NCBI GenBank assembly: GCA_024399195.1
Contig: JAKSHW010000003.1
Span: forward strand, 1 to 43,343
DNA length: 43,343 nt
From: an archaeon
GTDB taxonomy: Archaea > Thermoplasmatota > Thermoplasmata > Methanomassiliicoccales > Methanomethylophilaceae
Reading direction: 5' to 3'
A model generated the notes under the pieces. It made no database searches. It had not been told where the DNA came from and saw only the letters and a list, made by a program, of their open reading frames with translations. A program made the translations under genes and the position numbers. Each line of letters opens with the position of its first letter. The stretch's first letter is position 1. Positions 1-43,343 of this stretch are shown in pieces.

Positions 1-103
1 TTTATCATGCAGTTTTCAGCATTAGTATCATGTGGTTTTCAGATATTTTATCATGCAGTTTTCAGCATTAGTATCATGTGGTTTTCAGATATTTTATCAT
101 GTG
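1..103. repeat. Tandem 23-bp repeat array (right end)
   Basis: Four consecutive 23-base units lie at 3-25, 26-48, 49-71 and 72-94, and a fifth starts at 95 but diverges after about 9 bases. Every unit has the core TATCATGnnGTTTTCAG. Two unit versions alternate, so the array also reads as two exact 46-bp repeats (1-46 and 47-92). There are no spacers of CRISPR type. The array touches the window edge and probably continues upstream. It lies just before the pyrD promoter. Its role is unknown. Confidence 0.9.
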
Positions 104-186
104 AGTGAGTACTTGTACAATAAACGCCGTGATGAACATACACTCCCTACCCATCAGTTATTAAGGGTTATTCGATAGGGGTCTTG

Positions 187-1092
187 ATGTCAACATTAAA
201 GACCGCAGTAGGAAAGGTAGTCCTCGAGACCCCGGGCATGGTCGCCTCGGGCATCATGGACGAGACCGGTGCGTCCATGGTAAGGATGCTGGAGGCCGGT
301 GCAGGAGCGGTTGTTTCCAAATCCATAGGATCCGAGCCCAAGGCCGGACATGCGAACCCCTGTTTCACCGAGGTCACCGCAGGCCTCGTCAACGCCATGG
401 GACTTCCCGGACCTGGTATAGAGCTTTTCAGGGACGAGATGGCCGAGGCGGTCCCCCACGGTAACATCGTAGGCTCCGTCGCAGGTGCCGACGCGGCCGA
501 GTTCTCCCGTCTCGCAGGCAAGATGGAGGAGTACGGGGCATGCGCCGTCGAGCTCAACCTGTCCTGCCCCCACGCCAAGGGATACGGTATGGAGATCGGT
601 ACCGACCCAGCCCTCGTTAAATCCATCGTGGCCGCAGTGAAGGACGCCGTAAGCATCCCCGTATGGGTCAAGCTCACCCCCAACACCCATATCCTCCCCC
701 AGATCGCCGTCTCCGCACAGGAGGGAGGGGCCGACGCGATCGTCGCCATCAACACCCTCAAGGCGATGGTAATCTGTCCCGAGTTCGGAAAACCCTACCT
801 CAGCAACAGGTTCGGCGGACTCTCCGGTCCCGCGGTCAAACCCGTCGGGGTAAGGGCGATCTACGACCTCTACAACGCCGTCACCATCCCCCTCGTGGGA
901 GTGGGCGGTATCGCGAACTGGAGGGACGCCGCCGAATATATCATGGCCGGTGCACGTGCGTTCCAGATCGGAAGCGCCGTCGCCACCGAAGGGCCCGAGG
1001 TCTTCTCCAAGGTCAACGACGGCCTCCTGAGGTTCATGGAGGAATACGGTTACGACAGCATCGACGATATGGTAGGTGTCGCACATGAGTGA
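187..1092 (+). CDS. pyrD: Dihydroorotate dehydrogenase B, catalytic subunit
   Basis: FMN-dependent oxidation of dihydroorotate to orotate, the fourth step of UMP synthesis, in the cytoplasm. The 301-residue protein has the class 1 motif NLSCPH at about 124-129, whose Cys127 is the expected catalytic base, and a C-terminal FMN phosphate-binding stretch (GVGGIANWRDA, then GARAFQIGSA). I chose ATG 187 over an in-frame TTG at 184. It follows a GGGG stretch and a TATA-like TTATTAAG about 25 bases upstream, so the mRNA leader is very short. The stop overlaps the start of pyrK by 8 bases, which fits the PyrD2K2 complex of type 1B enzymes using NAD+ as acceptor. Confidence 0.93.
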   Translation: MSTLKTAVGKVVLETPGMVASGIMDETGASMVRMLEAGAGAVVSKSIGSEPKAGHANPCFTEVTAGLVNAMGLPGPGIELFRDEMAEAVPHGNIVGSVAGADAAEFSRLAGKMEEYGACAVELNLSCPHAKGYGMEIGTDPALVKSIVAAVKDAVSIPVWVKLTPNTHILPQIAVSAQEGGADAIVAINTLKAMVICPEFGKPYLSNRFGGLSGPAVKPVGVRAIYDLYNAVTIPLVGVGGIANWRDAAEYIMAGARAFQIGSAVATEGPEVFSKVNDGLLRFMEEYGYDSIDDMVGVAHE

Positions 1093-1852
1093 ATACGTCA
1101 AGATCATCAGTGTCAAGGAAGAGGCATACGATACCAAGACCTTCGAGTTCGAGATGGAGGCTGAGGCGAGACCCGGTCAGTTCGTCATGATCTGGTGTCC
1201 CGGTATGGAGGAGATCCCCATGTCCCTCTCCAAGACCGTCGGCAACAAAGCGATCACCGTCAAGAGGATCGGTCCTGATACCGAGAGGATCCACCAGTTC
1301 AAGGTCGGCGACACCCTCCGTGTGAGAGGACCCTACGGAAACGGCTATACCTTCGAGGAAGGAAAGGAATACCTCATCATCGGCGGCGGTGTCGGTGCGG
1401 CAAGCATCATGCCCGCGGTCGAACAGAGCGGTGCGGACACCATCATCGGTGCACGCTCCGACAGGGACCTCATCCTCAAGGACAGGGCCGAGGCCGCTTC
1501 CAAGAACGTTTGGTACTCCACCGACGACGGCAGTTTCGGTTTCCATGGAAACGCCGTCCAGCTCATGAAGGAGAAATATGCCCTCAAGAAGTACGACTGC
1601 GTGGTCGCATGCGGCCCCGAGGGCATGCTCTTCTTCCTGTACAAGGCCTGTCAGGAGCTCGGCGTCGACTGCCAGCTCTCCCTCGAGAGGCACATGAAGT
1701 GCGGTGCAGGCGTCTGTGGATGCTGCGTCATGGACAAGCAGAGGGTCTGCAAGGACGGTCCCGTCTTCACCGCCGCCCAGATCGCACAGATGAAGGATTT
1801 CGGCGTCTGCAAGAGGGACGACTGCGGACGTGTCGTGAACTTCAGGAAGTGA
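1085..1852 (+). CDS. pyrK: Dihydroorotate dehydrogenase B, electron transfer subunit
   Basis: FAD and [2Fe-2S] subunit that passes electrons from PyrD to NAD+. The 255-residue protein has an N-terminal ferredoxin-reductase-type FAD barrel, a nucleotide-binding GGGVGAAS loop near residue 105, and a C-terminal cluster motif with Cys206, Cys211, Cys214 and Cys222 (C-x4-C-x2-C-x7-C), as in PyrK. ATG 1085 (MSEYVKII) is preferred to an upstream GTG in frame because it gives the short overlap with pyrD expected for coupled translation. The next gene starts 6 bases after the stop, so the operon continues. Confidence 0.92.
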   Translation: MSEYVKIISVKEEAYDTKTFEFEMEAEARPGQFVMIWCPGMEEIPMSLSKTVGNKAITVKRIGPDTERIHQFKVGDTLRVRGPYGNGYTFEEGKEYLIIGGGVGAASIMPAVEQSGADTIIGARSDRDLILKDRAEAASKNVWYSTDDGSFGFHGNAVQLMKEKYALKKYDCVVACGPEGMLFFLYKACQELGVDCQLSLERHMKCGAGVCGCCVMDKQRVCKDGPVFTAAQIAQMKDFGVCKRDDCGRVVNFRK

Positions 1853-1858
1853 GCATGG

Positions 1859-2272
1859 ATGTCCGCACCCGAGAACTACCTGTCCGTTGAACATGGGAAC
1901 ATGGTCATCAACGTCCCCCGTAACGTGTTCAAGGGTGCGGACGGAACGATCGACCGGGAGAAGGCCGACGGGTTCACCAAGCTTATACGGGCCCGTTACC
2001 CCTGGTTGTCCAAAGGTTCCGTGGACGTCCTGCTCAGGAACGCCCGCAAGGAATACCTCAAGGTCCTCGACGAAGAGACCGGTGGAAGGAGCGAGAGCGG
2101 ACGTCTCGAAAAGGAAGGCGACGTGGAAGGTGCCATCCGGCATCTGAGGAAACACCTCGAGGAGGATCCCGAGGATGCTGAAACATGGTACGCCCTAGGA
2201 CGTCTTCTGTGTGCGAACGGCCGTGCCGAGGAAGGTTACAGGGCGTTCAACATGGGCAGGTCACTGCTCTGA
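1859..2272 (+). CDS. Small TPR-repeat protein, unknown function
   Basis: A 137-residue soluble protein with no signal peptide or membrane segment. Residues about 80-135 look like one to one and a half tetratricopeptide repeats (EGDVEGAIRHLRKHLEEDP, then AETWYALGRLLCANGRAEEG), a protein-protein interaction fold. The N-terminal 75 residues are unrecognised. It starts 6 bases after pyrK and is almost certainly co-transcribed with pyrDK. A link to pyrimidine synthesis is possible, but nothing in the sequence proves one. Its last 12 bases overlap the convergent gene on the other strand. Confidence 0.75.
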   Translation: MSAPENYLSVEHGNMVINVPRNVFKGADGTIDREKADGFTKLIRARYPWLSKGSVDVLLRNARKEYLKVLDEETGGRSESGRLEKEGDVEGAIRHLRKHLEEDPEDAETWYALGRLLCANGRAEEGYRAFNMGRSLL

Positions 2273-3100
2273 GAATATCGCCTTGATAGCCTCGACGACC
2301 TCGGGCACGGTCGCTCCCCAAGGGACCATGACGACGTTTCCGTCGATCTCGTGCCCGCTTTTCACCCTGCAGCATTTCACGATCGTCTTCATTCCGTCGT
2401 CGGGGACGTTGTCCTTGGGACACACGTTGATGAACGGCACCTCCTTTCCGTAGAGTTCGGTAAATATACGTTTGGAGAGACGACATCCTACGAGGGTGAT
2501 GTCCCTGCCTTCGATGTTGGGGACCTTGTCAAGATAGCAGTACTTCTTGTCGGCGACCGTCGCGGAACCTTCGCAGGGGAACATCACCTCCTCGGTCTCG
2601 GCCTTGCGTGACTCCACGGAGAAATCGATGATGACGTCCTCGGTGACGACGGGGAGCTCCACGTAACCGGAGGCGAGCGCGATTTTGGTTAGGTGTCCGA
2701 GCTTCGAAGGATGGGGAGGGACGCTGTCGAGCACCCTGAGCTTCAGGGGTTCCATATCCTTCACGAAACTGATGTGGGAGAACAATCCCTTGACCACCAC
2801 CGCCTTGCCGGGATAACTGCTCTGAAGCCTCGCGAGGGCAGGTACATTGAGGACGTCCATATCAGGGATCTCGACGTATACCGTGTTTTCCGGAAGCGAT
2901 ACGATCTCGTAGTCGCTGACCTTTCCGAAGAGCCCTTCGCCCATGGCCTTGTCGATACGTACGACCGCATATCCGCCCTCATGTTCCAGGACGAGATGGG
3001 CGGCACGCTTGTACGCCCTCCAATCCTTCATGAGCTCGGCGATGTTCTCGGCGGTAAGGTCTACGTCTACGGAACGTACGGAGATGTCTTTGCAATGCAT
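2261..3100 (-). CDS. Conserved-looking archaeal protein of unknown function
   Basis: A 279-residue soluble protein that I do not recognise. The start at 3100 (MHCKDISV) is set by a good Shine-Dalgarno GGAGG 9 bases upstream; the reading frame stays open further upstream but lacks such a site. It is rich in beta-type segments and has four cysteines in the C-terminal half, including the adjacent pair in VKCCRVKSG, which could bind metal. Acidic and hydrophobic blocks alternate without repeats. A TATA-like element on this strand at about 3153-3162 gives a leader of roughly 28 bases. The 3' end overlaps the TPR gene by 12 bases tail to tail. Confidence 0.8.
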   Translation of the reverse strand: MHCKDISVRSVDVDLTAENIAELMKDWRAYKRAAHLVLEHEGGYAVVRIDKAMGEGLFGKVSDYEIVSLPENTVYVEIPDMDVLNVPALARLQSSYPGKAVVVKGLFSHISFVKDMEPLKLRVLDSVPPHPSKLGHLTKIALASGYVELPVVTEDVIIDFSVESRKAETEEVMFPCEGSATVADKKYCYLDKVPNIEGRDITLVGCRLSKRIFTELYGKEVPFINVCPKDNVPDDGMKTIVKCCRVKSGHEIDGNVVMVPWGATVPEVVEAIKAIFSEQ

Positions 3101-3152
3101 GGTTTCGTCCTCCGGCCACCTTGGTCGGATCTGATGGTCGGCAATCCGTGCC

Positions 3153-3162
3153 CTTATATATC
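3153..3162 (-). promoter_or_regulatory. TATA-like promoter of the 2261-3100 gene
   Basis: On the minus strand this reads GATATATAAG, an archaeal TATA box. It lies about 25 bases before the likely transcript start near 3128, followed by a leader that carries the GGAGG site. Confidence 0.6.
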
Positions 3163-3240
3163 GGATTGTCGGCATCGTATGCCCTGTTTGGATGATATTC
3201 CTATCCGATATCGATGGAAAAACGGATTTTTGTAGAAACA

Positions 3241-3248
3241 TTTATATT
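3241..3248 (+). promoter_or_regulatory. TATA box of tRNA-Cys copy 1
   Basis: TTTATATT lies 26-33 bases upstream of the first tRNA-Cys, the usual archaeal TBP spacing. Confidence 0.65.
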
Positions 3249-3267
3249 GTGTGATTCATACAGGGTT

Positions 3268-3372
3268 TTTGAAGTCGGGGTATCACAGTGGCTATGAGGC
3301 GGACTGCAGATCCGCATATGGGGGTTCGATTCCCTCCCCCGACTCCACGTTTTGATACAGTTTTGGAATCTT
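3268..3372 (+). repeat. 105-bp direct repeat carrying tRNA-Cys, copy 1
   Basis: Bases 3268-3372 are repeated exactly at 3464-3568, 196 bases apart. The repeat covers the tRNA gene, 6 bases before it and 25 bases after it (through TTTGGAATCTT). The TATA boxes lie outside the repeat and differ, so the duplicated segment was placed behind a second promoter or the upstream region has since diverged. Confidence 0.95.
3274..3347 (+). tRNA. tRNA-Cys (GCA), copy 1
   Basis: A 74-base cloverleaf. The acceptor GTCGGGG pairs with CCCCGAC, the discriminator is T, and CCA is encoded at 3345-3347. The anticodon stem GCGGA/TCCGC encloses the loop CTGCAGA with anticodon GCA. The T arm is GGGGG-TTCGATT-CCCTC. 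The D stem has three pairs. It is identical to copy 2. Confidence 0.97.
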
Positions 3373-3436
3373 TTCGGTTTATGTCATTATTTTGTCATTC
3401 TCTATATTCATCCAAAAATATTGTTGGATACAAAGA

Positions 3437-3445
3437 CTTATATAG
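3437..3445 (+). promoter_or_regulatory. TATA box of tRNA-Cys copy 2
   Basis: CTTATATAG lies 25-33 bases before the second tRNA-Cys. It differs from the box of copy 1, so both copies look independently transcribable. Confidence 0.65.
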
Positions 3446-3463
3446 AATTTCAATATACTTCGG

Positions 3464-3568
3464 TTTGAAGTCGGGGTATCACAGTGGCTATGAGGCGGAC
3501 TGCAGATCCGCATATGGGGGTTCGATTCCCTCCCCCGACTCCACGTTTTGATACAGTTTTGGAATCTT
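3464..3568 (+). repeat. 105-bp direct repeat carrying tRNA-Cys, copy 2
   Basis: Exact copy of 3268-3372. After this point the sequences continue alike for a few bases with one change (CTTTTCGG against CTTATCGG), which suggests a fairly recent tandem duplication or ongoing gene conversion. Confidence 0.95.
3470..3543 (+). tRNA. tRNA-Cys (GCA), copy 2
   Basis: Base-for-base identical to copy 1, including the encoded CCA at 3541-3543 and anticodon GCA. Two adjacent tRNA-Cys genes are unusual in a small archaeal genome. It is notable here because the same window holds a cysteine synthesis and Fe-S assembly cluster. Confidence 0.97.
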
Positions 3569-3626
3569 ATCGGAAAGTCCGGTTTCGTTTCGATAGTCTG
3601 ATAAACACGTTTTCCTTCGCCCATCC

Positions 3627-4847
3627 ATGAGTTATTGCCCTAGATGTGGACGCTACTTCGAAGGAGAAGGTGTCTTCTGTCGGGACTGCAACGGCGGATT
3701 CCCTGAAACGACCTCCGTCAACAACGGTAGAAAACGTGTGAAGGCCTCCACCGTCGCCCTGACCGTCATCTTCATTGCGGTCATCGGTTTCTCCGCCTCG
3801 ATCGTTTTCGACGACGAACCTCTTTCGGGGCATGCCGGTTCGTACGCACCCGAGTTCACCGACGAAGGTGTCATCGTACGCGGAGAGAATGCATTCTTCT
3901 CGTTCCTTGACGGCTACGACGATTGCATGACCATGTCGTTCCCCGAAAGCGAACGCAGCAACATGTACTCCCTCCGCATGACCTTGGACCCTGACATAGC
4001 CAAGAGATACACGATGTTCAAATGGTCGCTTACCGAGGTTATGAGTGAGACAAAGATCGCCAACCTCGATCCCAAGGCCGAACCTTTCGTCACATGGTAC
4101 GACCCTCTGTACGGGTTGTACATGTTCGATGTCGTCTGTACGGACGGGAAAGGGGCCTCTGACATATACTTCGGCGTCGTGGATGTAAGTGCATACTATG
4201 ATTTCTTCTTCGATAACGACCGTTACACGTTCCTCGTCGATTACAGTTACTCGGACTATGCGAAGGACACGGCTTCCACTGACAAGGACATCCTGTCGAG
4301 AGGGAATGTGAGATGGGACGACCTCTCCGGGTTCGTGACCACCGAGGGTGCCGTGGCCGATCTCGAGTCCGCACTTTTCGGATCGTTCTCGAAGCTATGG
4401 GGGACCAACCCCGGAAAGACGTATGCCGAGTTCCTGCTGTGTTTCGTACAGTCCTGCTACGGATACTATTCCGACCTGGGACAGTACGGTACCAGGGAAT
4501 ATTACGCGAGACCCGCAGAGACCATATTCAACAACTTGGGGGATTCCGAGGACACCGCGTTCCTGTGCACATCCCTGTTCAAGGCCGCCGGTTTCGATAC
4601 CGCGGTGGCGTTCTACGGTAACGAGACGTTCGCCGCGGTGGCGTTGCCGTACGCCGAGAAAGACTACGACGACGACCACTGTATCCTGTGCAGGAAGGTG
4701 GACGGGAAGTATTACTACGCATGTACGACCACGGCCGACGGGTACGTCCCGGTCGGAATGGTCGACTACCCCTGGGGAATAAGTTACGACGATTACGAAA
4801 ACATGGGCTCGGTGGGCCACGGGGCCTACGGGTTCTACAGGGTGTGA
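3627..4847 (+). CDS. Membrane-anchored zinc-ribbon, transglutaminase-like protein lacking catalytic residues
   Basis: A 406-residue protein. Its N-terminal zinc ribbon has Cys4, Cys7, Cys18 and Cys21, followed by one transmembrane helix at about 38-60, so the remaining ~340 residues are probably outside the cell. The C-terminal third matches the transglutaminase-like domains of the next gene and of the gene at 33570-34895 (FNNLGDSEDTAF, FKAAGFDTAVAF). The nucleophile position is Ser307 (codon TCC) where both paralogues have Cys. The His position reads ETFAAVAL instead of GHAxAx, and the acidic position reads CTTT instead of CEST/CETT. I infer a non-catalytic binding or partner subunit. It runs into the next gene with 9 bases between stop and ATG. 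Confidence 0.82.
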   Translation: MSYCPRCGRYFEGEGVFCRDCNGGFPETTSVNNGRKRVKASTVALTVIFIAVIGFSASIVFDDEPLSGHAGSYAPEFTDEGVIVRGENAFFSFLDGYDDCMTMSFPESERSNMYSLRMTLDPDIAKRYTMFKWSLTEVMSETKIANLDPKAEPFVTWYDPLYGLYMFDVVCTDGKGASDIYFGVVDVSAYYDFFFDNDRYTFLVDYSYSDYAKDTASTDKDILSRGNVRWDDLSGFVTTEGAVADLESALFGSFSKLWGTNPGKTYAEFLLCFVQSCYGYYSDLGQYGTREYYARPAETIFNNLGDSEDTAFLCTSLFKAAGFDTAVAFYGNETFAAVALPYAEKDYDDDHCILCRKVDGKYYYACTTTADGYVPVGMVDYPWGISYDDYENMGSVGHGAYGFYRV

Positions 4848-4856
4848 GTGGTCCAC

Positions 4857-6497
4857 ATGAATTACAGTCTTATAAAATACACAACGGCGGTCATCACTTT
4901 CTTCGTCGTGATAGGTGCGATCATCTATGTCGCGTTCGAGATGGACCTCGAATACGAGAGCGACGAGTTCCTACTTGGAAGCACAAGCGTTACGTTGGAG
5001 GTCGGTCAGTCCCGTTCCATCCGCGTCGTCGACACGCCCTCCGGATACTACGATTCGGATGTGGAATGGTCGTCGAACGACGATTCGGTCGTCAGGGTCG
5101 TGGACGGTGTCATCACGGCCGTATCCCCGGGGAAGGCCGTAATCCACGCGTCCGTCTACGGGATGAAACGTCTCGTGGACGTCACCGTCCTATCGGCAGG
5201 TGCGGACCGTCACCTCGTCATCTACGACCAGTTCGGGAATGACCACGACCTTGCCGTCCTCGACGGCCCAGGTTTCACCGACGGGCTTCTGTCCCTCATG
5301 TTCAATAAGAAAGGGGACATCGTCATCACCCTCGCGGGATACAGTGAGGAACTGCTTTCGATGGACCCTTCCTTCCTGGGGAACGTGGACTGCGACTTCT
5401 CGACCGTCACCATGACCGTCACCGACAGGCACCTGAACGAGATCGCACGCTCCGTGTACGATACGGAGAAAAGAACGGTCGACGAGGTCGTGGAGGAGAA
5501 CGGTGTCGTCTACAACAAGAGGTCCAGCAGCCCCATGATGGTCATAGACGGTCTTCCCTACGGCACCTACGATGTTGAGTTCGTCCTGAAGACCCGTTCG
5601 GACAGGACCTTCACCGTCTACGGATCGTTCGCCTATAAGGAGGGGGACGGGAACTACGACAGCGGCCAAACCTTCGTGAGACAGTACGCATGGAGGGCTG
5701 ACGCCGACGACGACGGAAAGACGGAGGCCTTCTCGTTCAGGATGGAGTACGATATGGGCGATTACTGGGAATGGACATACTTCAACGATACCGTCCACGT
5801 CAACGGATCGTCCGTGACCAACTACCGTTACTATTCCACGATGGCCTGGTACATGAGTCCCAGCGACTACACCGACTCCCTTCACGACGCCCTCCGCAAG
5901 GCGTACGACGACGAATACGGGAAGACGCTCCCGGACGAGGCCTTCGCAAGGTTCCTCATGACGTTCGTACAGATATCCTTCGGATACGGTACCGACGACC
6001 TCCAATACTATTCCCTCGAGGACCTGTACAGAAACGATGTGGACTATTGGGCCGTCCCCGAACAGACCATCTACTCGGGCATCGGGGACTGCGAGGACAC
6101 GTCCATCGTCATGGCCCTCCTTTTCAAGGCGGCCGGATTCGATTCGGGGGTCTTCGTCATACCCGGTACGGGAAGCATGGCCGCATCGGGACATGCCATG
6201 GCCGCCATACACATCGACGGGCTGGTATGCGACGGTACGCCCTACATACACAAAGGTGATACGTACTACCTGTGTGAGTCCACTGTCAACGCCCCGTACA
6301 AGGTCCTGCACACCTATGCCACGGGCAGGTTGGACCATACCGAGACCGTGGCGGAGAACCTGTACTTCACCTCGGAGGCCTCCGTACCAGGAAACACCCC
6401 GTCCGACAGATACGACCTCCTGTACAGTTACACCATAGGTGCATGCAACACCGCGTACAACGGTTCGGACTACTACTTCTACCCTGCCGACCGATGA
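4857..6497 (+). CDS. Membrane-anchored BIG2 and transglutaminase-like cysteine protease
   Basis: A 546-residue surface protein. A transmembrane or signal-anchor helix at about 8-27 is followed by a bacterial Ig-like group 2 domain at about 40-113 (VTLEVGQSRSIRV, VVRVVDGVITAVSPGKAVI), an unassigned middle region, and a C-terminal transglutaminase-like domain with Cys412 (GIGDCEDTSI), His446 (ASGHAMAA) and an acidic residue in YLCEST. The domain could cleave or cross-link proteins or cell-surface polymer, but the substrate is unknown. ATG 4857 is preferred to GTG 4848, which abuts the previous stop. It probably forms a pair with the preceding catalytically dead paralogue. Confidence 0.82.
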   Translation: MNYSLIKYTTAVITFFVVIGAIIYVAFEMDLEYESDEFLLGSTSVTLEVGQSRSIRVVDTPSGYYDSDVEWSSNDDSVVRVVDGVITAVSPGKAVIHASVYGMKRLVDVTVLSAGADRHLVIYDQFGNDHDLAVLDGPGFTDGLLSLMFNKKGDIVITLAGYSEELLSMDPSFLGNVDCDFSTVTMTVTDRHLNEIARSVYDTEKRTVDEVVEENGVVYNKRSSSPMMVIDGLPYGTYDVEFVLKTRSDRTFTVYGSFAYKEGDGNYDSGQTFVRQYAWRADADDDGKTEAFSFRMEYDMGDYWEWTYFNDTVHVNGSSVTNYRYYSTMAWYMSPSDYTDSLHDALRKAYDDEYGKTLPDEAFARFLMTFVQISFGYGTDDLQYYSLEDLYRNDVDYWAVPEQTIYSGIGDCEDTSIVMALLFKAAGFDSGVFVIPGTGSMAASGHAMAAIHIDGLVCDGTPYIHKGDTYYLCESTVNAPYKVLHTYATGRLDHTETVAENLYFTSEASVPGNTPSDRYDLLYSYTIGACNTAYNGSDYYFYPADR

Positions 6498-6575
6498 CGG
6501 CCCCAAACGCTTTCCTAAACCCTTTATCCTACACGGAATGAAACAGATTTAAACGGCGGACTGCATCATACGCCC

Positions 6576-7322
6576 ATGCAGAGCACGGGAACGTCCGATA
6601 AGGGCCCATCAAAGACATCGTTCGACAGGTTTTCATTCCATTATTTCGACAGTTCCGTGTATTTCTATCTCCATGTGGACGTCCCCGACGGTTCCATATC
6701 GGTCGGTTGCCAGGGGACCGCATTCTCCTGGGGGATCCCCGAGTACACCTGGGACTTCCCCGTTACGGAGAAGGACATGGGTTTCTTCGAGGCCGTCCTG
6801 TCCCATCCGTCGTTGAACGGACTGACCGAAGGGGTGCAGGGCGAGAAAGGGTGGGACCTCACGGTCGAAAGGGACTGTTCCCAATTACGTGTCGCCGGAT
6901 CGGAGATGTTCTCGCAGGAGTTCCTCAACTATCTGAGGTACTTCGCGTCCGAGAAGGTGAAGGACATCGTCATCGACTTCTCCGTACTGGAAAGCGTGAG
7001 GTTCACGGATTCCTCGTTGAAGAAGGTACGTACCGTGCTCGTCGAGAACGACGGTTACATCGAGTCCGTCGCCAACAAGAAGAGGCAGGAGGCCGAGGAT
7101 TCCGAACAGGTGGTCTCCCGCTGGAACGAGGTCGTGGAATGCATCTCGTCGGCGAAGTTCCCGCTCGTGGACCTCAAGAGGGGTACGGACCTAGGAAAAA
7201 CGTGCGAGCTCAGACTTTATTTCGAGGACATGAACGTCTCGATGCTGTACGACGGCTGCATCCCCGACGGATGGCCTGAGTTCTGCGACGCGTTCCTGTC
7301 ATTGACCGATTCCATGTTCTGA
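6576..7322 (+). CDS. Hypothetical protein
   Basis: A 248-residue soluble acidic protein without recognised domain, signal or membrane segment. It is rich in Asp, Glu, Phe and Ser and has four scattered cysteines. The start ATG follows TATA-like GATTTAAAC (about 6546-6554) by some 25 bases and has no Shine-Dalgarno site, so a leaderless mRNA is likely. Codon use and GC content resemble the neighbours, which supports a real gene. Confidence 0.7.
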   Translation: MQSTGTSDKGPSKTSFDRFSFHYFDSSVYFYLHVDVPDGSISVGCQGTAFSWGIPEYTWDFPVTEKDMGFFEAVLSHPSLNGLTEGVQGEKGWDLTVERDCSQLRVAGSEMFSQEFLNYLRYFASEKVKDIVIDFSVLESVRFTDSSLKKVRTVLVENDGYIESVANKKRQEAEDSEQVVSRWNEVVECISSAKFPLVDLKRGTDLGKTCELRLYFEDMNVSMLYDGCIPDGWPEFCDAFLSLTDSMF

Positions 7323-7376
7323 TCCTGGGATCCGTTTTGCAATCAGTATATCTATTCCGTTTTGGATATACCGTCC

Positions 7377-8459
7377 ATGGGTTTCCTAGACAGATTCAAG
7401 AAAGCACCGGCCCCTAAGCCCGAAGAGAGCAAACCCGAGCCTAAACCCGAAAGACCGAAGACCGGGACAGTTTCTTTCCTATGGGGACCTCAGGACCGCC
7501 GTCAGGCCGATCAGGAGGAATTGGAGGAACTTCAGAAGAAGCTGTCGGAGACCGCACAGAAGACCGTCGATCTCTACAAACCCGTGTTCCATTACAAGGA
7601 CGAGGGTAAATGGGAACCCGTGATGTTCGATGACCTCCCCTCCTACAGCGTCGGACTCCTCGCCATCATCGCTAAGTCGCCGTGTACCGTCGGTGGGATA
7701 CCCTCGGACATCGACACGAAGCTCTCCCTAAAGAAGGGAGGGAGTGAATCGCTCGCCGACGACCTCGCCGAATACGGATATGTCAGGAAAGGTGCGTACG
7801 AGGACCGTATCAATGCGATGAAGTATCCCGACCTCATCGAGGCCCTGGGTAAGAACGGAATCACCATATTCACCAACGACAAAGTGGAAAGGGTCAAGGA
7901 GATAATGGAGAAGACCGAACCCGCGGTCCTCGATAAGATACTTAAATCCGTCCCTAAGCTCTACGTGGTCACCGACAAGGGAAAGGATTTCCTCACCGCA
8001 AATCCGTTTGCGTCCGACCTGTTCTCCGGCAAGGACGAATACGGCATCGACGTTAACCAGGCCGCGAAGCTCATCGAGCTCGATAAAGGCATGTCGCTCT
8101 TCGAATCCTGCCGTAAGGCCTACATGGACCTCATGACCGCCCATTGGGCCCTCAAGGAATACAAGGAGTATTTCGAGTACAGCAAGCGTCTCGCCTATCT
8201 GGAGATGAGGAACCATCCCAAAGAGGCCGCGTTCGCCATGGCCCATGTGATCAACGGCAACAACGTCTACAACTACCGCAAACTTCTGTGGGAGACACCC
8301 CTGCAACTGGTCTATCAACAGTCATCCATCACCATCGAGGACATGATCCGCTACGTGGGTCAGGAGATGGACATGGGGATGTATCCGAAACGTACCAAAA
8401 GGGACCAGGTCGCACCCGTTTTCAAGAAATCCCTCGGAAAGATAAAGAAGGTCAGATGA
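7377..8459 (+). CDS. Hypothetical cytoplasmic protein with charged N-terminal tail
   Basis: A 360-residue protein. After the start MGFLDRFKK comes a Pro-, Lys- and Glu-rich linker of about 25 residues (PKPEESKPEPKPERPK), then a mostly helical globular region. Residues about 85-150 and 150-210 could be small winged-helix or SAP-like modules (YPDLIEALGKNGI; LKSVPKLYVVTDKGKDF), but this is a weak match. ATG 7377 is chosen over an in-frame TTG at 7362 because a TATA-like AGTATATCTA lies about 30 bases before it. An amphipathic N-terminus plus a flexible linker would suit membrane or partner tethering. Its function is unknown. Confidence 0.75.
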   Translation: MGFLDRFKKAPAPKPEESKPEPKPERPKTGTVSFLWGPQDRRQADQEELEELQKKLSETAQKTVDLYKPVFHYKDEGKWEPVMFDDLPSYSVGLLAIIAKSPCTVGGIPSDIDTKLSLKKGGSESLADDLAEYGYVRKGAYEDRINAMKYPDLIEALGKNGITIFTNDKVERVKEIMEKTEPAVLDKILKSVPKLYVVTDKGKDFLTANPFASDLFSGKDEYGIDVNQAAKLIELDKGMSLFESCRKAYMDLMTAHWALKEYKEYFEYSKRLAYLEMRNHPKEAAFAMAHVINGNNVYNYRKLLWETPLQLVYQQSSITIEDMIRYVGQEMDMGMYPKRTKRDQVAPVFKKSLGKIKKVR

Positions 8460-8465
8460 CCGAGA

Positions 8466-8484
8466 GGGGGAACGATCCCCCTTT
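8466..8484. terminator. Bidirectional terminator between convergent genes
   Basis: GGGGGA (8466-8471) pairs with TCCCCC (8476-8481) around an ACGA loop and is followed by TTT on the plus strand. It lies between the stop at 8459 and the convergent stop at 8490. Confidence 0.65.
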
Positions 8485-8489
8485 CGGCC

Positions 8490-9470
8490 TTAAAGCAGTT
8501 TCTTGATCTTCAGATTGTGGAACCTTTGGGTCTCCTTGTCCCCGGCGGCCAAGGCCACGAGCTCGGAGAGATGCAGCACAGGTATCCCATCCGGGACCTT
8601 GTCATAGAACATAACGCAGTTGGGACATCCCACGACGACCGCGTCCACGCCCTCCATCTCCTTCTGCCTTTTTTCCATGATCTTCCCACAGACGTCCTTA
8701 GCCTTGCGTCCGCAGCATCCGTATGGGTTGCCGATCGTCTTCGCACCTGTGGCCCTGACGACGGCCTCCATGGCATCCGCATAGGGCTCTGCACTGCAAC
8801 CGGGCTGCACGGCCACTGTGAGGTCACATCCGGGAAGGTCCTCTATGGCGTTTATGAACCTGGAAAGGAAGGTGGAGATATGGGGTGCGTAGATGCCCGA
8901 ACGGTCGAGCTCGTTGCAGCATCCCCCGCATAGGGTGACGACCTCCTTCCCGTTGGAGGAGAACATCAGCCTCTCCTTGTAGGAATCCCTCTCGGAATCG
9001 TCCATGGACCTTACAAGGGGAGGGTTCATGCAGCAGGTGTTGCAGGGAAGTTCCATGTTACCGATATCCAAAGCGTTGAGGGCCACGGCCGTCGCGTATT
9101 TCAGAAAAGGCACCCTGCAGCTGACGATGCATCCGGGCATGACATAGACGTCCTCTCCGACAGGTTGTTCCGGAAGGTCGCAGTCGGGAACGGGGTCCAT
9201 GATGTAACCGCAACGGTAGAAGGATTCGGGGACCTGCAGGTCCTGTAACGAACATTTGGCCTGCAACATAACGGAACGGGGGTCGGTGTTCTCACAGATC
9301 CCGCTGCATTTCCCACAACCGATGCATGATTTGAGCTTGGAGAAATCACCGGACATCATGGTCAACGGATCGCAACCGCCTTCGGCGTACGAAGGGCATA
9401 CGGTCCTGCATCCGCCGCACCTGAGACATTTGGACATCAGGTTTTTAGTCTTCGCAGGCAGGTCTGACAT
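8490..9470 (-). CDS. HdrD/HdrB-like [4Fe-4S] and CCG-domain oxidoreductase subunit
   Basis: A 326-residue protein beginning MSDLPAKTK at 9470. It has two N-terminal [4Fe-4S] motifs of the CxxCxxCxxxC type (CLRCGGCRTVCP and CIGCGKCSGIC) and then two cysteine-rich CCG domains (PGCIVSC, CNTCC, CGGCC; then PGCSAEPY, YGCCGRK, CPNC). This is the layout of HdrD, GlpC and related heterodisulfide reductase subunits, where CCG cysteines bind the noncubane clusters that reduce disulfides. In Methanomassiliicoccales, HdrD-like proteins are proposed to work with an Fpo-like complex. No membrane or flavin partner is adjacent, so the substrate (CoM-S-S-CoB or another) remains inference. Confidence 0.85.
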   Translation of the reverse strand: MSDLPAKTKNLMSKCLRCGGCRTVCPSYAEGGCDPLTMMSGDFSKLKSCIGCGKCSGICENTDPRSVMLQAKCSLQDLQVPESFYRCGYIMDPVPDCDLPEQPVGEDVYVMPGCIVSCRVPFLKYATAVALNALDIGNMELPCNTCCMNPPLVRSMDDSERDSYKERLMFSSNGKEVVTLCGGCCNELDRSGIYAPHISTFLSRFINAIEDLPGCDLTVAVQPGCSAEPYADAMEAVVRATGAKTIGNPYGCCGRKAKDVCGKIMEKRQKEMEGVDAVVVGCPNCVMFYDKVPDGIPVLHLSELVALAAGDKETQRFHNLKIKKLL

Positions 9471-9502
9471 AGACCTGCGAACCCCTACGCGTATATGACG
9501 GT

Positions 9503-10876
9503 TCAGATGGAGCGGTAACCCCTGTACTCGGACAGGAAACCGTATCCTTCCCCGATGACGGAACCGTCCGCGGAGGTCTTTTTCCAGAACGTATCGAAAA
9601 TCTCCTTCACACTGGGTTTTTCCTTTTCCAGATATTGAAGGAATTCCATGCATGGAGGTGCGAGAACCTCTTCCGAGTCCTTTCCGAGTTTTTTCGTACC
9701 ATTGCCGGGCAACAGGGAACGTGGTCCGTTCTCGTCACGGCCCTGCAGGACATAGAGTGTATCATGGTCGTTTCCGGTATTTCCGATACCGTATCCGAGG
9801 ACGTCCCTTTCATAGAGGGCGACGGTGGAGATCAGGCCTCCTCCGTCGCACAGGTCCAACACACGGTTGTAGCAGACGACAAGTTCCATCGAGGAGAACA
9901 TCGTGCAGAATTCGTAGTCGCCGGTGGAGTCCATGAAACCCGCGACAGGTCCGTGACCGTATCTCGGGACCAACCCTTTCACAATTGCATCGACCTTTCC
10001 CATACCGCGTGATATCGAACCTACGACAGGTCCTTCCTTCCTCCAGGTGCCGTCGGGAAGGGAGACGTACCATGAACCGTCTCCATGGTCGTATTCGGGG
10101 ATGTACTTTCCGTCCTTGTCGGTCTTTATGTTCATCCCGTACATGCCTGAACAGCATTTATGCAGGCCGAAGGCGTCTATCGCGGCCTGTACCTGTACGG
10201 AACCCGATGCGGAACATACCCATACGTCGATACCGCTTCCGTGGAGAACCTTCCACAGTTCCTTCACATTCTCGGTGACCGTAATGCCGTCGGTCCATGA
10301 TGCGGTGACGACTCCCAGCATCGAATCTATCTCTGCGGGACTGGTCCTCTCCGTCTTCACAGTGGGGACGTCCCTGTAATGGACATGGGACGCATATGCG
10401 AGTCTGTACACCTGGTCCTCGGTCATGCCGGTGAACCAGTAGAGCAACCAGACCGAGGACATGGGTTCCCCGGAATTGACAAGGGAGAACATGGCCCTCA
10501 TCTTGACGGCGAACTCCGACCACCAGGGATCGTTCCTGATGATGGACATCCTTTCCTCGGGGATCATCTCCCCGTCGAAGGGACCGTATTCGTCGTAAAG
10601 GTGCGAATACGCTTCGGAGACGTCCTTCACCCATGCCCCGTAGTCCTGCATGACGCCTATGTCCTTGGAGACGACCTTCGGGAACTCCGAAGGGGTCATG
10701 GCGAACGCCATCGTGTGGAGCTGCCATACCGCGAGCTGATGCTCTATGTCGAAAACAGAGGTCGTGTTGTCGAAATCCGACACGACGTATTGGCCATCCT
10801 TACCTTCGAAGCTATCTATAAGTCCGTTGACGGCCTCTTTTACCTCGGGGGCCCAGCAAGGATGTTCCAAATGCAT
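9503..10876 (-). CDS. HAD-superfamily phosphatase (phosphoserine phosphatase-like)
   Basis: A 457-residue protein with HAD motif I SDFDNTTS (Asp34 nucleophile, Asp36 acid/base), motif II VCSASGS, a motif III Lys near GMGKVDAI and motif IV FMDSTGDYEF. The long helical cap between motifs I and II and the size resemble the PF12710-type family that includes phosphorylcholine phosphatases. No signal peptide is seen, so it acts in the cytoplasm. The start at 10876 has a Shine-Dalgarno GAGGTG 5 bases upstream. It follows a small membrane protein gene by 38 bases on the same strand, suggesting co-transcription, and is divergent from the ABC exporter. The substrate is unknown. Confidence 0.83.
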   Translation of the reverse strand: MHLEHPCWAPEVKEAVNGLIDSFEGKDGQYVVSDFDNTTSVFDIEHQLAVWQLHTMAFAMTPSEFPKVVSKDIGVMQDYGAWVKDVSEAYSHLYDEYGPFDGEMIPEERMSIIRNDPWWSEFAVKMRAMFSLVNSGEPMSSVWLLYWFTGMTEDQVYRLAYASHVHYRDVPTVKTERTSPAEIDSMLGVVTASWTDGITVTENVKELWKVLHGSGIDVWVCSASGSVQVQAAIDAFGLHKCCSGMYGMNIKTDKDGKYIPEYDHGDGSWYVSLPDGTWRKEGPVVGSISRGMGKVDAIVKGLVPRYGHGPVAGFMDSTGDYEFCTMFSSMELVVCYNRVLDLCDGGGLISTVALYERDVLGYGIGNTGNDHDTLYVLQGRDENGPRSLLPGNGTKKLGKDSEEVLAPPCMEFLQYLEKEKPSVKEIFDTFWKKTSADGSVIGEGYGFLSEYRGYRSI

Positions 10877-10914
10877 AGGGACACCTCATTCAGAACGCCG
10901 TTTAAACGTTTCCC

Positions 10915-11316
10915 TTAACGCAGATAGTAATCCCTTACCGAGGGCAGGAGGAGCAATGCGAACGCCGTCACGGCGAGGGCGGTGTAAAGAAGGTCTACGA
11001 TTAACGAGTCGGTCCCGAAGAACACGATGCAACCTACCAGGTCAAGGGCACAGACGACCATAACCGCCAGATACCCGGTCTTCGAATGTCCGCACATGAA
11101 ATACGAGGCCGTCAGCACCGTCACGGTGCAGGACATGCAGAACACCAGGCCTGCAATGAGCCCCGGGTCGTCGGAATCGAGGTATCCGAACTCATGGGGG
11201 TACTTACACATGATGCATGTGTACGTCAACGTGGTCAATGCCAGTATCACGGCCATCGCCATTGCATAGTTCGCCGCCATAGGCCTGTGGTCCAATGGGT
11301 CCATCGTACCCATCAT
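10915..11316 (-). CDS. Small four-helix membrane protein, unknown
   Basis: A protein of about 130 residues with four hydrophobic segments (roughly residues 15-37, 50-68, 80-98 and 105-125) and short polar loops, so it is an integral membrane protein. Methionines at positions 1, 2 and 5 (11316, 11313, 11304) could each be the start. A minus-strand TATA-like TTCTATATCC at about 11327-11336 places transcription near 11304-11310, so the shorter starts are plausible. It lies between the HAD phosphatase and a divergent ABC exporter. No family recognised. Confidence 0.7.
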   Translation of the reverse strand: MMGTMDPLDHRPMAANYAMAMAVILALTTLTYTCIMCKYPHEFGYLDSDDPGLIAGLVFCMSCTVTVLTASYFMCGHSKTGYLAVMVVCALDLVGCIVFFGTDSLIVDLLYTALAVTAFALLLLPSVRDYYLR

Positions 11317-11353
11317 ATACTGGTCGGATATAGAACCCTCGGAGTGTTCGACG

Positions 11354-13066
11354 TTGGACCGCCATCTGAAAGAGCAGATATTTCGTTACAAATGGAGCAT
11401 TGCGGCGATATTGTTCTCGCATCTCCTGTCCACCGTGTCCCTCGTCGGCATAATATTCTGTGCACGTACCGTCATCATGGCGGACCCGGAGGGGACGGGT
11501 TCCCTTTTCCTGAACGAGACCGTGGGGACCATGGCGGTCCTTGTCGCCGTGAGCGCATCGAGCACCTACGCGAGGTGTCTGCTGTCGGACAGGATTTCCT
11601 ACAACGTTGTCAGGGACCTGCGTTCCGAGTTCTACATGAAGCTTCTGTCGGCCGGTTCCCCCGACGACCTGGTGGACGACCGCGATTCGTTCCAGGTAAT
11701 GTTCGTGACGCAGATCAACCTGATACAGAAGTTCGTCTTCCAGATGCTGAACGTCCACATCGGGTTCCCCGTGGTGTTCGCCGTGCTGTTCGTCGGCACA
11801 TACTATCTCGACCCGTATCTGATCCTGGATTCGCTGCTCCTTCTGATCGCGGTCTGTATCGTATCCTATCTCATGTACAGGAAGGGCCTGGCATACAAAG
11901 ACATGCAGTTCAAGACCATGACCGCCCTCTACGGAAAATACGTCTCGACGGTCCGGGGGGCGCGCACGATGCGTTTCATCGGGGACTACGACGGAGAGAA
12001 GGACTCCTTCGCGGTCGCCAACAATGCACATGGAAGAGCTAACGCCACGATGAACTACGGCACTTACTTCTACCCGGCCCTGGTGACCGTCCTCGTCAAC
12101 ATGCTCGTGGTGTCGGCCTACGTCTACATGGGGATCGCCTTCAACGAGGAGGCGCAGTACATTGACGACGTCGTCATCGCCTTCCAGCTCTTCCCGCTTT
12201 ACACGATGTGCATGTCCACCGTCCCCCTGGTGACCTTATCCTATCCTGCGGTAAGGCTCGGATGGGACTCCATCCGCGACATGCTCGACACGGAGGCCCC
12301 CGTCCGTACCGGAACCCCCTTCCCTAGGAACGGCGACGGCCCTGAGGTCGAGCTCGAACATGTGTCACACCATGCCTCGGACGAAATGGTCGGTATCGAG
12401 GACATCTCCCTGAAGGTCCGCAAAGGAGAGGTGTTGATGGTCATAGGGACCACGTTCAGCGGAAAAGGGACCGTAGGCCGCATCATCGCGAACGTGACCG
12501 AACCTTGCGGCGGATCGGTCAGATACAGAGGTATCGAACATACCGACCTGGATCCCCGTTCCTTGAAGGACCACATCGCCTACGTCGGTGCAAGGTCCAC
12601 TTTCTTCAAGATGGACCTCAGAAGCAACATAGATCCTCTCGGAAGGCTCGGGGAGAAGGAGCTCGAGCATCTCATGCACATCACCGATGTTGACCGTATC
12701 GAGGAAAGACACAAAGACCTCGACATAGGGTCCCTCGGGCCCAACATGTCGGACGGTGAGACGCAGAGGGTCTCGTTCTGCAGGGCCCTGGCGAAGGATG
12801 CGGACATCTACGTGTTCGATTCGGCGGTCCATTCCATCGATCTCGGCAGTCGCTTGAAACTCATGGGGAACGTCCTGTCGTATCTGGAAGGAAAGACCGT
12901 GGTCATCGTCACGCACGACACGATGTTCGGACCCATGGCGGACAGGATCGTGTTCATCGAGGACGGAAGACTGGTCGCCGAAGGCACCCATGAAGAGCTT
13001 ATGGAGGACCACGCACCTTACAGGAGGCTCCACGACCTGGAGAACCGCAAGGGGGTTTCCCGTTGA
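11354..13066 (+). CDS. ABC exporter half-transporter with degenerate ATP site (subunit 1)
   Basis: A 570-residue fusion of a six-helix type IV exporter membrane domain (about 1-320) and an ATPase domain. The Walker A motif reads GTTFSGKGT, with Gly where Ser or Thr should follow the Lys (about 363-371). Walker B reads IYVFDSA, with Ser in place of the catalytic Glu. The Q-loop Gln is absent (AYVGARS). The signature MSDGETQR (about 465) and switch His (IVTHD, about 519) are intact. The start is TTG, supported by GGAGTG 7 bases upstream and the lack of a better codon. It overlaps the partner gene by 4 bases. I infer a heterodimeric exporter; the cargo is unknown. Confidence 0.88.
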   Translation: MDRHLKEQIFRYKWSIAAILFSHLLSTVSLVGIIFCARTVIMADPEGTGSLFLNETVGTMAVLVAVSASSTYARCLLSDRISYNVVRDLRSEFYMKLLSAGSPDDLVDDRDSFQVMFVTQINLIQKFVFQMLNVHIGFPVVFAVLFVGTYYLDPYLILDSLLLLIAVCIVSYLMYRKGLAYKDMQFKTMTALYGKYVSTVRGARTMRFIGDYDGEKDSFAVANNAHGRANATMNYGTYFYPALVTVLVNMLVVSAYVYMGIAFNEEAQYIDDVVIAFQLFPLYTMCMSTVPLVTLSYPAVRLGWDSIRDMLDTEAPVRTGTPFPRNGDGPEVELEHVSHHASDEMVGIEDISLKVRKGEVLMVIGTTFSGKGTVGRIIANVTEPCGGSVRYRGIEHTDLDPRSLKDHIAYVGARSTFFKMDLRSNIDPLGRLGEKELEHLMHITDVDRIEERHKDLDIGSLGPNMSDGETQRVSFCRALAKDADIYVFDSAVHSIDLGSRLKLMGNVLSYLEGKTVVIVTHDTMFGPMADRIVFIEDGRLVAEGTHEELMEDHAPYRRLHDLENRKGVSR

Positions 13067-14850
13067 ACGGTATCCGCGACCTCATCGACCGTACTCTTTC
13101 CAGGTTCACCCCCGAGGACAGAAAGGCCATGTGGATTTCGATATCGCTCCTAGTCATAAGCTCCCTGTTCACTGCCTTCATCCCCTTCGTGGCAGGTGGA
13201 TTCATAGATTTCCTCAGGGAGACCGCCGGCTCCGGAGGACTGATGCAGGTCCAGACCCTGATACTCTATTCCATAGTCTTGATATCGTTACCTGTCCTGG
13301 GGTATGTTACAAGGATCCATGCCGAACGCGACCTCATCAGGACCTGTGCGAACTTCTTCAGGCCCACAAGGGCGAAGATACACGAAGTGCTTCTCAGAAT
13401 CCCGTTGGCCGAGCTGGAGACCAGATACGCAGGAAGCATAACCTCCCGTCTCTCCAACGACATGGTCAACGTCCAGACGCTGTACACGAAGACGTTCATC
13501 GGCCTCCTGGTGAACCTTTCGATGACGTCCATAGTCGGGGTGATCCTCGTGTTCACATGCCCCAGGCTCGCATGGATGGCGGTCCTCGTGATACCGGCGA
13601 TCGTATATGTCACCGTGACCCAGATAAAGAAGGCCGACGAGGCGTACATGATGCAGAAGGTCTACCTCACCGACATGAACGCCTTGATGATGGAGGCCGT
13701 CGACGCCCACCGCACCATAAAGGCCGAGAACATGGAGGGGCTTCTCAGAGACGGGTTCGACGACTACAACAGGGAGTACACCGAGGTTTCGATAGAGGCG
13801 GGAAAGAGGTACGCCCGCATAGAACCGTCGACCTTCCTCATCGGATACGCCCTCTATATCGTCACCGCCTGCGTAGGTACCGCCCTGGTGTTCGAGAAAG
13901 ACCTGTCCCTCGGAATGTTCATCGCGTTCCTGTCATACTTCGGAATGATGTCCGGTCCCATGAAGTTCGTCTGTACGTCGCTGAGCGACCTCAACAACCA
14001 GCTGCAGTCGTTGGACAGGATATACGAGCTGTTGGACAGCGACACCGAGGACATCGTGGAGGATTCCGGAAAACTCGATGGGTCTGCCATGGAGGGAAAG
14101 GTCGTCTTCGAAGACGTCTGCTATTCCCACAAAGGGGTCAGGGCAGTGGACGGCATCTCGTTCACCGCCGAGGCGGGTCGTTTCACAACGGTCATCGGCC
14201 CCTCGGGCTCTGGCAAGAGCACCTTGTTCAATCTCGTGACGAGGTTCTATCCGCCCGACCGGGGAAGGATCACGGTGGACGGTATCGATATCTCCACGGT
14301 ATCGAGGTCCGAACTGTCCTCGTGCATGGGGATCGTACTTCAGGACCCTTGGATCTTCGACGGGACCGTGATCGAGAACATAATGTACGGTTCCGGAGAC
14401 CGCACGAGGGAGGATGTCGACTCGCTTCTGTCCGAGATCGGTTTCGACACCTTCTTCGGATCCTTCCCCAAGGGTCTCGACACGGTCATCGGAAAAGGCG
14501 GGATAGAACTGCCGTCCGCCGAGAAGAAGATGATCGCCCTCGCAAGGCTATGCCTGAAGAACCCCCGTATAATAGTCTTGGACGAGGCCTTCTCCGGGAT
14601 CGACGCCCTAACCACCGACATGATGTTCAGGAACCTCGGAAGACGGTTCGAGGGTTGCACGGTCATCAACTTCACCTACGACATCAGACATGCGGTCATC
14701 AGCGACAGGATAGTGTTCATGGACGAAGGCAGGATCGTAGAGACGGGTACCCATGAAGGACTTATGGCCTTGGACGGGAAATACGCCCGCATGTACAGGG
14801 AGTCCTTCCGCCGACCGGTGTCAGATGAACCTTCCCGTCAACGTACCTGA
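13063..14850 (+). CDS. ABC exporter half-transporter with intact ATP site (subunit 2)
   Basis: A 595-residue partner of the preceding gene: membrane domain about 1-330, then an ATPase with canonical Walker A GPSGSGKST (about 379-387), Q-loop VLQDPW and Walker B IIVLDEA. Its signature is degenerate (LPSAEKK at about 482 instead of LSGGQ), and the switch His is Tyr539 (NFTYDI). Combined with subunit 1, the site made by this Walker pair and the MSDGE signature is the working one, as in TM287/288-type exporters. The start is TTG 13063 sharing bases with the previous stop (TTGA), preceded by GGGGG. Its 3' end overlaps the convergent uvrA-like gene by 30 bases. Confidence 0.88.
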   Translation: MNGIRDLIDRTLSRFTPEDRKAMWISISLLVISSLFTAFIPFVAGGFIDFLRETAGSGGLMQVQTLILYSIVLISLPVLGYVTRIHAERDLIRTCANFFRPTRAKIHEVLLRIPLAELETRYAGSITSRLSNDMVNVQTLYTKTFIGLLVNLSMTSIVGVILVFTCPRLAWMAVLVIPAIVYVTVTQIKKADEAYMMQKVYLTDMNALMMEAVDAHRTIKAENMEGLLRDGFDDYNREYTEVSIEAGKRYARIEPSTFLIGYALYIVTACVGTALVFEKDLSLGMFIAFLSYFGMMSGPMKFVCTSLSDLNNQLQSLDRIYELLDSDTEDIVEDSGKLDGSAMEGKVVFEDVCYSHKGVRAVDGISFTAEAGRFTTVIGPSGSGKSTLFNLVTRFYPPDRGRITVDGIDISTVSRSELSSCMGIVLQDPWIFDGTVIENIMYGSGDRTREDVDSLLSEIGFDTFFGSFPKGLDTVIGKGGIELPSAEKKMIALARLCLKNPRIIVLDEAFSGIDALTTDMMFRNLGRRFEGCTVINFTYDIRHAVISDRIVFMDEGRIVETGTHEGLMALDGKYARMYRESFRRPVSDEPSRQRT

Positions 14851-17292
14851 CGCCTTGACCTCGTCGACCGTGCCGCACGCGACGACGGTACCGCCTTCAT
14901 CCCCTCCGCCGGGCCCCATGTCCACGATGTAATCGGCGTTGCGGATCATCTCGCGGTCGTGCTCTATGACAACCACGGTGGCTCCATGTTCTATCAGGTC
15001 CTGCATGACGTCCATGAGGACCTGTACATCGGACGGGTGGAGACCAATCGTAGGTTCGTCGAAGACGAAAAGGGTGTCGTCCTGGGCTTTTCCGAGGTCC
15101 GTGGCCAGTTTCAGCCTCTGTGCCTCCCCTCCCGACAGCCCCGGGGTCTCCTCACCCAACGTCAGATAGCCGAGACCGAGCCTTGAAAGGACGGACAGCT
15201 TCTGATACACGGCCTTGTTGTCCTTGAGGAACGTCCTGGCGGTATCGATGTCCATCTCCATGATCTCCGGAAGCGTACAGGTCTCGCCCGAAGGGTTCGT
15301 ATAGCCTATACCGTAGGCCTCCTTGGAATATCTGGAACCGTTGCATCCCGTACAGGGTATGACGACGTCGGGGAGGAACTGCACATCGAGGTCTATCTCC
15401 CCCGTACCGTCGCACACGGGACACCTCAATGAACCGGTGTTATAGGAGAAGTCACCGGCCTTATAAGACAGTCCTGCGGCCGCGGACACCTTGGAGAACA
15501 GTTTGCGCAGATCGTCGAGGACGCCCGAATAGGTCGCGACCGTAGAACGGACGTTTATGCCGATGGGCGTAGCGTCTATCAGCCTCACACGGGAGATCCC
15601 GCCGCATTCGATCGACATGACATGGTCGGGCAGCGCCTTGCCTTCTATGGCGGATACCAGGGCCGGGATCAGGCTTTCCAGTACCAACGTGGTCTTCCCC
15701 GAACCGGACACGCCTGTGACGACGGTCAACCTACCTTTCGGGATATCCACTTCCAACGGTTTGACGGTGTGTATCGGCCCTGTGGAGAGATGGACCCTGC
15801 CGTCGGAGAACACCTCCCTGTCGATCCTCCCTTTCCTGGTAACGATCCTTGATCCCGAAAGGAACGGGCCTATCAAGGACGAGGGGTTGTCGATGAGGTC
15901 CTGAAGCGTACCTTCCCCTACGACGGTGCCCCCGTTACAACCGGCCCCGGGTCCCATCTCTATGAACCAATCTGATTTCGACAGAACGTCCGTGTCATGG
16001 TCGACCAGCACAACGGAGTTGCCTTCCTCTACCAGGTCGCGTATGACGCCGTTGAGCCCCACGAGATTGGCCGGATGTAGTCCGATTGAAGGTTCGTCGA
16101 GGACGTACAGCACCCCCGAGGTGTTGTTACGTACGGCCTTGGCCAACTGCATCCTCTGACGTTCGCCTGTGGACAGGGTGGAAGCGGAACGGTCCAACGT
16201 CAGATAGCCCAATCCCAGATCCAAGAGACGTCTCGACATCCCCTTGAACGAGTCCACCAGGCTTTCCGCCATGGGCCCCATTTCCACCGGAAGGGAGCCA
16301 GGTATACCGTCGACCCATCTGTCAAGGTCGGAAAGGGTCATGGTGCACACCTCGTCGAGAGCCATCCCCCTTAATCTCGGCATACGGGCCTCCCTGCACA
16401 GACGGGTCCCTCCGCAATCGGGACATACGCTCTGTTTGAGGAAGCGGGCGACCTTCTTCATACCGGACTCGTCCTTGACCTTCGAAAGGGCGTTCTTGAC
16501 CGTATACACCGCATTGTAATAGGTGAAATCCAGCTCTCCCGCCTCGTTGGAGGACTTGGACTTGTAGAGGATGGTCTTCTTGACCGCTGGTCCGTTGAAG
16601 ACTATGTCCCTTTCCTCAGGGGTCAGAGTGTTGAACGGTACGTCCGTACGTACCCCCATCGCCCTGCAGACGTCGGTCATCAGGGACCACATCAGGGAAC
16701 CCCACGGCAGGACGGCCCCTCCGTCTATAGTCTTGGTCTCGTCGGGGACCAGGGTGGAAAGGTCAACATCCTGCACCACGCCCGTACCGTCGCACGAACG
16801 GCAGGCACCGAAGCTGTTGAAAGAAAGCTCCTCTGCCGACGGAGGCATGAACTTGACGCCGCATTCGGGACATACGAAGTCTGTTTCGGCCGCGACTGCC
16901 AATGAAGGGGGACATCTGTGTCCATTCGGGCATACATGTTCGGACAGGCGGGAGAACATCAGCCTGACCACGTTCAACGTCTCGGTACCGGTACCGAAGG
17001 TACTTCTTATCCCGGGGACTCCGGGACGCTGCCTCAGGGCCAAGGCTGCGGGGATGTGACGCACTTCGTCCACATCGGACTTGGTGGCGAAGGACATCCT
17101 CCTGCGGGTGTAGGTGGACAGAGCATCGAGATAACGACGTGACCCTTCCGAGTAAAGCACACCTAATGCAAGGGAGGATTTACCCGATCCGGAGACCCCT
17201 GTGATCCCGACCACCTTTCCCAGGGGGACGTCCACATCTACGTTCTTGAGATTATGCACCTTTGCTCCGCGGACGATGATCCTGTCTGCCAT
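14821..17292 (-). CDS. UvrA-like ABC ATPase without UvrB-binding domain (UvrA2 type)
   Basis: An 823-residue protein with both UvrA ATPase modules: Walker A GVSGSGKSS at 32-40 and again in the C-terminal half, signatures LSTGERQR and LSGGEAQR, and Walker B LDEPSIGL and FDEPTIGL. Zinc-module cysteines are present (CPECG/CRSCDGTG, CPDCGGTR, CPVCDGTG/CTGCNGS). Between SRLSEHVC and FVCPECGVKF only some 20 residues remain where canonical UvrA has over 100, so the UvrB-interaction domain is missing. UvrA2 proteins of this form are linked to DNA-damage tolerance and drug resistance rather than core excision repair. The start MADRIIVRGA matches the usual UvrA N-terminus. Confidence 0.9.
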   Translation of the reverse strand: MADRIIVRGAKVHNLKNVDVDVPLGKVVGITGVSGSGKSSLALGVLYSEGSRRYLDALSTYTRRRMSFATKSDVDEVRHIPAALALRQRPGVPGIRSTFGTGTETLNVVRLMFSRLSEHVCPNGHRCPPSLAVAAETDFVCPECGVKFMPPSAEELSFNSFGACRSCDGTGVVQDVDLSTLVPDETKTIDGGAVLPWGSLMWSLMTDVCRAMGVRTDVPFNTLTPEERDIVFNGPAVKKTILYKSKSSNEAGELDFTYYNAVYTVKNALSKVKDESGMKKVARFLKQSVCPDCGGTRLCREARMPRLRGMALDEVCTMTLSDLDRWVDGIPGSLPVEMGPMAESLVDSFKGMSRRLLDLGLGYLTLDRSASTLSTGERQRMQLAKAVRNNTSGVLYVLDEPSIGLHPANLVGLNGVIRDLVEEGNSVVLVDHDTDVLSKSDWFIEMGPGAGCNGGTVVGEGTLQDLIDNPSSLIGPFLSGSRIVTRKGRIDREVFSDGRVHLSTGPIHTVKPLEVDIPKGRLTVVTGVSGSGKTTLVLESLIPALVSAIEGKALPDHVMSIECGGISRVRLIDATPIGINVRSTVATYSGVLDDLRKLFSKVSAAAGLSYKAGDFSYNTGSLRCPVCDGTGEIDLDVQFLPDVVIPCTGCNGSRYSKEAYGIGYTNPSGETCTLPEIMEMDIDTARTFLKDNKAVYQKLSVLSRLGLGYLTLGEETPGLSGGEAQRLKLATDLGKAQDDTLFVFDEPTIGLHPSDVQVLMDVMQDLIEHGATVVVIEHDREMIRNADYIVDMGPGGGDEGGTVVACGTVDEVKASGTLTGRFI

Positions 17293-17420
17293 CTGTATCG
17301 TACCCTGCAAATCCGACCACGTTTTTACCATGTGCGGTGCATCGTACGACACATCTTCGCACGGACATCATCCAAACCCACTTATACAGCAATGTCAACT
17401 CACATGGAGAAGGTAAAACA

Positions 17421-17570
17421 ATGCCGCTGAGCAAAAAAGAGCTTACCAAAAAAGCACAGCAGGACAAAGCAAAGCTCGCTGACCTCGAAGCCAAAGCAGC
17501 CTCGGGAGACCCCGATGCCAAATACGAGCTCGAGAAGATGCAGAGAAAGATGAAACAGAAGAAGAAATGA
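17421..17570 (+). CDS. Small highly charged protein (49 aa)
   Basis: The start MPLSKKELTK follows GGAGAAGGT at 17406-17414, a fair ribosome site, and a TATA-like ACTTATAC near 17379-17386. The 49 residues are Lys-, Glu-, Ala- and Gln-rich, predicted as one or two amphipathic helices ending in a poly-Lys tail (MKQKKK). Such a protein could bind nucleic acid or act as a small helical partner. I do not recognise a family. A hairpin terminator follows at once. Confidence 0.65.
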   Translation: MPLSKKELTKKAQQDKAKLADLEAKAASGDPDAKYELEKMQRKMKQKKK

Positions 17571-17575
17571 ACTTC

Positions 17576-17596
17576 AGGGGGTCAATCCCCTCCTTT
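17576..17596 (+). terminator. Terminator of the small charged protein gene
   Basis: AGGGG (17576-17580) pairs with CCCCT (17587-17591) and is followed by CCTTTCC. It sits between convergent genes and may serve both. Confidence 0.5.
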
Positions 17597-17605
17597 CCCA
17601 ACCAT

Positions 17606-18127
17606 TTACCTTTTCCCCATCGCTTTCTCGAAACGGAAGAAGTACTCATTTCCAGGGAATTCTTCCTCCCCGTTCCCCATAGGGTTTTGTTCGCAGTAGA
17701 ACTCCACGATGTGGAAGCCGCATTTGTTCACATAGAAATGGATGTTGCGTCTTTCGAAGTAGGGCGTATGGGTCTCCCAGACCTCCACTTCGGGGAACAT
17801 GGACTCCACAGTGTCCCATATCTTCTTGCCGTAACCGTTGCCGATAAATCCCTTACGGACGAAAAGCAGGTCAAGGTCGGCCCTGCCGTTCCCTATGACG
17901 CGTATGTTGACCCCACCTACGGTCTCACCTCCATCGGTCACCAACCAGCTTTGGGCTCCAGGGCCGTGTATCGAACGTTCGATGTCCCTACGAGGGATGG
18001 CGGTCCCCGCATCGGGTCCGAACTCCTCGTCGACCGCAACCTGGAAAGACTCCTGCAGAAGTGCGATAAAGATTTCCTCGGTTTCGGAGATCAGCGGTTC
18101 GAATGTAAGATTTCCATACGTTTCCAT
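17606..18127 (-). CDS. GNAT family N-acetyltransferase
   Basis: Acetyl-CoA-dependent acyl transfer to an unknown amine. The protein has about 173 residues from ATG 18127 (METYGNLTFE), which follows GGGGTTG. An in-frame ATG at 18160 would add 11 residues. GNAT motif A is visible as LDLLFVRKGFIGNGYGKK (the pyrophosphate-binding loop in R/Q-x-x-G-x-G form), with the conserved C-terminal strand and NKCGFHIVEFY. It lies 52 bases behind the phzF-like gene on the same strand and probably shares its mRNA. Confidence 0.85.
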   Translation of the reverse strand: METYGNLTFEPLISETEEIFIALLQESFQVAVDEEFGPDAGTAIPRRDIERSIHGPGAQSWLVTDGGETVGGVNIRVIGNGRADLDLLFVRKGFIGNGYGKKIWDTVESMFPEVEVWETHTPYFERRNIHFYVNKCGFHIVEFYCEQNPMGNGEEEFPGNEYFFRFEKAMGKR

Positions 18128-18179
18128 CGAATCAACCCCTACGGGAACGATGTACATCAACCGTTCTTCCGCGATATGG

Positions 18180-18965
18180 TCAAGGAAGGTCCGCCGTTAT
18201 CTCCGTCACACCAATCAGAACGGCATTGCCGCCGATGGTCATATGACGGTCGTCCTTCACCTTGCAACAGAGGCTCCCGCCCCTTACCGATGCCTGATAT
18301 GCGCATATCATGTCCTTCCCAAGGACCTCGGACCAATAGGCTGCGATCTGGATGTGTGCGGAACCGCAGACCGGGTCCTCGGGAATGGAAAGTTTGGGGC
18401 AGAAGCTTCTGGAGACACAGTCGTACTCTTTACCAAGGGCGGTGACGTTCTGGATCCTACCCGGCAGTTCCATCAGCAGCCCCTGGTCAGGGACTATTTC
18501 CCTCACTGTGTCCTCATCATCGAACACACATACGAGGTCCAATCCCAACAACGCCTTCGAAGGTCTCGCACCGAAGGCTTTCTCCATCATGTCGGTCACA
18601 GGGATCTCCACGGACCCGTCCATGGGAAGTTCCATGTAATAGGTGCCGTCGACACGAACGACAGTGAGATCTCCGCTCATGGTATGGAAGACCACTTCGT
18701 CCCTATCATTTTCGTATTCGTTCAAGACCGTGAAAGCAGATGCGAGGGTCGCATGTCCGCAAAGTCCGACCTCAGTTCCAGGTGTGAACCACCTCAGACG
18801 GTAACCGTCCCTTTCCTTTACAACGAAGGCGGTTTCGGAAAAGTTGTTCTCCCTTGCCAAAAGCATCATGGACCTCTCGGAAGGCCAGGTGTCCATGACG
18901 CATACCGCGGCGGGATTGCCTGAAAACGGTTCTTCTGTGAAGGCGTCCACGATGTACTGTTTCAT
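18180..18965 (-). CDS. PhzF family isomerase/epimerase
   Basis: A 261-residue protein with the PhzF/DapF double hot-dog-like fold. It begins KQYIVDAFTEEPFSGNPAAV, typical of the family, and carries Glu44 in NNFSETAFV, the expected proton-shuttling acid. GxxVGLCGHATLA (PGTEVGLCGHATLA) and DPVCGSAHI form the substrate-binding loops. Most genomic PhzF homologues are uncharacterised and do not make phenazines; the substrate here is unknown. A TATA-like GATATGATATAG lies upstream on the minus strand. The GNAT gene follows. Confidence 0.9.
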   Translation of the reverse strand: MKQYIVDAFTEEPFSGNPAAVCVMDTWPSERSMMLLARENNFSETAFVVKERDGYRLRWFTPGTEVGLCGHATLASAFTVLNEYENDRDEVVFHTMSGDLTVVRVDGTYYMELPMDGSVEIPVTDMMEKAFGARPSKALLGLDLVCVFDDEDTVREIVPDQGLLMELPGRIQNVTALGKEYDCVSRSFCPKLSIPEDPVCGSAHIQIAAYWSEVLGKDMICAYQASVRGGSLCCKVKDDRHMTIGGNAVLIGVTEITADLP

Positions 18966-19022
18966 AGATGCCTGAAACCTTCCATGGCTATATCATATCC
19001 CTCATCGTGGTTCCGTTTCAAT

Positions 19023-19043
19023 TAACTATACTTTTTATAGTTA
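19023..19043 (+). promoter_or_regulatory. Perfect 21-bp inverted repeat over the DUF1638 promoter
   Basis: TAACTATA (19023-19030) and TATAGTTA (19036-19043) form an 8-bp perfect inverted repeat around CTTTT. The TATA-like TTTTTATAG is inside it, about 25-30 bases before ATG 19062, so a bound protein would block the promoter. Read from its centre it has the same CTA-N9-TAG core as the corrinoid-gene and suf sites. Confidence 0.65.
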
Positions 19044-19061
19044 GATTTTCAATGACCATTA

Positions 19062-19901
19062 ATGACGAAAGGTGTCCTTGGCATCATAATCTGCCCAATG
19101 CTCGAAGACGAGCTCGTCTACAGTATCCGTAAAGACGATGAGATCGGAAGGGTCGTCCTTCTCGACAATCCCCATTCTTCAGGACTGCGTTCGAAATTAG
19201 AGAAGACCGGTACCAGATTCGAACTCGTCCCTGAGGCGGATTTCGATGCAGGAAAGGTGGAATTCGACCGTTCCATCTACAATATCGTGATCAAGGCGAA
19301 CGACCTTGCACTGCATTCCGAACCGGCCAATCTCAAAGCCCATATCGAGAAACAGGTCACCGACATCCAGCCTCTGGTGGACGCATTGGGCCTTTATTAC
19401 GGCCTTTGCGGCAACTACGGTTGGGACATCTCCGCCTGGTGCAGGGAGAAGGGGTTCAAACCCGCTTCGGTGTTCAGAAGCCTCGATGGAAGGGTATGCG
19501 ACGACTGCGTCTGCGTAGCCCTCGGAGGAACGGAAAGATATCTCGCCCTCGAGAAGAAATACACGGGCATGCTCTATGTCATCCCTTCGATCGCCAGCAA
19601 CTGGGAGCCTTTCCTAATGGCGGGTGACGATGCGAAGAGCATCGCCGCACTTCCCGAGGAGACCAAGGAGGAGCTGGGTATCGTCGACATTCAGAGCTTT
19701 ATGAGATGGATGTTCGAGTTCTGCGGATACAAGAACTCCCTGAAGATAGATACGGGGTTGGACACCACGGGTACGTTCGACCAAGGGTTCCTCGATCTTT
19801 CCGAAATGATGAACCTGAAGCCTCTCGTCATCGAGGACGGATGGGTCACGCTCGATTCGGTGGAAGGGATATACGAATCCTGCAAGAAAAACCTCGGATG
19901 A
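19062..19901 (+). CDS. DUF1638 family protein
   Basis: A 279-residue cytoplasmic protein matching the DUF1638 pattern from memory: an N-terminal CPMLEDEL segment, a central YYGLCGNYGWD, then RVCDDCVCVALGGTERYL. Conserved cysteines (in ICPML, GLCGN, CDDCVC) suggest metal or cofactor binding. Such proteins are frequent in methylotrophic methanogens, often near corrinoid methyltransferases, but their activity is not known. It has its own promoter inside an inverted repeat and is probably leaderless. The corrinoid and methyltransferase pair lies 0.9 kb downstream on the same strand. Confidence 0.78.
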   Translation: MTKGVLGIIICPMLEDELVYSIRKDDEIGRVVLLDNPHSSGLRSKLEKTGTRFELVPEADFDAGKVEFDRSIYNIVIKANDLALHSEPANLKAHIEKQVTDIQPLVDALGLYYGLCGNYGWDISAWCREKGFKPASVFRSLDGRVCDDCVCVALGGTERYLALEKKYTGMLYVIPSIASNWEPFLMAGDDAKSIAALPEETKEELGIVDIQSFMRWMFEFCGYKNSLKIDTGLDTTGTFDQGFLDLSEMMNLKPLVIEDGWVTLDSVEGIYESCKKNLG

Positions 19902-19932
19902 CCGAGGGTCGACATCCCGAGGGACATCGACC
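19892..19932. terminator. Hairpins between convergent genes
   Basis: CCTCGG/CCGAGG (19892-19897 with 19902-19907) is followed by GGTCGA/TCGACC (19907-19912 with 19927-19932), the latter enclosing TCCC/GGGA. The two stems share a base and may be alternatives. They end transcription of the DUF1638 gene, the convergent GNAT gene, or both. Confidence 0.45.
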
Positions 19933-19940
19933 GAGGATTG

Positions 19941-20447
19941 TCAGATGTAATAGACGTGGATGAGGTCGGACGATCTGAACTTCCTGCGCAACACTGTCCT
20001 CCTCGGTTTACGTCTGCCTATGTTCCTGTACTCCTCGAAACCCATTTTCTTGAAGAACCCGGCCGCAACGACGTTGTCGTCCAAGACGACCGTCTCCAGT
20101 ATGGGGTATCCGTTGGTGCAGCAGGTGCTGAAGACCCATTCCATGACGTTCGACCCTATCCCCTTGCCGCAGTATTCCGGCAGGATGTAGAAATGGTCCA
20201 GGTAGGCCATATCGTCACCGTGATGCAATACGATGAACCCGACCTCGGTACCGTCGACCTCGATGAACAGATAGCGGTAACCGTTCCCGATGTTCCTTTC
20301 GATTGACTCCACGCTCAAGGATTCATCGAACAATCTGTCCGCGGTCCCCGTATCCACATTCCCATACGTGGCGTATACGAGAGGTCTCGCGAATTCGGAG
20401 ATGTTTTTCGCTTGGCCGATGTTGAGCCATTTGGGTGTCCACTCCAT
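19941..20447 (-). CDS. GNAT family N-acetyltransferase
   Basis: A 168-residue protein. Motif A is visible as FYILPEYCGKGIGSNVMEWV (acetyl-CoA pyrophosphate loop CGKGIG), followed by LDDNVVAAGFFKKMGFEEYR, the usual GNAT tail. The start at 20447 (MEWTPKWL) has AGGTGA 6 bases upstream. The last 25 residues are Arg- and Lys-rich. The substrate is unknown. It is unrelated in sequence detail to the GNAT at 17606-18127 and stands alone between convergent and divergent neighbours. Confidence 0.85.
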   Translation of the reverse strand: MEWTPKWLNIGQAKNISEFARPLVYATYGNVDTGTADRLFDESLSVESIERNIGNGYRYLFIEVDGTEVGFIVLHHGDDMAYLDHFYILPEYCGKGIGSNVMEWVFSTCCTNGYPILETVVLDDNVVAAGFFKKMGFEEYRNIGRRKPRRTVLRRKFRSSDLIHVYYI

Positions 20448-20500
20448 GGTATTTCACCTAGATCCGTCAATCCCTGACCGCCATTATCCTATTAAAAAAG

Positions 20501-20579
20501 TGGGAATTGAACGTGTTCAAAGAAACCGATATGGTCCCTGCGACCGATGTGTTTCGTTCCGTTTTGCATTCAATTCCCA
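20501..20579. other. Nested inverted repeats, possible structured RNA
   Basis: An 11-bp perfect inverted repeat (TGGGAATTGAA at 20501-20511, TTCAATTCCCA at 20569-20579) encloses GAAAC/GTTTC (20522-20526, 20551-20555) and GGTC/GACC (20533-20536, 20542-20545) with a CCTGC loop. The stems are nested in register, so the segment can fold as one long imperfect hairpin. No ORF is present and the direction is unclear. The rest of the gap 20448-20764 is AT-rich. Confidence 0.4.
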
Positions 20580-20712
20580 TTCCGATATATCCCATCTGGA
20601 AGGACAATTAATCACGCTAAGTCAATAATTCTATTCTGATATGATTATTGTTATCAAGATATTCATCTGATTTATGGAAATTATTCCGATAGGATTTGTA
20701 ATCTCAATAGTC

Positions 20713-20757
20713 TTATTATACTCAAGGAATATAGTTAATCCTACTGAAATAGTAGGA
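20713..20757 (+). promoter_or_regulatory. Promoter and dyad operator of the corrinoid protein gene
   Basis: TTATTATA (20713-20720) is the TATA-like box. TCCTACT (20739-20745) and AGTAGGA (20751-20757) form a 7-bp perfect inverted repeat around GAAAT, right at the expected transcription start. The core TCCTA-N9-TAGGA matches the suf promoter site in sequence and spacing. Confidence 0.6.
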
Positions 20758-20764
20758 AATAAAA

Positions 20765-21463
20765 ATGAGCAACATCACTATCCTCGACAATCTCAGCAGT
20801 TCCATCCAGAGGTTCAACAAGAAGGATGCCGTCGTCTACTCCAACGAGGCGCTCGGTGCGGGAATAGACCCCCTCATCGCCATCAACGAAGGTCTCGTCA
20901 AAGGAATGAACATCGTCGGTGAGAAGTTCAAGGCCCACAAGGTCTACCTTCCCCAGGTCCTTGTCGCCGCCTCCGCCCTCTACGCAGGTCTCGACGTCCT
21001 TCTCCCCCACATCCCCCAGTCGGAACTGGAGAACTCCAAGAAGGCTGTCGTGGCGGTCGTACATGGAGATGTCCACGATATCGGGAAGAACATCCTGAAG
21101 ACCCTCCTCACCGCAGGCGGTTTCCTCGTCACCGATCTCGGAAAGGATGTCCCCAAAGACACGATCGTGGACAAGGTCGCGGAGACCAACGCCGACGTGC
21201 TCTGCCTCAGCACCCTCATGACCACCACCATGGAAGGTATCGGGAACGTCGTCGGAGGCATTTCCGAGGCTAACTATCGCGAGAACCTCACGATCACCAT
21301 AGGAGGTCCACCGACCTCCGAGGAGTACGCAAAGATCATCGGTGCCGACCACAGGGACAACAACGCCCAGGACGCCGTCGAATGGCTCAAGAGCAGGAAC
21401 TTCGACAGAAGGGACAATGACAGGGACCTCAACGACCGTGCCAACTTCAGGGCGGTGGCTTGA
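20765..21463 (+). CDS. Methyltransferase cognate corrinoid protein
   Basis: Carries a cobalamin whose cobalt takes a methyl group from a substrate and hands it to a CoM methyltransferase. The 232-residue protein has a helical cap (about 1-90) and a B12-binding Rossmann domain with GDVHDIGKN, where Asp102-x-His104-x-x-Gly107 supplies the lower axial ligand, and later IGGPPTSEEYA. The last ~25 residues (SRNFDRRDNDRDLNDRANFR) are an unusual Asp/Arg/Asn-rich tail beyond the B12 domain. The methyltransferase gene follows directly (stop then ATG). No MtaB, MttB, MtbB or MtmB-type partner is adjacent, so an MtsB-like role in methylthiol use is possible. Confidence 0.9.
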   Translation: MSNITILDNLSSSIQRFNKKDAVVYSNEALGAGIDPLIAINEGLVKGMNIVGEKFKAHKVYLPQVLVAASALYAGLDVLLPHIPQSELENSKKAVVAVVHGDVHDIGKNILKTLLTAGGFLVTDLGKDVPKDTIVDKVAETNADVLCLSTLMTTTMEGIGNVVGGISEANYRENLTITIGGPPTSEEYAKIIGADHRDNNAQDAVEWLKSRNFDRRDNDRDLNDRANFRAVA

Positions 21464-22558
21464 ATGGTCTCCGAGCTTTCCCACAGGGAACGTGCCCTTG
21501 CATCCCTCAACGATGAGAAGGTCGACAGGCTTTCCACCTACCCTATCGCCTGCGGTGTCTGCAGAAGGCTGGTCGGCGATGGAAAGATGACCTACAGGGA
21601 GTGGGCGAACGACCCTGTCAAGTTCGCCTCCGCTTTCAAAGCGGGTCAGGACAGGTTCGGTCTCGACTTCTCGATCGGTCTGATGGACCTTTCCGTGATG
21701 GCCGGAGACCTCGGTGCGAACGTCAGGATGGACGAACAGAACACCCCGTTCGTGGACGTCCACCTGCAGAACACCGCCGAGAACTACGAGAACCTCGAGG
21801 TCCCCGATATAACCAAAGGGCGTACCGCCACCCTCATCGCAGGTACCGAACTGCTTGCCAAACAGCTGAAGGACCAGGTCGTCACATCCGCGTTCGTGGA
21901 AGGCCCCCTGCTCGCCCTCACCCAGACCTTCGGTGCCGAGAACGTGATGATGGACCTCTTCACCGACCCTGCTCCCATACACAAGGCGCTCGAGACCCTC
22001 ACCGAGTACGACAGGCAGATCGTCGACGGACTCTCCCACACTGGAGTGGACGCGATCTGCTGGGACTACCTATGGGGCAACTACTCCTGTCTCGGAGACG
22101 AGGAGTACGGAGAGTTCGAAGGTGACAGGTACGCTCCTCTGCTGAACAAGTACACCGTCGACAGCGGAATGGCGAACACCGTGCACAGCTGTGCGGACCT
22201 CCCCCATCTCGACAAGCAGATTAAGGAATTCAAGCCCAGTCTGTTCTCCCTTGCATACTACCCCCTCATTGAGGGATCTCCCTCCCCCAAGGAGACCATC
22301 GAGGCAGGATACGCGGACGAGTGCCTTATCGCAGGTGTGATCGACCCTCAGATGTTCATCAAGAACACCGCAGAGGAGGTCACCGTTGCTACCAGGGACC
22401 TCTGCCACGAGGTGAAGACCGCCCTCTGCGAGAGGGGACTGAACTCCAGGTACACGATCGCCACCGGATGTGAGGTTCCTCCCACCCAGACCTGCAGGTT
22501 GGAGAACATCGACGCCATGGTGGAAGCCGTCAGGACCTACGGAGGCATAGAGTACTGA
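21464..22558 (+). CDS. URO-D family corrinoid:CoM methyltransferase (MtaA/MtbA/MtsA-like)
   Basis: A 364-residue TIM-barrel methyltransferase of the uroporphyrinogen decarboxylase superfamily. The zinc motif of methylcobamide:CoM methyltransferases is seen as His241-x-Cys243 (NTVHSCADL) and Cys336 (ATGCEVPP), matching the H-x-C-x(n)-C ligands of MtaA and MtbA that activate the CoM thiol. It starts one base after the corrinoid gene stop. Adjacency of a corrinoid protein and this enzyme without a first-step methyltransferase is the arrangement known for MtsA/MtsB of Methanosarcina, where one enzyme does both half-reactions on methylthiols. Assignment to that branch is inference. Confidence 0.87.
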   Translation: MVSELSHRERALASLNDEKVDRLSTYPIACGVCRRLVGDGKMTYREWANDPVKFASAFKAGQDRFGLDFSIGLMDLSVMAGDLGANVRMDEQNTPFVDVHLQNTAENYENLEVPDITKGRTATLIAGTELLAKQLKDQVVTSAFVEGPLLALTQTFGAENVMMDLFTDPAPIHKALETLTEYDRQIVDGLSHTGVDAICWDYLWGNYSCLGDEEYGEFEGDRYAPLLNKYTVDSGMANTVHSCADLPHLDKQIKEFKPSLFSLAYYPLIEGSPSPKETIEAGYADECLIAGVIDPQMFIKNTAEEVTVATRDLCHEVKTALCERGLNSRYTIATGCEVPPTQTCRLENIDAMVEAVRTYGGIEY

Positions 22559-22560
22559 AG

Positions 22561-22590
22561 GTCGGTGGGGAACCTCCCCTCCACCGGTCC
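22561..22590 (+). terminator. Strong hairpin after the CoM methyltransferase gene
   Basis: CGGTGGGGA (22563-22571) pairs with TCCCCtCCACCG (22575-22586), leaving one bulged base, and TCCTTCC follows. It sits between the methyltransferase stop and the zinc-ribbon start, and would attenuate or end the upstream message. Confidence 0.55.
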
Positions 22591-22605
22591 TTCCGAGGTG
22601 AAAAC

Positions 22606-22923
22606 ATGTCCAACGAATTCTTCAATGCGATGAATGCGAAAGGATTCTCGAACAACTCCGTGGCTGCCGTACGTAAGTTCGCCTGCCCCGCATGTGGGTT
22701 CAGGTTCTCCCTGGTGTACGCCCGTGCGATCGCGTGCAAGGGATGTTCCAAGGCGGTCACAGGATGCAACAAGGTCCGGTGCGAGAAATGCGACTGCGAG
22801 TTCCCCATCTCTGTCTCCCCTGATGTAGAAGACAGGGTACAGGAGAGGACCCTTTCAGACCATATCTGCAGAATTGTAAACAACCGCTACGCCGGACAGG
22901 GTGTAGAGGTCTTCAACAGATGA
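22606..22923 (+). CDS. Zinc-ribbon protein, unknown function
   Basis: A 105-residue protein with eight clustered cysteines: CPAC at 27-30, CKGC at 44-47, Cys54, then CEKCDC at 59-64. These form one or two zinc-binding ribbons in the middle of the protein. Short N- and C-terminal extensions have no recognised domain. GAGGTGAAAAC before ATG 22606 is a clear ribosome site. It lies between the corrinoid methyltransferase pair and the transsulfuration genes, all on one strand. A role as a small regulator or accessory metal protein is speculation. Confidence 0.75.
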   Translation: MSNEFFNAMNAKGFSNNSVAAVRKFACPACGFRFSLVYARAIACKGCSKAVTGCNKVRCEKCDCEFPISVSPDVEDRVQERTLSDHICRIVNNRYAGQGVEVFNR

Positions 22924-22969
22924 AACCCCACGTTACAAACCCTTTATTCCTCCAATCAAGGTGAAACCA

Positions 22970-24118
22970 ATGAAACAGGATACCAAACTGATCCACGGAT
23001 ACAATTCAGAGGATCCCCGCACAGGAGCGGTGAACGTCCCCATCTACCAGACATCGACCTTCCGTCAGCCCGAGCTCGGACACCATCTCGGATATGAGTA
23101 TTCCCGTACGGGAAATCCCACCAGAGAGGCCCTCGAGAACGCCATCGCGGCCTTGGAGAACGGAACCCACGGACTCGCTTTCGGTTCCGGAATGGCCGCT
23201 CTCACGACCGTACTAAGCCTTTATTCCTCGGGAGACCGCATCCTCATATCGAAGAACGTCTACGGAGGTACCTTCCGTGTGCTTGATAAGGTGTTCAAGA
23301 ACTTCGGAATCACCTACACCATCACCGACACCTCCGACCTTATAGCCTTCGAGAAAGAGATCACCCCCGATGTTAAAGCCGTACTGATCGAAAGTCCTGC
23401 CAACCCTCTGATGTATATCACTGATATCGCCGAGATCTCGAAGATATCGAAAAAACACGGCATCCACACGATCGTCGACAACACTTTCATGACCCCCTAT
23501 CTGCAGAGACCTCTCGACCTCGGAGCGGACATAGTGGTCCACAGTGCCACCAAATACCTCGGAGGCCACAGCGATGTCGTCGCCGGACTTGCGGTCGTGA
23601 AAGACGAAGAGCTAGCACAGCGCCTCTACTTCCTTCAGAACGCCACCGGAGGCGTATTGGGTCCCTTCGATTCTTTCCTAGTCCTCAGGGGCATCAAGAC
23701 CCTCGGTGTAAGGATGGACAGACATTCCTCCAACGCACAGAAGATCGCGGAATACCTTTCGAAGAACCCTGCCGTATCCAAGATATACTATCCCGGACTG
23801 GAGTCCGACCCCGGATACGAGATCAACAGGAAACAGGCATCCACCGGCGGAGGAATGATGTCCTTCGAGCTCACTCCGGACTACGACTACCGCAAGTTCG
23901 TCTCCTCCACGAAGATCATCGCATTGGCCGAGAGTCTCGGCGGCGTGGAGTCCCTCGTATGCCACCCTGCAAGCATGACCCACGCTTCAATCCCCAAGGA
24001 CATCCGTGAAAGGGAAGGTATCACCGATAACCTCATCAGGCTCTCCGTAGGAATCGAGGACGTAGAAGACCTGATCGAGGATATAGAGAACGCCTTAGAA
24101 GCATCCAAGGTCGCTTGA
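22970..24118 (+). CDS. mccB: Cystathionine gamma-lyase/synthase-type PLP enzyme (MccB/MetB-like)
   Basis: PLP-dependent Cys/Met-metabolism enzyme of 382 residues. The family features are YEYSRTGNPTREALE at the start, the phosphate-binding SGMAA loop, and the Schiff-base Lys195 in SATKYLGGHSD. ATG 22970 has AGGTGA 5 bases upstream; a GTG at 22961 is in frame but overlaps that site. It is followed within 3 bases by an MccA-like gene, which favours reverse transsulfuration: cystathionine to cysteine, 2-oxobutyrate and ammonia. O-acetylhomoserine sulfhydrylase or cystathionine gamma-synthase activity cannot be excluded by sequence reading alone. Confidence 0.87.
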   Translation: MKQDTKLIHGYNSEDPRTGAVNVPIYQTSTFRQPELGHHLGYEYSRTGNPTREALENAIAALENGTHGLAFGSGMAALTTVLSLYSSGDRILISKNVYGGTFRVLDKVFKNFGITYTITDTSDLIAFEKEITPDVKAVLIESPANPLMYITDIAEISKISKKHGIHTIVDNTFMTPYLQRPLDLGADIVVHSATKYLGGHSDVVAGLAVVKDEELAQRLYFLQNATGGVLGPFDSFLVLRGIKTLGVRMDRHSSNAQKIAEYLSKNPAVSKIYYPGLESDPGYEINRKQASTGGGMMSFELTPDYDYRKFVSSTKIIALAESLGGVESLVCHPASMTHASIPKDIREREGITDNLIRLSVGIEDVEDLIEDIENALEASKVA

Positions 24119-24120
24119 AC

Positions 24121-25032
24121 ATGAGGTATTTGGACAGGATCCAGGACGGTATAGGCAACACGCCTCTCCTGAAGATCAACAACATGGGCGTAGGTAACGG
24201 CAACAACCTCTTCGCAAAGATGGAGCTCTCCAACCCCGGAGGCTCCGTCAAGGACCGCGTGGGGATGTACATGATCGACGATGCAGAGAAGAAGGGCATA
24301 CTGAAACCCGGATACACGATCGTTGAGGCCACCGCGGGGAACACGGGCATAGGCATCGCCATGGCTGCGTTGAACAGGGGCTATAATCTCAAGTTCATTG
24401 TCCCTACGAAGTTCTCCCAAGAGAAAATGGCGTTGATGGCCGCCCTTGGTGCCGAGATAATAAACACTCCGCGCGAGGAGGGGATGCTCGGTGCCGAGAG
24501 GTACATGAAAAACCTCCTGGATTCCGACAGTACCTGCGTGAGCATGTCCCAGTTCCGCAACCCTTCGAACCCCAGGGCACATTACGAGACTACCGGGCCC
24601 GAGATATACCGTGACCTTGACGGAAAGATAGACTATTTCGTCGCCGGGGCGGGCTCGGGAGGTACCTTCTCGGGTATCGTGAAGTACCTTAAGGAAAGGA
24701 ATCCTAACATCAAAGGTGTGTTGGCCGATCCTATAGGATCCACCATCGGCGGAGGGGAACACAAGGACTACGACATAGAAGGTATCGGCAACGATTTCGT
24801 GGCAGACACCATGGACATGAGGCTTGTGGACAAGGTCATAAAGATATCCGACAAAGATGCCAAGGACACCGTCCGCAGACTCGCAAGTTCGGAAGGAGTG
24901 ATAGCCGGAACCTCCTCGGGAGCGGCCCTTTGGGCTTCCTTGAAACTGTCGGAAGAGGTCAAGGATGCCAACATCGTCACCATCTTCCCTGACAGGGGAG
25001 ACAGGTACTTCTCCAAAGGCATATGGGAGTGA
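24121..25032 (+). CDS. mccA: Cysteine synthase/cystathionine beta-synthase family (MccA-like)
   Basis: A 303-residue fold-type II PLP enzyme. The PLP Lys is in NPGGSVKDR. The substrate loop reads ATAGNTGIG, as in MccA and cystathionine beta-synthases, where typical CysK has TSGNTGIG. SQFRNPSNPRAHYETTGPE and GTSSGAALW are also typical. With MccB it can make cysteine from homocysteine and an activated serine, though use of sulfide is also possible. ATG 24121 lies 2 bases after the mccB stop. Such a route supplies cysteine to the downstream suf operon and the two tRNA-Cys genes in this window. Confidence 0.88.
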   Translation: MRYLDRIQDGIGNTPLLKINNMGVGNGNNLFAKMELSNPGGSVKDRVGMYMIDDAEKKGILKPGYTIVEATAGNTGIGIAMAALNRGYNLKFIVPTKFSQEKMALMAALGAEIINTPREEGMLGAERYMKNLLDSDSTCVSMSQFRNPSNPRAHYETTGPEIYRDLDGKIDYFVAGAGSGGTFSGIVKYLKERNPNIKGVLADPIGSTIGGGEHKDYDIEGIGNDFVADTMDMRLVDKVIKISDKDAKDTVRRLASSEGVIAGTSSGAALWASLKLSEEVKDANIVTIFPDRGDRYFSKGIWE

Positions 25033-25036
25033 AGAC

Positions 25037-26092
25037 GTGGTCCCCGTAAACACCGATATCCCCAAAGAAGAACTGTTGTTCAAAAAGGCCACCTTGGCAT
25101 TGGGTGGCGGGGTGAAACTCCCCTCGGGGTACACCCTCCCCGTCAGGATCTCCCATTCAACCGCAGGCCCCGGGGCCGGTAACGATTCCGTAGTTTTCGC
25201 ATTCCACGAATCCAAGGTGAAAAAGAGTGTCTCATACGATACGGGAGAGTTCGAACTCGTCGTCGGAACGAATGATCTGTCGCTCACCCACAACGGAGAA
25301 CCGTTCCTTGACGGAGTCACAATCGAACCTGTGGTCTACCATTGCCCCGGTCAGGCTTTCTTCACCATCGACAACAGATGTGGATTCGACTGTGCCTTCT
25401 GCGCCTCGCCTAGACTTCCCGATATTGATTTCAAGGACCAGCGTCCCGATGACATAGCGATGAAATGTCTAGACGAATACCTTGGGGGCAGGATCAGTGC
25501 CGTATCCTTCACCAGCGGGGTCTACGAAGGTGATGTGATACGCGAGGTCACACAGTTGAACAACTGTATCCGGGCAGTAAGGACCATGATACCATCCATA
25601 CCGATCGGTGTAGAACCTTATTTGGATTCGGAGAAGCAGGTGGTATCTTTGAAAGGTACCGGTGCGAACGAGATAAAGCTCAACCTGCAGGCGGCCACCC
25701 CCGAGATATTCAAGAAGGTATGTCCTGATCTTGACCGTGACACCATCCTGAAATGTCTCCGCGCCGCGGTGGAGGTGTTCGGCAAAGGTAACGTGACGTC
25801 AAATGTCATCTACGGAATGGGCGAGACAGAGGAAGAGCTCACATCATGCATAGAAGACCTTTGTGCCATGGGCGTGATTCCCGTGCTAAGGGCCTTGAGA
25901 TTCAACAAGTACAATCGTGAAAGGCTCAAGGAAGCGTTGGGTGAACTGATTCCGGTAACAGTTGACCACATGGTCAAGGTAGCAGGTATCCACATAAGGA
26001 TGTTGACGAAATACGGATTGGATGTATTCAGACCTCGTACCATGTGTCTGGAATGCGGTTGTTGTGACCTTGTTCCGTTCAAGGACCTTTAA
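25037..26092 (+). CDS. Radical SAM enzyme of unknown substrate
   Basis: A 351-residue protein whose [4Fe-4S]/SAM motif is C-x3-C-x2-C (NRCGFDCAFCASP) near residue 115. It is preceded by a ~100-residue N-terminal region and followed by a radical SAM barrel (IKLNLQAATPEIF, YGMGETEEEL). The C-terminus carries an extra cluster-like MCLECGCC, which may bind a second cluster. The start is GTG 25037 with GGGAGTGAAG just upstream; the stop of mccA is inside that site, so translation is coupled. Placement between cysteine synthesis and Fe-S assembly suggests a sulfur or cofactor role, but I cannot name the reaction. It ends with TAA and a T-rich stretch. Confidence 0.83.
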   Translation: MVPVNTDIPKEELLFKKATLALGGGVKLPSGYTLPVRISHSTAGPGAGNDSVVFAFHESKVKKSVSYDTGEFELVVGTNDLSLTHNGEPFLDGVTIEPVVYHCPGQAFFTIDNRCGFDCAFCASPRLPDIDFKDQRPDDIAMKCLDEYLGGRISAVSFTSGVYEGDVIREVTQLNNCIRAVRTMIPSIPIGVEPYLDSEKQVVSLKGTGANEIKLNLQAATPEIFKKVCPDLDRDTILKCLRAAVEVFGKGNVTSNVIYGMGETEEELTSCIEDLCAMGVIPVLRALRFNKYNRERLKEALGELIPVTVDHMVKVAGIHIRMLTKYGLDVFRPRTMCLECGCCDLVPFKDL

Positions 26093-26111
26093 AAATTTTT
26101 TGAAATAAGTT
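26093..26111 (+). terminator. T-run after the radical SAM gene
   Basis: AAAAATTTTTTG directly follows the stop codon. Oligo-T runs are typical archaeal termination signals, and the suf promoter begins just after. Confidence 0.5.
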
Positions 26112-26126
26112 GTTAAATAAGAAATC

Positions 26127-26157
26127 GCTATAATTCCTATTATTTAAGTAGGGATTA
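26127..26157 (+). promoter_or_regulatory. suf promoter with 27-bp near-perfect dyad
   Basis: CTATAATT (26128-26135) is the TATA-like box. It overlaps an inverted repeat, TAATTCCTA (26131-26139) and TAGGGATTA (26149-26157), separated by 9 bases. About 11 of the 13 positions pair around centre 26144. The TCCTA-N9-TAGG core is shared with the corrinoid gene promoter at 20739-20757. A repressor bound here would block TBP. The Rrf2/IscR-like protein encoded at 30779-31210 is the obvious candidate. Confidence 0.65.
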
Positions 26158-26158
26158 C

Positions 26159-26192
26159 CCGACGGTACCTACCTGTAAGACGGTACCGTCGG
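26159..26192 (+). promoter_or_regulatory. Stem-loop at the 5' end of the suf mRNA
   Basis: CCGACGGTACC (26159-26169) pairs perfectly with GGTACCGTCGG (26182-26192) around a 12-base loop. The right arm also contains the perfect palindrome GACGGTACCGTC (26179-26190). The predicted transcript start is near 26157, so the mRNA would begin with this hairpin, about 25 bases before the ribosome site. It may stabilise the message or be a second DNA site. Confidence 0.55.
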
Positions 26193-26217
26193 CATAATTC
26201 ACGAAGGAGAACATATC

Positions 26218-27042
26218 ATGAAAGAACTGGTCATCAAAGACCTCTCGGTGTCTGCAAACGGGGTCCCCATCCTCAACAATCTGAACCTTACTATACGCAA
26301 AGGCGAATGTATAGCACTTCTCGGCCCCAACGGTCACGGAAAATCCACTTTCCTGAACGTTCTCATGGGTTCCCCCCAATATGAGATCACGAACGGAACC
26401 ATCGCCCTTGATGGCGAGGACCTGTTGAGCCTATCCGTTGACGAAAGGGCTAGGAAAGGTCTGTTCATGGCGTTCCAGTCCCCTCCCGAGGTCCCTGGTG
26501 TCATCGCATCCGAGTTCTACCGTGCAGGGGTCAACGCACGCAGAGGTTCTCCTGTCGGAGCATATGCGTTCCGCAAGGAACTCAACGAGGCCTGTGAAAA
26601 GACCGGTCTCAATCCCGATCTCCTTTCCAGGAACCTCAACGCAGGTTTCTCCGGTGGAGAGAGGAAACGCAACGAGGTCCTTCAGATGTTGATACTGAAC
26701 CCCGAAATGGCATTCCTCGACGAGATCGATTCGGGACTCGATGTGGATGCACTCTCCCTTGTGGCGGAATCGGTGAAAAGCCTCCGTGAAAAGGGAACCA
26801 CTTTCATTGTAATCTCCCATTACGACCGTCTCTACAAGCTCATTCGTCCCGAAAAGACCGTTGTCATCGTCAACGGCACCGTAGCAGTCGAAGGCGACGG
26901 AGAACTGGCTGAGAGGATATCCTCCAAGGGATACGGGTTCCTGGAGAAGGAATACGGTATCAGCCTCAAGAAGATCACAAGGGTACCAGACATGCCCGGT
27001 TGCTCCACGGGAGCCATGAACGTAGAGATCAGGGGTGCTTGA
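26218..27042 (+). CDS. sufC: Fe-S assembly ATPase SufC
   Basis: ATPase of the SufBCD scaffold that builds Fe-S clusters. The 274-residue protein has Walker A GPNGHGKST (about 40-48), signature FSGGERKRNE, Walker B MAFLDEIDSGLD and switch His in VISHYDR. The SGGERKR and FLDEIDSGLD forms are specific to SufC. It is about 25 residues longer at the C-terminus than most SufC (KKITRVPDMPGCSTGA). AAGGAGA precedes ATG 26218. First gene of sufC-sufD-sufS-sufU-sufB, with the dyad operator and leader hairpin upstream. Confidence 0.95.
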   Translation: MKELVIKDLSVSANGVPILNNLNLTIRKGECIALLGPNGHGKSTFLNVLMGSPQYEITNGTIALDGEDLLSLSVDERARKGLFMAFQSPPEVPGVIASEFYRAGVNARRGSPVGAYAFRKELNEACEKTGLNPDLLSRNLNAGFSGGERKRNEVLQMLILNPEMAFLDEIDSGLDVDALSLVAESVKSLREKGTTFIVISHYDRLYKLIRPEKTVVIVNGTVAVEGDGELAERISSKGYGFLEKEYGISLKKITRVPDMPGCSTGAMNVEIRGA

Positions 27043-27709
27043 GACGATCGTCCGTAACCTGGATCTCCTCAAGGGAGGGGAGATCACGGAAAACACAAAG
27101 ATCGATGTCCTTCTCCCGGACACTGTCGATGGAACCCATGTAATCGACTACACGGTGTCCGACTGTTCGGAACTGGACCTCACCCTGTTCGACCTTGCCG
27201 ACGGGGACGTTGACCTCTCCCTCAGGGTCCATATGAAGAAAGGTGCCAGCTGCAGAGTGAACATAGCGTCCATTTGCCGTGACGGAAAGAAGAAGATCTT
27301 CTCCGTGGACACGATTCACGTGGAAGGCAACACTTTCTCCCGTACAAAGATGGCAGGCATTAACGCTGGAGAAGGTACTCTTAGGTTCATCGGAACCTCC
27401 GATGTACGCAACGGTGCACATGGAAGCGATACCCGTCAGGACGGAAGGATCACCAACCTTTCCCCTGGTTCACGTAGCGAGGTATCCCCCGTTCTTCTGA
27501 TCAAAGATGACGAAGTGGATGCCAGCCACGGTGCCGCCGTAGGTGCATACGACCCCAATGCCATGTACTATCTCATGAGCAGAGGACTTACCGAGGCCGA
27601 GAGCAGGAGACTGATCACCATAGGGAGCCTTATCCCCGTTGCGGATGCGTTTTACGACGATGGCATCAGGAAAGAGGCCATGGATGCTTTGGAGGCTGTC
27701 ATCCTATGA
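27035..27709 (+). CDS. sufD: Short SufD/SufB-like scaffold protein
   Basis: A 224-residue protein matching the C-terminal beta-helix part of SufD/SufB. Marks are DASHGAAVGAYDPNAMYYL, with the SufD-type His, and SRGLTEAESRRLI, close to the SufB ending in the same operon ([16 protein letters not shown]). It lacks the N-terminal half found in ~400-residue bacterial SufD, as is common for archaeal forms. It starts with GTG at 27035, overlapping sufC by 8 bases, after AGATCAGG. It should pair with SufB and SufC as the cluster scaffold. Confidence 0.87.
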   Translation: MLETIVRNLDLLKGGEITENTKIDVLLPDTVDGTHVIDYTVSDCSELDLTLFDLADGDVDLSLRVHMKKGASCRVNIASICRDGKKKIFSVDTIHVEGNTFSRTKMAGINAGEGTLRFIGTSDVRNGAHGSDTRQDGRITNLSPGSRSEVSPVLLIKDDEVDASHGAAVGAYDPNAMYYLMSRGLTEAESRRLITIGSLIPVADAFYDDGIRKEAMDALEAVIL

Positions 27710-28932
27710 TCGATCCTGTCCTTATCCGCAGGGATTTCCCCATGTACGACAACAACGGTATGTACAAGGACAGAAAACTCGTCTATCTAGACAACTGTGC
27801 GACCACGTTCAAACCCCGTCAGGTCATCGACGAGGCCGACAGATACAACCGTTGTATTACCGCCAACACCAAACGCGGTGACTACATTCTCGCCCATGAT
27901 GCGGACGTCGCATACGATGAAAGCAGAGCAACTGTGGCGAAGTTCATCAACGCAGCCCCCGAGGAAGTATGCTTCACCTGTGGTGACACCATGGGGCTCA
28001 ACCAGGTCGCCTTCGGACTCGCACATCTTCTCCACAAGGGTGACGAGATCGTAATATCGTATCACGAACACGCCTCCGTGGTTCTGCCTTGGTTCAAGGT
28101 CGCGGAACACACCGGGGCCGTCATAAAGTACGTACCTTTGGACGAAGAGGGCAGGATAACCGCAGATGCACTGAGGTCTGTCGTCAACTCCAACACCAAG
28201 GTCGTATGTCTTGCCAGCACCACCAATGTCTTGGGATATTCTTTAGACGTCAAGGAAATGGCGAAGATCGCACATTCCGTCGGTGCATTGTACATCGACG
28301 ACGGTGCCCAGTCCGTACCCCATAAAAAGACCGATGTGAAAGACACCGATGTGGACTTCCTCTGTTTCTCAGGACACAAGATGTTAGGTCCCACCGGAAC
28401 AGGTGTCATGTACGGCAAGAAGAAACTCCTCCTTGAGCTCACCCCTCTGATGTGGGGCGGGGAGATGAACGCACGTTTCAGTCCCGACGGAAACATCATC
28501 CTTGACGATCCTCCTTCCAGGTTCGAGGCGGGAACACAGAACGTCTCCGGGGCCATGGGTCTTGCAGAGGCATGCAGGTACATCGAAAACATCGGTTTCC
28601 ATGATATACACGTACACGAGGAGAACCTCAGGAAGGCAGCCGTCGACGGTCTCTCCGAGATAAAGGAAATGAAGATCTACAACCCCAATGCGGATGCAGG
28701 TCTCGTAACCTTCAACCATGAGACCGTGTTCGCACAGGACACCGCCACATGGTTAGGAAGCAAGGGCATCTTCGTACGTTCCGGAACCCATTGTGCAAAA
28801 CTCCTACCTGAAAAGATCGGTGCCCCCGCGACCGTCAGGGCATCGTTCTACATCTACAACGATATGGAGGACATAGAATCCTTCGTCGAGGTCGCAAAAC
28901 ACACGGAGGAATATCTCGATGTCTTTTTCTGA
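27706..28932 (+). CDS. sufS: Cysteine desulfurase SufS
   Basis: PLP-dependent enzyme that takes sulfur from cysteine as a persulfide for Fe-S assembly. It has 408 residues, the normal SufS length. The marks are YLDNCATTFKP near the N-terminus, the PLP Lys225 in FSGHKMLGPTG, and the persulfide Cys363 in RSGTHCAKLL, which has the SufS-type active-site loop. It overlaps sufD by 4 bases (ATGA) and sufU by 14 bases, so the operon is translationally coupled. Its sulfur source is presumably made by the upstream MccA/MccB pair. Confidence 0.95.
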   Translation: MIDPVLIRRDFPMYDNNGMYKDRKLVYLDNCATTFKPRQVIDEADRYNRCITANTKRGDYILAHDADVAYDESRATVAKFINAAPEEVCFTCGDTMGLNQVAFGLAHLLHKGDEIVISYHEHASVVLPWFKVAEHTGAVIKYVPLDEEGRITADALRSVVNSNTKVVCLASTTNVLGYSLDVKEMAKIAHSVGALYIDDGAQSVPHKKTDVKDTDVDFLCFSGHKMLGPTGTGVMYGKKKLLLELTPLMWGGEMNARFSPDGNIILDDPPSRFEAGTQNVSGAMGLAEACRYIENIGFHDIHVHEENLRKAAVDGLSEIKEMKIYNPNADAGLVTFNHETVFAQDTATWLGSKGIFVRSGTHCAKLLPEKIGAPATVRASFYIYNDMEDIESFVEVAKHTEEYLDVFF

Positions 28933-29356
28933 CGATCCCCAGTTCATGCGCGAGGTGATGACCGACCACATCCACTATCCCCGTAACAAGAGGATCGAAG
29001 GCGAAGGATACGTATCGGTCCATATGGCGAGCTCAAGCTGTATCGACGATGTCCATGTGCAGCTGAAGCTCAAGGACGATGTCATCGAAGACCTCTGTTG
29101 GCATGGGACCGGATGTTCCATCTCCTGTGCATCCTGCTCCATCATGACCGAGCTCCTCAAGGGAAAGACCAGGTCCGAGGCATTGAAGCTCGCAGACACT
29201 TTCGACTGCCTGATGAGGATGGAGCCCTGTGACGAGGATTCCCTCGAGGAAGCGGACTGCTTCGCCAACGTCCCCAGAGAACCTGCGAGGATAAACTGTG
29301 CCAAGATCGGATGGAAAGGACTCCGCAAGGCATTGGGACAGGAGGTGAACGAATGA
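28919..29356 (+). CDS. sufU: SufU/IscU-like sulfur transfer protein
   Basis: A 145-residue protein. The metal and sulfur ligands of the family are all visible: Cys41 and Asp43 (SSCIDD, replacing the common NPxCGD), Cys66 in [21 protein letters not shown], and Cys127 in [12 protein letters not shown]. Extra cysteines at 60, 70 and 73 are unusual. SufU accepts persulfide sulfur from SufS by zinc-ligand exchange and passes it to SufBCD. It overlaps sufS by 14 bases and sufB by 4. Confidence 0.92.
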
Positions 29357-30759
29357 ACAACGAAGAACCTATGTTCGACAACGATGAACGTTCCCGTTAC
29401 GAGTTCCGTGACGAGGACAAATCCCTGTTCAAGACCCGCAAGGGATTGGATGAGGAAGTTGTACGTGAGATCTCCCGTGTAAAAGGAGAACCCGAATGGA
29501 TGTTGGAATTCAGATTGGAGGCTCTCAAAGCTTTCTTCGAACACCACCAGCCCCGTTTCGGTCCTTCGTTGGATGATATCGATTTCCAGGCGTTCACCTA
29601 CTACACCAAGGTATCGGAGGGTGTCTCCAAATCCTGGGAAGATGTTCCCGACGATGTCAAGAACACGTTCGAGAAGCTCGGTATCCCTGAGGCCGAAAGG
29701 AAATACCTTGCGGGTGTGTCCGCACACTACGAATCCGAGGCAGTATACGGCAATATGCTTAAGGAGGTAGAGGACAACGGTGTCATCTTCACAGATACGG
29801 ATACCGGCCTCAGGGAATATCCCGAACTGTTCAAGAAGTACTTCGGTACCCTCGTACCGATAAGGGATAACAAATACTCGGCTCTGAACGGTGCCGTATG
29901 GTCCGGAGGAAGTTTCATCTATATCCCCAAGGGTGTGAAACTGGAAATGCCCCTACAGGCTTATTTCCGTATCAACAACAAGAACAGCGGTCAGTTCGAA
30001 CGTTCCCTCATCATCGTGGACGACGATGCGGAACTGAACTATGTGGAAGGCTGTACTGCCCCTATGTATTCTGAGGATTCCCTCCATTCGGGTGTCATCG
30101 AGATATTCGTCGGAAAGAGGGCAAGAATGAGATACACCACCATCCAGAACTGGTCCAATTCGGTTTTGAACCTGGTTACACAGAGGGCAGTGGTGGACGA
30201 TGACGGCCTTATGGAATGGGTGGATGGAAACGTCGGTTCGAAGACCTGCATGAAATACCCCTGTTGTGTCCTCCGTGGGGAGAGATCCCATGGATCGGTG
30301 AACTCTGTGGCCGTGGCAGGCCCTGGTCAGTATCAGGACACCGGTGCGAAGATGATCCATATAGGTAGGGGATCAACCTCCAATATCATTTCGAAATCGA
30401 TCTCCCATGGTGGAGGAACATCCAATTTCAGAGGAAAGATCTACATATCCCCACAGGCGGAAGGTTCACGTGCAAAGGAACAGTGCGATACGCTGATCCT
30501 CGATGGAAGATCGTTCAGCGATACCGTGCCGTGCAACAAGGTCGACAACTCCACGTCGTATCTCGAACACGAGGCATCTGTCAGCAGGATATCGGAAGAC
30601 CAGCTGTTCTACCTGATGAGCAGGGGAATTGCACGTGACGTTGCGACTCAGATGATCCTGATGGGATTCCTACAGCCGTTCAGTGACGAACTACCCATGG
30701 AATATGCGGTAGAACTCAACAGATTGATCCACTTGGACATAGAATCTAAGAAACCCTGA
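29353..30759 (+). CDS. sufB: Fe-S scaffold protein SufB
   Basis: A 468-residue core scaffold on which the nascent Fe-S cluster forms with SufD and SufC. Typical segments are [50 protein letters not shown] and [16 protein letters not shown]. The conserved C-terminal Cys is in [10 protein letters not shown] and the acidic partner near [14 protein letters not shown] 29353 has a strong GGAGGTGA at 29341-29348, the best ribosome site of the operon, which suggests extra SufB synthesis. Last gene of the operon. Confidence 0.95.
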
Positions 30760-30778
30760 TCCGGCCTTAGGGTCGGAT
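30757..30778. terminator. Hairpin between sufB and the convergent regulator
   Basis: ATCCG (30759-30763) pairs with CGGAT (30774-30778) at the end of the suf operon, with the next gene converging from the other side. Confidence 0.45.
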
Positions 30779-31210
30779 TCACTCTTCTATCGTGATAATG
30801 GGATCGAACTTCCTGTCTAGAATATCCTGAAGCGTGTAGCTCTTCAGGAAATCATCTATGACAGAGTTCATCCTCTTCCAAAAAGGAGCCGTGAGGCAAT
30901 CGGAAATATTGTCGCACGAAAACTCACAATCGACACATGGTACGAGGTTCATCTCTCCTTCGGTGACCCCTATTATCTCGGCTATGGTGTACTCTCTAGG
31001 GCTCTTCACTAGAAGATATCCCCCTTGTGCACCCCTGACACTTTTTATAAGTCCCGCTTTGTTGAGAAGCGACCCTATCTGTTCCATGTACTTGATTGAG
31101 ATTCCCTGCCGTGAGGAGATGTCCTTGAAACTCACAGGTTTCGTATTGGAATTGATGGCTATGTCCAACATTATCCTGAGAGCATATCTTCCACGGGTGG
31201 AAACCTTCAT
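30779..31210 (-). CDS. Rrf2/IscR-like transcriptional regulator
   Basis: A 143-residue Rrf2-family winged-helix protein. It begins MKVSTRGRYALRIMLDIA, with the family recognition helix in SSRQGISIKYMEQI and the wing VRGAQGGYLL. Cysteines 92, 95, 99 and 105 (PCVDCEFSCDNISDC) sit where E. coli IscR has its cluster ligands at 92, 98 and 104, so it should sense Fe-S, iron or redox state. It converges on the suf operon, which has a palindromic site over its promoter, making it the likely suf regulator. TATA-like CTTAATATCC lies on the minus strand at about 31231-31240, so the mRNA is nearly leaderless. Confidence 0.92.
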   Translation of the reverse strand: MKVSTRGRYALRIMLDIAINSNTKPVSFKDISSRQGISIKYMEQIGSLLNKAGLIKSVRGAQGGYLLVKSPREYTIAEIIGVTEGEMNLVPCVDCEFSCDNISDCLTAPFWKRMNSVIDDFLKSYTLQDILDRKFDPIITIEE

Positions 31211-31431
31211 GACAGGTCATCGGTTTTCGGATATTAAGTAATTCCAGAACTTTGTCATGTATTCCCCGGAATTGTACGTATTACCTTTTCATTATTCCCT
31301 AACTCTGATCGAATACGGCATACGTCGAAGATAGTGCATCCTGTCCCATCATAGGGAATAATCGCGTATTCCCCATTGTTAAATGGATATCCTAATTAGT
31401 TTACAATTGTGGAACTGGCTATTTCACTTTC

Positions 31432-31448
31432 GGTCACTTTCGGTGACC
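31432..31448. promoter_or_regulatory. Inverted repeat upstream of the candidate RNA promoter
   Basis: GGTCAC (31432-31437) and GTGACC (31443-31448) flank TTTCG, inside a 10-bp tandem repeat (CACTTTCGGT twice, 31425-31444). It lies about 15 bases before the TATA-like box at 31462 and could be a regulator site. Confidence 0.35.
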
Positions 31449-31461
31449 TCCCCTGCTTTGA

Positions 31462-31469
31462 TTTAAATA
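31462..31469 (+). promoter_or_regulatory. TATA box of the candidate RNA gene
   Basis: TTTAAATA stands out in front of a GC-rich, ORF-free stretch. The expected transcript start is about 31488-31492. Confidence 0.5.
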
Positions 31470-31489
31470 CCCTTGCTGTGTAACGAGAA

Positions 31490-31720
31490 TTGCAAGGTAC
31501 GAGCCATGCGGGAATCGATGACAAGACGTCTGTCATCGACATTTCTACTCGAATAACGTACCTCTGACAACGAACATCCCGGGGCTTGGATGCCCTTCTG
31601 GGACTGATTCGGTTTGTTTGAGTCCCAGAAGGGTATCGGGGATCAATGACCCCGGGGCGGGAGATACTGTCCCCGTTGGAACGAGAATAATCCCGCTTGG
31701 CCGGGCGGGTTCTTCACGTC
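31490..31720 (+). ncRNA. Candidate structured non-coding RNA
   Basis: No plausible ORF, but several strong stems: AGGTACG (31495-31501) with CGTACCT (31557-31563) closing a domain that holds the 9-bp stem 31515-31523/31531-31539; a 13-bp hairpin CCCTTCTGGGACT (31593-31605) with AGTCCCAGAAGGG (31621-31633); GGGG/CCCC near 31638-31653; and CCCGC/GCGGG near 31692-31709. It is preceded by a TATA box. I looked for RNase P and SRP RNA signature motifs and found none. Size about 230 bases. The boundaries are estimates, and part could instead be the 3' region of the convergent gene. The remainder of the 31211-31489 gap is AT-rich. Confidence 0.45.
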
Positions 31721-31726
31721 TCTATT

Positions 31727-32365
31727 TCAGAATATCGCAGGGCCCATTAACTGGAACACGACGATCATCAATACAAATCCCAATGAAACTCCTGCCACAA
31801 GCTGTGCCAACGTGTGTTTCCTGAGGACGTATCTTGCCCACCCTATGGGGAATAGGCAAAGTAGCAGTAACAACAGGAAGGGGCCGTACTGCATCGCCAG
31901 AGACATCACAGGCCCGACCATCCCTATCGCATGGAAACTGATCTTCCAATAAAGGCTGATTATGGTCATGAACATGGTACAGACAGCATATGCGGCCATC
32001 AGTACTGTTAGAACATGGGGAGCGTCAATAGCCGTTACAACGAAATATCCCATAATATAGAAGATGATACCCGCTATCGCAGGAACAGTCCTCTGCTTAC
32101 GGTCGGGGATATCCATGTTCGTTCCTTTCAGTTTAGCATAAGTCAAGATAACTGCCATCGGAAGGATTACCGTAAACAAGATGCAGATGAAGCTGCAGAT
32201 AGCAATCTTCACAGGATCTTCCAATGGAAGACTTAAAATTATGAACACGGGGATGGAGACAAATGTAGGCATCGATACCGTGGATATTGCATGGGCCACT
32301 TTCTCCTTTGCAGGAGAGACCTGTCCTGGAAACAGTTCATCGAATCCTGCATATGATTCTGACAT
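31727..32365 (-). CDS. PAP2-like integral membrane phosphatase homologue
   Basis: A 212-residue protein with about six hydrophobic helices. The polar loops resemble the PAP2 phosphatase motifs: PDRKQRTVPA (compare K-x6-R-P), KISFHAIGMVGP (compare PSGH, here SFHA) and ARYVLRKHTLAQLVAG (compare S-R-x5-H-x3-D, with Gln-Leu-Val-Ala-Gly in place of the final Asp motif). Lipid-phosphate or polyprenyl-phosphate hydrolysis is a reasonable guess, but motif decay leaves activity open. Its stop lies next to the candidate RNA end. Confidence 0.72.
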   Translation of the reverse strand: MSESYAGFDELFPGQVSPAKEKVAHAISTVSMPTFVSIPVFIILSLPLEDPVKIAICSFICILFTVILPMAVILTYAKLKGTNMDIPDRKQRTVPAIAGIIFYIMGYFVVTAIDAPHVLTVLMAAYAVCTMFMTIISLYWKISFHAIGMVGPVMSLAMQYGPFLLLLLLCLFPIGWARYVLRKHTLAQLVAGVSLGFVLMIVVFQLMGPAIF

Positions 32366-32453
32366 ACCTACCGCAATGCGATTCAGATATAATTTGTATC
32401 CCGAAAGAACAACATTTGGACAGGGTACATCTAGGTAACTAGTGAAAAAGCCC

Positions 32454-32475
32454 CCGGAGCATCTGAACGCTCCGG
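32454..32475 (-). terminator. Terminator of the TerB-PNPOx gene
   Basis: CCGGAGC (32454-32460) pairs with GCTCCGG (32469-32475). Read on the minus strand, the stem is followed by GGGGCTTTTTCAC, a T-run. Confidence 0.75.
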
Positions 32476-32495
32476 TAATAGGTTTGATCGGTCGA

Positions 32496-33362
32496 TCAGA
32501 AGAGTTTGATCTTAGTATTGTCGATCTTTACGATCTCCGCCGTATCTTTCTCCAGGGTGAAATAGGCCAAGGAACAGTTGTTGGATTTATAGGTCTCGTA
32601 AATCATTGGCAGAGCCTCTTTGAAAGCGTTCTCCAACTTTTCATCCTCTTTGAAGGATGCACATCCATCCCAGCGGAGGAACTCCCCTTCGATGTGGGCG
32701 AGTATCTCACAATGAGGATTGGCAGTAAGCTGTGCATATACGTCTTTAAAAGTTCCTACAGCGAAGTAGATTTTTCCTTCGAGAATGGTCTTGAATCCGA
32801 GTATACGCATTTTAGGCTGACCATCGCAGATAGTAGCCAAAGTAAAGGTACCTGCGCGGGTAAGGAACGAATCAATGGCTTCCATCGGAGTGATCTCGAT
32901 GTTCTCGGGTGCGATCAACTGACTGATGAAACGTTTCTCGCTCTCGGAAACTTTCCCATCCACTGCACATACCATCAGGGAGAATAGGATGAGGTCGTCC
33001 CTGAACTCGGGAGACAGGGGTTCGATTATACGAAGAACATTATCAACGTATCTTGAAAGGTCTTTGTCGTTCTTCATTCCGACCTCGTTGAAGAGAACGA
33101 CAGCCTGTTCATAGGTGGTAGACTGTCCGGCAATCATGTCGAACATAGGTTTGAGGAGCTCGTATTCTTTTTTAGAAAGGTTGTTGTCGGCAGCTACGGC
33201 TGCAAGGATGAAATCCAAGTAAATCGACAGGGCTTCAGCACCATCCTCTGCCAAGCCAGCAAGGGCGGTGATGATTTTTGCGGATTTCTCGTTGAAAAGT
33301 TTGGCAAAGATTTCAGAATCGAGTTTTTCCATTGAATTGCAGAGATCTTCGAAGCCACTCAT
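32496..33362 (-). CDS. TerB-like and pyridoxamine-oxidase-like (FMN split-barrel) fusion
   Basis: A 288-residue protein with two parts. Residues about 35-155 are helical and resemble TerB/tellurite-resistance domains (FILAAVAADNNLSKKE, ILFSLMVCAVDGKVSESEKR, two D/N-x-x-hydrophobic-S-x-x-E metal-type repeats). Residues about 160-288 match the pyridoxamine 5'-phosphate oxidase-like split barrel (ATICDGQPKMRILGF, IYFAVGTFKDVYAQLTANP), which binds FMN, F420 or haem in related families. I know of no described protein with this pairing, so the function is open; a redox or stress sensor is a guess. A TATA-like TGTATATTC about 20 bases upstream suggests a leaderless mRNA. Confidence 0.78.
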   Translation of the reverse strand: MSGFEDLCNSMEKLDSEIFAKLFNEKSAKIITALAGLAEDGAEALSIYLDFILAAVAADNNLSKKEYELLKPMFDMIAGQSTTYEQAVVLFNEVGMKNDKDLSRYVDNVLRIIEPLSPEFRDDLILFSLMVCAVDGKVSESEKRFISQLIAPENIEITPMEAIDSFLTRAGTFTLATICDGQPKMRILGFKTILEGKIYFAVGTFKDVYAQLTANPHCEILAHIEGEFLRWDGCASFKEDEKLENAFKEALPMIYETYKSNNCSLAYFTLEKDTAEIVKIDNTKIKLF

Positions 33363-33527
33363 GTCAATCAGTTAGAATATACATCCAACATTTATATATC
33401 TTGATGTGATTTTACATATATCGATATTAAAACTTTTTACTTCTTTAAATATTGTCACAGACAAATACACCGAAATGAACTATAGATCGCATTTCCTAAA
33501 GACTAAAGAATTAACATAAAAAGGAAA

Positions 33528-33547
33528 GGGGCGTCAGGAGACGCTCC
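33528..33547 (-). terminator. Terminator of the InlB-repeat transglutaminase gene
   Basis: GGGGCGTC (33528-33535) pairs with GACGCTCC (33540-33547) around AGGA, with one G-T pair. On the minus strand CTTTCCTTTTTATG follows. Confidence 0.75.
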
Positions 33548-33569
33548 GTTCCCGAAAGGGTTTATCGGT

Positions 33570-34895
33570 TCATCTAACGATCAGCATCTCGGCACTGTCG
33601 TAGCCTTCGGGAGACTCACCGACCCCGAAATCATCATTGGTCGTCTCGCAATAATAGTATTTCTTACCGCCGTTCTCGTAATAAGTTCCTCCGGGAACGT
33701 TTTCCAACGCCACTGAGGCCGCCGCATGTCCGGCATCCACATACTCCTCTCCTACGAACAGCAACAGGGCGGTATCGTAACCCATGCTTTTCATCAGAGC
33801 ACAGTACAGAATTGCAGAATCCTCACAATCCCCACGACCGTCGAACAGAGTCTCGTACGGGTACTTCCAATACTCTACCCCATGACAATAGTCTTCGTCC
33901 AACTCGTATGTGACACACTGTTGGACGAAATCCAGGACGAAATCTGCCCTCTGCAGATCGGTCATGTCCTTCGAAAGGCCCATGAGATAATCCGCCCAGC
34001 CCTTGACCGAATCCGATGCATAGTTAACGAATCCGAGACGGTCCTCAGTGGTCATAGGTGCACGGGGCCTGTCCGCTCCCAGATACTTGAAATACTCGTT
34101 GTAATCGGTGGTCCATGCCGCCGTATAGGTCTTCCTGTCATGTTTCCAGGAGAATTCCTTGATTACCTTCCCACCGAAATATTCCTTGAGGGACCCTAGA
34201 TATTCCGCATCAGGTCCATATCTCGTGACCCTGTATATCCCGGGACCGAGATTCATGTCAAGATAGGTCGTTCCGGTTTTCGAGAACACATAGTCACCGG
34301 TGAACCAATCGGTGACGATCCAGGTGTCGGCCTTGCTGTCGTTGTATTGAAGACGGTTTTCACCGGTATAGACGACGTTCTTGGTCTTTGCCACAAGGAC
34401 AGTATCCGTCTTCCCAGAAAGAGTGAAACTGGTTCTGTTGTTTACCAATTTTCCGTCAAGGTCGTACCATCCGGCGAAAGTGTATCCTTTCTCCACGGTA
34501 GCCTTCAAGGTGACCGTTTCCGAAGACCTGTGTGCACCGGCCCCGGTAACGGTGTCAATACCCGTCATGGTATACACGGTAACCTCGTATCCCTTCACGG
34601 TCTTCACTTTCAGTTCGGTGGGTTCCTGGACGAAGACGCTGTATTCCCTTTTATCCGAAAGGAGTTTTCCATCTTCGTCATACCATCCGGCGAATGCATA
34701 TCCGTCCTTGGTCTTGGCGTACAGATCGACATAGGTGTCCATGCCATAGAAACCGGGACCGTCCACATGGTCGATACCTTCGTCACCGGACACAGAGAGC
34801 TCTATTTCCTGTGAAAAATTATCTCCGAAGAAAAGGACTCCGGATCCTACGACCATGACCGCAATAACGGCCACGATAATTGTTCTGATATCCAT
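33570..34895 (-). CDS. Surface-anchored InlB-repeat and transglutaminase-like cysteine protease
   Basis: A 441-residue protein. An N-terminal membrane anchor at about 5-24 is followed by two InlB/Flg_new-type beta repeats, each with GYxFAGWYD (about 65-73 and 137-145) in ~70-residue units, a middle region, and a transglutaminase-like domain with Cys357 (GRGDCEDSA), His390 (DAGHAAAS) and Glu417 (YYCETTND). All three catalytic positions are intact, unlike the paralogue at 3627-4847. The repeats are typical of secreted, protein-binding surface proteins in gut microbes and Methanomassiliicoccales. The gene stands alone with its own terminator. The substrate is unknown. Confidence 0.83.
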   Translation of the reverse strand: MDIRTIIVAVIAVMVVGSGVLFFGDNFSQEIELSVSGDEGIDHVDGPGFYGMDTYVDLYAKTKDGYAFAGWYDEDGKLLSDKREYSVFVQEPTELKVKTVKGYEVTVYTMTGIDTVTGAGAHRSSETVTLKATVEKGYTFAGWYDLDGKLVNNRTSFTLSGKTDTVLVAKTKNVVYTGENRLQYNDSKADTWIVTDWFTGDYVFSKTGTTYLDMNLGPGIYRVTRYGPDAEYLGSLKEYFGGKVIKEFSWKHDRKTYTAAWTTDYNEYFKYLGADRPRAPMTTEDRLGFVNYASDSVKGWADYLMGLSKDMTDLQRADFVLDFVQQCVTYELDEDYCHGVEYWKYPYETLFDGRGDCEDSAILYCALMKSMGYDTALLLFVGEEYVDAGHAAASVALENVPGGTYYENGGKKYYYCETTNDDFGVGESPEGYDSAEMLIVR

Positions 34896-35124
34896 ACTAT
34901 CATGGACCTAAAGACCAAAATGGTATTTCAACACTGACCCAGGCTTTGACAATCCTGAACAAGCGGCATATCCCTGTTCCGATATTGACGTGGCCCCCAT
35001 GTACAAGAACGTACAGTGTAATGATCTAACCTTGTTGACATCCTCTGGCCTTGAATGAAACCTGATATTGCTAGCATGCCCTCCTGATTTTAAACAGAGG
35101 ATGCCGAAGTACTGTCTGGAAGAT

Positions 35125-36642
35125 TCACTTCTGAAGTATCAGGAGTATTTCCTTCGCCTTGGGATCCACAGCACCTAAAGGAACATCCCAATGTCCCGCT
35201 TGAACATAACGGGAATTTATTACTTCGAATCCGCATTCCGTAACCAACGAAGTTATCTCCTCAAGACTGTAACGTTTGTCACGTATCACATATTCTGCTG
35301 GAAGTGATTCGTCACTGTGGAACTGCTCTTTCCGGTAAACAAGTTTGGTTGTCGAGTCGATCGCATAATAATCCGGATCGAATACATTGCCGCTGGATTG
35401 CATCGTATCGCTAGGTGGGAGATTGAATAGGATCTGGGGATCGTCCTGTATATTGCCATAGTATTCTGGATGGACATTTGCCAAAGTCAGTTCGAAATTC
35501 ATGACTGAAATTGCCATCTTTCCTCCTTCGACCAAGGCATCGTAAAGATTGGTCAGAATCTGTCTGTTGTTATCGTCATCAGGGAAAGAACCGACAACGT
35601 CATAAAGACAGATCACCAGATCGTACTTGTTCCTTTCACCCAATCTACGTAGATCCCCTGTACGGAAATCTATAACTTTACCAGAAACAGGTTTCGATTT
35701 TGCAATTGCGATATTGTCCGAAGACATATCGATAGAAGTCAGAGATTTGGGATTCGCCATCTCGATCAATGCAAGTGAGTGTCTCCCTTGACCACATCCT
35801 GCATCCAGAATCGTTTTATCATCGAATCCTCCACACAGATTCTCCAACACCCTCAACTCTTTGGAAGAGTGCTTAGCCCATGGTTGAACGTCCATTTTCA
35901 TTCTACCATAAGCTTCTTTCAAACATTCTTCGGAAAATGAAATCAACTGAAGTAATTCTTTCTGAAAATCCTTATCAAATTCTTGATCACGGAAGGTAAA
36001 TGCAACCCATTCATGACCTGAGGGCAAAGTACCCAATAACCAGTTAGGGCCAAATTTACTCATTTTATCCGCATGCATCCCTTCACCATCAACAAAAAAT
36101 TTCGTATTTGCTATCGATTCAGATGGACTTATCTGCAAATCAGAGATATATGATATACTAGAACAGACCTTTCTTACAAATTCTTCATGTTTTTGTATTT
36201 CAACAGGCGATACATGACGAAGTGTAGTACGTTCTAAAGTCTTAATCGTAAATGGATTCGATGTCGCCAAACCCCAAGCAACATCATTGGAAAAACCCCA
36301 TATTGAGTGCAATAACTTACTACCTATTCCTTTTTCACGGTAATCTTTATGCACAACCAGCTGTAGAACCCAGGTATAGACGTCTTCGTCCATTATTTCA
36401 CGGATATAAAATGCCTGCCCTACCAATTTACCCCCATATTTTGCTAAAGCAACATGGTAACCTGGATGAACAAAATTCTTTCTATAGAAATTAGCAGACA
36501 TTTTCACATTTCTGCCAGCCTTACCTGTTGGTTCATCCTTGCTGTATTCACCGTAATTTTCCGAATAAAGCACGGAGCATTCCTGGAATTCTTCCTCGGT
36601 CAAGGATTCCGTTTTTTTCGAATAGTACTCGACCTGCATCAT
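35125..36642 (-). CDS. GNAT acetyltransferase fused to SAM-dependent methyltransferase
   Basis: A 505-residue fusion. Residues about 1-150 are GNAT-like, with LQLVVHKDYREKGIGSKLLH as the acetyl-CoA motif A (YREKGIGSK). Residues about 260-505 are a class I methyltransferase with motif I ILDAGCGQGRHSLAL, an acidic motif II SIDMSSDN and YDLVICLYDVVGSF. MM at 36642 and 36639 are the candidate starts; AAGG precedes the first. Its 5' half is clearly richer in A and T than the neighbours, which suggests acquisition from another source. It starts 7 bases after the PHP gene stop, so it is probably in that operon. It may modify one substrate twice, e.g. a peptide or small molecule. Confidence 0.84.
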   Translation of the reverse strand: MMQVEYYSKKTESLTEEEFQECSVLYSENYGEYSKDEPTGKAGRNVKMSANFYRKNFVHPGYHVALAKYGGKLVGQAFYIREIMDEDVYTWVLQLVVHKDYREKGIGSKLLHSIWGFSNDVAWGLATSNPFTIKTLERTTLRHVSPVEIQKHEEFVRKVCSSISYISDLQISPSESIANTKFFVDGEGMHADKMSKFGPNWLLGTLPSGHEWVAFTFRDQEFDKDFQKELLQLISFSEECLKEAYGRMKMDVQPWAKHSSKELRVLENLCGGFDDKTILDAGCGQGRHSLALIEMANPKSLTSIDMSSDNIAIAKSKPVSGKVIDFRTGDLRRLGERNKYDLVICLYDVVGSFPDDDNNRQILTNLYDALVEGGKMAISVMNFELTLANVHPEYYGNIQDDPQILFNLPPSDTMQSSGNVFDPDYYAIDSTTKLVYRKEQFHSDESLPAEYVIRDKRYSLEEITSLVTECGFEVINSRYVQAGHWDVPLGAVDPKAKEILLILQK

Positions 36643-36649
36643 ATTGCCT

Positions 36650-37306
36650 TCACATTTTCTTGAAACCACGGAACATCCATGCACCGATGGTCTTGAAACC
36701 ATAGCTCAAGGTTGCGATAAAATGTCTGGACTTGCTCTTTGGAACCGCCTTGTAGTCCATGATCGCCTTGACCGCATCCTGCCAGGTGACGATATCGTCG
36801 GGAAGGTCCACATACCCGTTACCGACAGGTGCAGGCGTATGTGCATCGCTCCCTGCACTGATCGGTTTCCCGATCTTTTTGGCCAACTTCATAGATTTGA
36901 CATTGGCACTGGGGATCGACTTAGCATTGCGTGCCTCGACCCCGTCGAAAGGATAGTTCAAAGTGTTTTTCTCCCCCAGACCTGACCACCATCTGTACGG
37001 ATGGGCGGCGAAAGCGTATCCTCCCGCCTCGTGGATGGCGTCTATGGTCTCTTGGATGCCGAGACCCTTGGGGATCTCACGGTCGATACCGAAAGCAAGT
37101 ATGTGACCTTCGGTCGAGGAAACCTCCTCGCCCGGGATCACGATGACCTTTCCATTGTCCTTCACGTCGAAGTATGCCTTGAAACTGTTGTGGTCCGTTA
37201 TGGCCACACAGCCGATACCCTCCTCGATGCATCTGTCGATGACCTGCTGGGGAGTGGTCTTCCCATCTTCGGAATAGTTCGTGTGGACATGGAGGTCTGC
37301 TTTCAT
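36650..37306 (-). CDS. PHP-domain metal-dependent phosphoesterase
   Basis: A 218-residue protein with the PHP-family metal ligands in order: DLHVHTNYSEDG (His6, His8), ITDHNSF, IPGEEVSSTEGHILAFG, AAHPYRW and AGSDAHTPA. Such small PHP proteins hydrolyse phosphate esters or nucleotides with Zn, Mn or Fe ions. The C-terminal 20 residues are basic and aromatic (YGFKTIGAWMFRGFKKM) and could contact a membrane. It overlaps the OB-fold gene by 4 bases, placing it in the metG-OB fold-PHP-GNAT/MTase transcription unit. Confidence 0.88.
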   Translation of the reverse strand: MKADLHVHTNYSEDGKTTPQQVIDRCIEEGIGCVAITDHNSFKAYFDVKDNGKVIVIPGEEVSSTEGHILAFGIDREIPKGLGIQETIDAIHEAGGYAFAAHPYRWWSGLGEKNTLNYPFDGVEARNAKSIPSANVKSMKLAKKIGKPISAGSDAHTPAPVGNGYVDLPDDIVTWQDAVKAIMDYKAVPKSKSRHFIATLSYGFKTIGAWMFRGFKKM

Positions 37307-37899
37307 AATGCAGGTGCACCGTCCATTATTTCACCGTCGACGGTCATCACACAACCGTTACCGTCGGTCAGTGCGATGGCTTTGTCCCCGTCAATGAGGG
37401 CTATGACGCGCTCAGGTGCGTCCTCGGGAAGTTCGATGTCCATTCCCATGAATTTTCCGTCCACGACCTTGGCGACCTTCATGGTGACCTTCTCGAGGTG
37501 TTTCATCTCGCATCTGAGCCCTTTGGACTCGAGACCGGACATAAAGAGGGTTCCGTTAGGTACGTCCTTGGAAGGCTCGAGAAGGAGGAGTTTGTCTCCA
37601 CCCATCTCGCGGTCCTCGGCGGCCATGAGCATACCGAAGGATTTCACTCCCTTGAAGTTGGCCGATTTGAGGTTGGAGACCACAAGGAGCCTCCTTCCCA
37701 TCATCTTGTCGTAAGGGTAGTCGGCCTTGATGTTGGTGACGATGGTACGGGGACCTTCCTCCTCTCCGAGGTCTACTTTCAGTACGTAGAGCCTCTCGGC
37801 TTCGGGGTGGTCGTTTACCTCCACGACGGTACCGAGGCGGAGCTCGATCCTCCTGAAATCGTCGAAAGGTTCTGCGGGTGCTGCGTTTGCATCTGCCAT
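37303..37899 (-). CDS. Stand-alone tRNA-binding OB-fold protein (EMAP II/Trbp111/Arc1p type)
   Basis: A 198-residue protein beginning MADANAAPAEP at 37899, with AGGAA about 5 bases upstream. The tRNA_bind OB-fold is seen in FRRIELRLGTVVEVNDHPEA, LYVLKVDLGEEEGPRTIV and NLKSANFKGVKSFGMLMAAE. It is clearly paralogous over its full length to the C-terminal ~190 residues of MetRS encoded immediately upstream (LRVGQVIKVEDHPDADKL, VSNLAPRPLRGVDSCGMLLAA). It probably helps MetRS or another synthetase capture tRNA. 32 bases separate it from metG. A longer open frame upstream is not used, as it overlaps metG. Confidence 0.88.
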   Translation of the reverse strand: MADANAAPAEPFDDFRRIELRLGTVVEVNDHPEAERLYVLKVDLGEEEGPRTIVTNIKADYPYDKMMGRRLLVVSNLKSANFKGVKSFGMLMAAEDREMGGDKLLLLEPSKDVPNGTLFMSGLESKGLRCEMKHLEKVTMKVAKVVDGKFMGMDIELPEDAPERVIALIDGDKAIALTDGNGCVMTVDGEIMDGAPAL

Positions 37900-37931
37900 A
37901 TTATTCCTGCCTACGTATGTTCCAATGGTAT

Positions 37932-40244
37932 TTATCTGACTCCCGCCCCGTCTTTGAGAGGACGGTCGACCATCGCAACGGTTCCGTTGCCATCGGTGAG
38001 TGCTTTCATACATTCTCCATCGAACACTGCAGCGATCTGTGCAGGGGCGTCCGAAGGGACGTCCTCGATACCCGCCTTCTCCCCGGTGACCTTCATGGTG
38101 ACGACGGAGAAGTGTTTCTTGTAGTCGATGGTTTCGGTGTTGTTCTCCAGACCGCAGTTGAAACGGGTGCCGACAGGCACGTCCTTGGAGGGCCTGAGGA
38201 GACATACGGTGTTTCCACCGAGGGCCTCGTCGTCCGCCGCGAGGAGCATTCCGCAGGAGTCCACGCCTCTGAGGGGCCTGGGAGCGAGGTTGCTTACAAC
38301 GATCGCCTTCCTGTCCTGCATCTCTTCGGGGGTGTAGAACGCCTTGAGACCTGCACAGATGGTACGGGGACCGGTCTCCTCTCCGAGGTCCACCGTGAGC
38401 TTGTAGAGCTTGTCCGCATCGGGATGGTCCTCGACCTTGATGACCTGTCCGACCCTGAGATCGAGCAGTCTGAACGCTCCGAAGGGACCTTCGGGAACCT
38501 TGAGCGCCTCGGCCTTCTTTTTCTTCTGGGGTTTCTCCTCGACCTTGACGTCCGCCTCAGGCTGGGAGAACACTTCGGGATAGAGCACCTTGATGTCTAT
38601 CTTACCGTAGACGGGGACGGGCTCTTTCATGAGCATTCCGACGGGGAGGCCGTTGTTGACCGCGGCGTATCCTGCGGACTCGATCGTTCCGGGAAGTCCG
38701 AGGAACGACCAGATCTTCTCGGAGGACCTGGGCATGAAGGGCCATGCCATGATGGCGAGGGCCTTGACGATGCGGAGGCAGTCGTGGAGCACCGCGCCGC
38801 ATGCGGCCTTGTCCTCTTTCACGAGCTTCCAGGGGGTGCAGGAGTTGAAGTACTCGTTACCGAAATGGGCGAGTGCCATGACGCTCTGCAGGGCCTTCTT
38901 GAAATCGCAGGTGGAAAGGAGGGCGGAGTACTCATCGAAGTACTTGACGATGGTCTCGGTGACCTTGGTGTCGGGTTCGGGGCATGCCGGGATCGCTCCG
39001 TAGTTCTTGTGGGTGAAGCTGAGGCACCTGTGGTAGTAGTTACCGAGGGCGGCGACGAGCTCGCTGTTGACCTTGGTCTCGAGATCGGCCCAGGAGAAGT
39101 CGGAATCATGGGTGTCGGGCATGACCATGGAGAGGTAGTACCTGATCTCCTCGGGATCGAACTTCTCGAGGACGTGTGCGATGTCACGGGGTATGTTCAC
39201 GGTGACGTCGGTACCGTTGCCCTTCCTGCTCTTGGAGAGCTTTCCGCCGTTGAACATGAGATACTCGTTGGCGGGGATGTCGTAGGGCATGTTGAAACCC
39301 TTCTCCATTCCCATCAGCATGGCGGGCCATATAATGGAGTGGAAGGGGATGTTGTCCTTTCCGATGAAGTAGTAGTGCCTGCAGTCGGGGTTCATCCAGA
39401 ACTCCTTCCAGTAATCGGGCTTGCCGATATCCCTCGCGTGGGCGATGGTGGTGCTGAGGTATCCGATGACGGCATCGAACCAGACGTAGATGACCTTGGA
39501 CTTCCACTCCTCCCCCTCTACGGGTATGGGCACTCCCCAGGACATGTCCCTGGTGATGGACCTGTCCTTGAGGCCGCCTTTGAGGAAGTTCTCGGTGAAG
39601 GACCTGACGTTGGACCTCCAATGGGTATTGGCCTTGAGGTTCTCGAGAAGAGGACCTTCGAACGCGGAGAGCTTCAGGGCGAACTGTTTGGAGGCCCTGA
39701 CCTCGGGGGTGCAGTTGCAACGGGTGCAGTGGGGCTGGAGGACGTCGCCGGGGACGAAAGTGGCACCGCAGCTGTCGCACTGGTCGGAACGTACATCGAC
39801 GGCACCGCACTTGGGGCAGATACCCTCGACGTACCTGTCGGGAAGGAACTTGGCGCAGGTTGGGCAGTAGTACTCGTCCTCGTCGAGGTCGTAGATGTAC
39901 CCGTTGTCCTTCAGGGTGTTGAACATCCACTGCGTGATCTCGAAATGGACGGGACTGTGGGTCTTGGAGTAAAGGGTGTACTCGATGCCCATGTCCTCGA
40001 TGGCCTTCTTGTTGATGTTGTGGTAACGGTCGGCGATGACCTCGGGGGTCACACCCTCCTTGTCGGCGGTGACGGTGATGGGGGTACCGTGCTGGTCGGA
40101 ACCTCCTACGACCCAGACCTCGTTTCCGAGCAGACGGTTGTATCTGCCGAATATGTCGGGGGGAAGCAGGGACCCCGCAACATGTCCCAGATGGATGGGA
40201 CCGTTGGCATAGGGCCATGCGATGTTGATAAGAACTTTAGCCAT
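37932..40244 (-). CDS. metG: Methionyl-tRNA synthetase with C-terminal tRNA-binding domain
   Basis: Charges tRNA-Met. The 770-residue enzyme has the HIGH motif as HLGH (18-21), the KMSKS motif as KLSKS (about 335), and a four-knuckle zinc insertion (CPTC, CPKCG, CDSCG, CTRC), so it is of the archaeal/eukaryal-like zinc type. A charged linker (VEEKPQKKKKAE, about 570-585) leads to the C-terminal OB-fold dimerisation and tRNA-binding domain. ATG 40244 is preceded by minus-strand TATA GTTTATATC at 40266-40274, giving a leaderless mRNA. Confidence 0.96.
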   Translation of the reverse strand: MAKVLINIAWPYANGPIHLGHVAGSLLPPDIFGRYNRLLGNEVWVVGGSDQHGTPITVTADKEGVTPEVIADRYHNINKKAIEDMGIEYTLYSKTHSPVHFEITQWMFNTLKDNGYIYDLDEDEYYCPTCAKFLPDRYVEGICPKCGAVDVRSDQCDSCGATFVPGDVLQPHCTRCNCTPEVRASKQFALKLSAFEGPLLENLKANTHWRSNVRSFTENFLKGGLKDRSITRDMSWGVPIPVEGEEWKSKVIYVWFDAVIGYLSTTIAHARDIGKPDYWKEFWMNPDCRHYYFIGKDNIPFHSIIWPAMLMGMEKGFNMPYDIPANEYLMFNGGKLSKSRKGNGTDVTVNIPRDIAHVLEKFDPEEIRYYLSMVMPDTHDSDFSWADLETKVNSELVAALGNYYHRCLSFTHKNYGAIPACPEPDTKVTETIVKYFDEYSALLSTCDFKKALQSVMALAHFGNEYFNSCTPWKLVKEDKAACGAVLHDCLRIVKALAIMAWPFMPRSSEKIWSFLGLPGTIESAGYAAVNNGLPVGMLMKEPVPVYGKIDIKVLYPEVFSQPEADVKVEEKPQKKKKAEALKVPEGPFGAFRLLDLRVGQVIKVEDHPDADKLYKLTVDLGEETGPRTICAGLKAFYTPEEMQDRKAIVVSNLAPRPLRGVDSCGMLLAADDEALGGNTVCLLRPSKDVPVGTRFNCGLENNTETIDYKKHFSVVTMKVTGEKAGIEDVPSDAPAQIAAVFDGECMKALTDGNGTVAMVDRPLKDGAGVR

Positions 40245-40265
40245 GGAAGAGGGATAGCATCAAAC

Positions 40266-40274
40266 GATATAAAC
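40266..40274 (-). promoter_or_regulatory. TATA box of metG
   Basis: GTTTATATC on the minus strand lies 22-30 bases before the metG ATG. Confidence 0.65.
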
Positions 40275-40306
40275 CCACAGTCGGACGTAACGGGGCCCGA
40301 CCGTGG
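40275..40306. terminator. Hairpin between acyltransferase gene and metG
   Basis: CCAC-a-GTCGG (40275-40284) pairs with CCGAC-c-GTGG (40297-40306), nine pairs with one mismatch, around a 12-base loop. It lies after the acyltransferase stop at 40329 and just upstream of the metG TATA box. Confidence 0.5.
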
Positions 40307-40328
40307 TAAGGGCGATCAGATATCGGAC

Positions 40329-41471
40329 TCAGACCTTTGTGAGGACGGAGCGCAGTTTCGAAATGAGTTTTGGATAGAGTTCCGCCAAGACGAGTATTAT
40401 CACAAGGGTGACGATACCGACCGCGACATCTGTAGAAACGGGAAGGACCGGGAAGAAGGCCTCCTTGGGAAGGTCCTCGAACAGGACTATGATCATACGT
40501 GCGACGGCGGTGTGGAAGAGCAGGATCGCGAGCGTGTGCTTTCCGACGAATCCCACGACCTTGTACAACGGGGCGATCTTCGACAGGAACGCAAAGAACG
40601 TCAGCAGAATGAAGGATGCGAACACGCTCTCCAGGAAATAGGGGAACGCGGACCATCCGCCGTACGATCCCAGCTTGGAGACGTTGAAATCGTTTCCGGG
40701 AGGGAAAACAGAGAGAAGGACGACAGTGGCCACGACCGATACCAGCAGGTACAGGACGAACCTCTTGGACCTCCAGTTCCTCTCGATCAGTTCCGCCACA
40801 TTGTATTTCGCCATCGCCGCACCCGCGAGCATCAACGCCGCGGAGATGGGGGCCATATGGGCCATCCACGGGAAGTACAGACGGGGCCACTCCAGGAACA
40901 GTGCAGTGAGACCTACTAGAACCACTATCGCCACGGCGGTCCTCCTCATGTCCTTGAGGACGTAATCGGCTATGGCGTAGAATATCAGGAACGCCCACAC
41001 CATGACCTTGAGGAAATACGTTCCGTTGAGCACCGCGAGGATGGATACCGATTTATCCTCATAGGTCAGGTCCAACGATTGGAAGAACGGGTATCCGATA
41101 CAGCTTTTGACACAGGTGATGTAATCGTCGAAACCGGCATCGACCCCTACGATGGCCATGTACCCCCATACGACGAGAGGTGTCAGAAGACCGCAACCTA
41201 CTATCGCCACCACAAGTTGCAGAACGCGTTTCTTGAAATTGGACACGAAACCACGTTCAGGTTTGTAGAAATAACCGGACGTGACGAAAAAGGTCATCAA
41301 ACCGAGGTACAGGAACTGGAGTGGGACGGACACACGGGTACCGGAGTTCCCTCCCTTGGGCACGAGCACGAACAGGTGCACGAACACTATCATTATTATC
41401 GCGACACCTTTGAACATATCGAAGCAACGGATACGTTCCTTGGGGACGTTTTTGACGTATGTATCGCTCAT
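40329..41471 (-). CDS. Acyltransferase-3 family membrane protein
   Basis: A 380-residue protein with about ten hydrophobic helices. The N-terminal block RIRCFDMFKGVAIIMIVFVHLFV contains the family Arg...Asp..Lys-Gly and His of the first helix, and MTFFVTSGYFYKPE matches the second conserved block. Such proteins O-acylate sugars or lipids at the membrane. The start at 41471 (MSDTYVKN) is chosen over a longer frame because a minus-strand TATA-like GTAATATACC at about 41497-41506 lies about 28 bases upstream. It is divergent from the ABCE1 gene. The substrate is unknown. Confidence 0.86.
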   Translation of the reverse strand: MSDTYVKNVPKERIRCFDMFKGVAIIMIVFVHLFVLVPKGGNSGTRVSVPLQFLYLGLMTFFVTSGYFYKPERGFVSNFKKRVLQLVVAIVGCGLLTPLVVWGYMAIVGVDAGFDDYITCVKSCIGYPFFQSLDLTYEDKSVSILAVLNGTYFLKVMVWAFLIFYAIADYVLKDMRRTAVAIVVLVGLTALFLEWPRLYFPWMAHMAPISAALMLAGAAMAKYNVAELIERNWRSKRFVLYLLVSVVATVVLLSVFPPGNDFNVSKLGSYGGWSAFPYFLESVFASFILLTFFAFLSKIAPLYKVVGFVGKHTLAILLFHTAVARMIIVLFEDLPKEAFFPVLPVSTDVAVGIVTLVIILVLAELYPKLISKLRSVLTKV

Positions 41472-41580
41472 CGTCCGCCAACAATGATGTTCAAGGTATA
41501 TTACGATACACATGACGTAAATGTCAAAAACGGAAGCCGGTATCCTGAAACGTCGATTCCGCGTCGCGTGTCTGCAAAGA

Positions 41581-41593
41581 ACCTTATAAGTAG
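41581..41593 (+). promoter_or_regulatory. TATA box of the ABCE1 gene
   Basis: ACCTTATAAGTAG lies about 25-35 bases before ATG 41617, so the mRNA is essentially leaderless. Confidence 0.65.
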
Positions 41594-41616
41594 TTAGGTT
41601 AGGACGCACGTTTACC

Positions 41617-43343
41617 ATGAGGATAGCCGCCGTTTTGTTCGACAGATGTCAGAACAAGAAATGCAATCACGAGTGTGAGAGGTTCTGCCCCCTTATCAGG
41701 ACCGGTGTGAACGTCATAGAGTTCGGTGAGAGAGGAAAACCCGTCATCTCCGAGACCCTTTGCCAGGGATGCGGTATATGCATCAACAAATGTCCCTTCA
41801 AGGCCATCAAGATCATCGGTCTCGCCGACGAGCTCAAGGAGGAGATGGTCCACCAGTACGGAGAGAACACCTTCCGTCTGTACAGGCTTCCCACCCCTAA
41901 GAAAGGTATGATCACCGGTATCCTCGGACCCAACGGAATCGGTAAGACCACCGCCATCAACATCCTGTCGGGAATCATCGTCCCCAACCTCGGAAAATAC
42001 GACGAACCCGCCGACAAGGAGAAGGTCCTCGCCCACTTCAAGGGAACCGACATGAACGAGTACATGTCCAGCGTGTACGCCGGGAAGATCAGGGTCGCCA
42101 TGAAGCCCCAGTACGTGGACAAGCTCCCCAAGGTCACCAAAGGCGTCGTAAGGGACCTTCTTACCAAGATACAGGAGAGGATGACCCTCGAGGAGGCCAT
42201 GGACATGTTCGGTCTGAACCAGATCATCGACAGGGACCTCTCGAAGCTCTCGGGAGGAGAACTGCAGAGGGTCGCCATGGCCGCGACCTGTATGAAGGAC
42301 GCCGACATCTACTTCTTCGACGAGCCCACCTCCTATCTGGATATCTACCAGAGGATGAAGATGGCCCGTATCATCAAGAAGCTCGCGGGAGAGGACAAGT
42401 ACGTCATCGTCATCGAGCACGACCTTGCGATCCTCGATTACCTTGCGGACAACGTCAACCTCGTCTACGGATCCGAAGGAGCGTACGGAGTGTTCACCCT
42501 CGGAAGGCAGGTCAGGACCGCCATCAACGTCTATCTGCAGGGATACCTCCCCGAGGAGAACATCAGGTTCAGGGAGAGGCCCATCGAGTTCGCCGTCTCC
42601 GCCCCCTCCGGCGACTGGAACACCCCTTCCCTCATCGACTTCGACGAGGTTTCCAAGGACTTCGGAGAGTTCAAACTGGACGTCAACAGCGGTATGGTCA
42701 GGATCGGAGAGTCCGTCGGTGTCGTGGGGCCCAACGCGACCGGTAAGACCACCTTCGTCAAGATGCTCGCAGGCGAGATCAAACCCGACAAAGGTTGCGT
42801 CAACGGTGTGATGAAGGTCTCCTACAAACCCCAGTACATCTCCCAGGACTACGACGGCACCGTCCAGGACTACCTCTACGCCAAAAACTACGACACCGTG
42901 ACCTCCGGATTCTTCGAGACCCAGGTCCTCGGACCCCTCGCCATCAAGTTCCTGATGGACAAGGAGATGAAGAACCTGTCCGGAGGAGAGCTCCAGAGGG
43001 TCGCCATCGCAGGATGCCTCGCAGAGGACGCCGACATCTACCTACTCGACGAGCCTTCCGCATACCTCGACTCCAACCAGAGGATGGAGGCCGCCAAATG
43101 TATCAGTGGTATGATGGAGAAGACCGGACGTTCCGCCCTCATCGTCGACCACGACATCTATTTCATCGACATGGTCTCCGACTCCATCATGGTCTTCGGA
43201 GGAAACCCCGGATACCACGGTATCGCCGAAGGACCTTTCAGGATGAGAGAAGGAATGAACAGGTTCCTCAAATCCGTTGACATCACCTTCAGGAGGGATG
43301 CGGACACCCACAGGCCCAGGATCAACAAGGAGGATTCCAACCT
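41617..43343 (+). CDS. Ribosome recycling ATPase ABCE1 (RNase L inhibitor), 3' end missing
   Basis: Splits ribosomes after termination in archaea and eukaryotes. The 575 codons present cover nearly the whole protein (usually about 590 residues), which runs off the window edge. In order: an N-terminal Fe-S domain with two cluster motifs (CQNKKCNHECERFCP and CQGCGICINKCP), ATPase domain 1 (GPNGIGKTT, LSGGELQR, FFDEPTSYLD), the hinge, and ATPase domain 2 (GPNATGKTT, LSGGELQR, LLDEPSAYLD). All catalytic motifs are intact. The Fe-S clusters make it a client of the suf system encoded 11 kb away. Confidence 0.96.
   Translation, partial: MRIAAVLFDRCQNKKCNHECERFCPLIRTGVNVIEFGERGKPVISETLCQGCGICINKCPFKAIKIIGLADELKEEMVHQYGENTFRLYRLPTPKKGMITGILGPNGIGKTTAINILSGIIVPNLGKYDEPADKEKVLAHFKGTDMNEYMSSVYAGKIRVAMKPQYVDKLPKVTKGVVRDLLTKIQERMTLEEAMDMFGLNQIIDRDLSKLSGGELQRVAMAATCMKDADIYFFDEPTSYLDIYQRMKMARIIKKLAGEDKYVIVIEHDLAILDYLADNVNLVYGSEGAYGVFTLGRQVRTAINVYLQGYLPEENIRFRERPIEFAVSAPSGDWNTPSLIDFDEVSKDFGEFKLDVNSGMVRIGESVGVVGPNATGKTTFVKMLAGEIKPDKGCVNGVMKVSYKPQYISQDYDGTVQDYLYAKNYDTVTSGFFETQVLGPLAIKFLMDKEMKNLSGGELQRVAIAGCLAEDADIYLLDEPSAYLDSNQRMEAAKCISGMMEKTGRSALIVDHDIYFIDMVSDSIMVFGGNPGYHGIAEGPFRMREGMNRFLKSVDITFRRDADTHRPRINKEDSN

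Follow-up and report, generated by a model that had tools for sequence, protein, structure and literature searches.

A LapG-like protein without a catalytic triad, encoded beside an intact paralogue in an archaeon of the Methanomethylophilaceae

Why would a gut-type, methanogenic archaeon encode, directly before a surface enzyme with a complete catalytic triad, a paralogue in which every catalytic position has changed? The question is raised by two genes in the window (the whole 43,343-nucleotide stretch of DNA analysed here). Gene 1 (3627..4847) and gene 2 (4848..6497) lie in tandem on the forward strand, as do all window features below unless stated otherwise, and their C-terminal domains share a common origin, with 35% identity across 138 aa (E 2e-15). 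Both open reading frames are present as described in an earlier sequence-only reading of this DNA, which took them for adjacent membrane-anchored paralogues, and the homology of the domains bears this out.

The 406-residue product of gene 1 consists of a zinc ribbon, a membrane helix, a PKD/Ig-like β domain, and a LapG/transglutaminase-fold domain that appears to be catalytically dead. The zinc ribbon (CPRC...CRDC, residues 4-21, 3636..3689) follows the pattern CxxC-x10-CxxC, which is common to active relatives; 26 of 47 relatives match the Pfam model Zn_Ribbon_1 (PF13240), and gene 1 has the cysteines and scores below the threshold. The ribbon is predicted to be cytoplasmic because a basic stretch precedes the single membrane helix (residues 43-61, 3753..3809, by hydropathy; 41-55 at low confidence in the structural model). 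The β-rich middle domain belongs to a family whose profile resembles PKD domains. The C-terminal domain (about residues 228-390, 4308..4796) was delimited by homology, and an AlphaFold2 model built on an alignment of relatives (mean 81.7) places most ten-residue blocks of this domain above a pLDDT of 90. Searches with Pfam models, including DUF553 (PF04473) and Transglut_core (PF01841), gave no match to gene 1 itself, unlike some zinc-ribbon relatives that match both. Foldseek searches with the full-length models of gene 1 and gene 2 are dominated by Ig-like domains; for gene 1 they returned mostly these and nothing below 1e-3, with the putative cysteine protease 3isr at 4.5e-3.

To define the catalytic positions, we searched 102 Methanomethylophilaceae genomes and aligned the 149 homologous domains collected. 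In gene 1 the catalytic Cys is replaced by Ser307 (TCC, 4545..4547) within the motif GDSEDT, the catalytic His of its homologues by Glu333 (4623..4625), and the catalytic Glu/Asp by Thr367 (4725..4727), while the surrounding fold motifs persist, just as the sequence-only reading had proposed. All 126 Cys-type domains in the alignment keep both the His and the Glu/Asp, so the absence of all three residues from gene 1 is not a matter of chance. Judged by the loss of catalytic residues from an otherwise conserved fold, gene 1 is a putative pseudoenzyme. Ser307 was considered as a working nucleophile, a role that is unlikely given the changes of His to Glu and of the acid to Thr.

Gene 2 encodes 546 aa from an ATG at 4857 or 549 aa from a GTG at 4848. 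One N-terminal helix, a predicted membrane anchor, is followed by a Big_2 immunoglobulin-like domain (PF02368, 4980..5150, E 7.7e-8), a β domain, and an intact LapG/transglutaminase-like domain. Alignment locates the catalytic Cys at position 412 (415 from the GTG; 6090..6092), the His at 446 (449; 6192..6194), and the Glu at 474 (477; 6276..6278). The three are invariant among gene 2 relatives and occur in the expected order C-H-E; the first two, together with the Big_2 domain, had already been recognized, and Glu474 is added here. Gene 2 matches DUF553 just above the cut-off (E 2.6e-4, 20.9 bits against 20.5) and Transglut_core weakly (E 2.9e-3). Its AlphaFold2 model, likewise built on an alignment of relatives, is mixed (79.7 overall, with residues 481-536 below 50), and the full-length model retrieves Big_2/S-layer domains, a putative protease, and TG2 in Foldseek.

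The relatives with known structures point to proteolysis. A profile of gene 2 relatives searched against the PDB finds LapG as its best matches (4u65, E 5e-9; 4fgo, E 3e-8), and the gene 1 family profile retrieves the same two structures. Among curated models, that of NCBIfam for LapG gives the best partial match both to gene 2 and to a third LapG-like protein in the window (33573-34895, reverse strand), which has an intact Cys/His/Glu set, InlB-type repeats, and an N-terminal hydrophobic stretch, and which matches NF045674 at 1.6e-9. Membership in LapG proper can be dismissed, as the scores of 21.2 and 37.3 bits fall far short of the NCBIfam cut-off of 320. With LapG proteases as the nearest relatives of known structure or name, cross-linking becomes the weaker guess for the family to which these domains belong, and adhesin-type cleavage appears likelier; of the two surface activities originally suggested, processing or cross-linking, it is processing that gains. 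Gene 2 would then probably be an active calcium-dependent cysteine protease that trims adhesin-like surface proteins.

Calcium binding in this group involves residues next to the nucleophile. LapG cuts a surface adhesin and requires C135 (PMC3032545), and its calcium-dependent relative DvhG needs D316 and E318, which flank the catalytic C317 (PMC13090378). In LapG from P. fluorescens, D111 reaches a second calcium ion (PMC4359373). Within the segment D306-S307-E308-D309 of gene 1 (4542..4553), D306 and E308 correspond by alignment to D316 and E318 of DvhG, and D283 (4473..4475) aligns with D111 of LapG. Gene 1 thus retains D283, D306, E308, and D309 as far as alignment can tell. Across the 149 domains D306 and D309 are conserved without exception, and D283 is present in all 23 domains without the Cys. 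Gene 1 would therefore have lost its chemistry but kept a predicted calcium pocket.

The history of the locus separates what is old in gene 1 from what is recent. Orthologues of gene 1 occur in six other species of the genus (G014, G015, G018, G019, G021, G023). In every one of them a tRNA-Cys gene precedes gene 1 in the same orientation and serves as a synteny marker, the window having its own directly before gene 1 (3470..3543), and dihydroorotate dehydrogenase genes (pyrD/pyrK) lie near the locus in several species. The window itself has two tRNA-Cys copies where relatives have one; they lie in a 110-base direct repeat (3268-3377 and 3464-3573, 99% identical, spacing 196). A scan for promoters and terminators found nothing above chance. 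All six orthologues carry the Cys, the His, the Glu, and the zinc ribbon. Among the genus genomes compared, only the window's species thus has the Ser form, which is seen there in a single genome. The zinc ribbon, being shared with the Cys-type orthologues, is by the same comparison most probably ancestral and older than the catalytic loss.

These comparisons bear directly on the proposal, advanced in the sequence-only reading, that gene 1 and gene 2 form a regulated pair for surface cross-linking or processing, whose dead partner is conserved and gained a zinc ribbon for signalling. Adjoining dead and live paralogues with membrane anchors speak for such a pair, and so does the conserved tandem, in which gene 1 precedes gene 2 in G014, G019, G021, and G023, with gene 2 running off the contig in G018. 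A dead form common to the genus is contradicted by the six Cys/His/Glu orthologues, an outcome that the sequence-only reading had itself named as refuting, the ribbon is no acquisition of the dead copy, and the nearest characterized relatives are proteases rather than cross-linking enzymes. We regard that proposal as very unlikely. What survives of it is a tandem of one dead and one intact gene in a conserved arrangement, not a dead/live system of the whole genus. The co-occurrence of the two genes also proved loose: G011, G012, G013, and G016 have gene 2 but no gene 1, and G015 has gene 1 but no gene 2, five genomes in all, some of the genomes being incomplete. Since each gene occurs without the other, they are not obligate partners.

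A more serious competitor is that gene 1, having lost catalysis, is now drifting without function. That the Ser form is confined to one species would be expected of decay, as would the end branch of 1.36, among the longest of the zinc-ribbon relatives (median 0.42), and the absence of gene 1 from other members of the genus. Several otherwise invariant positions are altered as well: gene 1 keeps 38 of the 53 positions that are invariant in the six orthologues, and in drop-one comparisons it scores 0.66-0.72 against 0.82-0.98 for the orthologues. This lower retention points to looser constraint on gene 1, and would also fit relaxed constraint. The same genome contains another dead LapG-like gene (G000:C1, L084, about 55036-56405), with Cys changed to Ser, His changed to Asp, and a frameshift in mid-gene. 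This copy, which ends at the contig end and is 56-58% identical to the intact gene at 33573-34895, looks like a pseudogene, and a second dead paralogue in one genome would again suit decay. Gene 1 itself, on the other hand, has kept all 406 codons in an open frame, even though a stop would result from 4.4% of single-base changes; it also has a GC3 of 0.74 like that of its neighbours (0.73-0.81) and a retained fold, zinc ribbon, helix, and set of calcium-site residues. On balance we consider decay of gene 1 unlikely, if well worth keeping in mind.

Whether a dead member of this family can be functional at all is best judged in a sister genus, g9. In a tree of the family, 21 other non-Cys members, all of them zinc-ribbon proteins of g9, form one clade (98/80, starred), and the full tree holds three changes of state between Cys and non-Cys. 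All 21 retain D283, D306, and D309. Four pairs of these dead genes give dN/dS values of 0.10, 0.17, 0.38, and 0.11 (dS being near saturation in the last), and they are thus under purifying selection. At all 21 loci the dead gene is immediately preceded, on its own strand, by a gene for a regulator of about 800-1050 residues. The N-terminal half of this regulator carries MarR/ArsR-type (MsvR-like) winged helices; most copies have a single membrane helix near residue 540, beyond which lies a C-terminal part. In one example the regulator occupies L168:6534-8999 and the dead protein L168:9082-10374, and this pair recurs in 20 other loci (L166-L185, L277). When the 102 family genomes were searched for the regulator, full-length copies (E <1e-170) turned up in these 21 genomes and in no others, and the strongest hit after them was at 3e-59. 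Because of the low dN/dS and the unbroken link to the regulator, members of the LapG-like family can evidently be dead yet functional. The invariable link to a membrane-bound gene switch suggests that the dead g9 copies became sensors or binders rather than enzymes, and of all the evidence this two-gene module argues most strongly that dead LapG-like proteins can have a part in signalling.

The surroundings of the module differ from those of gene 1. The g9 locus that was annotated closely is a thiamine locus, with ThiE before the module and PTH2 and ThiM after it, and most of the other loci contain these gene clusters too. At nine out of 21 loci (L174, L176, L177, L180-L184, L277) an intact LapG-like gene of about 580-720 aa also lies within a few kb on the opposite strand, an independent dead/live neighbourhood. 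No regulator adjoins gene 1 and gene 2 in the window; the full-length g9-type regulator is absent from the window's genus, and the window's genome has distant matches only (best 2e-8). The idea that gene 1 signals inward through its zinc ribbon accordingly draws independent support from the g9 clade and its transmembrane winged-helix regulator, and none from the immediate neighbours of the window's pair. Shorter regulator homologues lie near intact LapG-like genes at L270 (G056) and L271 (G069) and contain four and three in-frame TAG codons, respectively, which may reflect either pyrrolysine readthrough or decay.

Phylogeny does not prove independent catalytic losses, as the AU test rejects neither a grouping of gene 1 with the dead g9 clade (p 0.35) nor one with its genus orthologues (p 0.42). 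Synteny favours two separate losses, because gene 1 lies at the tRNA-Cys/pyrD/gene 2 locus and the g9 genes at the thiE/regulator/PTH2/thiM locus. We therefore put forward, tentatively and in the knowledge that it may well prove wrong, that zinc-ribbon LapG-like proteins of the Methanomethylophilaceae turned into pseudoproteases that sense calcium or peptides on at least two occasions, one in the window's species and another in an ancestor shared by most of g9, and that the g9 dead protein and its regulator form a surface-to-gene signalling route.

For the window's own pair, the reading that we prefer, with a probability of roughly 45%, is that gene 1 descends from an active paralogue and is now a pseudoprotease that binds calcium or peptide, a non-catalytic partner that modulates gene 2 or acts in sensing, while gene 2 is an active protease. 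Both proteins, encoded in tandem, would be anchored in the membrane at the cell surface and carry a transglutaminase-fold domain of the LapG/BTLCP-like kind. The forerunner of gene 1 at this locus would have been an active paralogue with a zinc ribbon. In this lineage gene 1 would have dropped the nucleophile, the histidine, and the acid while retaining its fold, anchor, and ribbon as well as the acidic residues that correspond to the calcium site of LapG/DvhG. It would most likely persist as a binding subunit that holds calcium and peptide without cutting, and might either compete with or guide gene 2, or report the state of the surface to the cytoplasm via the zinc ribbon. The sequence comparisons establish the residues, the pairing, the locus, and their conservation; topology, protease chemistry, calcium binding, partnership, and signalling are inferred from them.

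To our knowledge, few archaeal one-component regulators that span the membrane have an identified partner outside the cell, and the sensing and remodelling of the surface by gut archaea are largely uncharted. The g9 dead protease with its predicted calcium site and the membrane-bound DNA-binding regulator encoded before it make a specific candidate for a sensor/regulator pair; if this is true, archaea have made a signalling route from the surface to the genes out of a dead protease. For the window's pair, the expected chemistry shifts from cross-linking to adhesin-type proteolysis, and the catalytic loss is specific to one species.

A literature search found no paper that joins transglutaminase-like proteins, pseudoenzymes, and archaea and no description of this LapG-like family; the matches for Methanomassiliicoccales and transglutaminase were, as far as their accessible text goes, not about this family. 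Two known groups suggest another role, namely that the domain is a mere peptide-binding or anchoring module of adhesin-like proteins and that gene 1 and gene 2 act independently. Inactive transglutaminase domains in bacterial polymorphic toxins have been proposed to bind peptides (Zhang et al. 2012, PMC3482391). Like gene 1, they combine a surface-anchored transglutaminase fold with lost C/H/D residues and sometimes adjoin Ig-like domains; unlike it, they are N-terminal in large RHS toxins, whereas the gene 1 domain is C-terminal, behind a predicted cytoplasmic zinc ribbon, and has no toxin attached. Group-III (transglutaminase-type) adhesin-like proteins are known in the gut methanogens Methanobrevibacter and Methanosphaera and, in the accessible text of that study, resemble gene 2 in having an N-terminal membrane helix, Ig-like domains, and a C-terminal transglutaminase-like domain (PMC11532034). 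They differ in that pseudomurein-binding repeats adjoin the domain (Pfam), and the same portion of the text describes neither a zinc ribbon nor a dead partner. Such precedents, and the finding of gene 1 and gene 2 apart, lend the module idea some weight. The full triad in all 126 Cys-type members implies that catalysis matters for most of the family, and a cytoplasmic zinc ribbon would be left unexplained, which makes a mere module improbable.

The closest known systems remain LapG and DvhG (BTLCP, Pfam Peptidase_C93), proteases of the periplasm that depend on calcium and cleave large adhesins. Their nucleophile region, D...Y[WY]..P.E......GDCED, aligns directly with the archaeal family, and the two groups appear to share the transglutaminase fold, an extracytoplasmic location, and calcium-site D and E residues on either side of the Cys. 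The archaeal proteins differ in their predicted membrane anchors and in their Big_2 or zinc-ribbon/PKD-like domains. Against the C-H-D triad of LapG and DvhG, the third residue in the archaeal family is more often Glu than Asp, and gene 1 reads S-E-T.
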